From positions 186,001 through 250,000 of the forward strand of contig NZ_JARTWB010000001.1 of NCBI RefSeq assembly GCF_031450785.1: DNA of 64,000 nucleotides, written 5' to 3'. A program made the position numbers and the translations under genes. This stretch comes from Caballeronia sp. LZ062. GTDB taxonomy: Bacteria > Pseudomonadota > Gammaproteobacteria > Burkholderiales > Burkholderiaceae. Of the stretch, positions 1 through 64,000 are shown one piece after another. Below the pieces are notes generated by a model, which saw only the letters and a program-made list of their open reading frames with translations, was not told where the DNA came from and made no database searches. Position 1 is the first letter of the stretch. Every line of letters starts with the position of its first letter.

Positions 1-47
1 TGTTAGTCTCAAATGAACTTTGACTCCGAATCAATAATCGACGCGGC

Positions 48-947
48 ATGAAGACCAACACCGACGAACTGCTCGTATTCGTGACAGTGATCGACAGCGG
101 GTCAATGACGGCGGCGGCCGAAAGTCTTCAGCAGACAGTTTCCGGCGTAAGCCGCACGTTGACACGGCTGGAGAAGAAACTCGACGCGGCACTCGTGCGC
201 CGCACGACCCGCCGCCTGCAACTCACCGACGAAGGCGAACTGTTCCTGGCCCGCGCCCGCGCGATCCTCGCCGCGATGGACGACGCCGAGGAAGCGCTGT
301 CGCGACGCCGCGAGCGGCCCGCCGGCCGGCTGCGCGTCGATGCGGCTTCGCCGTTCATGCTTCATTGCGTCGTGCCGCACGTGAAAGCGTTCGCCGCGCT
401 CTACCCGGACATCTCGCTGGAGCTGACGAGCAACGAGCGCATCGTCGACTTGCTGGAGCAGCGCGTCGATATCGCGATCCGCATCGGCGCGCTGCAGGAC
501 TCCACGCTGCACGCGCGCGCGCTCGGTAGCAGCCGCCTGCGCGTGCTCGCGAGTCCGGCATACCTTGCCGAGCACGGCGAACCGCGCGACGTCGACGAAC
601 TGCTGCGCGCCCGGCTGATCGGCTTCACAGCGCCGGAGAGCCTGAACGACTGGCCGCTGCGCCATCTACGCGATGGCCGCGACGTGGGCTTCGTGAGCAT
701 CGAGCCGGCCATTTCGGCGTCGAGCGGCGAGACGATCCGGCAGTTGACGCTCGACGGCGGCGGCATCGCCTGTCTCGCCGACTTCATGACCGCGGCCGAC
801 GTCAAGGCGGGCCGCCTGCGCTGGATTCTGGACGACGTGCTTCGCGACGTTCGCCAGCCGATCAGCGCGGTGTACTACCAGAGCGAGTCGATGGCGGCGC
901 GCGCCCGCGCATTTCTCGACTTTCTCGCGGGCCGGCTTGCGCTATAG
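48..947 (+). CDS. LysR-family transcriptional regulator
   Basis: A 299-aa protein with the family's usual length and layout. An N-terminal winged helix-turn-helix (about residues 1-60, beginning NTDELLVFVTVIDSGSMTAA) is followed by a substrate-binding domain of two Rossmann-like lobes (about 90-295). It should bind DNA as a dimer or tetramer and respond to a small-molecule inducer. The co-directional gene 36 bp downstream is a RidA-family deaminase, a plausible target or partner, but the inducer cannot be read from sequence. Only 47 bases precede the start, so the upstream promoter and any divergent target gene are cut by the window edge. No strong ribosome-binding site is visible at this ATG. 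Confidence 0.9.
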   Translation: MKTNTDELLVFVTVIDSGSMTAAAESLQQTVSGVSRTLTRLEKKLDAALVRRTTRRLQLTDEGELFLARARAILAAMDDAEEALSRRRERPAGRLRVDAASPFMLHCVVPHVKAFAALYPDISLELTSNERIVDLLEQRVDIAIRIGALQDSTLHARALGSSRLRVLASPAYLAEHGEPRDVDELLRARLIGFTAPESLNDWPLRHLRDGRDVGFVSIEPAISASSGETIRQLTLDGGGIACLADFMTAADVKAGRLRWILDDVLRDVRQPISAVYYQSESMAARARAFLDFLAGRLAL

Positions 948-983
948 CGCAACCGGCTGCCACTACCAGACACAGGACAACCC

Positions 984-1391
984 ATGCCACCGATCGAAGC
1001 GATCAACGCCCCCGGCCTGCCGACTCCCGCCGGCCATTACAGCCACGCGACGCGCGCTGGCAGTCTGATCTGCGTCTCCGGCCAGTTGCCCGTGCGCCCG
1101 GACGGCACGCACACCGGCGACCTCTCGTTCGAAGAGCAGGCCGAGCAGACCTTGCGCAACCTGCGAACCGTGCTCGAAGCGGCGGGCGCGGGCCTGCGGG
1201 ACTGCATCGAAGTGACGGTTTATCTCGTCGGCGTCGAGCACTGGAAGGCATTCAACGAGATTTACGCGCGCCACTTCGGTACGTGGAAACCGGCGCGCGC
1301 CGTCGTGCCGGTCGGCGCGCTGCATTACGGTTATCTGCTGGAAATCTCCGCGCGTGCGTGGATAGAACCGGCGCCGAAACAGCCCGACTAG
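984..1391 (+). CDS. RidA family (YjgF/YER057c/UK114) protein
   Basis: A 135-aa single-domain protein of the RidA/YjgF family. Members hydrolyse reactive enamine/imine intermediates or act as related deaminases in amino-acid and aromatic catabolism. Family features seen: a start rich in Pro/Gly, the central stretch ending CIEVTVYLVGVEHWKAFNEI, and the C-terminal ARAVVPVG segment, which carries the conserved arginine that contacts substrate carboxylates. AGGAC lies just upstream of the ATG. It follows the LysR gene on the same strand and converges with the phosphoesterase gene, with which it overlaps by 4 bp at the stop codons. It may belong to a divergent RidA subgroup rather than RidA proper. 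Confidence 0.88.
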   Translation: MPPIEAINAPGLPTPAGHYSHATRAGSLICVSGQLPVRPDGTHTGDLSFEEQAEQTLRNLRTVLEAAGAGLRDCIEVTVYLVGVEHWKAFNEIYARHFGTWKPARAVVPVGALHYGYLLEISARAWIEPAPKQPD

Positions 1392-3070
1392 GCCAGGTCG
1401 AGCGCCTTCGTCAGATCGCCGAGCGGGGCCTCGCCGTTTGCGGCCATGGCGCGATCCCGCGCGGCGACACCGTCGAGCGGCGCGAGGTCGTGCACGCGCG
1501 AGATGAAGCGCAGGATCGAGTTCGTGTCGTAGACCGTGTGATCGACATAGCCCTTCTTGGCGAACGGCGAGACGACGAGCGCCGGAATGCGCGAACCCGG
1601 CCCCCAGCGGTCGCCTTTCGGCGGCGCGACGTGGTCCCACCAGCCTCCGTTTTCATCGACGGTCACGATGACCACGGTGTTCTGCCACTGCGGACCGCGC
1701 CGGATGTGCTCGATCACGTTCGCAATGTGACGGTCGCCCGAAGCGACATCCGCGTAACCGGCGTGCATGTTCAGATTGCCTTGCGGCTTGTAGAACGTGA
1801 CGGCGGGCAGGCGGCCGGCGTCGATATCGGCTAGCAGTGTGTTCGTCGAAGGGTCGTCGCCGAGGCCGGCGTCGCGTAGGTGCCGCTCGCGCGCCGCCGT
1901 CCCCGGCGCGTAGTTGCGAAAATAGTTGAAGGGCTGATGGTGATACTGAAAGTCGGGCACGGCGCCCGTGTCGCGGTGATCGAGGGCGTATTGCCACGCG
2001 CCGCTGTACCACGCCCAGTCGACGCCCTTGTCGGACAAACGGTCGCCGATGGTCGCGTAAGTTTGCGGCGGGAGCACGAGCGCGTTCGACGTATCCGCGA
2101 GGCGTGGATCGCCGCCAGGCGCGGGCTTCACGTTGCTCGGCTGATAGGGCGGGAACATGGTGTTGACCGCGTAGCCGTCGGCGGTGAGCGCGCCGTCGCG
2201 CACGAACTTCGGCGGGCCGTCCAGCGCGGACTTCGGCGAATCCGGGGCGAGCTTCAGCCGGGCGCCGGCCGGATCGTCGCCTTCTACGACTGCCAGCAGC
2301 CTCGCCGCCGGGCTGCTGGCTGCATCCGGGTAATAGGGCGCCTGCGCCGAAATCAGGAAGATGTGGTTGAGCCACGAGCCGCCGAACGCCGACATGAAAA
2401 AATTGTCGCAGAGCGTGTACTGCTGCGCGAGTCCCCACAGTTTCAGCGTGTCAGGCGAACTCCTGTAGTGACCCATGACGAGCGCGCCGGAGTCGCCCCA
2501 GGCCGCGAACTGGTTGTTGCGCCCGGCGTTGATCTGCATCTGGTTCTGGTAGAACCGATGCACCAGATCACGCGTGATGACGCTGTTCGGCAGCGGTTCG
2601 CCGTGCGCATCGACGAGGCGGAACGGGCCGTTGCGAAGCTCGCTGATTTGATGCTCCGCAATGGCATATCGCTTGCCGTCGACTTCCTGCGCCTGTGGCA
2701 CAAGGCCGCCCCAGATTTTGGGCAACGTAGGCAAGGGCGTGACGCCGTCGCGGTCGAACTGCGTGTACTGCGAAGACGGCACAGCCGAGAGCGGATATTG
2801 CACGCCGGGATAGTCGCCGTACAGGTTCGTGAAGCTGCGGTTCTCGGCGTAGATGACGACGATCTGTCGCACTTGCGCCGCGAGCGTGCGGTCGAGCGAA
2901 AGGTCGGCCGCCGTTTTCGGCGTGGCGGGCTTCGGCTCGAAGAGGTTGCAGCCGCCCAACGACAATCCCGCGATCCCGACGCCAGCAGCGAGTAACCGCC
3001 GCCGTGCGGGATCGGCGGGCGCGTCGGCGCTGCTGGAAAACTCGTGGTGCGGCTCGTCGTTCGGTTTCAT
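1388..3070 (-). CDS. phosphoesterase (acid phosphatase / phospholipase C-like), Tat-type lipoprotein
   Basis: A 560-aa member of the PF04185 phosphoesterase family, which includes AcpA acid phosphatases and bacterial phospholipases C. The ATG at 3070 is chosen because GAGGAG sits just before it; an upstream in-frame ATG at 3172 lacks this. Residues about 24-42 read ARRRLLAAGVGIAGLSLGGC, a twin-arginine-like n-region followed by a lipobox, so the protein is probably Tat-exported and lipid-anchored. Mature-domain motifs include ENRSF near residue 75 (metal/nucleophile region), a GHY segment, NGGWWDHVAPP and a late SPFAKKGYVDH. Those are typical of the family's two-metal active site. The likely substrate is a phosphomonoester or phospholipid; which one is undecided. 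Confidence 0.87.
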   Translation of the reverse strand: MKPNDEPHHEFSSSADAPADPARRRLLAAGVGIAGLSLGGCNLFEPKPATPKTAADLSLDRTLAAQVRQIVVIYAENRSFTNLYGDYPGVQYPLSAVPSSQYTQFDRDGVTPLPTLPKIWGGLVPQAQEVDGKRYAIAEHQISELRNGPFRLVDAHGEPLPNSVITRDLVHRFYQNQMQINAGRNNQFAAWGDSGALVMGHYRSSPDTLKLWGLAQQYTLCDNFFMSAFGGSWLNHIFLISAQAPYYPDAASSPAARLLAVVEGDDPAGARLKLAPDSPKSALDGPPKFVRDGALTADGYAVNTMFPPYQPSNVKPAPGGDPRLADTSNALVLPPQTYATIGDRLSDKGVDWAWYSGAWQYALDHRDTGAVPDFQYHHQPFNYFRNYAPGTAARERHLRDAGLGDDPSTNTLLADIDAGRLPAVTFYKPQGNLNMHAGYADVASGDRHIANVIEHIRRGPQWQNTVVIVTVDENGGWWDHVAPPKGDRWGPGSRIPALVVSPFAKKGYVDHTVYDTNSILRFISRVHDLAPLDGVAARDRAMAANGEAPLGDLTKALDLA

Positions 3071-3202
3071 CGCGTGACTCCTCGTTGATGCACGCGGCTG
3101 CCAGCGCGCGGCATGATCGACGCTAAAGATGGCGCTTGCGTGACGCTGCGCTCCGGTGGTCCGACAGCGCATGATGCCGCATCGACCGCCTGCCGGAAAC
3201 CC

Positions 3203-3260
3203 GGCCGAACGGCATAAGCAAAAACACCAGAAAACGTAAATTTGCCTATGCCGTTTGGCC
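3203..3260. repeat. 20-bp imperfect inverted repeat (terminator- or operator-like)
   Basis: The left arm (3203-3222, beginning GGCCGAACGGCATA) and the right arm (3241-3260, ending TATGCCGTTTGGCC) match at 18 of 20 positions around an 18-nt A-rich loop. It starts about 31 nt beyond the stop of the TauE/SafE gene and about 130 nt before the phosphoesterase start, both on the minus strand. Neither strand has a long T-run after the stem, so a factor-independent terminator is possible but not textbook. A protein-binding site is the alternative. Confidence 0.6.
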
Positions 3261-3291
3261 GACTGGAAACCTCACGGTCGTGTGACTACCA

Positions 3292-4086
3292 TCAACTGAA
3301 CGCGAGCTTTAGTCCGACGAGAACGAGCGTCGCTGCGAGCAGGTAGCGCAGCAGTGCTTCGGGCGCCTTGGAAGAGAGATTGCTGCCGATCACGATGCCG
3401 GGAATCGAGCCCACGAGGAGGGACGCCAGCAGCGACCAGTCGACCGAGCCCATCATCCAGTGGCCTGCGCCCGCAATCAGCGTGAGCGGCACGGCATGGG
3501 CGACGTCCGAGCCGACGATGCGCACCGTAGGCAGACGCGGATAGAGCAACAGCAGCACGGTCACGCCGATTGCGCCCGCCCCGACGGAGGTGATGGAAAC
3601 CAGCGTGCCGAGGATCACGCCGGTCAAAACCGTCCAGGCGGCCGTGCGCGCGGGCCGCTCCGGGCGGTTGCGGCCCTTGCGGTAGGCAAAGCGTGCGAGC
3701 TGCGGCCGAAAGACGAGCGAGACGGCGGTGATGAGAAGCGCGGTGCCGAGAATCGATTGGATAAGACGCGCCGTGCCGGGCGAGGTAATGCCGTGCTGGT
3801 TCAGAAGGTACAGCGTGACGGCGGCGGCGGGCACGCTGCCTGCCGCAAGCCGCCCGGTGATGCGCCAGTCGACGGAGCCTTTGAGCCCGTGGACGAGCGT
3901 TCCCGCGGTTTTGGTGGCAGCGGCGTACAGCAGGTCGCTTCCCACGGCTGTAGCCGGGTGGATGCCGAACAGGAGCACCAGAAGCGGGGTCATCAGCGAG
4001 CCGCCGCCCACGCCGGTCAGCCCGACGAGAAAGCCGACCGCCAGCCCGGAAGCGGAATAAAGTAAGTCGATATGCGGAAATGACAT
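3292..4086 (-). CDS. TauE/SafE-family sulfite (organo-anion) exporter, inner membrane
   Basis: A 264-aa integral membrane protein with about eight hydrophobic segments. It has the two glycine-rich half-motifs characteristic of the TSUP/TauE family: GLTGVGGGSLMTPLLVLLFG near residue 25 and SITSVGAGAIGVTVLLLLYP near residue 165. The family exports sulfite, sulfoacetate or related anions. The internal two-fold repeat of the family is visible. It is co-directional with the phosphoesterase gene, separated by about 220 bp that include a strong inverted repeat, so it is probably a separate transcription unit. Its substrate cannot be assigned because no sulfonate genes are nearby. Confidence 0.85.
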   Translation of the reverse strand: MSFPHIDLLYSASGLAVGFLVGLTGVGGGSLMTPLLVLLFGIHPATAVGSDLLYAAATKTAGTLVHGLKGSVDWRITGRLAAGSVPAAAVTLYLLNQHGITSPGTARLIQSILGTALLITAVSLVFRPQLARFAYRKGRNRPERPARTAAWTVLTGVILGTLVSITSVGAGAIGVTVLLLLYPRLPTVRIVGSDVAHAVPLTLIAGAGHWMMGSVDWSLLASLLVGSIPGIVIGSNLSSKAPEALLRYLLAATLVLVGLKLAFS

Positions 4087-4275
4087 GCGCGCGGGGAGAA
4101 CCGGTCAGGCGTCGGTAGGTCGAAAAACCGTCGATGATAGCCGGTCAGCGGTTGACCTGCTGCACAAAACCCGTGCGCGAACCGCCGTCCGCTCGCCTGC
4201 AACGGCCCGTGGCGCCCTTTGATTCGCCAGTTCGCGCCATCAGGCGCCCTTTCACGTCACTTTCAGGAAGGTGCA

Positions 4276-6519
4276 ATGGATACGAAGGAACAGACGCAGC
4301 AGCAACAACAACAGCAACAACAGCAACTGTCAGCGACGGACGAAGCATTCATCCCGACCGAGAACGCCAACATGCCGAGCGAGCGGCAGTTCGTGCTCAA
4401 GTCCGGCAACACGTTCGCCGTCTACGACGCAAACGGCGATATTCGCGGCCGCGACGACGGTCTCTTCGTCAACGACACGCGCGTGCTTTCCGAGCTCGTG
4501 CTGACCTTCGGCGGCCGCGCGCCTTCGCTTCTGTCCGGCAGCGTGTCCAGCGACAACGCCGTTTTCACCGCGCATCTGACGAACCGTCCCTTGCCGCCCA
4601 TCGGCGGGGCGCGCACGCCGGAGGGCGTGATTCACGTCGAACGCAAACGCGTGTTGTCGGGGCACGTCCTGCACGAAAGCATCGTGCTCACGAACTACGG
4701 CACGGAACCGTCGACGGTGCCACTTTCCATCTCGTTCGCCGCCGACTTCCTCGACATGTTCGAAGTGCGCGGCACCATACGGCCGAAGCGCGGCACGTTG
4801 CGTCCGCCTGCCGTCGAGAACGGGGAAGTGATCCTGAGCTACATCGGGCTCGACGAAGTCGAACGCACGGCGCGCATCCAGTTCACGCCCGCGCCGGACG
4901 TGCTCTCGCCGACACGCGCCGACTACGCGCTGCACATCCAGTCGGAAACGGCGATCTCCGTCTATCTGTCCGTGACCGCGGTCACGCACGCCCTGAACGA
5001 CGCCAGCGAGGAGAGCAAGCGCAACGCGGCCGAAGCGCCGGAATGCGCGCCGGAGTCGGGGCGCCCGGCCATCCGCGAGGCGCTCGTCGACGCGCACCGG
5101 AGCATGCGTGACAAACGCCGCGCCGGCGCCCGCGTGCGATCGAGCAATCCGCTCTTCAGTGAGTGGATCGACCGGTCGCTCGCGGACTTGGGCCTGCTCA
5201 CCACCGATCTCGAAACCGGGCCGTATCCGTACGCCGGCATCCCGTGGTTTTCGACGCCGTTCGGACGTGACGCGATCATCACGTCGCTTCAGATGCTGTG
5301 GCTGCAGCCGACGCTCGCGCGCGGCGTCTTGCGCTTTCTGGCGGCGCATCAGGCGCGGGAAGATTCGGCGTTCAGGGACGCCGAGATCGGCAAGATCATG
5401 CACGAGACGCGCAAGAGTGAGATGGCGGCCACCGGCGAAGTGCCGTTTGCGCTGTACTACGGCGGCGTGGACAGTACGCCGCTCTTCATCGTGCTTGCCG
5501 GCGCCTACGCCGAACGCACGGGAGACCGCGCGCTCATCGACGAAATCTGGCCCGCGCTGCAACTGGCCGCCGGTTGGGTGGCGCGACACTGCGACCGGAA
5601 TCCGCACGGCTTGCTCAGTTATCAGCGGGCGACCGAATACGGCCTCGCGAATCAGGGCTGGAAAGACAGCCACGATTCCGTCTTCCACGCAGACGGCCAG
5701 TTTCCCATCGGCCCGATCTCGCTCGTGGAAGTGCAGGCGTACGCGTCGACGGCCTTTTCCACGATGGCGCGCCTCGCCCGCGAGCGCGGCGAGCACGAGC
5801 ACGTAGCGGAATTCGAGCGGCGCGCCGAGCATATCCGCGAGCGCGTCGAGGCGCTCTTCTGGATGCCCGAGATGGACTTCTACGGCATTGCGCTGGACGG
5901 ACGCAATGAACTGTGCCGCGTGCTGTCGTCGAACGCGGGACATCTGCTCGCTTTCGATCTCGTCGAGCGCACGCGCGGCGAAGCGGTCGCGCGGCAACTG
6001 GAATCCGCGCTCTTCCACACCGGTTGGGGCGTGCGCACGCTCGCGGCCGGCCAGCCGCGCTTCAATCCGATGTCGTACCACAACGGCTCCGTGTGGCCGC
6101 ACGACTCGGCCATTTGCGCGCGCGGCCTCGCGCGCTACGGCGAGCGCGGCGCGGCGGTAGGTTTGCTGCAATCCTTGTTCGAGGCGGCCGTCACCTTCGA
6201 CATGCGTTTGCCCGAACTCTTCTGCGGCTTCACGCGGCAGCGCGGGGAGCGGCCGATTGCGTATCCGGTCGCATGCCTGCCGCAGGCGTGGGCAGCGGGC
6301 TCGCCGTTCATGATTCTCGAGGCGTGTCTCGGCGTGACCATCGACGCCGAGAAGGACGAGATTCGCGTCGACCGGCCACAGTTGCCGGACGGGATCGACT
6401 GGCTGGAAATCGGAGATCTGCGCGTGGGCGAGCGAAACGTCACGATCACGTTCCGGCGCGTGGGCGGACAGGTAGTGCCGTCGGTCGAAGGCGATGCGCG
6501 AGTGGTCGCGGTGCTCTGA
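4276..6519 (+). CDS. amylo-alpha-1,6-glucosidase / glycogen-debranching-like glycoside hydrolase
   Basis: A 747-aa cytoplasmic protein with an N-terminal glycogen-debranching beta domain (about 40-250) and an (alpha/alpha)6-barrel hydrolase domain (about 290-715). Barrel motifs are GIPWFSTPFGRDAIITSLQM near residue 325, QGWKDSHDS near 475 and YHNGSVWPHDSAI near 605. These contain the acidic residues expected to be catalytic in this clan. The start at 4276 is supported by AGGAAGG just upstream; the longer frame from 4219 has no such site. The N-terminus carries a run of ten glutamines (residues 8-17). Its likely role is hydrolysis of alpha-1,6 or related glucosidic linkages in storage or osmoprotectant glucans. 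The last codons resemble the tandem repeats that follow the gene. Confidence 0.85.
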   Translation: MDTKEQTQQQQQQQQQQLSATDEAFIPTENANMPSERQFVLKSGNTFAVYDANGDIRGRDDGLFVNDTRVLSELVLTFGGRAPSLLSGSVSSDNAVFTAHLTNRPLPPIGGARTPEGVIHVERKRVLSGHVLHESIVLTNYGTEPSTVPLSISFAADFLDMFEVRGTIRPKRGTLRPPAVENGEVILSYIGLDEVERTARIQFTPAPDVLSPTRADYALHIQSETAISVYLSVTAVTHALNDASEESKRNAAEAPECAPESGRPAIREALVDAHRSMRDKRRAGARVRSSNPLFSEWIDRSLADLGLLTTDLETGPYPYAGIPWFSTPFGRDAIITSLQMLWLQPTLARGVLRFLAAHQAREDSAFRDAEIGKIMHETRKSEMAATGEVPFALYYGGVDSTPLFIVLAGAYAERTGDRALIDEIWPALQLAAGWVARHCDRNPHGLLSYQRATEYGLANQGWKDSHDSVFHADGQFPIGPISLVEVQAYASTAFSTMARLARERGEHEHVAEFERRAEHIRERVEALFWMPEMDFYGIALDGRNELCRVLSSNAGHLLAFDLVERTRGEAVARQLESALFHTGWGVRTLAAGQPRFNPMSYHNGSVWPHDSAICARGLARYGERGAAVGLLQSLFEAAVTFDMRLPELFCGFTRQRGERPIAYPVACLPQAWAAGSPFMILEACLGVTIDAEKDEIRVDRPQLPDGIDWLEIGDLRVGERNVTITFRRVGGQVVPSVEGDARVVAVL
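4303..4332 (+). repeat. CAG/CAA glutamine-codon run
   Basis: Ten consecutive CAG or CAA codons near the start of the debranching-like gene encode a poly-Gln run. Mixed codons make it less slippage-prone than a pure CAG tract, but length variation between strains would stay in frame. Confidence 0.85.
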
Positions 6520-6754
6520 ACGTGGCAAGGCGCCTGGACGACGGCCGGCGCTACTGCCGACGTGCTTCTGCGCGGGCGACGTCCCGCTCGTTCGCGCTCG
6601 GAGACTTGCGGGCGCTGCTCGAACCGTGGCGCCGCGCGGCTTAGCAACAGCGCAGCGCAAAAGGAAAGCGAGCTCACAGCGCGACGCCGCGGGCGTAATC
6701 ACGTTCGAGCGCCTGAGCGGGCAAGTCACACCGTCGGTCGAAGTCGACGAATGC

Positions 6755-6788
6755 GGCAAGGCGCCCGGACAATGCCGGACGCCTTGCC
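6755..6788. terminator. hairpin in tandem unit 2
   Basis: GGCAAGGCG pairs with CGCCTTGCC (9 bp, perfect), with a further CCGG/CCGG inner stem. It lies between two convergent genes and is probably a bidirectional terminator, though no T-tract follows on either strand. Confidence 0.5.
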
Positions 6789-7021
6789 AGCAAACGAAGA
6801 GAAGCGGGAGATTACGCGGTCACGCTGCCCACGTCGTCGCCGCATGTGGAGTCTCGCGCACGCGGCCGGCAACAGGCATGCGCTGCTCGAACCGCAACGC
6901 CGCGCGACTTCGCAACAGCGCAGCGCAGATTGAAAGCGAACTCAGAGCGCGACACCGCCGAGTAATCAGGTTCCAGCGCCTGAGCCGGCGAATGGTACCG
7001 TCCGTCGAAGTCGACGAATGC

Positions 7022-7055
7022 GGCAAGGCGCCCGGACAATACCGGGCGCCTTTCC
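7022..7055. terminator. hairpin in tandem unit 3
   Basis: The arms GGCAAGGCGCCCGG and CCGGGCGCCTTTCC pair at 13 of 14 positions around a 6-nt loop. This is the better-preserved copy of the hairpin in unit 2. It lies about 130 nt beyond the pobA stop and is a candidate bidirectional terminator without a clear T-run. Confidence 0.5.
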
Positions 7056-7181
7056 AGCAAACGAACAGAAGCGGGAGATTACGCGGTCACGCGGCCCACG
7101 TCGTCGCATGTGAAGTCGTGCGCGCACACCTCAGACGACGCTCGCGCGCTCCACAACACCGCACCGCAACCCGACACGACC

Positions 7182-8453
<1,272 letters not shown>

Positions 8454-8546
8454 CTATCGCGATAAAGCCCGCGAAGGCGCATGAAATCGGGTCCGGTGCT
8501 TGCTGACCAAGGGTTTATCCCGACTCATCAACACGAGGACACCGAC

Positions 8547-9413
8547 ATGGACGCAAGCGCATATCCGAAGCCCCCTTTCGCCGACCAGCAACAGGAACGC
8601 ACGCCCGGCCTGACCGAATCGATGAATCCGAAGCCTGACCACGGCGAAGAAACGTATAAGGGCAGCGGCAGGCTCGCAGGCAAAGCGGCGCTGATCACGG
8701 GCGGCGACAGCGGCATCGGGCGCGCGGTGGCGATCGCTTTCGCGCGCGAAGGCGCCGACGTCGCCATCGCCTATCTGGACGAACACGACGACGCGAAGGA
8801 AACCGCGCGCTGGATCGAGCAGGCGGGGCGCAAGGCGCTCTTGCTGCCGGGCGACATTACGGACCGCCAGCATTGCCGCGACATCGTCGCGAAGACGGCC
8901 GATGCGTTCGGACGCCTCGACGTGCTGGTGAACAACGCGGCGTATCAGATGACCTACGACAGCCTCGAAGAAATCAGCGACGACGAGTGGGACAAGACCT
9001 ACTCGACCAACATCGGCGCGATGTTCCGCATCACGAAGGCCGCGCTCGCACATATGAAGGAAGGCGCGGCGATCGTGAACACGACGTCCGTGAACGCCGA
9101 CGCGCCGAATCCCGGCCTGATCGCGTATGCGAGCACGAAGGGCGCGATTCAGAACTTCACGGGCGGACTCGCGCAGTTGCTGGCAGAACGCGGCATTCGC
9201 GTGAACTGCGTCGCGCCGGGCCCGATCTGGACGCCGCTGATTCCGTCGACGATGCCCGCCGAGAAGGTGAAGAACTTCGGCTCACAGGTGCCGATGAAGC
9301 GCCCCGGCCAACCGGCCGAGCTCGCGCCGGCGTATGTGATGCTGGCTTCGGACGAGGGCAGCTACATTTCCGGCGCGACCATCGCGGTGACGGGCGGCAA
9401 GCCGATCATCTGA
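8547..9413 (+). CDS. SDR-family oxidoreductase (YghA-like)
   Basis: A 288-aa short-chain dehydrogenase/reductase. The NAD(P)-binding motif TGGDSGIGRAV is near residue 52, NNAAYQ near 132 and the catalytic YASTKGA (Tyr-x3-Lys) near 193. The 45-residue N-terminal extension with repeated Pro/Asp is typical of the YghA/glucose-ribitol dehydrogenase-like subgroup. The ATG at 8547 follows ACGAGGAC; the longer frame from 8481 lacks a ribosome-binding site. It probably reduces aldehydes or sugars in general stress metabolism. It converges with the aldo/keto reductase gene, from which it is separated by only 33 bp. Confidence 0.9.
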   Translation: MDASAYPKPPFADQQQERTPGLTESMNPKPDHGEETYKGSGRLAGKAALITGGDSGIGRAVAIAFAREGADVAIAYLDEHDDAKETARWIEQAGRKALLLPGDITDRQHCRDIVAKTADAFGRLDVLVNNAAYQMTYDSLEEISDDEWDKTYSTNIGAMFRITKAALAHMKEGAAIVNTTSVNADAPNPGLIAYASTKGAIQNFTGGLAQLLAERGIRVNCVAPGPIWTPLIPSTMPAEKVKNFGSQVPMKRPGQPAELAPAYVMLASDEGSYISGATIAVTGGKPII

Positions 9414-9446
9414 CCGGCCTGCCTGGTACTCTCACCCGCTCGATGC

Positions 9447-10499
9447 TTACTCGCCCGCCGCTTCCTTCAACTGGTTGCGGCGGTATTCGCCCTGACGCGT
9501 AAGCATCCAGCCCGGGTACTCGGCCGGCAACTGGCTCACTTCGTCGAGCGCGGCGAGTTCGTCTTCGTTGAGCTGCACGTTCGTCGCCGCGATGTTGTCA
9601 TCGAGTTGCTCGATGCGCTTTGCGCCGACGATCACGCTCGTCACGACCTTCTGGTGCAGGAGCCACGCGAGCGCGATCTGCGCGACCGACACGCTCTTCG
9701 CCTCGGCCATGCGGCGCATTGCGTCGATGCAGTCGTAGGCACGGTCGACGTTCACCGGCGGGAAATCGAACTTCGAACGGCGGCTGCCTTCCTCCTTGCC
9801 GCCTTCGCGCGTGAACTTGCCCGAGAGCAGCCCGCCCGCGAGCGGGCTCCACACCATCAGCCCGACGTTTTCGCTCTGCAGAAGCGGCACGAGTTCGCGT
9901 TCGAGGTCGCGTCCGGCGATCGTGTAATACGCCTGCAACGATTCGAAGCGCGCGAGTCCGAGCCGCTCCGAAATGCCGAGCGCTTTCATGATTTGCCAGG
10001 CGGCCCAGTTCGACACGCCGATGTAGCGCACGTGGCCGTGCTGCACGAGCGTATCGAGCGCGCGCAGCGTTTCTTCGATCGGCGTGGCCGGGTCGAAACC
10101 GTGAATCTGGTACAGATCGACGTGATCGAGTTGCAGGCGCTTCAGGCTCGCCTTCACGCCGTCGATGATGTGAAACCGCGACGCGCCGCGCGAATTCACG
10201 CCCTTCGTTCCCGCTTCGCCCAGAATCTTCGTCGCGACCACGACGTTCTCGCGCGGCACCTTCAGGTTCCTGAGCGCCTGTCCGGTGATGATTTCCGACT
10301 GACCGTCGGCGTAGACATCGGCGGTGTCGATGAAGTTGATGCCCGCGTCGAGCGACCGGCCGACGAGCTTGTCGGCGTCCGCCTGTCGAAGCTGGCCGAT
10401 GTTGTCCCAGATGCCGCCGCCACCGCCGCCGAACGTCATGGTGCCGAGGCACAGTTCGGAGACGAAGAGCCCGGTATTGCCGAATTTTCTGTAGCGCAT
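9447..10499 (-). CDS. aldo/keto reductase
   Basis: A 350-aa NADPH-dependent aldo/keto reductase with a TIM-barrel fold. The catalytic tetrad is visible: Asp and Tyr in DTADVYADGQSE near residue 50, Lys in VVATKIL near 80 and His in LYQIHGFD near 125. The cofactor segment near the C-terminus reads SVIVGAKRIEQLDDN. An AGGAGC site supports the start at 10499. It is divergent from an AraC-family regulator gene, a common arrangement in which the regulator controls the reductase. Substrate is not predictable. Confidence 0.9.
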   Translation of the reverse strand: MRYRKFGNTGLFVSELCLGTMTFGGGGGGIWDNIGQLRQADADKLVGRSLDAGINFIDTADVYADGQSEIITGQALRNLKVPRENVVVATKILGEAGTKGVNSRGASRFHIIDGVKASLKRLQLDHVDLYQIHGFDPATPIEETLRALDTLVQHGHVRYIGVSNWAAWQIMKALGISERLGLARFESLQAYYTIAGRDLERELVPLLQSENVGLMVWSPLAGGLLSGKFTREGGKEEGSRRSKFDFPPVNVDRAYDCIDAMRRMAEAKSVSVAQIALAWLLHQKVVTSVIVGAKRIEQLDDNIAATNVQLNEDELAALDEVSQLPAEYPGWMLTRQGEYRRNQLKEAAGE

Positions 10500-10681
10500 G
10501 GTTGCTCCTGAGTGGACGATAGGCATGAAGCGTTCGCTAAAAAGCGACGAGCGTTCAGTGCCGCCAATGCAGTATCGTCCCGCAACGCGCGGCGTTCATA
10601 GCCTGATCCTGTCGAATCCTTGCCTGTTCCTGCAAACGCGGTGGCAGCGCGCGCGCACGATCCCGCTCGCGCGAGTAAGCT

Positions 10682-11710
10682 ATGTCGACTTCTTCCACGC
10701 TCACGTCCCTTTCGGAAACCATGGCGCTGAACGACACGCCCGGCCTCGCCGGCAAAGATGCTCACGATCCATCCCACGAAGCGCGCCGCGTCTTGCCCGA
10801 CGCGACGCTCGATCAGGCGCGCCTCGATCTTGTCGCGCTAATCGACCGCTTCACTGTCGGCTGCGAAGGCACGACGGAGACGCCGGTGCCGGGCCTCTTC
10901 CTGCATCGCGTGATGAATCCCGGCGGGCCGAAGCCCGGCATTCAGACGCCGGCGCTCGCGCTCATCGCGCAGGGTTCCAAGCGCGTGATCGTCGGGGACG
11001 ACGTGTATGTCTACGACCCGTTGCACTATCTCGTTTCATCCGTCGATTTGCCGGTGATCGGCCAGGTCACGGTCGCGAGCGATTCGGAGCCGTATCTCGG
11101 CTTGCGGCTGGACCTCGACGTCGAGGAAATCACCTCGCTGATTCAGGACCAGAATCTGCCGCCCGCGACGCAAACCGACGCTTCGCGCGGCCTGTTCGTC
11201 AACCGCCTCGGCACGTCCATGCTCGACGCCGTGCTGCGACTCTTGCGTCTGATCGACACGCCGGAAGACGTGCCTATCGTCGCGCCGCTCGTCAAGCGTG
11301 AGATTCTCTACCGGCTGCTGATGAACGGCTCCGGCGCGCGCCTGCGCCAGATTGCGCTCAACGACAGCCAGACGCAGCGCATCGCGAAGGCCATCAAGCT
11401 GCTGCGTCAGAACTTCGATCAGCCGTTGCGCGTGGAAGACATCGCGAAGGACGTGCATATGAGCGTGTCGTCGCTGCATCATCACTTCAAGGCCGTGACC
11501 GCCATGAGTCCGCTCCAGTATCAGAAGCAGTTGCGCTTGCAGGAAGCGCGGCGGCTGATGCTGCTCGATATCGCGGATGCAGCGACGGCCGCGCATCGCG
11601 TGGGATATGAGAGCGCGTCGCAGTTCAGCCGCGAGTACAGCCGGCTCTTCGGCGCGCCGCCGCTGCGCGATACACGCCGCTGGCGCGATGCCGCCGCAGC
11701 CGGCGCGTGA
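10682..11710 (+). CDS. AraC/XylS-family transcriptional regulator
   Basis: A 342-aa regulator with an N-terminal cupin-like ligand domain of the PF06719 type (about residues 50-210; GSKRVIVGDDVYVYDPLHYL) and a C-terminal double helix-turn-helix (about 235-330; LRVEDIAKDVHMSVSSLHHH and GYESASQFSREYSRLFG). It is divergent from the aldo/keto reductase gene across about 180 bp, and probably controls it, as is common for this subfamily. Two in-frame ATGs are possible, 10682 and 10721. Neither has a strong ribosome-binding site; the second has GGAAA close by. Confidence 0.9.
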   Translation: MSTSSTLTSLSETMALNDTPGLAGKDAHDPSHEARRVLPDATLDQARLDLVALIDRFTVGCEGTTETPVPGLFLHRVMNPGGPKPGIQTPALALIAQGSKRVIVGDDVYVYDPLHYLVSSVDLPVIGQVTVASDSEPYLGLRLDLDVEEITSLIQDQNLPPATQTDASRGLFVNRLGTSMLDAVLRLLRLIDTPEDVPIVAPLVKREILYRLLMNGSGARLRQIALNDSQTQRIAKAIKLLRQNFDQPLRVEDIAKDVHMSVSSLHHHFKAVTAMSPLQYQKQLRLQEARRLMLLDIADAATAAHRVGYESASQFSREYSRLFGAPPLRDTRRWRDAAAAGA

Positions 11711-11838
11711 GCTCGCAAATGCTGACTGGCGATGCGTCGGCGCTGCCGCATCGGTTTATTTCATCGTCCGCGGAATAATGCAGCGCCGCGCGACGTTCTG
11801 CGGAAACTGCCACGTACTTTTTCTGCGAGGAAGATGAA

Positions 11839-12210
11839 ATGAACAAGCATGTTCTGATGGCTGTCACCGTCGCGAGCGCCGCCGCCTGCGTCGCGTCGTC
11901 CGCGTTTGCAGCGGCGCCGAAAGAAGCCAACGGCATGTATGTCGATGAAAACGGCATGACTCTCTACACGTTCGACAAGGACACGAAGGGCAGCCCGAGC
12001 GCCTGCACCGGCGGCTGCGCGCAGGCGTGGCCGGCCGCGATGGCGAGCGACTCCGACCAGCCGAGCGGCAAATGGACCACCGAATCGGCCGACGGCGGCA
12101 AGCAATGGGCCTACGACGGCAAGCGCGTGTACCGGTTCGCCAAGGACACGAAGCCGGGCGACAAGAACGGCGACAACTTCCGCAATGTGTGGCACGTGGT
12201 CAAGCCTTGA
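11839..12210 (+). CDS. secreted repeat-family protein (COG4315/PF03640 type)
   Basis: A 123-aa exported protein. Residues 1-25 form a Sec signal peptide ending SSAFAAAP. The mature part holds the family's paired aromatic repeats: GMYVDENGMTLYTFDKD near residue 33 and WAYDGKRVYRFAKDTKPGD near 92, with a C-x3-C (CTGGC) between them. The function of this small periplasmic/secreted family is not established. It precedes an ECF sigma/anti-sigma pair by 56 bp on the same strand, so it is probably co-transcribed with or controlled by that sigma factor. Confidence 0.85.
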   Translation: MNKHVLMAVTVASAAACVASSAFAAAPKEANGMYVDENGMTLYTFDKDTKGSPSACTGGCAQAWPAAMASDSDQPSGKWTTESADGGKQWAYDGKRVYRFAKDTKPGDKNGDNFRNVWHVVKP

Positions 12211-12266
12211 GGCCGTGACCGGCGCCTGATCGAAGAACGCTCGGAAGCACGCTTCGAACCACGCTC

Positions 12267-12782
12267 GTGGACTTCGAGCACGATCTCCTCGCCCATCTCC
12301 CGCAGTTGCGCCGCTATGCGCGCGCACTGACGGGTGATCGCGCCTGGGCCGACGATCTCGTGCAGGACGCCACCGAACGCGCGCTCAACCGGGCGAGCAT
12401 GTTCCGCGCGGGCACGAACCTGCGCGCGTGGCTCTTCACGATCATGCGCAACATTTATATCGATCAATGGCGGGGACGCCGCGATATTGCCGTCGACGAT
12501 GAAACCGCGCCTTGGCGGCAGATGGCCGCGCCGCGCGGCGAAGTGGACGGGCTCGTGCTGCGCGACGTGCAGCGCGCGCTGTACTGTCTGCCGGTCGAGC
12601 AGCGCGAAGTGATGCTGCTCGTGTGCGTCGAAGAGATGAGTTATCTGGAAGCGTCACAGGTTTTGAACGTGCCGGCGGGCACCGTCATGTCGCGCCTCTC
12701 GCGGGCGCGCGAACATATGCGCGTGCTGTTGGGCGAAGAGCAGGGGCGTCGCGCGCCGCTGAAAGTGGTGAGCCGCACATGA
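12267..12782 (+). CDS. ECF-family RNA polymerase sigma factor
   Basis: A 171-aa sigma-70-related ECF factor. Region 2 (about 5-75) has LVQDATERALNRASMFRAGT and LRAWLFTIMRNIYIDQWR. Region 4 (about 105-160) has LPVEQREVMLLVCVEEMSYL and VPAGTVMSRLSRAREHMR. It starts with GTG. The stop overlaps the next gene's ATG as ATGA, so sigma and anti-sigma are translationally coupled. It resembles the sigma factor at 49465-49983 in sequence and organisation. The activating signal is unknown. Confidence 0.92.
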   Translation: MDFEHDLLAHLPQLRRYARALTGDRAWADDLVQDATERALNRASMFRAGTNLRAWLFTIMRNIYIDQWRGRRDIAVDDETAPWRQMAAPRGEVDGLVLRDVQRALYCLPVEQREVMLLVCVEEMSYLEASQVLNVPAGTVMSRLSRAREHMRVLLGEEQGRRAPLKVVSRT

Positions 12783-13546
12783 CGAATCAGGACCGCCCAA
12801 CCGACGACAACGAGCGCGCGTTGCAGGCGCTCTCCGCGTATATCGACGACGAGTTGCCCCTCGACGAACGCGACTCGACCGCCGCGCGCATCGCGAACGA
12901 TGCCGCCTGCGAAGCGACGGTGGCGGCGTATCGCGCGCAGGACAACGCGTTGCGCGCGCTGTTCGCGGCGGGGTCGGCGGAGCCGCAGATCGTCGTGATG
13001 CGGCCGCGTGCGACGCAGCGTTATCTCATGGCCGCGTGCTTGCTCGTCGTCGGCGTGGCGTGCGGTTTTTTCCTGCACATGCTGCTTCCCGCCTTCGACG
13101 AGCCGCGCGCCCGTTTCGCCGAGCGTGCGGATATTGCGTATGCGGTGTATGCGCCCGAACAGCGGCACGCGGTGGAGGTGGCGGCATCGCAGCAGGATCA
13201 TCTGGTGAACTGGCTGTCGAAGCGGCTCAACCGGACGCTCACGATTCCGTCGCTCGCCGAATATGGGTTCCAGCTCGTCGGCGGACGGCTCTTGCCGGGC
13301 GAAGAGGGGCCGGCCGCGCAAATCATGTATCAGAACGCGACGGGCGATCGCCTCACGCTCTATACGACGACGGTCGCCCGTAACGACGAGAAAGTGAGGA
13401 TGCTGCGCGACGGCCCGCGCACAACGTACTACTGGGCGTCCGATCGTGTCGGCTATGCGCTGTCCGGGCAGATCGGGCAGGCGAAGTTGCAGGCGATTGC
13501 ATACGACACGTGCAAGGAACTGGGCGGGGATCCGAAGAGCTGGTAG
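12779..13546 (+). CDS. membrane anti-sigma factor for the adjacent ECF sigma
   Basis: A 255-aa protein. The N-terminal cytoplasmic segment (about 1-75; ALQALSAYIDDELPLDERDS) is of the anti-sigma type. One transmembrane helix lies near residues 81-103 (YLMAACLLVVGVACGFFLHM), followed by a periplasmic domain containing VNWLSKRLN and GGRLLPGEEGPAAQIMYQN. It has no zinc HxxxCxxC motif, so it is not a classical ZAS-type anti-sigma factor. The periplasmic domain is clearly paralogous to that of the protein at 48599-49468. It overlaps the sigma gene by 4 bp. It should hold the sigma factor at the membrane until a periplasmic signal arrives. Confidence 0.88.
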   Translation: MTNQDRPTDDNERALQALSAYIDDELPLDERDSTAARIANDAACEATVAAYRAQDNALRALFAAGSAEPQIVVMRPRATQRYLMAACLLVVGVACGFFLHMLLPAFDEPRARFAERADIAYAVYAPEQRHAVEVAASQQDHLVNWLSKRLNRTLTIPSLAEYGFQLVGGRLLPGEEGPAAQIMYQNATGDRLTLYTTTVARNDEKVRMLRDGPRTTYYWASDRVGYALSGQIGQAKLQAIAYDTCKELGGDPKSW

Positions 13547-13878
13547 CGGGTTGAATCCGCGGAATGTCTGTCTTGGCGCAAGCATTCAGTTGCGTGACAC
13601 AAAGCCATACATAGCAGGGTGTGTTAGCGATAACGTTACTCTGTTTCTGTCGGCGTTGATATGTAATGCTTACTATTTGCATGGTGCGACGAGGGCAGTT
13701 CATATCGCATCCCGATTTTCGTTCCAAAAGCCGCGAACCGCATGCATTGCAGGCGCAAGTCAATCAAGGAGTGAACGCTCTAACTCAATGGCAATGCAGT
13801 CGCGCACGAGCCCGACCAACGCCACAAAAAATCCGCCGCGAAAACTCGCGGCGGATTCTCAAACGCACTAAGGTTCAA
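13547..13878. other. intergenic region, no gene recognised
   Basis: About 330 bp downstream of the anti-sigma gene and downstream of the convergent His-rich peptide gene. Apart from the terminator hairpin at its right end I see no coding potential, tRNA or repeat. The AT content is somewhat higher than in neighbouring genes. Confidence 0.6.
13826..13857 (-). terminator. Rho-independent terminator for the His-rich peptide gene
   Basis: On the minus strand AATCCGCCGCGAG pairs with CGCGGCGGATT around a TTTT loop, and a run of T residues follows directly. It lies 21 nt past the stop of the 67-aa gene. This is the clearest intrinsic terminator in the window. Confidence 0.9.
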
Positions 13879-14082
13879 TTAACCATGGTGCGGATGATGC
13901 CGCTCCCACTCGGCGCGCTGCCAATAGCGATGACCATCCCAGTAACGATCGCCATGCCAGCCCACCTTCACGGCATGATGATGCCCATGGTGCACGTCGG
14001 CGGATGCAACGTTCACGAGGCCCAGGCCCAGCGAAGCGGCAACGGAAGCGATAAGCAGGCTCTTCTTTGTCTTGTCGAACAT
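13879..14082 (-). CDS. small secreted His-rich protein
   Basis: A 67-aa protein with a strong AAGGAG site before its ATG. Residues 1-28 form a Sec signal peptide ending NVASA. The mature 38 residues are basic and His/Trp/Tyr-rich (HHGHHHAVKV, then YWDGHRYWQRAEWERHHPHHG). The histidines suggest possible metal binding, but no function is known. It is followed by a good terminator. A second tiny exported protein with a HHHH motif is encoded immediately upstream on the same strand. Confidence 0.8.
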   Translation of the reverse strand: MFDKTKKSLLIASVAASLGLGLVNVASADVHHGHHHAVKVGWHGDRYWDGHRYWQRAEWERHHPHHG

Positions 14083-14147
14083 GATTGGCTCCTTAATGTT
14101 TAAAAAGCTCGTTTGAATAACTCGCAGCGTGTCAGGCCATTCCGGCT

Positions 14148-14264
14148 CTAGCGGTAATAGTCGTGATGGTGGTGATAACCGCCGCCATCGGGCACGATGA
14201 TGCAGCCCGACAGCGTGCTACCCAACACCACGCTCAGCACCGCAAGAATCGCTAACTTCTTCAT
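14148..14264 (-). CDS. 38-aa putative lipoprotein with HHHH motif
   Basis: A very short gene found by reading the strand directly. CGGAG lies about 6 nt before the ATG, and the product runs M-K-K followed by a hydrophobic stretch and the lipobox LSGC at residues 18-21. The mature peptide is only 18 residues (CIIVPDGGGYHHHHDYYR). It lies 65 bp upstream of the His-rich secreted protein gene on the same strand and may be co-transcribed. Both products carry His clusters, suggesting a shared envelope role, which is inference only. Confidence 0.65.
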   Translation of the reverse strand: MKKLAILAVLSVVLGSTLSGCIIVPDGGGYHHHHDYYR

Positions 14265-14400
14265 GGGTTTCTCCGTGTGAATCCGTGGAAACCAATTTAG
14301 CTGTTAGCAAAATGACAAGCCGTGTTCCTTTGTAAGCAAACGTGTTGCCTGAAATATTTACGAAGCAGGCTTATCAATCGACGCGCCGGACACTGCGACG

Positions 14401-14823
14401 TCAGCGCACGATCACCGGCTTCATATTGGGCGTCAACGATACGCCGACCACCTGGCCATCGCGCACGCCGCATCGACTATCCACGCGCAGCCATTGCGCC
14501 TTGCCGCGCGCTTTGGCGAAGGCGCGCATCATGATCACCTTGTCGACCGGAATGGGATTGGCGGGACTCAGAATCGGCGTATCGTCGTCGATCTTGGCGG
14601 CAAGCACGCGGCGGTCAGGCACGATCAGCGTGTCGTACTTCGGCGCATGCTCGACCCAGCGGTCGAACGCCGCAACGCATTGCACGACGGTATCCGGCAC
14701 ATGCAGGCGGGTCAGGTAGGAATAGTCTTCGGAAGGGTCGGGCGTCTCTTGAGCCTGAACGATCTGGAACAGCGACGCCGAAAGCAAAAGCGCGCACAGC
14801 GCAGGGGCGAACAAGGTTTTCAT
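14401..14823 (-). CDS. hypothetical secreted protein
   Basis: A 140-aa protein with a Sec signal peptide (residues 1-24, ending IVQAQE). The mature domain includes VVQCVAAFDRWVEHAPKY and RVDSRCGVRDGQVVGVSL. The two cysteines could form a periplasmic disulfide. I do not recognise the function; it may belong to a conserved Burkholderiaceae family. The frame continues upstream without a stop to 15381, but the signal peptide fixes the real start near 14823. No ribosome-binding site is obvious. It is divergent from the glycolipid-binding gene. Confidence 0.7.
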   Translation of the reverse strand: MKTLFAPALCALLLSASLFQIVQAQETPDPSEDYSYLTRLHVPDTVVQCVAAFDRWVEHAPKYDTLIVPDRRVLAAKIDDDTPILSPANPIPVDKVIMMRAFAKARGKAQWLRVDSRCGVRDGQVVGVSLTPNMKPVIVR

Positions 14824-15052
14824 GCAGTCACGATGGCGAGGTCGGCAGGGGACGAGAAGAAGCGCAGGCGGGCATCGCGGGAAGAAGGCGACAGCCGAAA
14901 CGGACCGTGACGTGCGCGCGCCTGATTTTCGAGATGGCGCGAAGTATACCGTGCGAAATTTTTCTGCGTCGAGCATCGCGAACGTTGAATGCCGATCGAA
15001 AGGGTTAGCGTCAAGATGTATGCTTTGTGCGAGCCGATAACGGAGCCGCGTG

Positions 15053-15592
15053 ATGAAGCACGTGCGATGGTCGCAGCGGGACGGCGCGGGTCTCGAGCAT
15101 CTCGTGCTCGATTCGCGGGCGGATGGCGTCGTCATCGAAAGCGTGATCGTCGGTGAAGGCGATGCCGGGGCGTTCGGCATGACGTACCGCATCGAATGCG
15201 ATGCGCGCTGGCAGGTCACGCGGCTCGCCGTCAAGCTGGCGGGAGGCGCGTCTATCGAACTGCTTCGCGAAGAACAGTGGACGGACGAGCACGGCGCGCC
15301 GCAAGACGCGCTTCGCGGTTGCATCGACGTGGATATCATCGCGACGCCGTTCACCAACACGTTGCCCATACGCCGCCTCAACCTGCAGCCCGGCGAGCGC
15401 CGCGAGATTCGCGTGGTGTACGTGCGCGTTCCCGAGATGACCGTGAGCGCCGTCGCGCAGGCTTATACGTGTCTCGAGCGAAACCGGCGCTATCGCTTCG
15501 AGGGACTCGACACGGGCTTCGATGCCGACATCACGGTCGATGAAGACGGCCTCGTCACCGACTATCCCGGTCTTTTCGAGCGGATCGCGTGA
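15053..15592 (+). CDS. putative glycolipid-binding family protein (PF06475-like)
   Basis: A 179-aa cytoplasmic protein resembling the DUF1089/putative glycolipid-binding family. Features are the opening VRWSQRDGAGLEHLVL, the GMTYRIECDARWQVTRL segment near residue 43 and the late YTCLERNRRYRFEGLDTGF. The fold is a beta-rich duplicated barrel; the biochemical role is not established. The ATG at 15053 is used because CGGAG lies upstream. A GTG at 15050 would add one codon. It precedes selD by about 60 bp, which may be incidental. Confidence 0.75.
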   Translation: MKHVRWSQRDGAGLEHLVLDSRADGVVIESVIVGEGDAGAFGMTYRIECDARWQVTRLAVKLAGGASIELLREEQWTDEHGAPQDALRGCIDVDIIATPFTNTLPIRRLNLQPGERREIRVVYVRVPEMTVSAVAQAYTCLERNRRYRFEGLDTGFDADITVDEDGLVTDYPGLFERIA

Positions 15593-15655
15593 GGCGCGCC
15601 GCGCCGCGAGCGGCGATAATGCGGTCATCGAACGACTTTTTGCCGGGTTCCACCG

Positions 15656-16750
15656 ATGACCGATACTGCACTGACCACTGAAACCAAAAACGACGCGCCG
15701 CGTCTCACGAGCCTCTCGCACGGCGGCGGCTGCGGCTGCAAGATCGCGCCGGGCCTGCTCGCCGATCTGCTCAAGCGCAGCGCGCCGATGCCCGCATTCC
15801 CGAATCTCCTCGTCGGCAACGACACCGCCGACGACGCCGCCGTCTACCAGCTCAACGACGAACAAGCCATCGTCGCGACGACGGATTTCTTCATGCCCAT
15901 CGTCGACGATCCGTTCGACTTCGGCCGCATCGCCGCGACGAACGCGCTGTCCGACGTCTACGCGATGGGCGGCAAACCGATTCTCGCGCTCGCGCTCGTC
16001 GGCATGCCGATCAACGTGCTGCCGCACGAAGTCATCGCGCAGGTGCTCAAAGGCGGGGAAGCGGTGTGCGCGGAGGCGGGCATTCCGGTCGCGGGCGGCC
16101 ATTCCATCGATTCCGTCGAGCCGATCTACGGGCTCGCCGCGCTCGGCATCGTGCATCCCTCGCGCGTGAAGCGTAACGCGGCGGCTCGCGCCGGCGACGT
16201 GCTGATCCTCGGCAAGCCGCTCGGCGTCGGCGTGCTGTCGGCGGCGCTCAAGAAGAATCAACTCGATGCAGCCGGCTACGCCGCGATGATCGCCGCGACG
16301 ACCAAGCTCAATCGCCCTGGCGCGGAGCTCGCGAAGCTCGACGGCGTTCACGCGCTCACCGACGTCACCGGTTTCGGGCTGCTTGGCCACACGCTGGAAC
16401 TGGCGCGCGGCGCCGGGCTCACGGCGCGCCTCCGCTACTCGGCGCTGCCGTGGCTGCCGCAGGTTCAGGACTTCGTGCGCGCGGGCGTGTTCACGGGCGC
16501 CTCGGGCCGCAACTGGGCGGCTTACGGCGCCGACGTGACGTTGGACCCGTCGCTTGGAGACACCTTCGAAAGCTCAATGGAAGCGGCCCGCGCCTTGCTC
16601 ACCGATCCGCAGACCTCGGGCGGCCTGCTCGTGTCGTGCGCACCGCAAGCCGTCGACGACGTGCTCGCCATCTTCCGCGCCGATGGCTTCAACGAGGCCG
16701 CGGTCATCGGCGAGATGACGGACGGCGCGGGCCGGGTCGAGGTGCGCTAG
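15656..16750 (+). CDS. selD: selenide, water dikinase
   Basis: A 364-aa enzyme that makes selenophosphate from selenide and ATP for selenocysteine or 2-selenouridine formation. Diagnostic segments: SHGGGCGCKIAPG near residue 20 (catalytic Cys and Lys), TTDFFMPIVDDPFDFGRIAA near 80, AGGHSIDSVEPIYGLAALG near 147, LTDVTGFGLLGH near 240 and DPQTSGGLL near 320. The catalytic position is Cys rather than Sec. No selA, selB, selU/mnmH or tRNA-Sec gene lies nearby. A CDF metal exporter gene follows after 31 bp. Confidence 0.96.
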   Translation: MTDTALTTETKNDAPRLTSLSHGGGCGCKIAPGLLADLLKRSAPMPAFPNLLVGNDTADDAAVYQLNDEQAIVATTDFFMPIVDDPFDFGRIAATNALSDVYAMGGKPILALALVGMPINVLPHEVIAQVLKGGEAVCAEAGIPVAGGHSIDSVEPIYGLAALGIVHPSRVKRNAAARAGDVLILGKPLGVGVLSAALKKNQLDAAGYAAMIAATTKLNRPGAELAKLDGVHALTDVTGFGLLGHTLELARGAGLTARLRYSALPWLPQVQDFVRAGVFTGASGRNWAAYGADVTLDPSLGDTFESSMEAARALLTDPQTSGGLLVSCAPQAVDDVLAIFRADGFNEAAVIGEMTDGAGRVEVR

Positions 16751-16781
16751 GAATTTCCCTGACAACGAACAGCGGGTGGAC

Positions 16782-17711
16782 ATGAAGGAAGAATCGCCGA
16801 AAGCCATTTTCTACGCGCTCGCCGCGAACTTGGGCATCGCGGTATGCAAGTTTGGGGCAGCCGCGTACACCGGTTCGGGCGCGATGTTCGCCGAAGCGAT
16901 CCATTCCACCGCCGACTGCGGCAATCAATTGCTCCTGCTTTTCGGGTTGAAGCGCGCGCAGGCTCCGGCCAACGCGCTGCATCCGCTAGGCTCGGGGCGC
17001 GAGATCTACTTTTATGCGCTGCTCGTGGCGCTGCTGCTGTTCTTCGTGGGCGGGGCGTTCTCGGTGTACGAAGGCGCGCATCGGCTGCTGCATCACGAGC
17101 CGCTGTCGAATCCGATCGTCGCGCTCGTGATTCTCGGCGTGTCCGTCGCGCTCGAAGCGTTTTCGCTTGCCGGCGCGGTTCGCGAAATCCGCAAGAACAC
17201 GCCGAACAAGACCATGTGGCGATGGTTCCGCGAGACGCGCGAGTCAGAACTGCTCGTCGTGGCGGGCGAGGACGTGGCCGCGCTCGCGGGGCTCGCCATC
17301 GCATTCGTCGCCGTGCTGCTGACCATGATCACCGGCAATCCCGCCTACGACGCCGCGGGCTCAGTCGGAGTCGGCCTGCTGCTCATGGTGATCGCGTTTC
17401 TGGTCGCGCGCGAAGTGAAGTCGATGATCGTCGGCGAATCCGCGAGCCCGGAAGTGCGCAAGGCGATCGACGCGCATTTGCGCGCACGGCCGGAAGTCAC
17501 GCACATCATCAGCCTCATTACCTTGCAATGGGGCAAGCATCTCGTCGTCGCCGTGCAGGCGGAGATGATCGACTATGCGAGCGGCCGCGCAATGATCGAC
17601 GCGATCAACGTTATCGAAGAGGACTTGCAGCGCGCCTTTCCGCAGGTGCGCTGGGTCTTCTTCGAGCCCGACGTGCCGCGCCAGACGCAGAAACCGGCCG
17701 CCGCTGCCTGA
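16782..17711 (+). CDS. cation diffusion facilitator (CDF) family efflux protein
   Basis: A 309-aa inner-membrane divalent-cation/proton antiporter. About six transmembrane segments span residues 10-205, and a cytoplasmic ferredoxin-like domain spans about 215-300. The first segments carry MFAEAIHSTADCGNQLLLLF, whose HxxxD pair is typical of the CDF metal site. The ATG at 16782 is preferred over the GTG at 16776. Metal specificity (Zn, Mn, Fe, Co) cannot be set from sequence by eye. It is co-directional with selD and converges with a small secreted-protein gene. Confidence 0.9.
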   Translation: MKEESPKAIFYALAANLGIAVCKFGAAAYTGSGAMFAEAIHSTADCGNQLLLLFGLKRAQAPANALHPLGSGREIYFYALLVALLLFFVGGAFSVYEGAHRLLHHEPLSNPIVALVILGVSVALEAFSLAGAVREIRKNTPNKTMWRWFRETRESELLVVAGEDVAALAGLAIAFVAVLLTMITGNPAYDAAGSVGVGLLLMVIAFLVAREVKSMIVGESASPEVRKAIDAHLRARPEVTHIISLITLQWGKHLVVAVQAEMIDYASGRAMIDAINVIEEDLQRAFPQVRWVFFEPDVPRQTQKPAAAA

Positions 17712-17727
17712 ACGCCTGCGTCCGGTA

Positions 17728-18051
17728 TCACGGCAAGTGTGCGGGCGGCCGCGCATAGTGCGGACGCGGCGTGACGGGGGTGACGGGCACTTCGGTGCGT
17801 CCGTGGTCCGGAACCTGCGTGACGCCCATCTCGGGTAAGGGCGCTGCGGTCTCGCCATGCGCCGGGAATGCACCCGACGCGGCGCGCGGCTCGCCCTGCA
17901 TGGCGCGCGGCGACGCCCGGAGCGGGGCAGGAGCGCAGAGTGCTACACACACCGCAGCCGCGACGAGCGCGGCGTTCGTTCCGCGCGCACCGTCTGTCAA
18001 CCAGCGAAACCCACCCCCGTATTTCGAACGTTTGAGCATTGTCCTTGTCAT
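17728..18051 (-). CDS. hypothetical Pro-rich exported protein
   Basis: A 107-aa protein with a likely signal peptide (hydrophobic core ALVAAAVCVALCAPAP, about residues 30-47) and a Pro/Arg/His-rich mature tail (VTPVTPRPHYARPPAHLP). No domain is recognised. An alternative start at 18039 has AAGG a little upstream. It converges with the CDF gene and diverges from the MscS gene. Coding status is moderately supported by the signal peptide and third-position GC. Confidence 0.5.
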   Translation of the reverse strand: MTRTMLKRSKYGGGFRWLTDGARGTNAALVAAAVCVALCAPAPLRASPRAMQGEPRAASGAFPAHGETAAPLPEMGVTQVPDHGRTEVPVTPVTPRPHYARPPAHLP

Positions 18052-18196
18052 TGTCGTTTCAACCTCAACGCGATAGCACGCCTCGATCCGCAGCGTGCAA
18101 CGCTCCCGCGCACCGGCGGGAAAGCTATCGCGTGAATCCGTGTCGTGCGCGTCGTCCGCATCGAGTCCCCGAAATTTCGTGATCTTCATCCGACCC

Positions 18197-20755
18197 ATGC
18201 GCAAACATCTACTTGCCGTCTATTTCATTTTCGTGTCGGGCCTCGTCTCGATACTTTCGCCCACCGCCCGAGCCGCCGCGCCCGCACAGCCGGCTTCGCA
18301 GCCCGCCGTCGCGCTGACGCCGCAACAGGCCCGCGATGCGCTCTCCGTCCTGAACGATCCGCAGCGGCGCGCGCAGGTGGCCGACACGCTGCGCGCCGTG
18401 GCCGCAGCCGGCACGCTGGCCGCGCCCGCGAGCGCCGCGCAATCCGCTTCCGCTGCGGGGGCCGCGCCGGCATCGGGAGCGTCCGGCGTGCTGGCGAACT
18501 CGCTGAAGGCCAACGGCCTCGCATCGCAGATATCGCATCAGGCCGGCAACTGGCTCGTGCATTTCGGCACGGGCCTGCGACATTCGGTGGCCGCGCTCCT
18601 CAACGTGCGCTCCGTCGTGCGCTGGTGGCACGACCGGCTCGCGAGCGAGCAGGCGCGCGACCTGATGGCGCACGTCGCGTGGGCGGTTCTGCTGTCGCTT
18701 CTGCCGGCGCTCGTGATCGAATATCTCGCGGCGCGGCTCTTGCGAAAACCGCGCCAGAAAGTCGCCGCACGGGGCGTGGCGGACGCCGAAGTGACCGAGC
18801 CGGAACTGGTGCGCGAGCAGCGCGCCGCCGAACATGCCGAAGATGCGGCGCAGCGTTCCGGCGACGAAGTTCAGCAGCATGTCGCCGAGCGCAAGGCGGA
18901 CGCGGCGCGCGGCAAACGTCATGCGGCGCGGCACTGGACCCTGTTGCGGCGTCTACCGAACGCGCTGCTGCATCTCGTGTTCAATCTGATTCCGCTCGGC
19001 GTCTTCATGGGCGCGGCGACGGTGCTGATGTCGGTTTTCATCGACGACAACTCCACCGAAGCGCATGTCGCCGGCGCGCTGATCGACGTGTATCTGGTCT
19101 GCCGCCTCGTGATGATCGTGTTCGGCTTCTTCGTCGCGCCGAACGCGCGTGGTCTGCGGCTCTTGCAGATGCGCGACCAGTACGCGATGTACATGTATCG
19201 CTGGCTGCGGCGCATCGTGATCGTGACTGGCGCGGGTATCGCACTCGCGAACGGCTGCGAGCCGTTGGGCCTCACGGACGCCGCGCATATCGCGATTCTC
19301 AAGGTCGTGACGCTCGTCGCGCATCTGATGATCGCGTGGGTCATCTTCGAATCCCGCAGGCTCGTCGGCGAAAGCATTCGCCAGCGCATGACGGCTTACC
19401 GGTCGGTCGCGCTCGTCGGCAGCTGGGTGGCCGATGTCTGGGCGGGCGTCGCGATTTTCTTCGTGATCGCGCTGTGGTTCGTGTGGGCGCTCGACGTGCA
19501 GAACGGCTACAGCACGCTTTTCCACCTCGGCGGCGTGTCGCTGCTGGTGCTGGTCGGCGCGCGCGTGGCTGCGATCGTCGCGTTCGGCGCGCTGGGCCGA
19601 ATCTTTCGCGACAACGACGAGGAAGACTTCGCGAGCAAGTCCATCGCCCATCGCCATGCGTACCGCTATTACCCGGTGCTGCGGCGGATCGTGCAGACGG
19701 TGATCGGCGTGGCGACCGTTATCGCGCTGCTCGAAGTGTGGGGCGTGCATGTCGTGCGCTTCTTCACGTCGGGCGGCGTCGGCAACCGGCTCGCATCGGC
19801 GATCCTGACCATCGCGGTCGCCGCCGTGTTCGCGGTGCTCGTCTGGGAAACGGCCAACGTGCTGGTCGAGCGCCGTCTCGAACAGTGGAACGCCACGGGC
19901 GACCGCGTGCGCGCCGCACGCCTGCGCACGCTTTTGCCGATGATGCGCACCGCGCTCATGGTCGTCATCGGCATGGTCGTGGTGCTGACCGGGCTTTCGG
20001 AGATCGGGGTGAACACCGCGCCGCTGCTCGCCAGCGCGAGCATCTTCGGCGTGGCGCTCGGCTTCGGCTCGCAAAAGCTCGTGCAGGACTTCATCACCGG
20101 CATCTTCCTGTTGATGGAAAACGCGATGCAGGTCGGCGACTGGGTGACGGTCGCGGGCGTGTCGGGCACGGTGGAATATTTGTCGATCCGCACGGTGCGG
20201 CTGCGCGGCGGCGACGGCTCGCTCTACACCGTGCCGTTCAGTTCCGTGACGACGGTGAACAACACGAACCGGGGCATCGGCAACGCGGCGGTGCGCGTAT
20301 CGATCGCGCTCGGCCAGGACGTGGACCTCGCCATCTCGACGCTGAAGGAGATCGGCGCCGCGCTGCGCGAGGACGAAGCGTTCCGCGACGGCATTCTCTC
20401 CGACTTCAGCTTCTGGGGCGTGGATGCCGTCGATGGCTCGACCGTCACGCTCGCCGGCCAGATCCAGTGCCGCGACAGCGCGCGCTGGCCGGTGCAGCGC
20501 GAGTTCAACCGGCGCATTCTCAACGAGTTCACGGCGCGCGGCATCGAGATCGCGAATCCGCAGCGCAACTTCGTGATCGTAGGCGGCAACGGGCACGAGA
20601 CCGCGCAGGAGCTTCAGCAGGACAGCGAACAGGCGGGTGCGGAACAGCGCGCGGAGCCGTCGAAGGCGGCGCAGCATCCGACGAGCGAAGCGGCTTCGGG
20701 CAGCGATGTGGCCTCGGCCGCGCCGCCGCCGCGCGGAGCCCAGAGCGGCGCATGA
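18197..20755 (+). CDS. large MscS-family mechanosensitive channel (YbiO-like)
   Basis: An 852-aa inner-membrane protein. It has a Sec signal peptide (1-24, ending PTARA), a periplasmic Ala-rich domain (about 25-140), a first TM near 155-180, and a charged cytoplasmic segment (about 190-250). A multi-TM region (about 255-620) leads to the MscS pore helix and beta domain (GVNTAPLLASASIFGVALGF near 607; GDWVTVAGVSGTVEYLSIRT near 650). The C-terminal MscS domain ends near 795, followed by a low-complexity tail. Length and layout match the moderate-conductance YbiO type. It should open under hypo-osmotic shock. Confidence 0.88.
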   Translation: MRKHLLAVYFIFVSGLVSILSPTARAAAPAQPASQPAVALTPQQARDALSVLNDPQRRAQVADTLRAVAAAGTLAAPASAAQSASAAGAAPASGASGVLANSLKANGLASQISHQAGNWLVHFGTGLRHSVAALLNVRSVVRWWHDRLASEQARDLMAHVAWAVLLSLLPALVIEYLAARLLRKPRQKVAARGVADAEVTEPELVREQRAAEHAEDAAQRSGDEVQQHVAERKADAARGKRHAARHWTLLRRLPNALLHLVFNLIPLGVFMGAATVLMSVFIDDNSTEAHVAGALIDVYLVCRLVMIVFGFFVAPNARGLRLLQMRDQYAMYMYRWLRRIVIVTGAGIALANGCEPLGLTDAAHIAILKVVTLVAHLMIAWVIFESRRLVGESIRQRMTAYRSVALVGSWVADVWAGVAIFFVIALWFVWALDVQNGYSTLFHLGGVSLLVLVGARVAAIVAFGALGRIFRDNDEEDFASKSIAHRHAYRYYPVLRRIVQTVIGVATVIALLEVWGVHVVRFFTSGGVGNRLASAILTIAVAAVFAVLVWETANVLVERRLEQWNATGDRVRAARLRTLLPMMRTALMVVIGMVVVLTGLSEIGVNTAPLLASASIFGVALGFGSQKLVQDFITGIFLLMENAMQVGDWVTVAGVSGTVEYLSIRTVRLRGGDGSLYTVPFSSVTTVNNTNRGIGNAAVRVSIALGQDVDLAISTLKEIGAALREDEAFRDGILSDFSFWGVDAVDGSTVTLAGQIQCRDSARWPVQREFNRRILNEFTARGIEIANPQRNFVIVGGNGHETAQELQQDSEQAGAEQRAEPSKAAQHPTSEAASGSDVASAAPPPRGAQSGA

Positions 20756-20879
20756 GCATGAGAGCCGATGCCGCCGGGCGGCTTATTGGCTCTCCTATAA
20801 TCGTCCGGGCCAGCCGCGCCGACGCATGACTCGAACGGCGCGGCGGCTTTTCTTCGAAGTTCGAACCTTCAAGAGGACG

Positions 20880-22004
20880 ATGCCCGTCATGAAAATCGCC
20901 GCCCGGTTTAAATCGACTCGCTTCAAGCGTTCGCCCGCAAAAAGAATGCGCACGGCGCTCGCCGCCGCTGGCCTCACGACGCTGTGCGCTGTCACAGGTT
21001 GCGCGTTCGCGCAACAACCCGACGACATGAGCGGCGAACGCCACGGAAACGGCGGTCGTCACGTCAAGGTAATGATCGTCACGATGTTCGGTCCGGAAGG
21101 CCAGGTCTGGCTCGACAACCTCGGTCCGTGGCAGACGGTGGAGGTGCCGGGACTCTCGCCCGACTATCCGGCCGTGCACTGCAATCGCGACGACGTGTGC
21201 GTCATCACCACAGGCATGGGCCACGCGAACGCCACGGCGTCGATCATGGCGCTCACGTTCTCCGACCAGTTCGATCTGCGGCACACGTATTTCCTGATTG
21301 CGGGCATCGCCGGGATCGATCCGGCGCGCGGCACGCTCGGCTCCGCGGCGTGGGCAAAATATCTGGTCGATTTCGGCATTCAATGGGAAATCGACGCACG
21401 CGAGAAGCCGGCGGACTGGCCGACCGGCTTTCTCGGCATCAACACGAAGAGCCCGCACGACAAACCGCCGCTCGACTATCGCACCGAAGTGTTCGCGCTG
21501 AACGCGTCGCTCGCGGACGCGGCTTACGCGCTGTCACGCAATGTGACGCTTTCCGACAGCGATGAGGCGAAAGTCGCTCGCGCCAAGTTCAACTACGCCC
21601 CGGCGAACCAGCCGCCGCGCGTGATCCAGTGCGACACGCTGGCCGGCGACACGTGGTGGTCCGGCAAGTACATCGGCGAGCGGGCGCGCTACTGGACGCG
21701 GCTCCTGACCGACCGGCAGGGCGTCTATTGCACGACGCAGCAGGAAGACAACGCGACGTTCGAAGCACTCAAGCGGGCGGCGAGTGTGAAGCGAGTGGAT
21801 TTGTCGCGCGTGGCCGACCTGAGGGCGGGTTCTGACTTCGACCGGCCATACGAGGGTCAGACGGCTAGCGACAATTTTCTGAACTATTCGGCACAGGGCG
21901 GATTTACTCCCGCGATCCGGAATCTATATCTGACCGGCAATCCTTTCGTTCAGGAAGTGGTGACTCACTGGGGCGCATGGCGCAAGGGCGTACCGCAAAG
22001 GTGA
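20880..22004 (+). CDS. purine nucleoside permease (NUP/PF06516) family protein, exported
   Basis: A 374-aa protein with an N-terminal signal (about residues 22-44, TALAAAGLTTLCAVTGCAFA, a possible lipobox at TGC). The phosphorylase-like domain has VKVMIVTMFGPEGQVW near 60, ITTGMGHANATASIMALTFS near 105, and IAGIAGIDPARGTLGSAAWA near 132. The family is named after a yeast nucleoside permease but resembles purine nucleoside phosphorylases. A periplasmic nucleoside-binding or hydrolysing role is inferred. The start at 20880 follows AAGAGGACG. It lies 124 bp after the MscS gene and is followed by a terminator. Confidence 0.85.
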   Translation: MPVMKIAARFKSTRFKRSPAKRMRTALAAAGLTTLCAVTGCAFAQQPDDMSGERHGNGGRHVKVMIVTMFGPEGQVWLDNLGPWQTVEVPGLSPDYPAVHCNRDDVCVITTGMGHANATASIMALTFSDQFDLRHTYFLIAGIAGIDPARGTLGSAAWAKYLVDFGIQWEIDAREKPADWPTGFLGINTKSPHDKPPLDYRTEVFALNASLADAAYALSRNVTLSDSDEAKVARAKFNYAPANQPPRVIQCDTLAGDTWWSGKYIGERARYWTRLLTDRQGVYCTTQQEDNATFEALKRAASVKRVDLSRVADLRAGSDFDRPYEGQTASDNFLNYSAQGGFTPAIRNLYLTGNPFVQEVVTHWGAWRKGVPQR

Positions 22005-22075
22005 GCGTGAGCGAAGCCGCCTTTTTGTCTGATGACACGGCGAAGTAACAAGACTTCGGAACCAATTACACTTAC

Positions 22076-22113
22076 AGCCGCGAACCGGTAATTTTCGGTA
22101 TCGCGGCTTTTTT
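22076..22113 (+). terminator. Rho-independent terminator after the nucleoside permease gene
   Basis: AGCCGCGAACCG pairs with CGGTATCGCGGCT (one bulged A), followed by TTTTTT. It isolates the permease transcript from flhDC. Confidence 0.85.
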
Positions 22114-22352
22114 ACCGCTTTTCAGCCGCAAAACGCGTCTCAAAAATAAACGGCGTGGTTGTCAACCGAACCCCGCAAAGCCCCGTTGAACCGGGCGTCA
22201 GGCGATTACTCAGATAAAAAACCAGCCGCCTCGTTTTCGAACGAGCAGACGAAAAGTCTTCGCAGAATTGCTGTCAAATTTGCCGGTTTCTAGAGGAAGC
22301 AAACGTTACCGATGCAAAGTGTTGTCTGCAACAAAATATTATTGAGATGGTC

Positions 22353-22381
22353 TTGCGTTCGATTAAGCCCATCCTTAGAAT
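22353..22381 (+). promoter_or_regulatory. candidate sigma-70 promoter for flhDC
   Basis: TTGCGT (22353-22358) and TAGAAT (22376-22381) are separated by 17 bp. The -10 matches consensus at 5 of 6 positions. The predicted start near 22388 would leave a leader of about 130 nt. This is by-eye only. Confidence 0.5.
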
Positions 22382-22396
22382 CCGTTTCACAGTGTT

Positions 22397-22411
22397 GTTA
22401 CAAGTTGTAAC
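22397..22411. promoter_or_regulatory. perfect dyad GTTACAA-G-TTGTAAC upstream of flhD
   Basis: A perfect inverted repeat GTTACAAGTTGTAAC lies about 10-25 bp downstream of the predicted flhDC transcription start, where a dimeric repressor would block initiation or clearance. The binding protein is unknown. Confidence 0.55.
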
Positions 22412-22517
22412 GGCCTGTATCAAAGTACGTAGCCGGGCGAAGCGAGCCTGGTGAGGCACAAAAAAGATATCGGCAAAAGCCGGCGGGAAAATCGGGGATT
22501 TACTGGAAGCAGCAACC

Positions 22518-22835
22518 ATGAACGGTCGCGAAACGCTGGAATCGATCCGGGAAATCAACTTGTCTTACATCATGCTCGCACAGCGTCTGCTGCGCGAGGA
22601 CCGGGCCATCGGCATGTTCCGGCTCGGGCTGTCGGCTGAACTGGCCGATCTGTTGTCGGGGCTCACGCTCGCGCAGATCGTCAAGCTCGCGCAATCCGAC
22701 AACCTGCTGTGCGCTTTCCGCTTCAACGATCACACGATGCTGTCGGCCTTGACGCAACCCGCGAAGAACGCGGATATCGCGCCGACGCATGCGGCAATCC
22801 TGCTGGCTGGCCAGCCGGCCGAACAGTTCGCTTAA
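22518..22835 (+). CDS. flhD: flagellar transcriptional regulator FlhD
   Basis: A 105-aa all-helical protein. With FlhC it forms the FlhD4C2 activator that switches on class 2 flagellar promoters. Conserved segments: INLSYIMLAQRLLREDRAIG near residue 13, LGLSAELADLLSGLTLAQIV near 35 and LLCAFRFNDHTMLSALT near 63. Length and the adjacent flhC make the call secure. GGAAG lies about 9 nt before the start codon. The flhC start follows 19 bp downstream. Confidence 0.96.
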   Translation: MNGRETLESIREINLSYIMLAQRLLREDRAIGMFRLGLSAELADLLSGLTLAQIVKLAQSDNLLCAFRFNDHTMLSALTQPAKNADIAPTHAAILLAGQPAEQFA

Positions 22836-22854
22836 GAGAGAGACGGAGCGAGCC

Positions 22855-23526
22855 ATGCTGAAGAAGAGCCTCACTGAAGACGCCCAGGAAGTTTTCCGCG
22901 CCATCGCGCTGATCGAGCTCGGCGCGCGCATGCAAGTGCTGGAGAGCGAACTCACGCTCTCGCGCGACCGCATGATCCGTCTCTATCGCGAAGTGAAGGG
23001 CGTCTCGCCGCCCAAGGGCATGCTGCCGTTTTCGGCGGACTGGTACATGACGTGGCTCGCGAACATTCACGCATCGCTCTTCTATAACACTTACACGTTT
23101 CTCAAGAACGAAGCCGGTTGCTCGCATCTCGATGCGCTGACCAAAGGGTATCGGCTGTATCTCGAGCACTGCAACCATAGCGGCGCCGAGGCGGTACTCG
23201 ATCTCACGCGGGCCTGGACTCTTGTGCGCTTCTTCGACGCGGGCATGCTGCAGATGACGTCATGCTGCCGCTGTACCGGGAAGTTCGTCGCACACAAACA
23301 TGATTTGCAGAACAACGTGGTGTGCGGGGCCTGCCAGCCGCCGTCACGCGCGGGGAAGACCAAGAAAGCGGCGGCCGCTCGACAGGCCGTTCAAGAAGCC
23401 GCTCTGGAGGTTGTGTCTAGCAAGAGCGAAGTGCCGGCAGCACCGGAGTTTCCGGCGCATGTCGCACTCGAAAACGTGGCGGCCTTGCAGCCGCCGCGCG
23501 CAAGCCTGGTCGCACAGGCTGCTTAG
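22855..23526 (+). CDS. flhC: flagellar transcriptional regulator FlhC
   Basis: A 223-aa partner of FlhD and the DNA-binding subunit of the FlhD4C2 complex. Key features: a helical N-terminus, the RLYREVKGVSPPKGMLPFS segment near residue 43, and a C-terminal zinc site formed by CCRC and CGAC (about residues 138-165). Compared with E. coli FlhC (192 aa) it has a C-terminal extension of about 30 Ala-rich residues, common in Burkholderiaceae. GAGAGACGGAG precedes the start. The flhB/A or mot-che genes that often follow are absent; polB comes next. Confidence 0.95.
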   Translation: MLKKSLTEDAQEVFRAIALIELGARMQVLESELTLSRDRMIRLYREVKGVSPPKGMLPFSADWYMTWLANIHASLFYNTYTFLKNEAGCSHLDALTKGYRLYLEHCNHSGAEAVLDLTRAWTLVRFFDAGMLQMTSCCRCTGKFVAHKHDLQNNVVCGACQPPSRAGKTKKAAAARQAVQEAALEVVSSKSEVPAAPEFPAHVALENVAALQPPRASLVAQAA

Positions 23527-23614
23527 GCGGTAGCGGCGCGGGTTCATTCGTCGAGGACCATCCAGCGTGGATGTTTCTGGATGGTGGATGGCCCGCATGC
23601 CGCTACCGCGTTTT
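23527..23614 (+). terminator. long-range stem with nested hairpin after flhC
   Basis: GCGGTAGCGGC (23527-23537) pairs perfectly with GCCGCTACCGC (23599-23609), which is followed by GTTTTA. The 61-nt interior contains a second hairpin, CCATCCA pairing with TGGATGG. It may be the flhDC terminator or a structured RNA element. Confidence 0.55.
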
Positions 23615-23705
23615 ACTTCCTGCTGCAGCGTCTCCCTTTCATACACGCCGGCGCGCTTCTCGTGCGCGCCGCAGCGTTCTCCCGCCCCCAAAGTAAAATG
23701 CTTCG

Positions 23706-26111
23706 ATGGCACGCGCTTTCGAAGGACACGCCTTGGCTCAGGCACCGAACAATTCTCAGCACGGCTTCTTGCTGACGCGTCATTGGCGCGATACGGCCGC
23801 CGGTACGGAGGTCGAGTTCTGGCTCGCCACCGATGACGGTCCGCACAAGGTGCGCATCGCTTTGCAAACACCCGTTGCGTTCATCCGCGCGGAAGACCGT
23901 GATCGAGCCGAGCCGCTCGTTCGCACGGTGCGCGATGCGCAATTGCGCGAATTGCCGCTCAGGGACTTTCGCCAGAAGCCGGTGCTCGGCCTCTATTGCG
24001 CGCAGTATCGCCAATTGCTTGCGCTCGAAAAGACGCTGAAGAACGCCGGCATCCATGTCTTCGAAGCGGACATTCGTCCGACCGAGCGCTATCTGATGGA
24101 GCGTTTCATCACCGCGCCGGTGGCCTTCGAAGGCGAATGGCGTGACGGCGTGGTGCATAGCGAACTCAAGCCCGCGCCGGCTTACCGTCCCGCGCTCAGG
24201 CTCGTGTCTCTGGATATCGAAACGAGCGCCGCGGGCGAGCTTTACTCCATCGCGCTCGAAGGCTGCGGCGCGCGGCAGGTGTACATGCTCGGGCCGCCGA
24301 CTGGCGACGTGCATCCTCCGCTCGACTTCGAACTCGACTATTGCGCGAGCCGCGCCGACATGTTGCATCGCTTCAACGCCTGGATCGCCGATCATGATCC
24401 CGATGCGATCATCGGATGGAACGTCGTGCAGTTCGATCTGCGCGTGCTGCAAAAGCACGCCGACGCTTATGACGTTCCGCTTGCCATCGGACGCGATGGC
24501 AGCGTGATCGAATGGCGCGAGCACGGCATGAAGCGGAATCACTTCTTCGCATCTGTCGCCGGAAGGCTCGTGGTCGATGGCATCGAGGCGTTGCGTTCGG
24601 CGACGTGGAATTTCCCTTCGTTCAGCCTCGAATATGTCTCGCAGTCGCTATTGGGCGAAGGCAAGGCAATCGACAGTCCGTATGCCCGCATGGACGAGAT
24701 CGAGCGGCGCTTTCGCGAGGACAAGCCCGCGCTCGCACGCTACAACCTGACCGACTGCGAACTCGTCACGAAGATCTTTGAGAAGACGGAACTTCTGCCG
24801 TTTCTGCTCGAACGCGCGACCGTGACGGGACTCGCCGCGGACCGCAGCGGCGGATCGGTCGCGGCGTTCACGCATTTGTACATGCCGCGCATGCATCGGC
24901 TCGGATACGTGGCGCCCAATCTCGGCGACGTGCCGGAAGAAGCGAGTCCCGGCGGTTTCGTGATGGATTCGCGTCCCGGTCTTTATGATTCCGTGCTCGT
25001 GCTCGACTATAAGAGCCTGTATCCGTCGATCATTCGCACGTTTCTAATCGATCCTGTTGGACTTGCGCAAGGCATGAGTGAAGCGGAAGACGAGACGCGC
25101 ACTGTTCCTGGCTTTCGCGGCGCGCGTTTTTCGCGCGACAAGCATTGCCTGCCCGCCATCGTCGAGCAGGTGTGGGAAGGGCGCGAGTCCGCGAAGCGTC
25201 AGCACAACAAGCCGCTTTCGCAAGCACTCAAGATCATCATGAACTCGTTCTATGGTGTGCTCGGTTCGAGCGGCTGCCGTTTCTTCGATCCACGGCTCGC
25301 ATCGTCCATCACCATGCGCGGCCATGAAATCATGCATCGCACGCGCGAGTTGATCGAGGCGCGCGGCTACAGCGTCATCTATGGCGACACCGATTCGACC
25401 TTCGTCTGGCTGCGCCGCGCGCGCAGCGAGGAAGACGCCGGGCGCATCGGCCGCGCACTCGTCGATCATGTCAACGATTACTGGCGCAAGCATCTGCGCG
25501 AAACATTCGGGCTCGACAGCGCACTGGAACTGCAATTCGAGACCCATTTCAAGCGATTCCTGATGCCGACGGTTCGCGGAGCCGAAGAGGGCAGCAAGAA
25601 ACGCTACGCCGGACTCACGCAACACGCGGACGGCAGCGAAGAAATCATCTATAAAGGGCTAGAGACGGTGCGCACGGATTGGACGCCGCTCGCCCAGCGT
25701 TTTCAGCAAGAGCTCTATATGCGCGTCTTCAAGGACGAGCCTTATGAAGACTATGTGCGCGATTATGTCGAACGCACGCGGCGCGGCGCGCTGGACGAGT
25801 TGTTGATCTACCGCAAGCGCCTGCGCCGCAGCCTCGACGACTACCAGCGCAATGTGCCGCCGCACGTGCGCGCCGCGCGCACTGCCGACGAATTCAACGC
25901 GCAACAGGGACGCCCGTTGCAGTATCAGAACGGTGGATGGATCAGTTACGTGATGACCGTCGGCGGCCCCGAACCGGTCGAGGCGCGTCGTGCGCCCATC
26001 GACTACGAGCATTACGTGAGCAAGCAGCTTCAGCCCGTGGCGGACGGCATCCTGCCGTTCTTGCGCAACGACTTCACCAAGCTGATGTCGGGACAGCAAG
26101 CGCTTTTCTAG
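23706..26111 (+). CDS. polB: DNA polymerase II
   Basis: An 801-aa family B DNA polymerase with a 3'-5' exonuclease, used in replication restart and lesion tolerance. Exonuclease motifs: [20 protein letters not shown] near residue 165, [14 protein letters not shown] near 235 and YNLTDCELV near 347. Polymerase motifs: [13 protein letters not shown] near 435 (A), [15 protein letters not shown] near 510 (B) and [11 protein letters not shown] near 560 (C). The length is close to E. coli PolB (783 aa). E. coli polB is SOS-regulated, but I see no convincing LexA box (CTGT-N8-ACAG) in the 90 bp upstream. The ribosome-binding site is weak. Confidence 0.96.
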
Positions 26112-26194
26112 GCACCGAAGACGAACGGGCGTGCGCGGGCGCGGCACTTGCTGCCGCTTTACGCGTTGCTTGCATCGACAACGAGAATGGAAGC

Positions 26195-28870
26195 ATGCAC
26201 ATGATGACTGCGTCCACGGAAATCAGCCGCTCGCAAGTTCGTAACCGCATCGTGAAGGACCTTTGGCAGGCGATCTGGACATTTCGCCTGCAGACGCTCG
26301 GTGCCGTTGCGCTGATGATTGCCTCGCGCCTTGCGGTGGTATCCGTTCCCTTGATGCTGAAACACGTCATTGATGAGTTCAGCAAGCCGACCGCCAACGC
26401 GGTGTTCCCGGTGTTCGTGATTCTGACGTACGTGCTGATGCGCTATCTCGGCGACGTGCTCAACGAAGCACGCGATGTGTTATTCAGCGTCGTGACGCAA
26501 CGTACTGTCGCATCGTTTACTGCGCGCACGTTCTCTCACTTGCACGGCATGGGCGCGCGTTTTCATGCGCAGCGTGAAACCGGCGGCGTGGTGCGCGACG
26601 TGCAAAAAGGCGCGGACGGTATCGGCTTTCTGCTCGGCGTCGCGATCTTCACCATCGTTCCGACGTTGATCGAGATAGGCACGGTCGTCGCCATCATGGT
26701 GAGTCAGTACGCGAAGACGTTCATGATTGCCATCGGCGCGACGTTCGTCTGTTATGCGGTCTATACGTTGATCTTCACGCGCTATCGCATGCGCTTTCAG
26801 CGCGCGGTGAACCGGCTCGAAGCGCAGTCGGACAGCCGCCTCGTCGACAGCCTTCTGAACTACGAAACAGTGAAGCTCTTCGCGAGCGAAGACGTGGAAC
26901 GCGGTCGCCTGTCTTCGGTGCTCGACAAATGGGTCGATGCCCGCACCGCGAACCAGCGTGCGTTGACGATTCTGCATGTCGGGCAGAGCACGGTGATCGC
27001 CGTCGGCATCGCGGCCGTGATGCTGCTGGCGGCGCAAAACGTGGTGGCCGGCACAATGAGCGTGGGCGATCTCGTGTTGGTGAACGCGTATATCGTGCAG
27101 GTATGTGCGCCGCTCAACACGCTCGGCTTCGTATTCCGCGAGACGAACGACGCAATCGTGAACGTCGAACGCATGTTCGAGATTCTGTTGTCGCGCGGCC
27201 GTCGCGGTGAAGATGTGGACGAGGCAGATGCCAAGCCGCTCGTGGTGTCCGCAGGGGAAATCGAGTTCGAGCACGTGGACTTCGGCTACGATCCCGCGCG
27301 CCAGATTCTGCGTGATATCGACTTTCGCGCGCATCCGGGAAAGAAGCTCGCGGTTGTCGGCGGCAGCGGCTCAGGCAAGTCCACGCTGATGAAGCTGCTC
27401 TTCAGGCTCTATTCGCCGACGGCAGGGGTCGTCACCATCGACGGTCAAGACATCCGGCAGGTCACGCAGAAGAGCCTGCGCGAAGCCATCGGCATCGTGC
27501 CGCAGGATACGGTGCTCTTCAACGATACGATCGCCTATAACATCGCCTATGGCCGGCCGTCCGCCACGCGCGCCGATGTCGTGCGCGCGGCGCGTGCCGC
27601 GCAACTGGACAGCTTCATCGAACGCTTGCCCGATCATTACGACACGCGCGTCGGCGAACGCGGCGTGCGGCTCTCGGGCGGCGAGCGGCAACGCATCGCA
27701 ATCGCGCGCGCCATTTTGAAAGACCCGCGCATCATCGTATTCGATGAAGCGACGTCCGCGCTCGATACGCGCTCCGAGCGTGCGATTCAGAGCGAACTCG
27801 ACCGGCTTGCGCAAGGCCGCACGTCGATTGTGATCGCGCACCGGCTATCCACTGTCGTCAACGCCGACTGGATTCTCGTCATGGAGCACGGGCGCATTGT
27901 CGAGCAAGGTCAGCATGCAGAGCTTATCGAACGCGGCGGCGTATATGCGCGTATGTGGGCGCTGCAATCGCAACAGGGCGAGCTTGCGCAAGTGCAGCGC
28001 AAGGTGTCGGCGCAACCGGTGGGACTCGGCGCCTTGATCGCCGGTGTGGTCGATGGCTTGCACGAAGAGATCGTCGAACACGGCGTGCAGCTTTACACGA
28101 TGATGCCCGATGACGATCTGCGCGTGACCGGCGACCCCGGCGTGTTGCAACTGGTGATAGCGGACCTGTGCCGCACCGAGATACGCGCGGCCGAGCGCGG
28201 CGAGCGCGTGGAACTGCGCGTCGAGCGTGAAGCGAATCAGGTTCGCGTGTGCGTGCTGGGCCGTCGCGCGCAGCCCGCGCCGCTTTCGCAGGAACAGGCG
28301 CGCCGCCTCGAACAGGCGCTCGCCGAAACGGGTGGCACGTTCACCGTGGGCTACGTCGACGGCCACCTCGCCTATGTGGCGATGATGCCGCTGCGCCCCG
28401 TGGTCGATACCGATAGCCTCGCGGGTCTCGCGGAGCCGAACGCAAACGTTACCGGCAATCTGGAGGGCCTCTGCGTCATGGTGCTGGACGATCAGGAAGC
28501 TGCCCGCGAGGCGCTCGGTGCGGTGCTGGAGATGTCGGGGGCGGGCGTGCGACTGGCGGCGTCGGGCAAGGAGGCGCTCGAATGGCTCGCGCAAGCACCC
28601 ACGCAGGAATGGCCCGATGCGCTGCTGTGCGACATCGTGCTCGGCGAAGAAGACGGCTATCAGGTCTTGCGCCGCGTACGCGAATTGGAAGCGAGCCGCC
28701 GCGTGTCGCTCGGCGAGCGCATGCCCGCGATTGCGTTGACGGGCCATACGCAGACCGAGGATCGCCTGCGCGCTCAGATGGCAGGCTTTCAGATGCATAT
28801 GACCAAGCCCGTTCCCGCAGAGCGTTTGATCGCGGCAATCCGGCAGGTCGCCGTGCCGACGGAAGCATGA
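26195..28870 (+). CDS. ABC exporter fused to degenerate HATPase-like and receiver domains
   Basis: An 891-aa three-part protein. Residues about 25-320 are an ABC type-1 six-helix membrane domain of the Atm1/HMT type (SLLNYETVKLFASEDVERG). Residues about 355-590 are the nucleotide-binding domain, with Walker A GGSGSGKST (about 389), signature LSGGERQRIAIARAIL (about 493), Walker B IIVFDEATSALD (about 512) and a downstream HRLS. Residues about 600-745 resemble a histidine-kinase ATPase domain (TGDPGVLQLVIADL near 645) but lack the N-box Asn, the DxGxG box and any H-box. Residues about 758-885 are a receiver domain with Asp765/Asp766, phospho-acceptor Asp813 and Lys871. Start: GGAAGC before the ATG. 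An ABC pump fused to two-component modules is very unusual; role unknown. It overlaps nothing and is followed after 9 bp by a ParB-like gene. Confidence 0.85.
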   Translation: MHMMTASTEISRSQVRNRIVKDLWQAIWTFRLQTLGAVALMIASRLAVVSVPLMLKHVIDEFSKPTANAVFPVFVILTYVLMRYLGDVLNEARDVLFSVVTQRTVASFTARTFSHLHGMGARFHAQRETGGVVRDVQKGADGIGFLLGVAIFTIVPTLIEIGTVVAIMVSQYAKTFMIAIGATFVCYAVYTLIFTRYRMRFQRAVNRLEAQSDSRLVDSLLNYETVKLFASEDVERGRLSSVLDKWVDARTANQRALTILHVGQSTVIAVGIAAVMLLAAQNVVAGTMSVGDLVLVNAYIVQVCAPLNTLGFVFRETNDAIVNVERMFEILLSRGRRGEDVDEADAKPLVVSAGEIEFEHVDFGYDPARQILRDIDFRAHPGKKLAVVGGSGSGKSTLMKLLFRLYSPTAGVVTIDGQDIRQVTQKSLREAIGIVPQDTVLFNDTIAYNIAYGRPSATRADVVRAARAAQLDSFIERLPDHYDTRVGERGVRLSGGERQRIAIARAILKDPRIIVFDEATSALDTRSERAIQSELDRLAQGRTSIVIAHRLSTVVNADWILVMEHGRIVEQGQHAELIERGGVYARMWALQSQQGELAQVQRKVSAQPVGLGALIAGVVDGLHEEIVEHGVQLYTMMPDDDLRVTGDPGVLQLVIADLCRTEIRAAERGERVELRVEREANQVRVCVLGRRAQPAPLSQEQARRLEQALAETGGTFTVGYVDGHLAYVAMMPLRPVVDTDSLAGLAEPNANVTGNLEGLCVMVLDDQEAAREALGAVLEMSGAGVRLAASGKEALEWLAQAPTQEWPDALLCDIVLGEEDGYQVLRRVRELEASRRVSLGERMPAIALTGHTQTEDRLRAQMAGFQMHMTKPVPAERLIAAIRQVAVPTEA

Positions 28871-28879
28871 GGAGATGCT

Positions 28880-29471
28880 ATGGACACCGAATCATCGGCT
28901 CGCATCGACGAACTCAAGCCGACGCAAGGTTCAATCGGAATGGAGCACGTGCGCGAGAAGATGCATCTGACGGCCGCCACGCCCGCTCATGGACGCGCGG
29001 CGTTCTTGCGCGACCACGCGCTGCGTCTGGTGCGCGGACCGGGCGGCACGCTGCATGTGATCGACCATCATCATTGGGCGCGTGCCTGGCACGAACTGGG
29101 CATCGACGTGGTGCCGGTGGTTATCGCGTGCGACTTCAGCGACCGCAGTCACAATGCCTTTATCGCTGCGCTGCGTGAGCGCGGCTGGCTTCACGCGGTC
29201 GATGCAGAGGGCCGCGAGACGTCGGTCGACGAACTGCCGCCATCCATTGCCGCAATACCCGACGACCCTTATCTGAGTCTCGCGGCTTTCGTGCGGATGG
29301 CGGGCGTTTATAGAGACCCGCCGGGAGCCAACGCGAAGTATGCCTGGGCCGACTATCTGCGCGAGCGCGTGCAGGGAGATCTCACCTCCATTGCCGGCTT
29401 CGCGAAGGCGCTCGCGCAGGCAGTGGCCGCTTCGCGTGAAGACGAAGCGCGCGCACTGCCCGGTTACAACA

Positions 29472-29482
<11 letters not shown>
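28880..29482 (+). CDS. ParB-like protein (ParBc_2 / putative ParB-like nuclease family)
   Basis: A 200-aa protein of the PF08857 type. Family landmarks: [17 protein letters not shown] near residue 12, [20 protein letters not shown] near 49, [20 protein letters not shown] near 83, [20 protein letters not shown] near 127 and [11 protein letters not shown] near 152. It lacks the helix-turn-helix of chromosomal ParB, so it is not a partition protein. The GxxxxIDxHH signature suggests a CTPase/nuclease-like ParB fold whose activity is not established. AGGAG precedes its ATG and the gene lies 9 bp after the ABC fusion gene, so the two probably form an operon. Its 3' end overlaps the convergent UDP-xylose synthase gene by 11 bp. 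Confidence 0.85.
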
Positions 29483-30455
<973 letters not shown>

Positions 30456-30504
30456 GTCGGTTCCTTTTTGTGGTGATTGGGTCGCGCTTGATCGTCGCGC
30501 TTGA

Positions 30505-31464
30505 TCAACTGCACACGTGGCGCAACGTTGCTTCCCATTCGGCGGCGAAGCGGTCTATGTGGAAACGTTCAAGCGCGAGACGGCGAGCGCCTTCACCCAG
30601 ACGGCGCGCTTCGGCGGGATCGCGCAGCAGCTGTTGCATGACGTCGACGAGCGCGTTCGTATCGGTATGGATGAAGCCGCTCTCGCCATTGCGGATCACG
30701 GTGGCAAGCTCCGTCGTCGCAAGACCGATGACGGGCATACCGATCGTCATGGCTTCGACGATGGCGAGGCCCAGACTCGTCCAGCGAATCGGATTGAAGA
30801 AGAAACGGTATTGCGCGGAAAACGCGGCCAGGTCCAGATTGCCGATCTCTCCCAGACCGCCCGCCGATTCCGCGTCCATGCCGACGAGATCGAGCGGCAC
30901 GCGCTGCGCGGCATCCGCGAAAACATCGCTGCCGAGCCTGCGGCCGCGCTGCCGCAGATGATTGATAACGACGATGCCGCGTTCCTTTTCGCCGGTATAA
31001 CGCACGCCTTCCGGCACGACCACGCCATGTTCGATCACACGCGTCGGCGTCTCGCCGCTGTCCCACATCAGCCGATTGAAGTGCGTCACATGCACGAGCA
31101 AGGTGTCGCGATCCTGCACCCAATGGCGCTGTTCGAACGGATTCTCCTGCGGCGGATCATGTTCGATATAGACGCGCGGCAAGCGCCGCTGCGCATCCGA
31201 GAGCAGGTTGATGCGATCGTCGTCCCAGTGCGTGCGATGCTGAAATAGAACGACGTCGAATTCGTGCGAAGCCACTTCGTCGGCCGGCACTTCGTGAACG
31301 TTGTCACCCCACGGCAGCACGCCCACTTTGCCCGCATAGCCGGGCGGATGACCGGGCTTCGTCACGAGGTAGAAGTCGTGCTTCGCCTGAGTCAGGTAGT
31401 ACAGATAGTTGCCGTGTACGTGCCACGTGAGCACGCGCAGGCGTCGTTGATTAGCAGTGGGCAT
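30505..31464 (-). CDS. glycosyltransferase family 4-like
   Basis: A 319-aa GT-B fold glycosyltransferase. The N-terminal acceptor half opens with [20 protein letters not shown]. The C-terminal donor half has [20 protein letters not shown] near residue 230 and [20 protein letters not shown] near 250; its E-x7-E-type nucleotide-sugar site is recognisable. The protein is shorter than many GT4 enzymes (350-420 aa). Its start overlaps the end of the upstream GT9 gene by 14 bp, so it is in the same operon. Donor and acceptor are unknown; a role in the same heptose/xylose-containing glycan is inferred. Confidence 0.82.
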
Positions 31465-32515
31465 CGGTTTCCAGTTTTTCTACAGGCAATTGGAGTCGTG
31501 CGACATCGAGCACTTGCGCGACACTCACATTGAGCGCGCATGGATGACCATACGGACACTCGCGAAACGAACACGGGCGGCAGGGCGGATAGTCGGCCAG
31601 CACGCGGTGCCGTTCGTGATCGAGCGGTGCCCAGCGTTGCGTGTCACTGCCCGATGCGATGACGACGCTTCTCGTGCGCATCGCAGCGGCCACGTGCGAA
31701 AGCCCCGTGTCATTGCAGACGATAAGACGTGCCCGCGCAACGAGCGCAGCCAGCGAGCCGAGCGATGTCTTGCCGGTCAGGTCGATTGCATCGAGGCCGG
31801 GTGTGCTTGCAATGCTCGCGGTAATCGCAGCTTCGCCTGCGCTACCGGTCAACGCCACCTGCCAGCCATCGCTCGCAAGTGCCGTGGCGACTTGCGCGAA
31901 GCGTTCGGCGGGCCAGCGTCGCGAAGGCAATTGCGCACCCGCATGCACCAGCACGAGCCGCGCGGTGTCGAGACCATATTGCGCGATCAATTCATCGCAT
32001 TCGCGCGTATCTTGTGGCGTGAGCGGAATCTCCAGTTGCGTGTCATGCGCATCCAGGCCGAGTGCCGCCATTAGCGCGTTGTAGCGCTCGACTTCCTGCA
32101 ACGCGTCGGGCCACGGAATGAACACACCGGCGCGCGGCGATTCATCCGGCTTCAGGAATCCCGCACTAAGCCGTGCGTGCATCTCTTCGACGATATCGTT
32201 CGCCACGCCGCCGCTGCCGTGCAGCTGAATCGCGAGATCGAAGCGGCGCGCGCGCATCGCTTCAAAAAAGGCCGGTAGTTTCGCGTCCGTTTCCTCTTGC
32301 TCCGGAAATCCCACTGCGCCGGGAAACAAAATCAGCTCATCCACGAGATGCGAATAACGTTCGACGAAAGTTTGCGCCCACGGCAAGCCGATCAGCGCAA
32401 TGCGTGCGCGAGGATAAGCGCGGCGCAATGCCCGCAGCGCCGGCACACAACAGAGCATGTCGCCGAGTTGCAGCGCCCGGAAGATCGCAATGCGCTCGAC
32501 GTTTTCCGGCTTCAT
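31451..32515 (-). CDS. glycosyltransferase family 9 (heptosyltransferase type)
   Basis: A 354-aa GT-B enzyme of the ADP-heptose transferase family. The opening IAIFRALQLGDMLCCVPALR is the GDxxxxxPAL acceptor motif. The donor half has LVLVHAGAQLPSRRWPAERF near residue 190 and NDTGLSHVAAAMRTRSV near 265. Near the C-terminus is a Cys cluster C-x2-C-x4-C-x5-C (PPCRPCSFRECPYGHPC). The start at 32515 is chosen because it forms an ATGA overlap with the stop of the GT2 gene. An upstream in-frame extension to 32674 is inside that gene and unlikely. It should transfer heptose or a similar sugar. Confidence 0.88.
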   Translation of the reverse strand: MKPENVERIAIFRALQLGDMLCCVPALRALRRAYPRARIALIGLPWAQTFVERYSHLVDELILFPGAVGFPEQEETDAKLPAFFEAMRARRFDLAIQLHGSGGVANDIVEEMHARLSAGFLKPDESPRAGVFIPWPDALQEVERYNALMAALGLDAHDTQLEIPLTPQDTRECDELIAQYGLDTARLVLVHAGAQLPSRRWPAERFAQVATALASDGWQVALTGSAGEAAITASIASTPGLDAIDLTGKTSLGSLAALVARARLIVCNDTGLSHVAAAMRTRSVVIASGSDTQRWAPLDHERHRVLADYPPCRPCSFRECPYGHPCALNVSVAQVLDVARLQLPVEKLETDAHC

Positions 32516-33567
32516 ATGAACATCACCCGGAACTTCACGGCGCCGTAGATTCTCCAGTACACCGAAAGAAATGGTATCCATAGCGATGTCCACGCCATTT
32601 CCAGTACATGCGACGGCGTGAGCGAAGTCGACTTCAGGCGCTTGAAGCAGAACCATGCGGTCATGCCGAGCCACGCGACGAGGCAGACGCCCGCGAGCGT
32701 GTTATTGCCCTTGGCAAGCGCGAGCACGGCGACCAGTAGGGCTGCGATGATCGCGTAATAAAGCAGCGGCGGCAGGCTTCGAATCCGTGTCTTGAAGAGC
32801 GAGCGATGCTTCTTGTACAGCAGCGCGTCGAACTGGCTCTTCTTCTGTTGCGACAAGCTCACGCCCCAGCGCGCAGGCCGCACGGGATGCAAGACCATTG
32901 CATCGTGTGACCTCACGATGCGCGCGCCGATGCGCATCAATTCGAATTGCAGGTCCGAGTCTTCGCGCCATGCCGACGTGAAACGCGCGTCGAAGCCGCC
33001 GACGCGTGCGAGCGCCGAGCGCGTCACGAACGTGTTGGCCGTCGCGAATTCGGCGTGCGAGAGACCGGCTGCATCTTGCTCGTAGTCCGTCGGACGAGGC
33101 CCGAGCGGCACCACGATACGGCCCGATACCGCATCCGCGCCCGCTCGCAATGCGGCAACGCCTGCCGCGAGCCAGTGCGGATCGGGAATCGTGTCGTCAT
33201 CGGTGAAAGCGATCAACGCCGCGCCCGATGCGCGCCATCCCGCATTGCGTGCGCCCGCGGGGCCTTGCGTCGCGGTGACGGGCACATAGCGGATGCGCGG
33301 TCCCTGCTCGAACTCACGTGCCAGCGCTGCAACACGCGAGCGCGTCGGTTCGTCGGGACCGTCATCGCACACGATGATCTCGAAGCGCGTCTTGTCGTAG
33401 TCCTGCGCGATGATCGCGCGCAGACAGCGTTCCAGCATGTCGGGGCGGCGGTAGGTCGGCACGACGACGGACACCTCGAACGCCGCGCCCGCTGCCGCGC
33501 TGGCGTCGCGCGGCGCGGACGCGTGCTTCGCGCCGTCGTAGGGAAACGAGCCTGCAACCGAGCTCAT
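32512..33567 (-). CDS. glycosyltransferase family 2, membrane-anchored
   Basis: A 351-aa GT-A fold enzyme. The catalytic domain (about 28-250) has VSVVVPTYRRPDMLERCLRA, IIVCDDGP near residue 63, GPAGARNAGW near 102 and the DXD-type FTDDDTIPDPHW near 119. The C-terminal 100 residues hold two or three hydrophobic helices (ALLVAVLALAKG; CLVAWLGMTAWFCF), anchoring it in the inner membrane. It overlaps both neighbours by 4 bp (the carbamoyltransferase upstream and the GT9 downstream), indicating translational coupling. Its sugar is unknown. Confidence 0.88.
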   Translation of the reverse strand: MSSVAGSFPYDGAKHASAPRDASAAAGAAFEVSVVVPTYRRPDMLERCLRAIIAQDYDKTRFEIIVCDDGPDEPTRSRVAALAREFEQGPRIRYVPVTATQGPAGARNAGWRASGAALIAFTDDDTIPDPHWLAAGVAALRAGADAVSGRIVVPLGPRPTDYEQDAAGLSHAEFATANTFVTRSALARVGGFDARFTSAWREDSDLQFELMRIGARIVRSHDAMVLHPVRPARWGVSLSQQKKSQFDALLYKKHRSLFKTRIRSLPPLLYYAIIAALLVAVLALAKGNNTLAGVCLVAWLGMTAWFCFKRLKSTSLTPSHVLEMAWTSLWIPFLSVYWRIYGAVKFRVMFI

Positions 33568-35309
33568 GCACGCACTCCCGGCTTTTCAATCAGGAACGGG
33601 CCGATCACGAGCGCATCCAGCGGCGACGTCCAGAACGATTCGAGCGCATCGCGCGGCGAATTGACCATCGGCTCGCCGCGCGTATTGAACGACGTATTGA
33701 CGAGCACCGGCACGCCCGTGCGCGCCTTGAACGCCGCGAGCAAGTCGTAATAGAGCGGATGCTGCGAGCGGTTCACGGTCTGCACGCGCGCCGTGCCGTC
33801 GATATGCGTGACGGCAGGAATGCGCGACTTCATGTCCTCGCGCACATCGAACACGAAGAGCATGAACGGCGCGACGCGTGCGTCAACGAACCAGTCCGCA
33901 GCGTGTTCTTCCATCACCACGGGCGCAACAGGGCGGAAATCTTCCCGATCCTTGATTTCGTTCAGACGCGCCTGCATGGAAGGATCAATCGGCGAAGCGA
34001 GGATCGAACGCGCACCGAGCGCACGCGGCCCGAACTCCGTACGTCCCTGATACCAGCCGATCACACGATTCGATGCCAGAATTTCAGCGGTTTCGCTCGC
34101 AATGTCGTTCAGCCTGCGATACGGCGTCTTCGACCACTTGAGGAACTGCTCGATCTCGTCGTCTTCATAGCGCGGGCCAAGATACGCGTGATTCATGGCC
34201 CAGCGACGGCCCCCATCACCTTGCTTGACGCGTTCTTGATAGTCGGTCCAGAGTGCTGCGCCGAGCGCGGTACCCGCATCGCCCGCAGCGGGTTGAACCC
34301 AGATGTCTTCAAACGGGCCACGATCGCGCAAGCGCGCGTTCATTACGCAATTAAGCGCCACGCCGCCCGCCATAGCAAGATGCTTGAGACCGGTGCGTTC
34401 ATGCAGCCAGCGTGCGAGATCCAGCGCGGTTTCTTCGAGCACTACTTGCAGCGAATGCGCGATGTCGTAATGGTGCTGCGTGAGCGGACCGCCACGTTCG
34501 CGTCGCGGACCGAAGCGCTCCACCAGACGCGGCGCATCCACGGTATAGCTGCCGTCGTTGCGATACTTCACGATCTCGCGGAACTGATCGACGTACGCCG
34601 GCTTGCCGAACGAAGCGAGCGCCATGACCTTGTACTCGTCCGACGAGTGCAGGAAGCCGAGATAGTCCGTCACGGCTTCATACAGCAAGCCGAGCGAATG
34701 CGGCAGTTCCACTTGCTTGATGCGCTTGTATTCGCCATCGACGAACTGTCCGAGACTCGTCGTCACGCCTTCGCCACGGCCATCCATCGTGAGAACGGCG
34801 GTGTTCTCATACGGCGCCGCGAGAAATGCGCTTGCTTCATGCGACAGATGATGATCGACGTTATGCCATTCGAAGCGCGGTGCGCGTCCGCCGCTGGCGA
34901 ACCGCTTCTTCAGATGATGCGGCGCGCCGTCGAGCAACTGGCCGCGCGCATTCACGATATAGCTCAGGAAAAGCGGGTCCCACGGCGATTCCGACGGGTT
35001 GCCGGTCACATGTTCGGAAGGCATGAAGGGCAGGGCGATAGTCGCCTTAGTCTGCTTCGGCATGCCCGAGAAAAGCTGCGGATCGTACGAATACGCGATG
35101 TGGTCGATATCGGCGAGCTCGATGCCGGCTTCCTTGAGGCAATAGTCGATGGCATCGAAAGGCAGTTGCCACGTCGAGAAGGGCACCGGGCGCTTCGCAT
35201 GCTTTACATGCGTGAAACGCTCGTCTTCCGCCGCCGCGATCACGACGCCGTCGCGAACCAGCGCCGCTGCGCTGTCGTGATAGACCGCATTGATTCCGAG
35301 TGTGTACAT
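33564..35309 (-). CDS. O-carbamoyltransferase (NodU/CmcH/TobZ family)
   Basis: A 581-aa enzyme that transfers a carbamoyl group from carbamoyl phosphate, through carbamoyl-AMP, to a sugar or antibiotic hydroxyl. The N-terminal Kae1-like domain begins LGINAVYHDSAAALVRDG and contains metal-binding histidines in HNVDHHLSHEASAFLAAPYE near residue 149. The C-terminal YrdC-like carbamoyltransferase region has GRTEFGPRALGARSILASP near 423 and KDREDFRPVAPVV near 452. It sits within a run of glycosyltransferase genes and overlaps the next by 4 bp, so it probably decorates the glycan they make. Family members modify Nod factors, cephamycin and tobramycin. Confidence 0.92.
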   Translation of the reverse strand: MYTLGINAVYHDSAAALVRDGVVIAAAEDERFTHVKHAKRPVPFSTWQLPFDAIDYCLKEAGIELADIDHIAYSYDPQLFSGMPKQTKATIALPFMPSEHVTGNPSESPWDPLFLSYIVNARGQLLDGAPHHLKKRFASGGRAPRFEWHNVDHHLSHEASAFLAAPYENTAVLTMDGRGEGVTTSLGQFVDGEYKRIKQVELPHSLGLLYEAVTDYLGFLHSSDEYKVMALASFGKPAYVDQFREIVKYRNDGSYTVDAPRLVERFGPRRERGGPLTQHHYDIAHSLQVVLEETALDLARWLHERTGLKHLAMAGGVALNCVMNARLRDRGPFEDIWVQPAAGDAGTALGAALWTDYQERVKQGDGGRRWAMNHAYLGPRYEDDEIEQFLKWSKTPYRRLNDIASETAEILASNRVIGWYQGRTEFGPRALGARSILASPIDPSMQARLNEIKDREDFRPVAPVVMEEHAADWFVDARVAPFMLFVFDVREDMKSRIPAVTHIDGTARVQTVNRSQHPLYYDLLAAFKARTGVPVLVNTSFNTRGEPMVNSPRDALESFWTSPLDALVIGPFLIEKPGVRA

Positions 35310-35321
35310 AGGGCGCGTCTC

Positions 35322-36506
35322 TCAGGGTAGTGTCAGATGAGCGGGATGTTGTTCGGTGCGGGCATCGAGCAAGGACAGCGCGGCGTCGACGACTTCATCG
35401 ACGGTCACGCCGAGCAGACACGAGTGATGCCCTTCGGGACACACGCTGCGATAGCACCAGCGGCAAGGCACGTCGCGAAAGAGGACACGATGCGGCGTTT
35501 GCCACGGCATATGCTGCGGATTGGTGAGCGCATACAGATCGACGACCGGCGCACCGAGCGCGGACGCGATATGCACCGGACCGCTATTGTTGGAGATCAG
35601 CACACGCGTATGCGCGATCAGTGCCCCAAGCTCGCCAAGCTCGAGCGCGCCCGCAAGGTTGACGACGCGCGCATCGCCTGCGGCAACCGTCTCGCACAAT
35701 GGGGCTTCGCTCGCCGATCCGGTGACGAGAACCGGCCAGCCGGTCCGGTCTGACAACGCTCGCGCCGCCTGTGCGAAGCGCTCCGGCGGATAGCGCCGCG
35801 ATGCAGCGGTGGCGCCGGGATGCATGACAAAGAAGGGCGCGTTGAGATCGACGCCTCGTGCGTCGAGTTTGCGAGCAAGCGATGCCTCGTCTTCAGCGCG
35901 CAATGCGAAGCGCATACGTGTATCCGCGTTCGTTGCGCCGACGCTTTCGACGAGCGCAAGCTGCCGCTCGACTTCGTGCCGCGTGCCATGTTGCGGTTCA
36001 CGCTCGGCGACCCAATCCGTCAGCAGTCCGTACGGGTTTTCGCGGCAATGCGCGAGCCGTCGCGGAATCTTCGCGAGATGGCAGAACATCGCTGCCGGAA
36101 GCGGATTCTGGCTATAGACGGTGAATATGACGGCAGCATCGAACTCAAGTGATGCGAGACGTTCGCAGATCGCGATATCCGCGCTCGCATCGATGGGCTT
36201 GTCATGCTTGACCCACGGCGCGTCGTATTCGATCACGTCGTCGATATCGTCGATGAAACGCGCTGCCTGCGCACCTGAACGCGACGCAAGCAACGTGAGA
36301 TGCCGCCCCGGATACGCCGCCTTGAGCGCATGGAGCGCGGGCGTGGTCATCAGCACGTCGCCCAGATTATCGAGGCGAATGCACAAAATACGCCGTACGT
36401 CCGCGCCCCAAATGCGCTCAGGCGCAACGGCGGGCGCGCGCGCGTGCGCGTCGGCGGGCTGAATGCTGATCGGAATATCGTTGGCTCGCAACGGATCGCG
36501 CTTCAT
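35322..36506 (-). CDS. glycosyltransferase family 9 (heptosyltransferase type)
   Basis: A 394-aa GT-B enzyme, paralogous to the GT9 at 31451-32515. A short disordered N-terminus (about 1-37) precedes ILCIRLDNLGDVLMTTPALH, the GDxxxxxPAL motif. The donor half has FFVMHPGATAASRRYPPERF near residue 225 and ISNNSGPVHIASALGAPVV near 305. A C-terminal Cys cluster (PCRWCYRSVCPEGHHSC) parallels that of the other GT9. It overlaps the phosphatase gene by 4 bp and is separated from the carbamoyltransferase gene by 12 bp. Together with the GmhB-like phosphatase it argues for a heptose-containing product. Confidence 0.88.
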   Translation of the reverse strand: MKRDPLRANDIPISIQPADAHARAPAVAPERIWGADVRRILCIRLDNLGDVLMTTPALHALKAAYPGRHLTLLASRSGAQAARFIDDIDDVIEYDAPWVKHDKPIDASADIAICERLASLEFDAAVIFTVYSQNPLPAAMFCHLAKIPRRLAHCRENPYGLLTDWVAEREPQHGTRHEVERQLALVESVGATNADTRMRFALRAEDEASLARKLDARGVDLNAPFFVMHPGATAASRRYPPERFAQAARALSDRTGWPVLVTGSASEAPLCETVAAGDARVVNLAGALELGELGALIAHTRVLISNNSGPVHIASALGAPVVDLYALTNPQHMPWQTPHRVLFRDVPCRWCYRSVCPEGHHSCLLGVTVDEVVDAALSLLDARTEQHPAHLTLP

Positions 36507-37081
36507 GTCGCGATCTCCGTGTCATGCCACGCACGCTCGATGATGCGCGCGGCTTCACTCATATCTTTCGCGATCGCATCGGGTTCGCGCATGGGGCCGC
36601 GTTGCCAGAGCGTCTCGTTGCCGTTGTCGATCAACACAGCGCGACATCCGGCGCGATGCCCCGCTTCGATATCGTCGAGAATGTCGCCGACGAACCAGCT
36701 TCGCCGCAAATCGACGCCGAGCTCGCGCGCCGCGCGTTGAATCATGCCGGGTGCCGGCTTGCGGCAATCGCATACGCGGGCATACCGCGCGACCGTGCCT
36801 TGCGGATGATGCGGGCACCAGTAGACGCCCGCCAGCCGCGCGCCCGCTTCCGCAGCGAGTTCGTGCAGCTTGCGTTCGACAGGTTGAAGCGCCGCTTCAT
36901 CGAACTTGCCGAGCGCGACGCCGCTCTGATTGCTGATCACGACGATCGGCACGTCCATGCGCGCGAAGATGGCGAGTGCATCGCGTGCGCCATGCGCGAG
37001 ACGCATCTTGTCGGGATCGACGTTATAAGGCACGTCGTCGAGCAGCGTGCCGTCCTTGTCGAGAAAGACGGCGGGTTTCAT
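36503..37081 (-). CDS. HAD-IIIA phosphatase, GmhB-like heptose bisphosphatase
   Basis: A 192-aa HAD-superfamily phosphatase. The nucleophile motif DKDGTLLDD is at residues 8-16, the second motif SNQSG near 51 and the final acidic motif GDILDDIEAG near 144. A zinc loop with CPHHP near 90 and CDCRKP near 105 is characteristic of GmhB, which makes D-glycero-D-manno-heptose 1-phosphate from the 1,7-bisphosphate. No gmhA, hldE or hldD homologue lies in the window, so it either adds to the housekeeping heptose pathway or acts on another sugar phosphate. It overlaps both neighbours by 4 bp. Confidence 0.87.
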   Translation of the reverse strand: MKPAVFLDKDGTLLDDVPYNVDPDKMRLAHGARDALAIFARMDVPIVVISNQSGVALGKFDEAALQPVERKLHELAAEAGARLAGVYWCPHHPQGTVARYARVCDCRKPAPGMIQRAARELGVDLRRSWFVGDILDDIEAGHRAGCRAVLIDNGNETLWQRGPMREPDAIAKDMSEAARIIERAWHDTEIAT

Positions 37082-38367
37082 GCGGTGGCGCTGCCATATG
37101 CGGCACGCCGGCTATCGAGGTCCTGCGCCATGTCCACGCCCGCAACGCGCGCATACACGCGTTCGAGCGACTGCGCGACGCCCGACCACGTGAACATCGC
37201 GCGCGCGCGTTCGAGGCCCGCTGCGCCCATGCGTTCGGCGAGCAGCGGGTCGCGCTTGAGCACGGCAAGCGCATCGGCGAGTGCGCGCGGATCTTTTGGC
37301 GGAACCAGCAATCCAGTTTCGTTATGCGCCACCGAATAGCGAATGCCGCCCACGTCCGCGCCGATGACCGGCCGGCCGCACGCCATGGCTTCGAGCGGCG
37401 TGATGCCGAAAGGCTCGTACCACGGCGTCGTCACGAATACATCGGCTGCGTTGTAGAAGGTCTTCAGGCGTTGCCTTCCATGTCGGCCGAGAAAGTTCAC
37501 CTTGTCGGCCACGCCGCATTCGTTTGCGATGCCGCGCAAGCGGCCGATTTCCGGTGTCGCGATTTCGTTCGCTTCATCCGAATTGCCGCCGATCACATAG
37601 AGATGCGCGTCTTCTTTCAGTTCGCGATTGCACAGGCCGATGCCGCGCACCACGTTGTCGATGCCTTTGCGCGGCACCATGCGTCCCAGTTGCAGCACAA
37701 TGAAGCGGTCTTGCGGCCAGCCGAGACGTTCACGCGCTTCGGCCTTCTTCATCGGATGAAACTCGGTGCTGTCGAAGCCGCAGGGCACCAGGTCGATGCG
37801 TTCGCGCTCAGCGTGATAGAGCGACACGAGGTCCGTTTCGTCTTGCGGACACTCGGCGATGACCGAATCCGATTCACGCACGAGCGCGTCTTCGATCTCG
37901 AAGCGCTCGTCGGGAAAGCCATCGCCCGCGCCTTGATGAATGCGTCGCACGCGGCCGAGCGCATGAAACGTAGTGACGAGCGGCACGCCTAGCGCCTCCT
38001 TGATACGCATTCCAACGAGACCGGACATGAAGAAGTTCGCATGAACGACGTGATAGGGCGTCGCCTGCTTCTTGAAGTAGCCGATCATGAAGCGAGCGAA
38101 CTCGTCCATGTGCGCCAAAAGCTGTTCCTTCGGCAATTGCACGGGCGGTCCGGCCGGCACGTTGATGACGCGGATGCCGCGAATGCGTTCGAAGCGCGAG
38201 ACCAGCGGCAACAGGGAACGGTCGCGGCGCGTGAAGACATCCACTTGGTGACCGTTGCGTGCGAGCTGTCGCGCGACATGCGCGACATAGATATTCTGCC
38301 CGCCGCTATCGACGCCGCCCGCCACCGCGAGAGGCGACGCATGCTCACTGATAAGTGCGATCTTCAC
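37078..38367 (-). CDS. glycosyltransferase family 4
   Basis: A 429-aa GT-B enzyme. The N-terminal half has VKIALISEHASPLAVAGGVD and SGGQNIYVAHVARQLARNGH, shared with MshA and sucrose-phosphate-synthase-like enzymes. The donor site has LGRMVPRKGIDNVVRGI near residue 228 and PWYEPFGITPLEAMACGRPV near 315, with the E-x7-E pair. I chose the GTG at 38367 because GAGGGGG lies 7 nt before it; an in-frame ATG at 38400 has no good ribosome-binding site. About 200 bp separate it from the upstream GT2 gene, so an internal promoter is possible. The next gene overlaps by 4 bp. Confidence 0.88.
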   Translation of the reverse strand: MKIALISEHASPLAVAGGVDSGGQNIYVAHVARQLARNGHQVDVFTRRDRSLLPLVSRFERIRGIRVINVPAGPPVQLPKEQLLAHMDEFARFMIGYFKKQATPYHVVHANFFMSGLVGMRIKEALGVPLVTTFHALGRVRRIHQGAGDGFPDERFEIEDALVRESDSVIAECPQDETDLVSLYHAERERIDLVPCGFDSTEFHPMKKAEARERLGWPQDRFIVLQLGRMVPRKGIDNVVRGIGLCNRELKEDAHLYVIGGNSDEANEIATPEIGRLRGIANECGVADKVNFLGRHGRQRLKTFYNAADVFVTTPWYEPFGITPLEAMACGRPVIGADVGGIRYSVAHNETGLLVPPKDPRALADALAVLKRDPLLAERMGAAGLERARAMFTWSGVAQSLERVYARVAGVDMAQDLDSRRAAYGSATA

Positions 38368-38564
38368 GTGTAGGCCCCCTCGATTGGCGTTGTTCGACAT
38401 GGACTTCGAGTCGTTGCACGCGCGCAAAAGTTGCCGCGTCTTTCGAAGCTTGCAGGGCTCACAGCATTCGTTGTGCCACGAGCGCAAAAAATCGCAGAAT
38501 CGTTGGTTCGTTGCTGTACGAACAAAATTTCCTTAGACGCGGGGTAACCAACAGAGGCGCGGTT

Positions 38565-39533
38565 TTACACGGCGCGTGTAGCGTCTGCCCGCGTGAGCGT
38601 GGTTTCGCTGGCCTGTTGGCGCGCATGGCGGCGGTCGTCTTCGCGCACGATCGATCGCATGACCTGCACGTGCCGGCCCACTACGCGCCGATGCGACAGC
38701 GCCCAGGGCAAACCGCGCAACATCTGCATAGCATCGCGCCAGAACGTGCCTTCGCGACGCATGACGGCGAACGCCTGCATGCTCGCTTGGACGGCTTCAC
38801 GCAACGGCAGGCGCAGCCACGCGACCCACGCGGCGTTGCGCGCGAGCAGACGCCTGCGCAGTGCGCTGTCGCGTATCGGCGAGGGATGATGATGCAGCAC
38901 GAGCTCGTCGGCATAGACGAGCGCGTGGCCGTGGTCCAGCATGTCGAGCGCGAGCAGCGACTCTTCACCGCCTATGAAAAGCCGTGGCTCATAGCCGCCC
39001 ATCGTTCGATAGACGCTCGTGCGGAACACGCTCGCACCGGCCATGTAACCGACGAGCGCGGGTCCCGGCAAGCCATTCGCGCCCAGCGGACTGACGCGCA
39101 TACGTTCGCAGGTTTCGTCGGCATCGCCGTTTTCGCCGACGACCACGCGCGCACTCAGCACCGCGACACGCGGCGAGGCGTCGAGGATGTCCGCTGCGCG
39201 CGAGAGCGAACCCGGGCCCCACCACGTATCGTCGTCGCAGAACGCGACGTACTCGGTGCGCACCTTCTCCACGCCGAGGTTGCGGCCCGCCGCGCCCATA
39301 TTCGACGGCGCGACCACCAGTTCGACAAACGGGAAGGCTTGCGCGACGCGCGTGGCCGTATCGTCGGACGATGCGTTGTCGACCACCACGATGTCGATGC
39401 GATCCGGCAAGGCCGCGAGTCTTCCCAGCGTGTCGAGCACTTGATCCGCGCGGTTGTAGGTCAGCACGACCACGGTCACGCGCGCGGCCTCGTCGTGAGC
39501 AGGGCGCGCGAGGGGTTGCGGGAGCGCGCTCAT
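38565..39533 (-). CDS. glycosyltransferase family 2
   Basis: A 322-aa GT-A enzyme with VTVVVLTYNRADQVLDTLGR near residue 19, IDIVVVDNASSDDTATRV near 46, GAAGRNLGVEKV near 80 and the DXD-type FCDDDTWWGPGSL near 98. A later HHHPSPIRDSALRRR segment probably lies near the acceptor site. No transmembrane helix is evident, unlike the GT2 at 32512. Its start codon overlaps the PIG-L stop as ATGA, so the two are coupled; a GT2-deacetylase pair suggests an N-acetylated sugar is added and then deacetylated, or the reverse. Confidence 0.87.
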   Translation of the reverse strand: MSALPQPLARPAHDEAARVTVVVLTYNRADQVLDTLGRLAALPDRIDIVVVDNASSDDTATRVAQAFPFVELVVAPSNMGAAGRNLGVEKVRTEYVAFCDDDTWWGPGSLSRAADILDASPRVAVLSARVVVGENGDADETCERMRVSPLGANGLPGPALVGYMAGASVFRTSVYRTMGGYEPRLFIGGEESLLALDMLDHGHALVYADELVLHHHPSPIRDSALRRRLLARNAAWVAWLRLPLREAVQASMQAFAVMRREGTFWRDAMQMLRGLPWALSHRRVVGRHVQVMRSIVREDDRRHARQQASETTLTRADATRAV

Positions 39534-40249
39534 GCGCGCTTCTCCGCGCGTTCGAGCGTCCAGAAACGCTCTGGCAGATACACGTCGCCATATCCGTCCG
39601 GCCCGAATGCCTTGAGCTGGCTCGGATACGCGTTCACGGCGTCGCGCTTCATGGCTTCGCGGCGCTGTGCTTCGGCGGGCTCCGGCGGGCGCGGATTGAG
39701 CGGTGTCGCGTCGATGCCGCGTTCCAGCAGATCAGCGAGACGCTGCTGCAAGAGCGCACGCTTGCATCGATACAGCGCCTCTTCGTAGGCCACGCAGGGC
39801 AAATCGCGATGATGCAGCCACGCATCGCAGGCGGCTTCGTGAACGAGCGCGTGATCCGAATGAAAGAGGCCGAGCGGAATCATCAGCACGTTCGGCCGAT
39901 ACTTCGCGATGACGTCGAGAAATGCTTGCGTCAACGCGCTGCGCGTGGGCTTGTCGGCATCGTGGGCAAACGGGATGTATTGCGAATCGAGAAAGCCCAG
40001 ATGCTGCGGCGTCGCGCCGAGCAATGCAAGCGCGCGGTTGTCCTCTTCGATGCGCGCGGCCATCGCCTGCCGCGCGTCCGCGAAGCCGCATTGGGCGTCC
40101 CAATCCGTGTGGGCATCGGCGGCGGGGCATCCGGTGAACACCGTGCAGACGAGCACGTCCGGCGCGCCCGCAAGCGAGGCGCCGCAGCCGAGCACGGCGT
40201 CGTCGAGGTGAGGGGAGATCAGCAGGGTTCTGGGCGGGACGTCGATCAT
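39530..40249 (-). CDS. PIG-L/LmbE-family deacetylase
   Basis: A 239-aa zinc-dependent N-deacetylase. The metal/catalytic motif SPHLDDAVLGCG is at residues 12-23 and the second metal His in GLFHSDHALVHEAA near 137. Family members deacetylate GlcNAc-type sugars (PIG-L, MshB, BshB). The start at 40249 is chosen because it begins directly before the conserved TLLISPHLDD strand; the 41 codons upstream look like spacer. It is in the minus-strand glycan cluster, 73 bp after the outer-membrane protein gene. Confidence 0.87.
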   Translation of the reverse strand: MIDVPPRTLLISPHLDDAVLGCGASLAGAPDVLVCTVFTGCPAADAHTDWDAQCGFADARQAMAARIEEDNRALALLGATPQHLGFLDSQYIPFAHDADKPTRSALTQAFLDVIAKYRPNVLMIPLGLFHSDHALVHEAACDAWLHHRDLPCVAYEEALYRCKRALLQQRLADLLERGIDATPLNPRPPEPAEAQRREAMKRDAVNAYPSQLKAFGPDGYGDVYLPERFWTLERAEKRA

Positions 40250-40322
40250 GGAGGAGCCGTTGAGAGCGGATGACGGCTCGTCCAAACGCAAGTACCGCGC
40301 CAGCCGGTTTGCAGCGGCCCGG

Positions 40323-41366
40323 TCAGAAACGCATGCCGATGCCCGCCTCGATGATGTCCGCGTCGCGGTCATAGCGCGTCACCATGCGGTTCCACGTCGC
40401 TCGAACGAGCCAGCGATTCGTGAAACGATAACTCGCCGACAGCGAGACGAGGCCCGCGAAACGGCCGTCGCCGGTGCGGTTTTGCGGCAGATCGTCGTTC
40501 TGCGTGATCGACAGATACGGGCCCGCGCCGACGCCGAGCGTCAGCCGATCGTCGAAGAATGCGCGGGTTGCCCACAGTTGCGCGGCGACGCCGTCGCGGC
40601 GCGACTGAACGTGGCCGCCCTCGTGCAGGTACGACGCGCTGAAGTCGACATACTTCCACAGCCCGCGCCGGTATTCGATGCTTTCCGCCACGTTCGATTC
40701 CGAGTCCAGGCTGTTCAGGATCGTCGTGCCGACCATGACCGTCATTTCGTTGCCGGTGACGTTCGTGATGCGCGACGGCGCGCGCTCGCGCGGGCCACGG
40801 CCGTTTGGTGCGTCGAGCTGATAGCCGATGCCGAACAGCAGGGCCGTCGTGTCGGGACCGCCGAACGCCTGCACGCGATTGAGCTTCATCTCCGCGATCC
40901 AGCGGTTGTCGAAGTAATACGCGGCGCGCAGCGTGAAGAGGCCGCCCCAGCCGTGCGTGTTGGAATAATCGCCGCCGGCGCGGGCCTCGCTGGTATCGAA
41001 ATAGCGGTACGGCCCCGCGCCCGCCGACAGTTCCAGGCGCTTATTCCAGAGCGGAAGCCGTCCCCACAACTGCGCCGCCTGACCGTCACGGTGATGATTG
41101 GGAATATGGCCTTCGTTAATCCAGGAGAAACTCCAGGCCGCATACGGGCCGAGGCCTTCGCGGTAGCTTGCTTCCCAGGAATAGGTGTTCTGGCTGCCGC
41201 TCTTGAGCGGTCCGGCGAGAATGGAGAACTCCTGCGCCTGCGCAGTCCGCGCCGCGACGCAGAGCGCGACGCCGGCCAACGTCAGGGCAGCAAGTGTGAA
41301 ACGGTTTCGTCGGTGGAGAGTGGGCGGCACTACGAGTCGATTAGAGGTGGAGGTTCGTCGGAGCAT
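40323..41366 (-). CDS. outer-membrane beta-barrel protein with internal duplication
   Basis: A 347-aa exported protein. The signal peptide spans about residues 1-45 (FTLAALTLAGVALCVAA, then TAQAQ). The mature part is two homologous halves of about 140 residues, 47-184 and 207-347. Each has an RDG-x-AAQLW strand and a GAGPY turn (residues 93-120 and 257-284), and ends with a strand of alternating aromatic residues. The last residue is Phe, the usual BAM signal. It resembles no transporter I can name. As the first gene of the cluster it may display or export the glycan or modify it at the surface; this is inference. Confidence 0.75.
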   Translation of the reverse strand: MLRRTSTSNRLVVPPTLHRRNRFTLAALTLAGVALCVAARTAQAQEFSILAGPLKSGSQNTYSWEASYREGLGPYAAWSFSWINEGHIPNHHRDGQAAQLWGRLPLWNKRLELSAGAGPYRYFDTSEARAGGDYSNTHGWGGLFTLRAAYYFDNRWIAEMKLNRVQAFGGPDTTALLFGIGYQLDAPNGRGPRERAPSRITNVTGNEMTVMVGTTILNSLDSESNVAESIEYRRGLWKYVDFSASYLHEGGHVQSRRDGVAAQLWATRAFFDDRLTLGVGAGPYLSITQNDDLPQNRTGDGRFAGLVSLSASYRFTNRWLVRATWNRMVTRYDRDADIIEAGIGMRF

Positions 41367-41514
41367 AGCGTCTAAATGAGAATCATGCAGATTTCGCGGC
41401 GCTCCAATGTTGGTCGACGCACGTCCGGAATCTTGATTTCCCGCTAAAAATAGGGCGTCACGTCCCGCACGCTTCTTCAATCGCCACGCGGGCTACTTCC
41501 AGAGCGAGAGTCGA

Positions 41515-41802
41515 ATGGACGCCATTCCAGTGGAGTACCGGGGCTGCGAGTTGTCGGCGGTCGTCGTGCATGCCGCGGGCGAATTCGTCGCGACGGTTCT
41601 GATCGAGCGTCCCGGCGGTGTGCGGCGTGCGGTCGGGCCGTTTCGACCGTTCCCGACGGCGAAGGCGGCCGAACAGTTCGCCATTCAATACGGGAAGGAC
41701 GAACTGGACGGACGGCACGAGCGGCGCGGCCTATACGTCGGGGCGCACGACGATCCGGCGGTTCGACGCTCAACGGCCTTCGCGCCTCGGCGTCCTTCCT
41801 AG
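41515..41802 (+). CDS. small hypothetical protein
   Basis: A 95-aa protein, soluble, with no signal peptide. It opens IPVEYRGCELSAVVVHAAGE and continues with a beta-rich pattern ending near residue 60 (KAAEQFAIQYGKDELDG), then a basic tail. It looks like a small conserved Burkholderiaceae family of unknown function. GCGAGAG lies before the ATG. It is divergent from the outer-membrane protein gene across about 150 bp. Confidence 0.6.
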   Translation: MDAIPVEYRGCELSAVVVHAAGEFVATVLIERPGGVRRAVGPFRPFPTAKAAEQFAIQYGKDELDGRHERRGLYVGAHDDPAVRRSTAFAPRRPS

Positions 41803-42402
41803 CCGCGCGATCGATCGCTGCCGCTGCGCCGCTTCGAAAAGCGACGGTCCGTCGCGCCGTACGGCCCGGGATCATGCCGTCGCGTGCGGCCAGCCTGCTG
41901 GCGGCGCCATAGGCTTGCTGCCCGCGAACGCCAACCGTGCGCGCCACGCGGCATGCGGTTGGACCCCCCGCGTGCTCTGAGCAGTCGTCTCCATGCTGCT
42001 CGGGACGCTCCTTGGCAATCCGGCGTCGTCGATTGCGAACGTCGCCTTGCTCATAACCTTTGACGCAACTAGGACGATACGGTCTGGAACGCCACGGAAT
42101 GTCCGCTCGCAATCGCCGTCTCGGTGTCGCATGCATCGCGCTCGTCAAAGAGGCCGAACGACGCGCAACCGGCGATCGTGCGCGTCCTGAATAAGCGACA
42201 GCGCGCCGGAACGCGACAGTGCGTTCATCCACGTCTGCACGTCCTACAATTGAGCGCGGATGGCAGATTCTCCGCGCGCGAGATACTTCGGTTGACGCAA
42301 TAATTTGCAAGTTCGTTGACCGCAACGGATATGCTACGGCCCCTTGCGCGCGGCTCTTGCGCCGCGCTTCGTGCGTCCACGCTATTCACTTGCCGGTACA
42401 AC
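41803..42402. other. 600-bp region without a recognised gene
   Basis: Open frames here are short or arginine/serine-rich in the way of shadow frames, and none gives a recognisable protein. I see no tRNA, strong hairpin or repeat. The right part (from about 42240) is more AT-rich and probably contains the promoter of the GT34-like gene. Confidence 0.5.
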
Positions 42403-43749
42403 ATGGTCACACTGGTTAGCTGTTTTTCCGACCGCCGCGCGACATCGTCACGCGACAACCACGCCGAGTTCTGCCGCCGAACGCAAGCGGTCCATTGCGA
42501 CGAGTCGATCTCGAGCAGCGCCGACTCACTCGAACTCGGCGTCCTCTTCAAATACCAAATGATCAGCGACCGGCTCGCGCGCGCCGCGGACGGGGAAATC
42601 CTTATCTTTGCGACCGAGAATGCGCTCTTCGTTCGCTTCGAGGATTTCGGCCGAATCATGGAAGGGCGAGACAGTCTCGTCACGAAAGGCTTCTTCGGCG
42701 TCAATACGGAAATGTTCGTCATCCGAAATACCGAGGAGAACCGACGCATTGCACGAGGCATGGCCGCACGATGCCGCGCCTTCTACGAATACGGCAAATT
42801 CGTGACTGAAGAGGAATTGCTCGAAGCGTTCCCTGCCGTCGCAGACTGGGACTTGATGAACGGCGTGATACCGATCGCATCCATGTGGTCGGGGCAGCAT
42901 CCTGATCTGCGCGGGACGCCGGTGATTGCGGTATCGCTTGTCTATACGCCGCGTCTTTATAGCAAGTATGGTCCGCGCTGGCGGGCGGTGTTCGCACAGC
43001 ACGTGAACGCGTGCCATGCGGCGGGCCACAGCGCGTTCTTCGACGTTCCACCGCCGCCTCAATGCGATACCGACGAGCCGCTAACCGTGTATCAGCCCGG
43101 CAAGCCTATCGCCGTCGTCATGCTATACACGCCGAACATCGCGAGTTACGCGCGCTTCGGCGAAGCAAGCCTGCGCGCGTTCTGCGAGCGTCACGGCTAT
43201 ACGCTCTACCAACATCGCGCCGTGCCTGCCGATTTTCAGCGCGAGGCATGCGGCAACTGGTCGAAGCCGTTCTTGTTAGCCAAGTATCTGCCGCATCACG
43301 AATGGGTGTTTTGGGTCGATGCCGATATCCTCGTCATGAACCCTTCGATCAAGCTCGAGGCGTTCACCGAAGGCCGCGATCGCGTGCTGACTGCGGATAT
43401 CTGCGGCTGGCGCTTCAATTCGGGCGTCATGGGCTTTCGCAACACAGAGGCGAACGCGAACGTGCTGCAAAGCGTGCTTGCTCGCGTGCTGGAGACCGAG
43501 GACATCAAGTACACGTTTTCCAGCCAGGGCGACCAGTTCTACTTCATGGAGCAGATGATTTCGCATGGTTTATGCCCCGAACCGGACTCGGCCGAACTCG
43601 TGAGCTTCAACGAACTCAACACGCCGTGGTATTACGCGAAGCCGGCCACGTTCATGTGCCATTTCCACGGGTTGAGCACCGAACTGCGGATGCTGTTCAT
43701 GTCGAACCACGCGGTTCCTGAAGGCGGATACCAATCGATTGAGGCGTAG
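42403..43749 (+). CDS. GT34-like (GMA12/MNN10-type) glycosyltransferase with degenerate N-terminal half
   Basis: A 448-aa protein. The C-terminal half (about 230-430) carries KPIAVVMLYTPNIASYARFG, KPFLLAKYLPHHEWVFWVDA with the DXD Asp306/Asp308, FNSGVMGFRNTEANANVLQS and a late CHFHGLSTELR, matching the galactosyl/xylosyl GT34 family, which is mostly eukaryotic. The N-terminal half (about 1-220) shows a similar order of segments, with EGRDSLVTKGFFGVNTEMFV corresponding to EGRDRVLTADICGWRFNSGV, but its DXD position reads ATENA. The start is uncertain: 42403 is the best ATG. It stands alone, outside the minus-strand cluster. Confidence 0.72.
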   Translation: MVTLVSCFSDRRATSSRDNHAEFCRRTQAVHCDESISSSADSLELGVLFKYQMISDRLARAADGEILIFATENALFVRFEDFGRIMEGRDSLVTKGFFGVNTEMFVIRNTEENRRIARGMAARCRAFYEYGKFVTEEELLEAFPAVADWDLMNGVIPIASMWSGQHPDLRGTPVIAVSLVYTPRLYSKYGPRWRAVFAQHVNACHAAGHSAFFDVPPPPQCDTDEPLTVYQPGKPIAVVMLYTPNIASYARFGEASLRAFCERHGYTLYQHRAVPADFQREACGNWSKPFLLAKYLPHHEWVFWVDADILVMNPSIKLEAFTEGRDRVLTADICGWRFNSGVMGFRNTEANANVLQSVLARVLETEDIKYTFSSQGDQFYFMEQMISHGLCPEPDSAELVSFNELNTPWYYAKPATFMCHFHGLSTELRMLFMSNHAVPEGGYQSIEA

Positions 43750-43819
43750 GGCACGCTGTCGCGCGGGACCATGGCTTGCTGCGAATTCCATGAACGATGA
43801 CTACGTCAACGGAGGCAGC

Positions 43820-44020
43820 ATGATTCAAGCCACAGGCGACAACCACGGCTCGCGCGCCACGGCCGACGACATGGACGAACCAGTGGGCGCGCCCGCCGCC
43901 AGCGAAACGCGGCAGGAAGACCTCGATGCCCGGGAAAAGCAGCATCATCCGCAGAGCGAGAATGCGCTGCCTACCGCGCAAGACAACAATCCCGTGCCGC
44001 CGGAATCGACGCGCGAATAG
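43820..44020 (+). CDS. small disordered hydrophilic protein
   Basis: A 66-aa protein rich in Asp, Glu, Ala, Gln and Pro, with no hydrophobic core or cysteines, so probably intrinsically disordered. It starts MIQATGDNHGSRATADDMDE and ends NNPVPPESTRE. GGAGG lies 6 nt before the ATG; an upstream in-frame ATG at 43790 lacks this. It is 26 bp upstream of the copper-binding protein gene and probably co-transcribed. Function unknown. Confidence 0.65.
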   Translation: MIQATGDNHGSRATADDMDEPVGAPAASETRQEDLDAREKQHHPQSENALPTAQDNNPVPPESTRE

Positions 44021-44046
44021 CCACCTGTCAGACGAGGACCAGTCGA

Positions 44047-44364
44047 ATGAGCGACTACATCGATTGCATCGCCGCACTGGACCGTTGCGCCGCCGCTTGC
44101 GATAACTGCGCATCCGCGTGCATTGCGGAAGGGCATCTGCCCGACATGGAAAAGTGCATCCGTCTCGATCTCGACTGCGCCGCGCTGTGCCGGTTCACGT
44201 CCGAGTCGCTTGCACGCGACACCCAGTTCATGCGCGACTTCTGCGATCTGTGCGCGCGAATCTGCGATGCATGCGCCGACGAGTGCAGCCGTCATACTGC
44301 CGCGCATTGCCAGGCGTGTAGCGATGCGTGCCGGAAGTGCGCGGAGGCGTGTCGGGCAATTTGA
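44047..44364 (+). CDS. four-helix bundle copper-binding protein (DUF326/Csp-like)
   Basis: A 105-aa cysteine-rich protein with 16 Cys spaced mostly three residues apart along helices (DRCAAACDNCASACIAEGH; CDLCARICDACADECSRH; CQACSDACRKCAEACRAI). This is the pattern of cytosolic Csp3-type copper-storage four-helix bundles, whose core binds many Cu(I) ions. No signal peptide is present, so it is cytosolic. GAGGAC precedes the ATG. The downstream sequence contains a DnaA-box-like pair. Confidence 0.88.
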   Translation: MSDYIDCIAALDRCAAACDNCASACIAEGHLPDMEKCIRLDLDCAALCRFTSESLARDTQFMRDFCDLCARICDACADECSRHTAAHCQACSDACRKCAEACRAI

Positions 44365-44381
44365 TGCCCGAAGCCAAGAAA

Positions 44382-44416
44382 ATATCCACAGTTTCTGTGC
44401 CCAACCCTGTGGACAA
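44382..44416. promoter_or_regulatory. two opposed DnaA-box-like 9-mers
   Basis: ATATCCACA (44382-44390) and TGTGGACAA (44408-44416, TTGTCCACA on the other strand) each differ from TTATCCACA by one base and face each other 17 bp apart. CACAG-TTT-CTGTG also forms a small hairpin here. No replication genes lie near, so an origin is unlikely. Confidence 0.3.
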
Positions 44417-44528
44417 GCCGGTGACGCGCGACCTAACCGCTTGACGCGACGAATAAAAATGCGCGCCGTCACACGGTGAGCGTCGCTTCGGTCTGCTACC
44501 GTGGCAGACGAACAGCAAAGGGGACAAC

Positions 44529-44756
44529 ATGAAGCGCAAGTCGTCGGGCGTGGCCGTGGTGGCGATACTCGTGGGCGTGGCCGTCGCGGTGACGCTCTAT
44601 ATCGCCAGCTTCGGCAGGTCGTCGCATCATGCGGGCATCGCAACGCCGACGCAGGACGCTGTCGCTGCGCACGACGTCTCCGCAAGCGAGGCAGCCATCA
44701 CGGCAGCGCCGATGGAGCCTGTTTCGGGCAGTCTCGACACGACCGCTGCACGCTAA
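44529..44756 (+). CDS. small single-pass membrane protein
   Basis: A 75-aa protein with one hydrophobic segment (residues 8-28, VAVVAILVGVAVAVTLYIAS) and an Ala/Thr/Ser-rich periplasmic tail. GGGGAC lies just before the ATG. No function is recognised. It lies between the copper-protein gene and the GH15 gene on the same strand. Confidence 0.65.
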   Translation: MKRKSSGVAVVAILVGVAVAVTLYIASFGRSSHHAGIATPTQDAVAAHDVSASEAAITAAPMEPVSGSLDTTAAR

Positions 44757-44854
44757 AATCGCGCATCGTCGCGTCGAAGCTTTGTCCTCGACACGACGCG
44801 TCACGGGAATGCCCCTTGCTCAACGGCTTGCAACGTCAAGCCGGAGCGCAACCG

Positions 44855-46699
44855 ATGGGCCATCCATCACAGCAGGTCCCACCCGCCGTGCTGCCCGTCG
44901 ATGCACGCGGCATGATCGGCAACATGAAGACGTCTGCCCTTGTGTCGCTTCGGGGCACGATCGACTTCATGTGCTTTCCGCGCATCGATTCGCCGACGCT
45001 TTTCGCCGCATTGCTCGACGACGAGCGCGGCGGTTCGTTTGCGATCACTCCGCGCGATCTCGACGCCAACGTCAAGCAGATGTATCTGCCCGAGACCAAC
45101 GTGCTGCTCACGCGCTTCATGACGGGCGAGGGCGTCTGCGAGCTTTTGGACCTGATGCCCGTACCGTCTTCCGAAGCGCGCGTGGACGCCGTGCCCAATT
45201 GCGTGATGCGCATCGTGCGTATTGTGTACGGCAAGATGACGCTCGACGTTCGCTGCGATCCGCGCTTCGACTATGCGCGTGTCCGTCACACGGCGCATGC
45301 GGTGGAGAAGGGCGTACGGTTCGCGCGAGCCGACAACGGCGCGCCGCTGGAACTCCGCGCGAGCGTGCCGCTTTCCGTCGAGCATGACGGCGCACGGGCG
45401 ACGCTGGATATGTCGGAGGGCGAGTCGGCGTGCTTCGCGCTGGGCGCGGCCGATGAACTGCCGAAGCTCGACACGAAAGAGAAGTTCGACGGCATGCTGC
45501 ACGAGACGATCGCGTTCTGGAAAGAATGGTCGTCGCGCTCGACGTATCGCGGACGTTATCGCGAAGTCGTGCTGCGGTCGGCATTGACGTTGAAGCTGCT
45601 CAGTTCGGACGAGCACGGCGCAATCGTCGCCGCGCCGACTTTCGGTCTGCCGGAGGCGCAAGACGGCTCGCGTCGCTGGGACTATCGCTACACGTGGATA
45701 CGCGACGCCGCGTTCTCGGTCTACGCGCTGTTGCGTCTCGGTTATACGGGCGAAGCCGAGCGCTTCATGCGATGGATCGCCGATCGCAATCGCGACTGCA
45801 GTTCCGATGGTTCGCTCAGGGTGATGTATGCGGTGGATGGCGAGCCCGCGCCCGACGAGACGCAGCTCGCGACGCTTGGCGAGTCAGCGCCGGGCACGCT
45901 GGTCGTCGGCAACGGCGCGCGCGAACAAACGCAGCTCGATGTCTATGGCGCGCTGCTCGATTCGGTCTATCTCTACAACAAATACGGCGCAGCGATTTCA
46001 TACCAAGGCTGGCGACATGTGACGCGCACGGTCGATTATGTCGTCGAGCACTGGCGCGAGCCGGATCACGGCATATGGGAGTTCCGCAACGGCAAGCGTC
46101 CGTTGCTGCATTCGCGCCTGATGTGCTGGGTCACGGTGGATCGCGCGTTGCGTCTTGCGCAGAAACGCTCGCTTCCGGCGCCGCTGGCGAAGTGGTTCCA
46201 GACCCGCGACGACATTCATCGCGACATCCACGAGCATTTCTTCAACGAAGAGCTTCAGTCGTTCGTGCAGACACCGGACTCCGCCACGCTCGATGCATCG
46301 GCGTTGATGATGCCACTCGTGCGCTTCATCGGCCCGAAGGATCCGCGCTGGATGGGCACGCTGGACGCGATAGGCCGCGATCTGCGCGTCGATCCGCTGA
46401 TTTTTCGCTATACGCGGGGCACGACGCTAGATGGTCTGCCGGGCATGGAAGGCGGCTTCAGCGCGTGCTCGTTCTGGTACGCGGAGGCGCTCGCGCGCGC
46501 AGGCCGCGTCGACGAAGGACGGCTCGTGTTCGAAAAGATGCTGGCGTATGCGAACCACCTGGGCTTGTTTTCCGAGGAAGTCGCGACCAATGGCGCGGCG
46601 TTGGGGAATTTTCCGCAGGCGCTCACGCATCTGGCGTTGATCAGCGCGGCGTATCAGTTGGACCGCGATCTGGATCGTACGCATGTGGCGTGGACTTGA
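44855..46699 (+). CDS. GH15-family glucoamylase/trehalase-like hydrolase
   Basis: A 614-aa cytosolic enzyme. The N-terminal beta-sandwich (about 15-230) has LRGTIDFMCFPRIDSPTLFA. The (alpha/alpha)6 barrel (about 245-605) has YRYTWIRDAAFSVYALLRLG near residue 277, QLDVYGALLDSVYLYNKYG near 360, GIWEFRNG near 405 (general acid Glu) and LPGMEGGFSACSFWYAEALA near 528 (general base Glu). GH15 covers glucoamylase, glucodextranase and bacterial trehalase; which one is undecided. The ATG at 44855 has CCGGAG upstream. It is one of two glucan-type hydrolases in this window, the other at 4276. Confidence 0.88.
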   Translation: MGHPSQQVPPAVLPVDARGMIGNMKTSALVSLRGTIDFMCFPRIDSPTLFAALLDDERGGSFAITPRDLDANVKQMYLPETNVLLTRFMTGEGVCELLDLMPVPSSEARVDAVPNCVMRIVRIVYGKMTLDVRCDPRFDYARVRHTAHAVEKGVRFARADNGAPLELRASVPLSVEHDGARATLDMSEGESACFALGAADELPKLDTKEKFDGMLHETIAFWKEWSSRSTYRGRYREVVLRSALTLKLLSSDEHGAIVAAPTFGLPEAQDGSRRWDYRYTWIRDAAFSVYALLRLGYTGEAERFMRWIADRNRDCSSDGSLRVMYAVDGEPAPDETQLATLGESAPGTLVVGNGAREQTQLDVYGALLDSVYLYNKYGAAISYQGWRHVTRTVDYVVEHWREPDHGIWEFRNGKRPLLHSRLMCWVTVDRALRLAQKRSLPAPLAKWFQTRDDIHRDIHEHFFNEELQSFVQTPDSATLDASALMMPLVRFIGPKDPRWMGTLDAIGRDLRVDPLIFRYTRGTTLDGLPGMEGGFSACSFWYAEALARAGRVDEGRLVFEKMLAYANHLGLFSEEVATNGAALGNFPQALTHLALISAAYQLDRDLDRTHVAWT

Positions 46700-46815
46700 A
46701 GTGGGCGGGCTGGGGCGTGCGTTCGCCCCGATTCGTCATTTGACATAACACAAATTAGCGATGGTTTTGTAACCGCTGAGTTCAGACCGTCCTTCGCTGC
46801 ACAAGCCTAACAGTC

Positions 46816-46839
46816 GCGACCGGCACCAACGCCGGTCGC
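46816..46839. terminator. perfect 9-bp hairpin between convergent genes
   Basis: GCGACCGGC pairs with GCCGGTCGC around ACCAAC. It lies between the GH15 gene and the convergent small-protein gene. It has no T-run, so termination is possible but not certain. Confidence 0.55.
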
Positions 46840-46847
46840 GCCCTAAG

Positions 46848-47039
46848 TCATCGCGATGCCTCGCCCGGCGGCATCGGCTCGGATGCACCGAGCGGGCTTT
46901 CCTGCGCCGGCGACGCGCCCGCGCCCGCGGGATTCACATCGGGCGGCGTGCCGAGCGTCGGACTCGGTTTGCGTTCGGGCGGCGCGACGGGTTCATTCGA
47001 CGGATCGGCTGCGGGCGATGTATTGGCGTCGGAAGGCAT
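46848..47039 (-). CDS. small Pro/Ala-rich disordered protein
   Basis: A 63-aa hydrophilic protein (MPSDANTSPAADPSNEPVAP and so on) without hydrophobic segments, probably disordered. GGAGA precedes the ATG. It resembles in composition the 66-aa protein at 43820. It lies 66 bp downstream of the FAD oxidoreductase gene on the same strand and could be co-transcribed. Function unknown. Confidence 0.55.
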   Translation of the reverse strand: MPSDANTSPAADPSNEPVAPPERKPSPTLGTPPDVNPAGAGASPAQESPLGASEPMPPGEASR

Positions 47040-47105
47040 GGACGTTCTCCGGTTCAGAGCAGGACGAAGCCATGTCTGCATTCCCCGTTCCCGTTCGCCT
47101 TAGCG

Positions 47106-48494
47106 CTAGACCACTTTTCCCGGATTCAAAAGCCCGAGCGGATCGAGCGCGCCTTTGATCGCACGCATCGCGTCGATGTCCGTCTCGCGACGGCTCTGCG
47201 ATAGAAAATGCCGCTTCTTCACGCCGATGCCATGCTCCGCCGATATGGAGCCGTTCAACTCGCGGGTGACCTCGTAGACGACGCGGTCGATATCCTCGTG
47301 TTCGTGCTTGTCCATGCCGGGCACGTCCACGACGATATGGATGTTCCCATCGCCCAAGTGCCCGTAGATCATGACGAGCGACTGCGGCCAATGTTCGCGT
47401 AGCCGCGCCTCGCAGCGCGCGGCCGCTTCGCCGACCTGCGCGATGGAAAAGCTCACGTCATACGCTGCGTGGTTCGGAATGAAGCGCTGATACTCCCCGG
47501 GCGCATCGCGGATAGCCCAGAACGCGAGCGCGTGCGCCTCCGATGACGCAATCGCCGCATCCGTCACGATGCCTTCTTCCAGCATCGCGCCGAGGAACTC
47601 CTCGAACGCCTCCCCGTGCCGCACCGGATCGGCCCCAACGCTTTCCAGCAGCACATAGAACGGATGCGCGGAACCGAGCGGCGCGCGCAATTGCGGCAAG
47701 TTGGCGAGCACCGTGTCGTGATAGCCCGCCCACATGACCTCGAACGCCGACACGCCCGACGCCAGCCCCGCCTGCGAGCGCGCAAGCAGCGTAGTGACGG
47801 CCTTGAAGTCCGGCAAGCCGCACCATGCGGTCGCCGTTGCCGTGGGCTTCGGACGCAGACGCAGCACGACGCGCGTGATGACCGCGAGCGTGCCTTCGCT
47901 GCCGATCAAGAGATGCCGCAAGTCATAGCCACTATTGTTCTTGATCATCTTGTTGAGACCGCCGACGATCGCGCCGCTGGCCAGCACCGCCTCAAGCCCG
48001 AGCACCTGATCGCGCATCATGCCGTACTTGATGACGCGATTGCCGCCCGCGTTGGTCGCGAGATTGCCGCCTATCGAGCAACTGCCGCGGGCGCCGAGAT
48101 CGAGCGGAAAGTAGAAGCCTGCCGCGCTCGCCGCTTCCTGCACGGTCTGCAACGCCGCGCCCGCTTCAACCGTCATCGTGCCGGACACCTCGTCGATCTC
48201 GACGATGCGATTCATACGATCGAGACTCAGCGCCACTTCTCCGCCGCGCGCATTCGCGCCGCCCACGAGACCCGTCAGTCCGCCTTGCGTGACCACGGGC
48301 TGCCGAAAGCGCGAGCAAATGGTCAGCGCCTCTGCGACTTCCTCCGTCGTGCGCGGACGAATGAGCGCGAGCGGAATCTCTCCCGGCAGCCCGCTCCAGT
48401 CCACGACGCGCCGGTCGCCGAACTCTTCGGGCAGCGCGACCACTTCCGCGCCAAGGGTGTCGCGCAATGCAAGTATTGCTTCTGTTGCCGTCAT
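47106..48494 (-). CDS. FAD-linked D-2-hydroxyacid dehydrogenase-like oxidoreductase
   Basis: A 462-aa flavoprotein of the VAO/PCMH family. The FAD domain (about 35-215) has VTQGGLTGLVGGANARGGEV near residue 70, GARGSCSIGGNLATNAGGNR near 123, and KNNSGYDLRHLLIGSEGTLA near 165. The C-terminal substrate domain (about 220-460) ends HLGDGNIHIVVDVPG and SAEHGIGVKKRHFL, with histidines near the flavin typical of D-lactate and D-2-hydroxyglutarate dehydrogenases. The ATG at 48494 has GGAGACAGG upstream. Substrate is undecided between D-lactate, D-2-hydroxyglutarate and glycolate. Confidence 0.9.
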   Translation of the reverse strand: MTATEAILALRDTLGAEVVALPEEFGDRRVVDWSGLPGEIPLALIRPRTTEEVAEALTICSRFRQPVVTQGGLTGLVGGANARGGEVALSLDRMNRIVEIDEVSGTMTVEAGAALQTVQEAASAAGFYFPLDLGARGSCSIGGNLATNAGGNRVIKYGMMRDQVLGLEAVLASGAIVGGLNKMIKNNSGYDLRHLLIGSEGTLAVITRVVLRLRPKPTATATAWCGLPDFKAVTTLLARSQAGLASGVSAFEVMWAGYHDTVLANLPQLRAPLGSAHPFYVLLESVGADPVRHGEAFEEFLGAMLEEGIVTDAAIASSEAHALAFWAIRDAPGEYQRFIPNHAAYDVSFSIAQVGEAAARCEARLREHWPQSLVMIYGHLGDGNIHIVVDVPGMDKHEHEDIDRVVYEVTRELNGSISAEHGIGVKKRHFLSQSRRETDIDAMRAIKGALDPLGLLNPGKVV

Positions 48495-48598
48495 GTGCCG
48501 CCTGTCTCCTTTGTTGTATGCCGCATCGCGTCGTCGGATGCGCACCTTCATCACGATATAACGCGTTGCGTGGCTACGGCAAGAGCCAGCGCGTGCGG

Positions 48599-49468
48599 TC
48601 ATCGAACAGCGGCGCCCTGCCCGTTTCTCGCGGTCAGTTGTTCATACACGTCATGCGATATGGCGAGCAATTGCGGGCGCGGGATCGCTCCCGACACTGC
48701 ATAGCCGAAGTCGCCATCGACCCAATAGAACACGTTGACAGAGCCATCCTGATAGAGCTTGAAGGCGGTCACGTCGCGGCTCACCTTGCGATGCGACACG
48801 TTCAGCGTAATGCGTTCCCCATTGGCGTCGTGATACATGAATTGGGCGATCGGGCCTTCGTCGCCGGGCAACAGGCGTCCGCCCATCAGATTGAAGCCCA
48901 CGTGCGTGAGCACCGGTGCATGCACATCGGTGCCGAGCCGGTTCGATAGCCACTTGACGAGTTCCTCTTCCTGGTCCGCGCCGACTTCGACAGGACGCGT
49001 GACCATCGGCGCATACGTCACATACGCAATCGCCGATTGACGCGCGAACGACTCGTCCTTCGTCAGGCTCGCATGTCGAAGCGAAGCGTTGTCGTCACTC
49101 GAAACAAGCATATTGCGCGCAGGCGGACTCATCATGCCGCCCACGCCGATGCCTATGCCCAGCACGAGCGCCGCCGCCATGCCCGCGTACTTCGCCCAGT
49201 TCGCGGCAGGAGCATGGCCGGCATTCACGGTCGCGGCGGGCGGCGCGTCCAGAGCCATGGTGAGGCGCTCAGGCAACGGCTCTTGCAATACGCGATCGTA
49301 GCGGTCGTGAAGCATGTTGTTGAGCGCAAAGTAATCGCTTACGCGGCTCGCGAGTGCATGATCCGTTTCCAGCAATCGGTCGATCTCGTCGCGTCGATGA
49401 TCGGCAATGACGCCATCGACATAGGCTTGGATGTCGTCTTCGCTGATGGGAGTCGTTTGTTTGTTCAT
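48599..49468 (-). CDS. membrane anti-sigma factor
   Basis: A 289-aa protein. The N-terminal cytoplasmic part (about 1-85; ISEDDIQAYVDGVIADHRRD) is followed by one TM helix near residues 93-112 (AGMAAALVLGIGIGVGGMM). The periplasmic domain is paralogous to the one at 12779-13546: VKWLSNRLG, GGRLLPGDEGPIAQFMYHD and GDFGYAVSGAIPR recur. It has no zinc HxxxCxxC motif. It overlaps the ECF sigma gene upstream by 4 bp (ATGA), so it should be its cognate anti-sigma. Confidence 0.88.
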   Translation of the reverse strand: MNKQTTPISEDDIQAYVDGVIADHRRDEIDRLLETDHALASRVSDYFALNNMLHDRYDRVLQEPLPERLTMALDAPPAATVNAGHAPAANWAKYAGMAAALVLGIGIGVGGMMSPPARNMLVSSDDNASLRHASLTKDESFARQSAIAYVTYAPMVTRPVEVGADQEEELVKWLSNRLGTDVHAPVLTHVGFNLMGGRLLPGDEGPIAQFMYHDANGERITLNVSHRKVSRDVTAFKLYQDGSVNVFYWVDGDFGYAVSGAIPRPQLLAISHDVYEQLTARNGQGAAVR

Positions 49469-49983
49469 CGCACCACCTTCAATTGCACGCCTTCCTGCTT
49501 GCCTGCCATGAGCGCACGCAGTCTTTCCCGTCCGCGCGAGAGCCGCGACATGACCGTGCCGAGCGGAATGTCAAGCGCGAGGGCGACTTCGGCATACGAC
49601 ATCTCTTCGAGACCGACGAGCAGCACCACTTGACGCTGCTCGACCGGCAGCCGTTGCAGCGCGTAGTCGAGGTCTCGCATTTCGAGCGATTGCGTGTCGC
49701 GGCTGGCGACCGCGAACTGGGTTTCGTCGAGCGGATCGTCATCGACCGACAGATGCACCGCACGCGCATCGGCGCGGCGCGCCTGATTGGCGAACACGTT
49801 GTGCATGATCGTGAATAGCCATGCACGCAGATCGGTGCCGGATTGAAACTTCTCGGTGTGCCGAAGCGCGCGTTCGAGCGTGTCCTGCACGAGATCGTCG
49901 GCCAGTTCCTGATTGCGGATCAGCGCGCGAGCATAACGACGCAAGCGCGGAAGATGATCCATCAGTTGTTCACGCACGCTCAT
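49465..49983 (-). CDS. ECF-family RNA polymerase sigma factor
   Basis: A 172-aa ECF sigma factor. Region 2 has RYARALIRNQELADDLVQDT and LRAWLFTIMHNVFANQARRA. Region 4 has LPVEQRQVVLLVGLEEMSYA and IPLGTVMSRLSRGRERLR. The ATG at 49983 follows AAGGTG; an upstream in-frame TTG at 50022 is less likely. It is closely related to the sigma factor at 12267. It overlaps the anti-sigma gene by 4 bp and lies 28 bp after another putative anti-sigma gene. Nearby catalase-like and cytochrome b561 genes suggest an oxidative signal. Confidence 0.92.
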   Translation of the reverse strand: MSVREQLMDHLPRLRRYARALIRNQELADDLVQDTLERALRHTEKFQSGTDLRAWLFTIMHNVFANQARRADARAVHLSVDDDPLDETQFAVASRDTQSLEMRDLDYALQRLPVEQRQVVLLVGLEEMSYAEVALALDIPLGTVMSRLSRGRERLRALMAGKQEGVQLKVVR

Positions 49984-50011
49984 CGGCGCACCTTGCGAAG
50001 GAGTCTTGCGT

Positions 50012-50728
50012 TCATGGTTCAATCCGTTGCATGTTCTCGCGAGCCATCAGCAATTCGGCGGCACGCATGAGACCAGGCGTGCCCGCGCGCGAGCCGACGA
50101 CCGTGCGAACGCCCGACGTCGACGTCCATTCGACCAGACGCGCCGTTCCGATTCTATGCGCGTGCCACGGCGAACGCATGGATGCGGGCGGTGCACACGT
50201 GGACAAGAGCACGAGCGGTTCGTTGCTTGCATTGCGATACGCGATGACCTTGACGCCAGCGAATGCGCCGAGCGTGACGCTCCGCGAATCGACGGCGCGA
50301 AAGCCCGCCGATGACAGATCGGGCGCATCGGTGACATCGACGCCGCGCCCGGACCCGGCCGTCTCCATCGCCAATGCGGATACGGCCGCGCGTTCGAACG
50401 CGGCGTCGGGTACGCGCACCGTGGCCCAGATAGCGGCAATCACCAGCGAAAGACAGCCGACGATGGCCATCCACAGCCGCAGCCGCGCGCCGAATCGTCT
50501 ATCGCCTTTCCGGGGCGCAACGCACTCGTTGTCGAACATCGAGCGCAGCTGTGCATTGAGCCGATCATAGAACACTACCCTGCGCGCTTCGTCCGGCCTG
50601 CTCGACAGATAGGCGCGCAACGCGTTGGCCCGCTCCGGCGCGAGCAGCCCGTCGGCGAAAGCCTGCACGTCGGTTTCGGAAAGGCGGATGTCTGAAAGCG
50701 GGTCCACGGTCGCACGGCTTCGGGTCAA
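50012..50728 (-). CDS. putative second anti-sigma/transmembrane regulator
   Basis: A 238-aa protein. The N-terminal segment LSETDVQAFADGLLAPERAN resembles the start of the neighbouring anti-sigma factors. One TM helix lies near residues 85-106 (LWMAIVGCLSLVIAAIWATV). The periplasmic part has no recognised domain and differs from the paired anti-sigma proteins. The start is uncertain: TTG at 50728 or GTG at 50707. It is the first gene of the operon, 28 bp before the sigma gene. It could be an additional anti-sigma or a sensor protein. Confidence 0.72.
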   Translation of the reverse strand: MTRSRATVDPLSDIRLSETDVQAFADGLLAPERANALRAYLSSRPDEARRVVFYDRLNAQLRSMFDNECVAPRKGDRRFGARLRLWMAIVGCLSLVIAAIWATVRVPDAAFERAAVSALAMETAGSGRGVDVTDAPDLSSAGFRAVDSRSVTLGAFAGVKVIAYRNASNEPLVLLSTCAPPASMRSPWHAHRIGTARLVEWTSTSGVRTVVGSRAGTPGLMRAAELLMARENMQRIEP

Positions 50729-50801
50729 GAAGTCATCTCACTGGTGCAAACAACGCGGCACGGCGTTTATTCCCGTGCGCGTCGTTTTTTTTGAAGCACG
50801 G

Positions 50802-51113
50802 TCAAGAGCCCGCGTAAATGTGGCAAAAGCTGTAGGGACCGACACAGTCGGACATGTTCATAGGCGCACTTCCCGCGCCCGATGCGGTCTTCATGCCGCC
50901 ATACGCGTCGCTGTCCTGGGTCTTCGAATGCGCCGTCTGGTTCTGATAAATCGGGCTGACGTCCGGATACGAGGCATCTGTCACGAGGCGCGAGCCGCTC
51001 TGCTCGGCCTGCACGAGTTGCGCGCGAACCTCGTCGCGCGTAAGGCCTTGCGCGAACGCGCCCGTTGAAACGACCAGTGCGGCGGAAACGGCAAACAGTT
51101 TGGCGATGTTCAT
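50802..51113 (-). CDS. DUF4148-family secreted protein
   Basis: A 103-aa protein with a signal peptide (about 1-21, ending TGAFAQ) followed by LTRDEVRAQLVQAEQSG, the DUF4148 signature abundant in Burkholderia. The mature part is short and ends in a Cys pair (CVGPYSFCHIYAGS). AAGGAG precedes the ATG at 51113. Function unknown. It is divergent from the catalase-like gene. Confidence 0.85.
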   Translation of the reverse strand: MNIAKLFAVSAALVVSTGAFAQGLTRDEVRAQLVQAEQSGSRLVTDASYPDVSPIYQNQTAHSKTQDSDAYGGMKTASGAGSAPMNMSDCVGPYSFCHIYAGS

Positions 51114-51269
51114 CTTCGACTCCTTGAGAAAGATTGATTGGGCTTGCATGAAGGCAAACCGCGTCGAGGGCCGATCTATTCCAAAGAATGTGCATCGAAA
51201 TGCGTTGGAATATTCACGCCGCCAGTTGTGTTCGCGTGAACTGATCCACCGAACATCGAGCGGAACATC

Positions 51270-52349
51270 ATGAAACAGCCACCCTTCTCACTCATGAGGC
51301 TTTTGCGGAACCCGCGACGAAACGCGCCTGAACTGACGAAGCTGGCGCTCATCGGCGCCAGCGTACTCGGCATCAGCACTGCGTTCGCCTACGTGGCGGG
51401 CGTCGGCGCCACGCATAGACTGACATCGACGAAGATCGTCGATACGCTGCAAAGCGTGGGCGGCGTGCATGCCGGATACCGGCGCAATCACGCCAAGGGC
51501 GTATGCGTCGAAGGCTGGTTCGACGGCAACGGCAACGCATCATCCATCTCTCGTGCCGAAGTCTTCACGCGCGAACGCACGCCGGTCACGGGGCGGTTTG
51601 CGATACCCGGCCCCAACCCCTTCGTCAGCGACTCAGGCAACCCCGTGCGCAGCCTCGCCCTCGAGTTCCGTCTGCGCGACGGCGAGCAATGGCGCACGGC
51701 AATGAACAGTACTCCTGTATTTATCGTCAACAGCGCGCGGGGATTCTACGAGCAACTGATCGCTTCACGTCCCAATCCCGGAACGGGCAAACCGGACCCC
51801 ATGAAGCTCGCCGCCTTCTTCGCTGCGCACCCGGAAACCTTCCCGTTTCGCGACTGGGTCAAGACGCACGCACCATCATCGAGCTTCGCGAATGCCGCGT
51901 ACTACAGCATCAACGCGTTCCGCGCGACCGACGCATCCGGAGCCGTGCATTTCGTGCGCTGGTCGCTGGTTCCAGACGCAACTTACGAGCCGGTGTCGCC
52001 AAGCAATGCTACGCGCCACGACTTCCTCGACGATGAACTGAAGGGACGCCTCGCGCACGGTGCGCAGCGATGGCATCTGATACTGACAGTCGCGCAGCCG
52101 GGCGACATCACGAACGACGCGACGAAAGCATGGCCCGAAGACCGCAAACAGATCGACGCCGGCACGCTGGTCATCAATCGTGAGACCGCGCAAGCCGACG
52201 GCGATTGCCGCGACATCAATTTCGACCCCACGGTGTTGCCCGCGGGACTCTCGGTTTCTGACGATCCGTTGCTAGCGGCGCGATCGTCTGCGTACTCAGT
52301 GTCGTTCAACCGCAGAACTCAAGAGGAGGCGCAGCATGAAGCGCACTAA
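51270..52349 (+). CDS. catalase-like peroxidase (SrpA-type), membrane-anchored
   Basis: A 359-aa small-subunit heme catalase/peroxidase. An N-terminal hydrophobic segment (about 24-48, LTKLALIGASVLGISTAFAY) directs it to the periplasm or anchors it. The distal His is in RRNHAKGVCVEGWF near residue 73. The C-terminal region PTVLPAGLSVSDDPLLAARS is followed by AYSVSF, with the likely proximal Tyr. It lacks the NADPH-binding and large-subunit parts of full catalases. A cytochrome b561 gene overlaps its end by 14 bp, the usual pairing in this family. It probably detoxifies peroxide in the envelope. Confidence 0.9.
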   Translation: MKQPPFSLMRLLRNPRRNAPELTKLALIGASVLGISTAFAYVAGVGATHRLTSTKIVDTLQSVGGVHAGYRRNHAKGVCVEGWFDGNGNASSISRAEVFTRERTPVTGRFAIPGPNPFVSDSGNPVRSLALEFRLRDGEQWRTAMNSTPVFIVNSARGFYEQLIASRPNPGTGKPDPMKLAAFFAAHPETFPFRDWVKTHAPSSSFANAAYYSINAFRATDASGAVHFVRWSLVPDATYEPVSPSNATRHDFLDDELKGRLAHGAQRWHLILTVAQPGDITNDATKAWPEDRKQIDAGTLVINRETAQADGDCRDINFDPTVLPAGLSVSDDPLLAARSSAYSVSFNRRTQEEAQHEAH

Positions 52350-52878
52350 CGCGAACCACTTCAGCCCCGCTGCGCGCTGGATTCACTGGCTCATGGCGCT
52401 GCTTGTCATCGCCATGCTGTTCATCGGCATCGGCATGGTCGCCACGCTTTCGTCGTGGCATCAGACCTTGATCGCGATACATCGTCCTCTGGGTATCGCA
52501 ATTCTCTTGCTGACGGTGTTGCGTCTCGGTGTACGCCTGACGCACGGGACGCCCGCCCTTCCCGACGACATGCCCCGATGGCAGCAGCGCATCGCGCATG
52601 GCTCGCATGGGCTCTTTTATGCGCTGCTCTTCGCCGTGCCGATCGTCGGATGGTCGATGCTATCCGCCGCCGGATATCCGGTCGTCCTCTTCGGCGGCGT
52701 GCATCTTCCTCCCATTGCGCCCGTGAACGTGCGGCTCTATGCGCTGCTGCGAAGCGCGCACACGTATCTCGCGCTCTTGCTGTTCGCCACCTTCGTGATG
52801 CACTTCGCCGCAGCACTGTTTCATGGCCTGATTCGCCGCGACGACGTGTTTTCCAGCATGACGCGCAGCGGCCGGTGA
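52336..52878 (+). CDS. cytochrome b561
   Basis: A 180-aa inner-membrane diheme electron carrier with four TM helices. Candidate heme histidines are in RWIHWLMALL near residue 16, HRPLGIAILL near 47, HGSHGLFYAL near 85 and HTYLALLLF near 140 with VMHFAAALFHG near 155. AGGAGG lies inside the end of the catalase gene, so the pair is co-transcribed and translation-coupled. It probably delivers electrons from the quinone pool to the periplasmic peroxidase. Confidence 0.92.
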   Translation: MKRTNANHFSPAARWIHWLMALLVIAMLFIGIGMVATLSSWHQTLIAIHRPLGIAILLLTVLRLGVRLTHGTPALPDDMPRWQQRIAHGSHGLFYALLFAVPIVGWSMLSAAGYPVVLFGGVHLPPIAPVNVRLYALLRSAHTYLALLLFATFVMHFAAALFHGLIRRDDVFSSMTRSGR

Positions 52879-52888
52879 TCGAACGCTG

Positions 52889-54310
52889 TCATCGAGTTGG
52901 CCCGCCCGGCAATGTTCGGCGCGCTGACACCTCGTCGATCGCGGTCCGCAGATCTTCCGTATGGACCATGAGTTCGCGTACCCGCCGCAAGGTCTGGTAT
53001 TGATCCAGCACACTACGCCACCGAGGCAAATGAAGCAGCTGATCCCACACGGGTTCGAGCGTTTGTGTATCGGCTGCTTGCCCATCTTCGAGCATGATGG
53101 CGAATTCGAGGCTCGGTTGCGCCGACAGCAGTTGCATGCGACTGCCTGCGCCGAGTACACGCTGAGCCGCTTCAAAAGGCGCATCGCAGCAATAGACAAC
53201 GCTTTTCTGCAAGCTGCCCTCGTCCGTGCTCAACTCACGCAACGAGGAACCGCGCAAATGCACGGCGCCTTGGCTTGTGTCGAACGCGTAAGCCACGTTT
53301 TCTTCAGCATGGGCAAGAAGCGCGATACCACGAAGCAGGCGAGAGAGATCGGTGGTTGCCGCATCGACGGACGCTTTCGATTCCACAAGCAGACAGACAT
53401 CCCATAGCGGCGTTTCATCGCTGCCAATTGCCTGCCTCAGCAGCACGGCATCCCATTCGCTCTTGGCGCGTTCGGCGCTTCCCGGAATAGTCGCGGGAGC
53501 GCGCATCGAGGTCACGACGCGATACGGTCGGTCCGCGCCTTCTTCTTGATTGAGACGATCCGCCATCACTCGCAGTGCCCGAGCGGCCCGTGCTTCGGCC
53601 GCCGTTCCGCGCTTCTGCGACGCGTTCCCTTGCGCAGCGGCCTGCGCACTGCCAGAGCGCGGACCATTCTTGTCCCATAGCGCCACATACTGACGCACTC
53701 GTTCATCTTCACGCAGCGATTCGAGACGCTGCAGGCGAAGCAACGAAGGGCTTTCAACGAGTCGCGTCAGCCATTGACGAAGCGGCGAATCGTTCGCGAT
53801 GTCGGGAGCCGAAAGCAGATCGTGCGCGATGTCGGCGAGGCCGTGACAGTAAGGCGACGACGCAGCAGCGTGCAGTCGCGCGAACGCTTCGCGCTGCCGC
53901 TCCGACGACGTTCGGTGCTTGCCTGGGTGCGCGATGGCGTTGACGCTGGCCCGAATGGATCGACGATCCTCTTTCGCGTGCTCGGACAACGCCACGTATT
54001 CGCGCACCTCGGCTGCACGGTGTCTTAGCAAGGTGGCTTTGAAGACCGGATCGCCTGAAACGTCGCGCATGGCTTCTTCGATCAAGCGAGCTAGGCTATC
54101 CACGAATGCGTGCTTCATCGATGCGGTGAGTCCTTCACCACGCGCCATTGCGCGACGGGCTTGCTCGATGACAATGGCAAGCGCGGTAGCGGGCTGGGTC
54201 TTGGACAGATCATCCGATGCCGCAGGAAGCGCGGGCAAGCGATAGCGGCGTGGAACGACTCTGAGCGTCTCTTGAAGCAGGAAAGGAACCGACATGGCAG
54301 TACGGGGCAT
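52889..54310 (-). CDS. hypothetical protein with PD-(D/E)XK-like signature
   Basis: A 473-aa soluble protein I do not recognise as a named enzyme. The N-terminal half is helical and charged. Residues about 233-315 show the order expected of a PD-(D/E)XK nuclease fold: a helix with Glu239 (KRGTAAEARAARAL), a strand pair with Asp287 (SEWDAVLLRQ), and LLVESKAS with Glu310 and Lys312. The C-terminal third continues with AHAEENVAYAFDTSQGAVHL. The upstream ribosome-binding site is weak; an alternative start is at 54295. It lies between cytochrome b561 and xylH with no functional link evident. Any name by similarity to aromatic synthesis enzymes would not be supported by what I see. Confidence 0.7.
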   Translation of the reverse strand: MPRTAMSVPFLLQETLRVVPRRYRLPALPAASDDLSKTQPATALAIVIEQARRAMARGEGLTASMKHAFVDSLARLIEEAMRDVSGDPVFKATLLRHRAAEVREYVALSEHAKEDRRSIRASVNAIAHPGKHRTSSERQREAFARLHAAASSPYCHGLADIAHDLLSAPDIANDSPLRQWLTRLVESPSLLRLQRLESLREDERVRQYVALWDKNGPRSGSAQAAAQGNASQKRGTAAEARAARALRVMADRLNQEEGADRPYRVVTSMRAPATIPGSAERAKSEWDAVLLRQAIGSDETPLWDVCLLVESKASVDAATTDLSRLLRGIALLAHAEENVAYAFDTSQGAVHLRGSSLRELSTDEGSLQKSVVYCCDAPFEAAQRVLGAGSRMQLLSAQPSLEFAIMLEDGQAADTQTLEPVWDQLLHLPRWRSVLDQYQTLRRVRELMVHTEDLRTAIDEVSARRTLPGGPTR

Positions 54311-54343
54311 GACGCGTAACCCCGTACTTTACCGCGTCCGCCC

Positions 54344-55546
54344 TTAGCGCCGCGCAGTGCCCGACACCACGTCGATCCAAACGGCGATCACGAGAATCGC
54401 GCCTTTGACGATCATCTGCCAGTACGAGTCGACATCCAGCATCGACATGCCGTTGTCGAGGCTCGCCATCACGAGTGCGCCGATGATCGCGCCATACACC
54501 GTGCCCGAGCCGCCACGCATCGACGTTCCGCCGATGAAGCATGCGGCGATGGCATCGAGTTCGCCCATCGATCCCGCGGAAGGCGATCCCGCCGCAAGAC
54601 GCGCCGTATTGACGAGTCCGCCGAATGCGCACATTAAGCCCATCAACGCAAAGATGGCGAGCTTCACGCGGTCTGTGTTGATCCCGGACAGGCGCGTCGC
54701 TTCCAGATTCGAGCCGACTGCATAGATGCGCCGGCCGAACACCGTTTGCGTCGCGATGTAGGTGAACACGCCGAGCAGCGCGAGCAGCACGAGCACGGGG
54801 ACCGGAATGCCGCCGTAGCGGTTCAGCGTCGCGACGAAGGCAAAAAGAATGACTCCTGCTGCGACGATTTTCACGCCGTCTTGCCAAGGCGCGACGACAG
54901 GCAAGCCATAACGCTGACGGCTGCGTCGTTGACGTAGCGTCAGGAGTGCAAGCAAGACGAAGAGCGCGACGGCAAGCGTATCGCCCGCAATACGCGGCAG
55001 ATAGCCTTGCCCGATGAACACGAGCGAATCGGACACCGGCGCGATAGTCGAACCACCTGTTATACCGAGCAATATGCCGCGATACGCCAGCATGCCGCCC
55101 AGCCCCACGATGAACGAGGGCACCCGTCGATAGGTGGACCACCATCCGTTGAAGAGACCAACGGCCACGCCGAGCAGCATCACGACGGGCAACGTTGCAG
55201 CAATAGGCCAGTGATACGTGACATCGAGAATCGCTGCCACACCGCCGAGCAGGCCCAGCAGTGAGCCGACGGATAAGTCGATTTCACCGGAGATAATGAC
55301 GAACACCATGCCGCATGCAAGCATCCCGGTGATCGACATCTGGCGCAACAGGTTGGAAAGATTGCGCGGCGTGACGAATGCGCCATCGGTCAGGACAGAG
55401 AACAATAGCCAGATGACGGCCACAGCAAGCAGCAGCGCAAGCAGCTTGTAGCGCGTGAAAAGCTGCTTCAACCGCTGGCTGGCGGACTGCGGCGCGCCCT
55501 TCTCGTCTTTGCTCTGCTTGGGCGTGGAAATGAGATCGGGAGTCAT
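54344..55546 (-). CDS. xylH: D-xylose ABC transporter permease
   Basis: A 400-aa inner-membrane permease of the RbsC/XylH type with about ten hydrophobic segments. Conserved segments: [20 protein letters not shown] near residue 64, [20 protein letters not shown] near 85 and a late [20 protein letters not shown]. Its start overlaps the xylG stop by 4 bp. Order xylF-xylG-xylH and the adjacent xylA make the substrate D-xylose very likely. Confidence 0.92.
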
Positions 55547-57114
55547 GCGAGGCTCGCTGAATCGATTGAATCACTGTCTTGCCGCGTTGCAATGGCGGCG
55601 GAAAGAATGTCTTCCTGCGTGAGGCCGTCGTTGATGAAATCACCCCGCAGTTCGCCTTCGCCGATGACGAGCACACGGTCTGCCACGCCGAGCACTTCCG
55701 GCAGTTCCGAAGACACCATGACGATGGAAACGCCCCGCCGCCCAAGCTCGAACATCAGCTTGTAGATTTCGTATTTCGCGCCTACATCGACGCCGCGCGT
55801 GGGTTCGTCCAGAATCAGCACTTCCGGATCGGTCAGCAACATGCGTGTGAGTACCGCCTTCTGCTGATTGCCGCCGGAAAGACTTGCTATGGACAGCATG
55901 GGATGCGCGGCGCGCACGGAAAGCCGCTTCATCTCCGTGTGAATCGTGTCGAGTTCCGCGGCGGTATCAATGCGGCCGCCTTTGGCAAAGCGCCGCAACA
56001 CCGCGAGGGTGATGTTATGCCCGACGCCGAGTTGCGGGACGATGCCATGGCGCTTGCGATCCTCCGGCACCATTGCGATCTTTGCCGCGATGGCGTCGGC
56101 CGGTGTGCGAATGGTGACGGGCTTGCCCTTCACGAACACCTGCGCGGAACTCTCTCCTGCGTAGGCGCCGAAGACCGCCTGCATCAGTTCGGTACGGCCC
56201 GCCCCGACGAGCCCGGCGACGCCGAGAATCTCGCCCTTTCTTAGCGCGAACGACACGTCGTCGACGCGCTTGCGATTCGGATTCGTGATATCGAAACACG
56301 TGACGTTGCGCGCTTCAAAGATCACGTCGCCAATCTCGTGCCGGTCTTCCTTCGCGGGACGCGGGAAAAGGTTCGTGATCTCTCGACCGACCATCATCGC
56401 AATCACGCGGTCCGTGCTGAGGCCACGCATGGGATGCGTGGCGACGTGTTTGCCGTCGCGAATGACCGTGACGGTATCGCAAACCGCCTCAACCTCATCT
56501 AGCTTGTGCGAGATGTACACGCACGCAACGCCGCGCCGCTTCAGGTCCCGGACGATGTCGAGAAGAATCTGCGTTTCGGCTGCGGTAAGCGATGAAGAAG
56601 GCTCGTCGAGGATCAGCAATCTCGCCTTCTTGTTCAGCGCCTTGGCGATTTCAATGAGTTGCTGATGCCCGCCGCCGTAGTTCATCACCGGCTGCGCCAC
56701 ATTAATGCCCTGAATGTTCAGCTCGTCGAGTAGTTCACTCGCGCGCTGATACATTGCCGGATAATTCATGCGACCGCCGGGCAGCGTGATCTCGTTGCCG
56801 AGGAAGATATTCTCGGCCACCGACAGTTGCGGCACGAGCATCAGTTCCTGATGAATGATGATGATGCCCGCGCGCTCGGTATCGCGAATGCTGGTCGCCT
56901 GAAGCGGCTTGCCGTCCCAGTGTATTTCGCCCTGCCACGTGCCATACGGGAAAACGCCCGACAGCACCTTCATGAGTGTGGACTTGCCTGCGCCATTTTC
57001 GCCGCAGAGTCCCACACACTCGCCTTGATTCACGACGAGATCGATGCCGTCGAGCGCCTTCACACCGCCGAACGATTTGGCGATGCCGCGCATCTCCAAT
57101 AGCGCCTGTGCCAT
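55543..57114 (-). CDS. xylG: D-xylose ABC transporter ATP-binding protein
   Basis: A 523-aa protein of two fused ATPase domains, as usual in sugar ABC importers. The first has Walker [11 protein letters not shown] near residue 36, the [20 protein letters not shown] block near 88 and [11 protein letters not shown] near 160. The second has [15 protein letters not shown] near 290 with a degenerate Walker [17 protein letters not shown] near 405 and [15 protein letters not shown] near 425. The ATG at 57114 is used; 12 codons upstream lack support. It drives import with XylH and XylF. Confidence 0.93.
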
Positions 57115-57176
57115 GCTAATTGTCCTGACTGTGCCGAACGAAGCGGGCATCGCACGAGGCCATGCCCGCAGGACTT

Positions 57177-58205
57177 TCAGTTGCCGGCAAGTTGCGCTTG
57201 CGAATAGAAGCCGTCCTTGATGACGACGTCCACGTTGGACTTGGTCAGCAGCGTCGGCTGCAGCAGTACCGTGTCGACCTGCTTCTTGCCGTTGTCGTAC
57301 TTCGCGTTAAAGGCGGGCTTGTCGCCCTTGGCCAGATCGACGGCAAGTTTCGCTGCATTGCCCGCAATCAGCTTGAGCGGCTTGTAGACCGTCATGGTCT
57401 GCGTGCCCGCGACGAGACGCTTCACGGCGGCGAGGTCCGCGTCTTGCCCGGATACCGGCACCTTGCCCGCGAGCTTTTGCGCGGCCAGCGCCTGAATGGC
57501 GCCGCCTGCGGTGCCGTCGTTGGACGCGACGATGGCATCGATCTTGTTGTTGTTTGCGGTCAACGCATCCTCGGTGATGCGCAGCGCGGTGGATGCGCTC
57601 CATTCCGGCACCCATTGCTGGCCGACGATCTTGATGTCGCCGCGATCGACCGCCGGCTTGAGCACCTTCATCTGCCCTTGTCGCAGCATCTTTGCGTTGT
57701 TGTCGGTAGGCGCCCCGCCAAGCAGGAAGTAATTGCCCTTGGGCTGGGCGTTATACACGCCTTGCGCCTGCAATTCGCCCACCTTTTCGTTGTCGAACGA
57801 GATATAGGCATCGACGTCCGCATCCAGAATCAGGCGGTCATACGAGACGACCTTGATGCCCGCCTTGTGCGCCTCGGCCACCACATTACCGAGCGTCTTC
57901 GAATTGAACGGCACGATTACGATGACATCGACGCCACGCGAAATCAGATTCTCGATCTGCGAGATTTGCCGCGCTTCGCTCGCGTCGGCCGACTGTACCG
58001 ATACTTTCGCGCCGAGCTGTGTCGCGGCAGCCACGAAATAGTCGCGATCCCGCGACCAGCGTTCAACGCGCAAGTCGTCGATACAGAACCCGATCTCGGG
58101 CTTGTCCTTGCTTGCATGGGCAAGCGGCGCGACCATCGAAAAGCCTGCGCACATGACGGCGCAGACGAGCGAACTCAATACCGAACGGCGAATGGATGAT
58201 TTCAT
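57177..58205 (-). CDS. xylF: D-xylose-binding periplasmic protein
   Basis: A 342-aa type I periplasmic binding protein. The signal peptide spans 1-31 ([20 protein letters not shown], then AS). The mature protein has [20 protein letters not shown] near residue 36, [20 protein letters not shown] near 123, and [20 protein letters not shown] near 225. These are close to E. coli XylF. AGGAG precedes the ATG. It lies 185 bp downstream of xylA. That gap contains a copy of the element found upstream of xylA, so it probably has its own promoter. Confidence 0.94.
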
Positions 58206-58346
58206 GTCTCACTCCTGTTATGGACGACCGCCGGCGTGACGTGCGAGAGAACGCGCGGCGTTACATTCAGTGCGCCGCGAATACGTGCTCGCAGGCGTCG
58301 CTATGTTGGTTTCGGTTCGAAGAGTGGGCGTTATCGGCCCGCATCG

Positions 58347-58388
58347 CAATTGCGAAATCTGCCGTCTGCGCTAACGTTTTTTAGGTTC
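58347..58388 (-). promoter_or_regulatory. xyl element copy upstream of xylF (candidate XylR operator)
   Basis: Begins CAATTGCGAAAT on the plus strand (58347-58358). Over about 40 bp it shares spacing and sequence with the copy upstream of xylA: a TAACG/TAGCG core 25 nt further on, then a T-rich TTTAG. It lies 142 bp upstream of the xylF start, in the same orientation relative to its gene as the xylA copy. Confidence 0.6.
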
Positions 58389-58390
58389 GC

Positions 58391-59707
58391 TCAGCCGTAG
58401 ATCGCGCGATTGACAATATTCTCCAGCCGCTCTTGCTGACCGCTGACATGCCGGGGATCGATACCACGCGAGAGCGCGTCGCTCGCCAGCGCGTCCAGCG
58501 AATAGCCGCCTGCGAGCACCTTGCGGCCGAGATCCGAATCCCAACCGGCGTAGCGGGCCCGCTTCAGTTCTTCGAGTTGATCGTTATCTACGAGCGTCGC
58601 GGCGCGATCGAGCGCCACCGCAATCATGTCGATTGCGCCGATGTGTCCATGCAGCAGATCTTCCGCATCGATGCTCTGCCTCCGCACTTTCGAGTCGAAA
58701 TTCATGCCGCCGGTCGTGAAGCCGCCGTTGCGCAGGATCTCGTAGAGCGCGAGCGTGAGTTCTTCGACGCTGTTCGGAAACTGGTCGGTATCCCAGCCGT
58801 TTTGCGGATCGCCTCGGTTCGCGTCGATGCTGCCGAAGATGCCGAGTGCGAAAGCCGTCGCGATCTCGTGATGGAACGAATGTCCGGCAAGCGTTGCGTG
58901 GTTCGCTTCGATGTTCACGCGGAATTCATCCTGCAAGCCAAATTGAGTAAGAAAGCCGTGCACCGTCGCGACGTCGTAATCGTATTGATGCTTGGTCGGC
59001 TCCTGCGGCTTCGGCTCGATCAGCAGAGCGCCCTTGAAGCCGATCTTGTGCTTGTGCTCGGCGACCATCGCGAGGAAGCGCGCGAGCTGCTGGCGTTCTC
59101 GCTTGAGGTCCGTGTTCAAAAGCGTCTCGTAACCTTCACGGCCGCCCCACAGCACGTAGTTCTCGCCGCCGAGATCGAGCGTAGCTTGCAGCGCCTCGCG
59201 CACTTGTGTGGCAGCGAAGGCGAATACGTCCGGGTTCGGGTTCGTGGCTGCGCCCGCTGCATAACGCGGATTGGAGAATAGATTCGCCGTACCCCAGAGC
59301 AGTTTGACGCCGCTTGCCTCCTGTTTGCGCGCCAGATAGTCGCGCATGTGCTTGAAGTTGTCGACGTATTCGCGAATGCTTGCACCCTCGGGCGCGACGT
59401 CGGTGTCGTGAAACGTATAGAACGGCGTGCCGAGCTTGCTGAAGAATTCGAAGGCGGCATCGGCTTTCATGTGCGCCATTTCCATCGCATCGCCCTGCTT
59501 GTGCCATGGACGATCGAACGTCCCCGCGCCGAACACATCCACACCCGGCCACACGAACGAATGCCAGTAACACATGGCAAGCCGCAGATGATCGGCCATA
59601 CGCTTGCCGAGCACCAGTTTGTCGGCATCATAATGGCGATAGGCGAACGGATTCTCCGAACCGGCTCCCTCGAAGCGGGCGCTCGGAAGGTGTTCGAGCA
59701 AAGGCAT
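58391..59707 (-). CDS. xylA: xylose isomerase
   Basis: A 438-aa TIM-barrel enzyme that isomerises D-xylose to D-xylulose. Active-site segments: [10 protein letters not shown] near residue 100 (catalytic His/Asp), [20 protein letters not shown] near 185, [17 protein letters not shown] near 228 (metal-binding Glu; catalytic Lys) and [20 protein letters not shown] near 293 (metal Asp residues). The ATG at 59707 follows GGAGA; an ATG 18 codons upstream lacks this. First gene of the minus-strand xyl operon, divergent from xylR. No xylB is in the window. Confidence 0.95.
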
Positions 59708-59786
59708 GATGTCTCCGGGTTTGGATGCGCGCATTCGAGGCGCGCTATAGAGTGACGCCATGCTGCCAGCCGCGCGCCCGGTGCTT

Positions 59787-59828
59787 CAATTGCGAAATTC
59801 GCCAGCACCATTAGCGATTCTTTAGAAA
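59787..59828 (-). promoter_or_regulatory. xyl element copy upstream of xylA (candidate XylR operator)
   Basis: CAATTGCGAAAT at 59787-59798 on the plus strand heads a segment of about 40 bp homologous to one upstream of xylF. It is 80 bp before the xylA start, in the xylA-xylR divergent region, so it could also serve xylR. Confidence 0.6.
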
Positions 59829-59928
59829 CGCCGATGTCTGCTAGCACATGCAATTAGAATGAAGCGGCTGCATAGTCGGCAGCCAGGCGTCATATATGGA
59901 AAACCCTTAAGTCCGCTAAGAGATTTTC

Positions 59929-61116
59929 ATGAACCGTCCGCATCGCATTGCGCTGCTTTTCAACGCGAACAAGGTGTACGACCGCGAAATCATCACCGGT
60001 ATCGGTCAGTACCTGCTTTCCACGCGTGTCGCCTGGGACCTTTTCCTCGAAGAAGATTTCAGAGCGCGGCTCACAGGCATTGAACGCTTCGATGGCGACG
60101 GCATCATCGCGGATTTCGACGACCCCGCCGTATGCGACGCGCTCGCCGATTGCCCGCTTCCCGTCGTCGCGGTAGGCGGCTCTTACCACGATGCGGCCTG
60201 CTATCCCGCATCGCTGCCCTATATCGCCACGGACAACGCCAAGCTCGTTTCGCTTGCCTATACGCACCTCATCAGCGCGGGACTGCAACGCTTTGCGTTA
60301 TACAGCCTGCCGGAATCCGCCGAGAACCGCTGGGCTCAGGAGCGCGAACGCGCGTTCGAAGCGCTGATGACGGCCGATGGACTGGACGCGGAAATACATC
60401 GCGGCCTGCCGACGAGCGCGCCGGTATGGAGTCAGGCAAGCGCGGATCTCACTACGTGGCTGCAGGGCCTGGAAAAGCCGGTCGGCATCATCGCCGTCAC
60501 GGATGCGCGTGCGCGGCATCTTCTGCAAGCCTGCCTGATCTCGGGCATCGCGGTGCCCGAACAAGTGGCGATCATCGGTATCGACAACGATCCGCTCACG
60601 CGTTCACTCACGCGCATCGAGCTTTCGTCGGTGATTCAGGGAACAGAGGAAATGGGCCGCACGGCGGCGCACCTGTTGCATCAGATGCTCGGTGGCGCGC
60701 GCTTCGCGGGACGCCGAATACTCGTGCCGCCAGTCGGGATCAACGTGCTCGAGTCGACGCGCCATCAGCCCGTGGCGAGTCCCTATGTGATGCGAGCGCG
60801 TCATTACATACGTCAATACGGATGTCAGGGCATCAAGACTGAACAGGTAGCCGATTATGTCGGCGTATCACGCTCGTCCCTCGAAGACCACTTTCGGCGC
60901 GAGCTTGGCTGCACCGTTCATCAGGAAATCCTGAGTCACAAGCTTCACGTGGCCAAGCAATTGCTTGCGAAACAGGACATCCCGAGTGCAGAAGTCGCAA
61001 TACGCTGCGGCTTTACTTCGGTGCAGTACATGTACGCGGTTTTCCGGCGCGAACTCGATTGCACGCCGCGCGAGTATCAGGAACGGCTTCAAGCCACGTC
61101 TTCGCACACTGCCTGA
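59929..61116 (+). CDS. xylR: xylose operon regulator XylR (AraC family)
   Basis: A 395-aa activator. The N-terminal LacI-type periplasmic-binding-like domain (about 5-275; RIALLFNANKVYDREIITGI and VAIIGIDNDPLTRSLTRIEL) binds xylose. The C-terminal AraC double helix-turn-helix spans about 290-390 (YVGVSRSSLEDHFRRELG; IRCGFTSVQYMYAVFRREL). This domain pair is the hallmark of XylR. It is divergent from xylA across about 220 bp and should activate xylA and xylFGH with xylose bound. The galM gene follows after 21 bp. Confidence 0.94.
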   Translation: MNRPHRIALLFNANKVYDREIITGIGQYLLSTRVAWDLFLEEDFRARLTGIERFDGDGIIADFDDPAVCDALADCPLPVVAVGGSYHDAACYPASLPYIATDNAKLVSLAYTHLISAGLQRFALYSLPESAENRWAQERERAFEALMTADGLDAEIHRGLPTSAPVWSQASADLTTWLQGLEKPVGIIAVTDARARHLLQACLISGIAVPEQVAIIGIDNDPLTRSLTRIELSSVIQGTEEMGRTAAHLLHQMLGGARFAGRRILVPPVGINVLESTRHQPVASPYVMRARHYIRQYGCQGIKTEQVADYVGVSRSSLEDHFRRELGCTVHQEILSHKLHVAKQLLAKQDIPSAEVAIRCGFTSVQYMYAVFRRELDCTPREYQERLQATSSHTA

Positions 61117-61137
61117 CGCAACGAAGGTCATCGACTT

Positions 61138-62232
61138 ATGAACATCGCCGACACCGAGGGCACTGCCCGAACGAATGCCGACCAAATCACTGTCGAGCGG
61201 TGGGGCAGCTTGCCGGGCGGCGACAGCGTGCGTCTTTTCACGCTGCGCAATGCGCACGGGATGCGCGTCACCATCAGCGATCTTGGCGCGACGCTCGTTT
61301 CGTGGCATGCCGCAGATCGTGCGGGACGGGTCGCCGATGTCCTGCTCGGGCACGACACACCCGAAGCGTATTTCACGAGCAGCGCGTTCATGGGGGGCAT
61401 CATCGGGCGATGGGCGAATCGCATTGCCGATGCCCGCTTCGTGCTCGACGGCGTGCCCTATTCGCTCGATCGCAACGAGGGACCGCATCATCTTCATGGC
61501 GGCGCAACGGGTTTTCATCGCGCGCTATGGAATGCACGTGAGAGCGAAGGCGGACTGGAATTCATGCATGAGTCGCCCGAAGGCGATGCGGGCTTTCCCG
61601 GCAAAGTCATAGCGACGGTGCGTTATTCGCTGGACGACGACGGTGCGCTCACGATCCGCTACGACGCGGTCGCCGACGCGCCGACGCCCATCAACATGAC
61701 GAATCACGCCTATTTCAACTTGTCCGGTGATAACGCGCCCGGCCCCTTCGACATACGCGGCCACGTCATTGCCATAGACGCCGATACGTTCTTCGAAACC
61801 GACGATGCGTTGATTCCCGTGGCCCGTGCGCATGTAGCAGGCAACGCATTCGACTTTCGCGCGGGCGCGCCGATCGGCGCACGACTCGACTGGCCGGATA
61901 CGCGTCTTGCGCGCGCCGGCGGCTTCGATCATTGCTACATCTTGCCGGACGCCGACGAAGGCGCGGTGCGCAAGGCCGCGATCCTATACGATCCGGCGAG
62001 CGGAAGAGAACTCACCGTATCGACAGATGCACCTGGCTTGCAGTTCTATACCGGCAATTTTCTCGAAGGTGTGACTGGCCGCGAGGGCAAGTCATATCGC
62101 ATTCATGCGGGGCTATGCCTCGAAGCTGGTGCGTTTCCTAATCAGATCAATATGCCGGATGCGTCGCGCGTGGTGCTGAGGCCAGGCGAGCGTTATAGCC
62201 AGACCACGCGCTATCGCATCGGCGTGCGATAG
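61138..62232 (+). CDS. galM: aldose 1-epimerase
   Basis: A 364-aa mutarotase that interconverts alpha and beta aldose anomers, here probably speeding supply of the xylose form used by XylA. Motifs: LGATLVSWHAADR near residue 46, GRWANRIADARF near 90, catalytic His in NEGPHHLHGGATGFHRALW near 115, TNHAYFNLSG near 185 with the second His and the late catalytic Glu in GLCLEAGAFPNQINMP near 325. It lies 21 bp after xylR on the same strand, so the two probably form one transcript. It converges with the alpha/beta-hydrolase gene, 6 bp away. Confidence 0.9.
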   Translation: MNIADTEGTARTNADQITVERWGSLPGGDSVRLFTLRNAHGMRVTISDLGATLVSWHAADRAGRVADVLLGHDTPEAYFTSSAFMGGIIGRWANRIADARFVLDGVPYSLDRNEGPHHLHGGATGFHRALWNARESEGGLEFMHESPEGDAGFPGKVIATVRYSLDDDGALTIRYDAVADAPTPINMTNHAYFNLSGDNAPGPFDIRGHVIAIDADTFFETDDALIPVARAHVAGNAFDFRAGAPIGARLDWPDTRLARAGGFDHCYILPDADEGAVRKAAILYDPASGRELTVSTDAPGLQFYTGNFLEGVTGREGKSYRIHAGLCLEAGAFPNQINMPDASRVVLRPGERYSQTTRYRIGVR

Positions 62233-62238
62233 GTCGGC

Positions 62239-64000
62239 TCAGGAGACAGCCGGTGCGCGCACGCCGAGTCTTTCCTCTCGTACCGGCGAATTCGTTTCCT
62301 TGATGACGCTCTCGCACAGCGAAATGATCTGCGCCGAGCTAGCCGGATTGAACAGCGAGTGATCGACATCCGGAAACGTCATGACGCGGACGTTCGGGTA
62401 ACGCGACAAGCGCACGCCCAGCTTGCCGCAATGCGCGGCGAGAAGATCGAGGCCCGCATCATAGCTGCCATAGACGAGCAACGTCTTCGTGCCCTTGGCA
62501 TCGAGCACGCGCGCGATTGCCTGAGGCGTCGTGGCTTGCGCGGGCGGCGTATGACTCGCGCCATCGAGCCGCAGCAGGTCCGACATGCGCGAACGGACCC
62601 GCGTTGCACCATAACTCGCGATAAAGCCCAGCACGCGAAGCAAATTCTTGTCGCCGCGAAGTATCGCTTTCCACTTATTCAGTTCGAACATGGACGAGGC
62701 ATAGCCGGCCATCGAATTGCGAGTCGATTGACGCATTTCGTCGGCCGACTTGTCTTCGGGCTGCTTGAACGTTGGAATGTTCACCGCTATCACGCCCGAA
62801 ATGGCGGCTTCGGAGGCGGCCGCCTTCAATGCGTGATATGCGCCGGAACAAATGCCGAACGAGAAGATCGAGCTGTAGCCTTGTTGCGAGAGCCATCGTG
62901 CGGCAGTCGCGGTATCTTGGGTGGCGACCGGATTGTAGATGCGGCTGTACGGCGTCGCCGCTTGAGTTATGCCTGGCGCGGCGGGGCTATCGCCTCTGCC
63001 GCGCGCATCGAATCGCAACGAAGCAATGCCACGCCGTGCAAGATCGCGGGCGATTCGCACGGATAGCCGGCTATCACCGACACGCGAGCTTGCCGATGTA
63101 TTGGCCAGAAGAAATGCTGATGCACGCGAGGCCGAACGGCGCGGTTCGCACAGGATGCCGACAAGTCCTTCTTCGCCGATTCTGACGGGCCGCTCTATCG
63201 CCTCTGCCGTCTCGATGCTCATGTCATTCGGCCAGTCAGACGATGTCGAGGATGCTCGGGACTGACCGTCTGCGCCAGGGGCAAGCCAATGCGCGACTTG
63301 CGCAAACGCCGCGTGCGGCGTGACAGTGAAAGCCGATTCTTGAATAAACCCGGTTAAGTCGTCGAATGGCTGCGTTTGCACATCGACGCCGAGCGACGCA
63401 AGTGCATCGCGCAAGGGGTCCTTAGCGCTAACACGGCCATGCATCAGCAACACGCGAGCCGCGGGCGCGACGCCAGACTGTTTGACGCTTGCCGCCAGAT
63501 CGACGGCTTCGAGTTCACGCCTGAAGTCTTCGCCATACGTCTGACCGAGGACGTTGAGCGGACCGTCCTGTGGCTGAACTTCGCGCAAGGGCGCGGCGAG
63601 TTTCTCGAGCCACGTCTTGCGCGTGACGCTCAATTCGCGCATGTACGTGCGCCCGCTCACGACCGGCGCAAGCAGCACGAGATCATCCACGGGATGGCGC
63701 AAGGCCGCGTGCAACGCGAAGGCGGCGCCCACGCGAAAGCCGCAAAGCGCCACATGTTCGACGCCCGCTTCCTGTTTCAGGAGATCGACGGCAGCGCCGA
63801 TGTCATCGATTGACGACTCGAATTGGCCTGGCGCTGCATCGTCGCCAGCGGAATCGCCAGTGCCGATGTAGTCAAAGCGCAAGACCCAGAGCCCACGCGC
63901 CGCAAGCAATTCGGCAAGGAGGCGCAGGCCGCTATAAGTCCAGACATACTCGTGACCGAACGTATTGCAAAGTACGACGCCCCGCTTACCCGTTCCCGCG
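62239..64000 (-). CDS. tandem alpha/beta-hydrolase protein, N-terminus cut by window edge
   Basis: At least 586 residues are visible; the frame runs open past 64000, so the true start lies outside. Two alpha/beta-hydrolase domains are present. The first has CNTFGHEYVWTYSGLRLLAE and LRFDYIGTGDSAG, similar to exosortase-associated hydrolases, with CGFRVGAAFAL at the nucleophile elbow (Arg where Ser is expected). The second (from about 63230 down) has FDARGRGDS and FGICSGAYHA at the elbow (Cys at the nucleophile position) and FPDVDHSLFNP with Asp/His. Function unknown; polysaccharide-linked hydrolases or acyltransferases are the nearest type. Confidence 0.75.
   Translation of the reverse strand, partial: AGTGKRGVVLCNTFGHEYVWTYSGLRLLAELLAARGLWVLRFDYIGTGDSAGDDAAPGQFESSIDDIGAAVDLLKQEAGVEHVALCGFRVGAAFALHAALRHPVDDLVLLAPVVSGRTYMRELSVTRKTWLEKLAAPLREVQPQDGPLNVLGQTYGEDFRRELEAVDLAASVKQSGVAPAARVLLMHGRVSAKDPLRDALASLGVDVQTQPFDDLTGFIQESAFTVTPHAAFAQVAHWLAPGADGQSRASSTSSDWPNDMSIETAEAIERPVRIGEEGLVGILCEPRRSASRASAFLLANTSASSRVGDSRLSVRIARDLARRGIASLRFDARGRGDSPAAPGITQAATPYSRIYNPVATQDTATAARWLSQQGYSSIFSFGICSGAYHALKAAASEAAISGVIAVNIPTFKQPEDKSADEMRQSTRNSMAGYASSMFELNKWKAILRGDKNLLRVLGFIASYGATRVRSRMSDLLRLDGASHTPPAQATTPQAIARVLDAKGTKTLLVYGSYDAGLDLLAAHCGKLGVRLSRYPNVRVMTFPDVDHSLFNPASSAQIISLCESVIKETNSPVREERLGVRAPAVS

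Follow-up and report, generated by a model that had tools for sequence, protein, structure and literature searches.

The window, a stretch of 64,000 nucleotides from Caballeronia sp. LZ062, contains a single open frame on the plus strand (26195-28870) whose 891-residue product joins an Atm1-like ABC exporter to a degenerate kinase ATPase domain and a receiver domain. In this protein Pfam detects ABC_membrane at residues 38-306, ABC_tran at 372-521 and Response_reg at 761-883. The parts of the gene are as follows.

26195..28870, plus strand: whole gene, Atm1-like exporter, pseudo-HATPase and receiver, 891 aa (open frame; 76 of 80 named loci have a nearly full-length ABC part in the same frame)
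26228..27190, plus strand: transmembrane domain (TMD), aa 12-332 (Pfam ABC_membrane; PDB sequence matches; AF2 helices)
26798..26800, plus strand: codon of Gln202, at the glutathione-binding Arg (AtAtm3 R328), by alignment to the pocket list in the accessible part of PMC9000953
26975..26977, plus strand: codon of His261, at the glutathione-binding Asn (AtAtm3 N387), from the same alignment and list
27260..27940, plus strand: nucleotide-binding domain (NBD), aa 356-582, with Walker A, Q-loop, LSGGE, Walker B and H-loop (Pfam ABC_tran)
27941..28009, plus strand: C-terminal NBD helix, aa 583-605, YARMWxLQ..QQGEL, the fusion junction (AF2 helix 583-605)
28010..28399, plus strand: pseudo-HATPase domain, aa 606-735, without catalytic motifs
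28400..28471, plus strand: flexible linker, aa 736-759 (pLDDT <50 at 737-751; length varies among relatives)
28472..28852, plus strand: receiver domain, aa 760-886 (Pfam Response_reg; five alternating strands and helices in AF2)
28631..28633, plus strand: codon of Asp813, predicted phospho-acceptor (Asp in all 255 distinct family sequences)

Exporter core, substrate pocket and descent

The closest PDB sequences were AtAtm3, ABCB7, CtAtm1, ScAtm1, NaAtm1 and ABCB6 (129-202 bits), followed by HlyB at 44 bits. NBD residues G394, K395, S396, Q437, S494-G496, D517, E518 and H549 were invariant in an alignment of 49 sequences that included our own. With an Atm1-type TMD and NBD and a complete set of ABC motifs, the N-terminal part is an Atm1/ABCB7-like half-exporter. 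The C-terminal NBD helix, which is conserved among relatives, marks the point just past which an unfused sister subfamily stops (~600 aa, e.g. P0279 and P0286; mostly betaproteobacterial by name).

The accessible part of PMC9000953 gives eight conserved GSSG-pocket residues (T317, R324, R328, N387, Q390, L433, G437 and R441, AtAtm3 numbering) as common to AtAtm3, NaAtm1, ScAtm1, ABCB7 and ABCB6. We mapped this list onto the fused family by alignment to the PDB sequences. Six of the eight residues are retained: T191 in 49 of 49 sequences of the smaller alignment and, among 180 fused sequences, R198 (180), Q264 (180), L307 (179), G311 (176) and R315 (180). The other two are replaced, so that the pocket does not match in full the list for glutathione-binding Atm1 orthologues. 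Gln202 was found in 176 of 180 fused sequences and His261 in 177 of 180, at positions where 14 of 14 housekeeping Atm1 proteins have Arg and Asn, respectively. Since the unfused sisters carry both residues (Gln202 in 96 of 98, His261 in 98 of 98), we rejected the idea that the pair is specific to the fusion, and the pocket change is probably older than the fusion. Judged from these residues, the cargo probably differs from that of usual Atm1 exporters; a glutathione-derived cargo is still conceivable, because six of the eight residues in the accessible list are kept. All 15 genomes checked, and our own genome too, have a second, housekeeping-type Atm1.

A scan of species genomes confirmed 103 loci; the 80 retained represent Caballeronia, Paraburkholderia, Cupriavidus, Ralstonia, Bordetella, Achromobacter, Pusillimonas, Hydrogenophaga, Pelomonas, Solimonas and other genera. 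ABC sequence lies in the same frame in 78 of the 80 and is nearly full length in 76; the partial loci have only the C-terminal ABC part (L054, L071) or no ABC (L107, L108). Searching proteins with a distant member as query yielded 310 matches, and the best 120 of these, many of them metagenomic, all have ABC and receiver Pfam domains. A profile of the linker and pseudo-ATPase domain marks at least 113 of 398 genomes from our strain's taxonomic family as fusion-type; these were picked by hand (profile start <=3, plus G259 with start 42 and 104.7 bits), include two weak rows at 68 bits (G292, G302), and are defined by linker and pseudo-ATPase domain, not by the receiver. A fusion-type match was found in 3 of 300 genomes of an order sample and in 1 of 321 of a class sample, that one being our own genome. 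Broken copies of the fusion occur in small or fragmented genomes, namely in Candidatus Burkholderia pumila (L107) and in G035, whose match is interrupted by three stops.

In a phylogeny built from the ABC part, a branch with 100/100 support separated 32 fused sequences from 14 housekeeping Atm1 proteins. The tree with the unfused sisters included has 59 rows, 12 of which form an unfused clade adjoining the outgroup, and thus supports descent of the fused exporter beside an unfused sister clade. On this tree, presence of the extension has to change five times, which is read most simply as a single gain followed by four losses, with some of the extension-less rows metagenomic and possibly truncated. 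The receiver is absent and the pseudo-ATPase domain kept in Pandoraea (P0252, P0254, P0257), Paraburkholderia (P0242), P0248 and P0258, and both are absent in P0250 and P0253; P0243 and P0245, which end past the pseudo-ATPase domain with tails that look out-of-frame or partial, were left out of the receiver losses. The pump can therefore exist without the switch. In one strain (G030) an early stop lies within the C-terminal extension.

The degenerate kinase ATPase domain and the receiver

Profile-profile comparison with hhalign identified residues 606-735 as HATPase-like (99.8%, E 8e-28; reversed control 0.7%). Pfam HATPase_c matched 11 of 25 family members scanned at E<=0.01; our own protein was not among them, had no HATPase_c match even at E<=10, and was not above the cut-off in a HATPase_c family search of its genome. 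Because structure comparison of the whole model was filled by ABC chains, the middle domain was folded alone, and the predicted structure has the ATPase (Bergerat) fold, with matches that include DivL and RetS. Both of these are regulators of other kinases.

The catalytic motifs of a histidine kinase are lost. Our own copy has Thr at the position of the N-box Asn (LCRTEI vs LLTNAV in a related kinase) and lacks G1, G2 and H-box. There is no HisKA Pfam match in the protein, and the NBD helix occupies the place of that domain. Across 247 family sequences, counted after seven without the linker motif were left out (P0133, P0158, P0212, P0215, P0234, P0237 and L048), aligned G1 and aligned G2 were each found in 0, and the N-box Asn in 54, ruling out its absence from every relative. 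A looser pattern search in 272 tails found DxGxG in nine, GxGxG in one and both together in none. The N-box position is occupied by His in 97 of the 247, and 83 of these belong to the set of 113 retrieved with the distant member L099 as query.

The receiver is intact. It scores 68.4 bits against the Pfam cut-off of 30.2 in our own protein and has the DD, D, T/S and K expected of a response regulator. Among 255 distinct sequences including our own, D765 is present in 249, D766 in 253, D813 in 255, T/S849 in 251 and K871 in 250. The 80 loci were located with two patterns, one of which includes Asp813, and this biases these counts; with the pattern-found loci left out, the counts of 189 are 186, 188, 189, 185 and 185, respectively. 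The protein searches were baited with the C-terminal part, so that sequences that have lost the receiver are under-sampled among the 255. As the receiver residues are kept while the neighbouring domain loses its catalytic motifs, a role as a mere spacer is not expected. From its residues, the tail looks able to be phosphorylated and not to phosphorylate. In several lineages the pseudo-ATPase domain persists without the receiver, which suggests a function of its own and is compatible with transmission to the motor and with docking of a partner alike.

These results bear on an earlier note made from the sequence, which had read a complete Atm1-type TMD and ATPase domain, a HATPase-like segment and a receiver in one frame. 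The first is borne out by Pfam, the PDB matches and the invariant NBD residues; the HATPase resemblance by hhalign, by Pfam in 11 of 25 relatives and by the fold; and the three-part architecture by Pfam, hhalign and fold together. Profile searches detect both domains within residues 600-891, the segment singled out for checking, and the frameshift into two proteins that would have undone the reading is not seen in relatives, 76 of 80 loci being one frame over nearly the whole length. Asp765/766, Asp813 and Lys871 are all in our sequence, and the N-box Asn, DxGxG and H-box are indeed missing from our copy, with the N-box Asn kept in 54 of 247 relatives. The view that an intact receiver needs a separate kinase gains support from the kept receiver site and the lost kinase motifs.

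The same note had called for a survey for a conserved partner kinase, and here the outcome was negative. We searched the flanks of the 80 loci with an HMM built from PAS hybrid kinases (P0084-P0121) and found matches in 14, against a rough expectation of about 16; no kinase recurred beside the fusion, and a partner next door was rejected. The expected value of 16.1 comes from another detector (63 HATPase_c matches over the cut-off in our own 5.06-Mb genome, which may include non-kinase ATPases) and assumes the same flank length at every locus. Five loci (L047, L063, L066, L074, L083) have a CheB/CheR-PAS hybrid kinase upstream. In our own genome, the hybrid kinases with the most similar receivers are C3:53481, C3:117824 and C2:1027582. 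Thus the Atm1-type exporter, the degenerate kinase ATPase domain and the intact receiver of the earlier reading stand, and the conserved adjoining partner kinase does not; the note also overlooked the altered glutathione pocket, the receiver-less lineages that retain the pseudo-ATPase domain, and the link to a glycan gene cluster.

The linked glycan cluster

Downstream of the exporter lie a ParB-like gene and, on the minus strand, a cluster of ten genes (29472-40372).

28880..29482, plus strand: ParB-like nuclease-domain protein (PF08857; Pfam 142.6 bits), 9 bases downstream of the exporter
29472..30455, minus strand: NAD-dependent sugar epimerase/decarboxylase-type enzyme (Pfam Epimerase)
30505..31464, minus strand: GT4-like glycosyltransferase (Pfam)
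31451..32515, minus strand: GT9, heptosyltransferase family (Pfam), with its cluster lying close to 64 of the 80 fusions
32512..33567, minus strand: GT2 glycosyltransferase (Pfam)
33564..35309, minus strand: carbamoyltransferase, NodU-like (Pfam)
35322..36506, minus strand: second GT9, heptosyltransferase II model (NCBIfam TIGR02195, 140.5 bits, cut-off 134.6; Pfam GT9)
36503..37081, minus strand: GmhB-like HAD phosphatase (NF006506, 148.7 bits, below the cut-off of 178; HAD-IIIA above cut-off; Pfam HAD)
37078..38487, minus strand: GT4, nearest NCBIfam model MshA (294.1 vs 462.5 bits, below cut-off; Pfam GT4)
38565..39533, minus strand: GT2 (Pfam Glycos_transf_2)
39530..40372, minus strand: PIG-L-type deacetylase (Pfam PIG-L, 49.7 bits, cut-off 28.2)

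Relatives of the ParB-like gene adjoin the fusion in L031-L034; in four Cupriavidus loci (L064, L065, L072 and L075, with L064 checked by Pfam) they are about 3.5-4 kb away from it. Elsewhere in the window, two ECF-type sigma genes (12267-12782, plus strand; 49465-49983, minus strand) match Pfam PhyR_sigma2 in region 2 with 73 and 83 bits, and each adjoins a gene that, read by eye, is likely to encode an anti-sigma factor.

We scored six cluster genes in the neighbourhoods (GT9 heptosyltransferase-type, GT2, carbamoyltransferase, GmhB-like phosphatase and two GT4-type). At least two were present within 10 kb in 65 of 80 loci, as called by a gene caller that misses some genes, such as the fusion itself in L070 and L104. 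The cluster was missing from the 10-kb flanks of the other 15, some of which sit on short contigs and others not (L048, L054, L061, L068, L073, L076, L078, L081, L084, L086, L096, L099, L105, L106 and L107). Exporter and cluster are convergent in Caballeronia, divergent in Paraburkholderia and co-directional in Bordetella, Achromobacter and Ralstonia loci, and the linkage is thus kept across three gene orders.

The carbamoyltransferase (E <= 1e-150) was found in 127 of 398 same-family genomes: in 112 of the 113 fusion-type genomes listed versus 15 of 285 others (Fisher 5e-81, a value that ignores shared ancestry). For the 103 genomes listed with both genes on one contig, the distance was <=10 kb in 99 and <=20 kb in 102, with a median of 5.3 kb. 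The co-occurrence table for same-genus genomes of the first search (n=37) was 11, 1, 5 and 20. In the 15 genomes that have the carbamoyltransferase alone, a bare exporter lies 3.5 kb off in one and a broken piece 4 kb off in another; the remaining 13 have the housekeeping-type Atm1 only, leaving 13 of 127 carbamoyltransferase genomes without such an exporter. One genome (G021; C6, C34) has two fused exporters and two carbamoyltransferases, in pairs about 10 kb and about 47 kb apart. We conclude that the link of the exporter to the glycan cluster is near-obligate.

No product of the ten-gene cluster was found in a literature search. The MshA-nearest GT4 gene (37078-38487) and the PIG-L gene (39530-40372) are reminiscent of the first two steps of mycothiol/bacillithiol synthesis. 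Given the adjoining Atm1-like exporter, it is loosely possible that the cluster makes a sugar-thiol product.

Proposed mechanism and comparison with known systems

We consider the best explanation, to which we would give an even chance, to be a homodimeric Atm1-like exporter that is gated via a phosphorylated receiver tail and receives its cargo from the adjacent cluster. The homodimer would reside in the inner membrane, its motor joined through the C-terminal NBD helix to a tail that derives from a hybrid histidine kinase and consists of its ATPase-fold domain and receiver. The dimerisation/His domain of that kinase would have been left behind in the fusion and the ATPase fold would have lost its nucleotide site, so that the tail should phosphorylate nothing. 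Instead, an unlinked hybrid kinase, encoded elsewhere, would phosphorylate Asp813. The phosphorylated receiver would then rearrange against the pseudo-ATPase domain and the helix into the NBDs, changing NBD closure and turning ATP-driven export up or down. Rather than plain glutathione conjugates, the pump would carry what the carbamoyltransferase/GT9 cluster makes, either its product or an intermediate linked to a lipid or thiol. More tentatively, the protein may be a response regulator with an ABC pump as its output, in which a phosphorelay gates, rapidly and post-translationally, the export of a carbamoylated heptose-type glycoconjugate and the dead kinase domain transmits the signal.

It is also conceivable, if rather unlikely, that the signal runs in the reverse direction, the protein being a transport-coupled sensor whose export cycle reports the cargo level to a partner hybrid kinase. 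In such a sensor the pseudo-ATPase domain would dock the kinase, as pseudokinase-like proteins do, and the receiver would serve as a docking surface or phosphate sink. Retention of the pseudo-ATPase domain where the receiver is lost and the fold matches to the kinase regulators DivL and RetS would fit this reading, and the part of the literature available to us describes transporter-kinase transceptors such as CbrA. However, the phospho-acceptor Asp is present in 255 of 255 sequences, which is stricter than docking requires, and no partner kinase is linked.

We think it similarly improbable that the protein is an ordinary Atm1-like detoxification exporter of glutathione, polysulfide or metal conjugates, stress-gated, with the glycan cluster a mere neighbour within a region of stress genes. 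Consistent with that role are the six of eight pocket residues kept by the accessible list, the HHE, Mn-catalase-like and DUF892 families (by eye) and SDR (Pfam) in some flanks, and the PhyR_sigma2 matches of the two sigma genes in the window. A mere neighbour, however, would hardly account for a carbamoyltransferase in 112 of the 113 fusion-type genomes listed or for linkage through three gene orders; Gln202 and His261 are near-fixed, and the ordinary task seems covered by the second, housekeeping-type Atm1. That the C-terminal part is a functionless, decaying leftover of the fusion is very improbable despite the loss of receiver or whole extension in several lineages and the early stop in one strain, as across many genera (255 distinct sequences) the catalytic receiver residues are near-fixed, in contrast to the drifting domain next to them.

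The dead kinase domain and the receiver fused to the motor, together with the location of the gene beside sugar-building genes, suggest that this soil bacterium has an export pump that may be switched by bacterial phosphate signalling. Two-component systems are known mainly as switches of transcription, enzymes and motility. If the preferred reading is true, a phosphorelay would act directly and quickly on a membrane pump through a receiver carried by the exporter. The family offers a natural series (no extension, pseudo-ATPase domain alone, pseudo-ATPase domain plus receiver) from which the role of each part could be learned, and it directs attention to a linked glycan cluster for which the literature search returned no product.

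The earlier note knew of no characterised example, and our search of the open-access literature likewise found no ABC exporter fused to a receiver. Atm1-like exporters themselves are known; what appears new, by that search, is one bearing a two-component input module. Compared with the Atm1/ABCB7 exporters (NaAtm1 4mrn, AtAtm3, ScAtm1), the fused exporter has Gln202 for Arg and His261 for Asn, is about 290 residues longer and forms its own clade beside housekeeping Atm1. The unfused sister subfamily is 57-62% identical and has the same Gln202 and His261, but ends right past the C-terminal helix, with neither pseudo-ATPase domain nor receiver. A source-like C-terminal ATPase-fold domain and receiver are found in the PAS hybrid histidine kinases (P0084-P0121), 31 of 38 of which, among the matches listed, span at least 90% of residues 596-891 at 32-37% identity; unlike the fused exporter, they possess HisKA, and their N, G1 and G2 boxes are intact. 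The SLC5-STAC histidine kinases CbrA and CrbS, as described in the accessible part of the literature on these transceptors, likewise carry a transporter and two-component domains on one chain. The fused exporter is not one of them, its transporter being ABC-type and its kinase motifs absent. In CbrA and CrbS, by the same source, the transporter feeds a kinase, whereas in the fused exporter an ABC pump carries a receiver predicted to accept phosphate and the kinase motifs are gone; control is expected to run in the direction opposite to that in CbrA.
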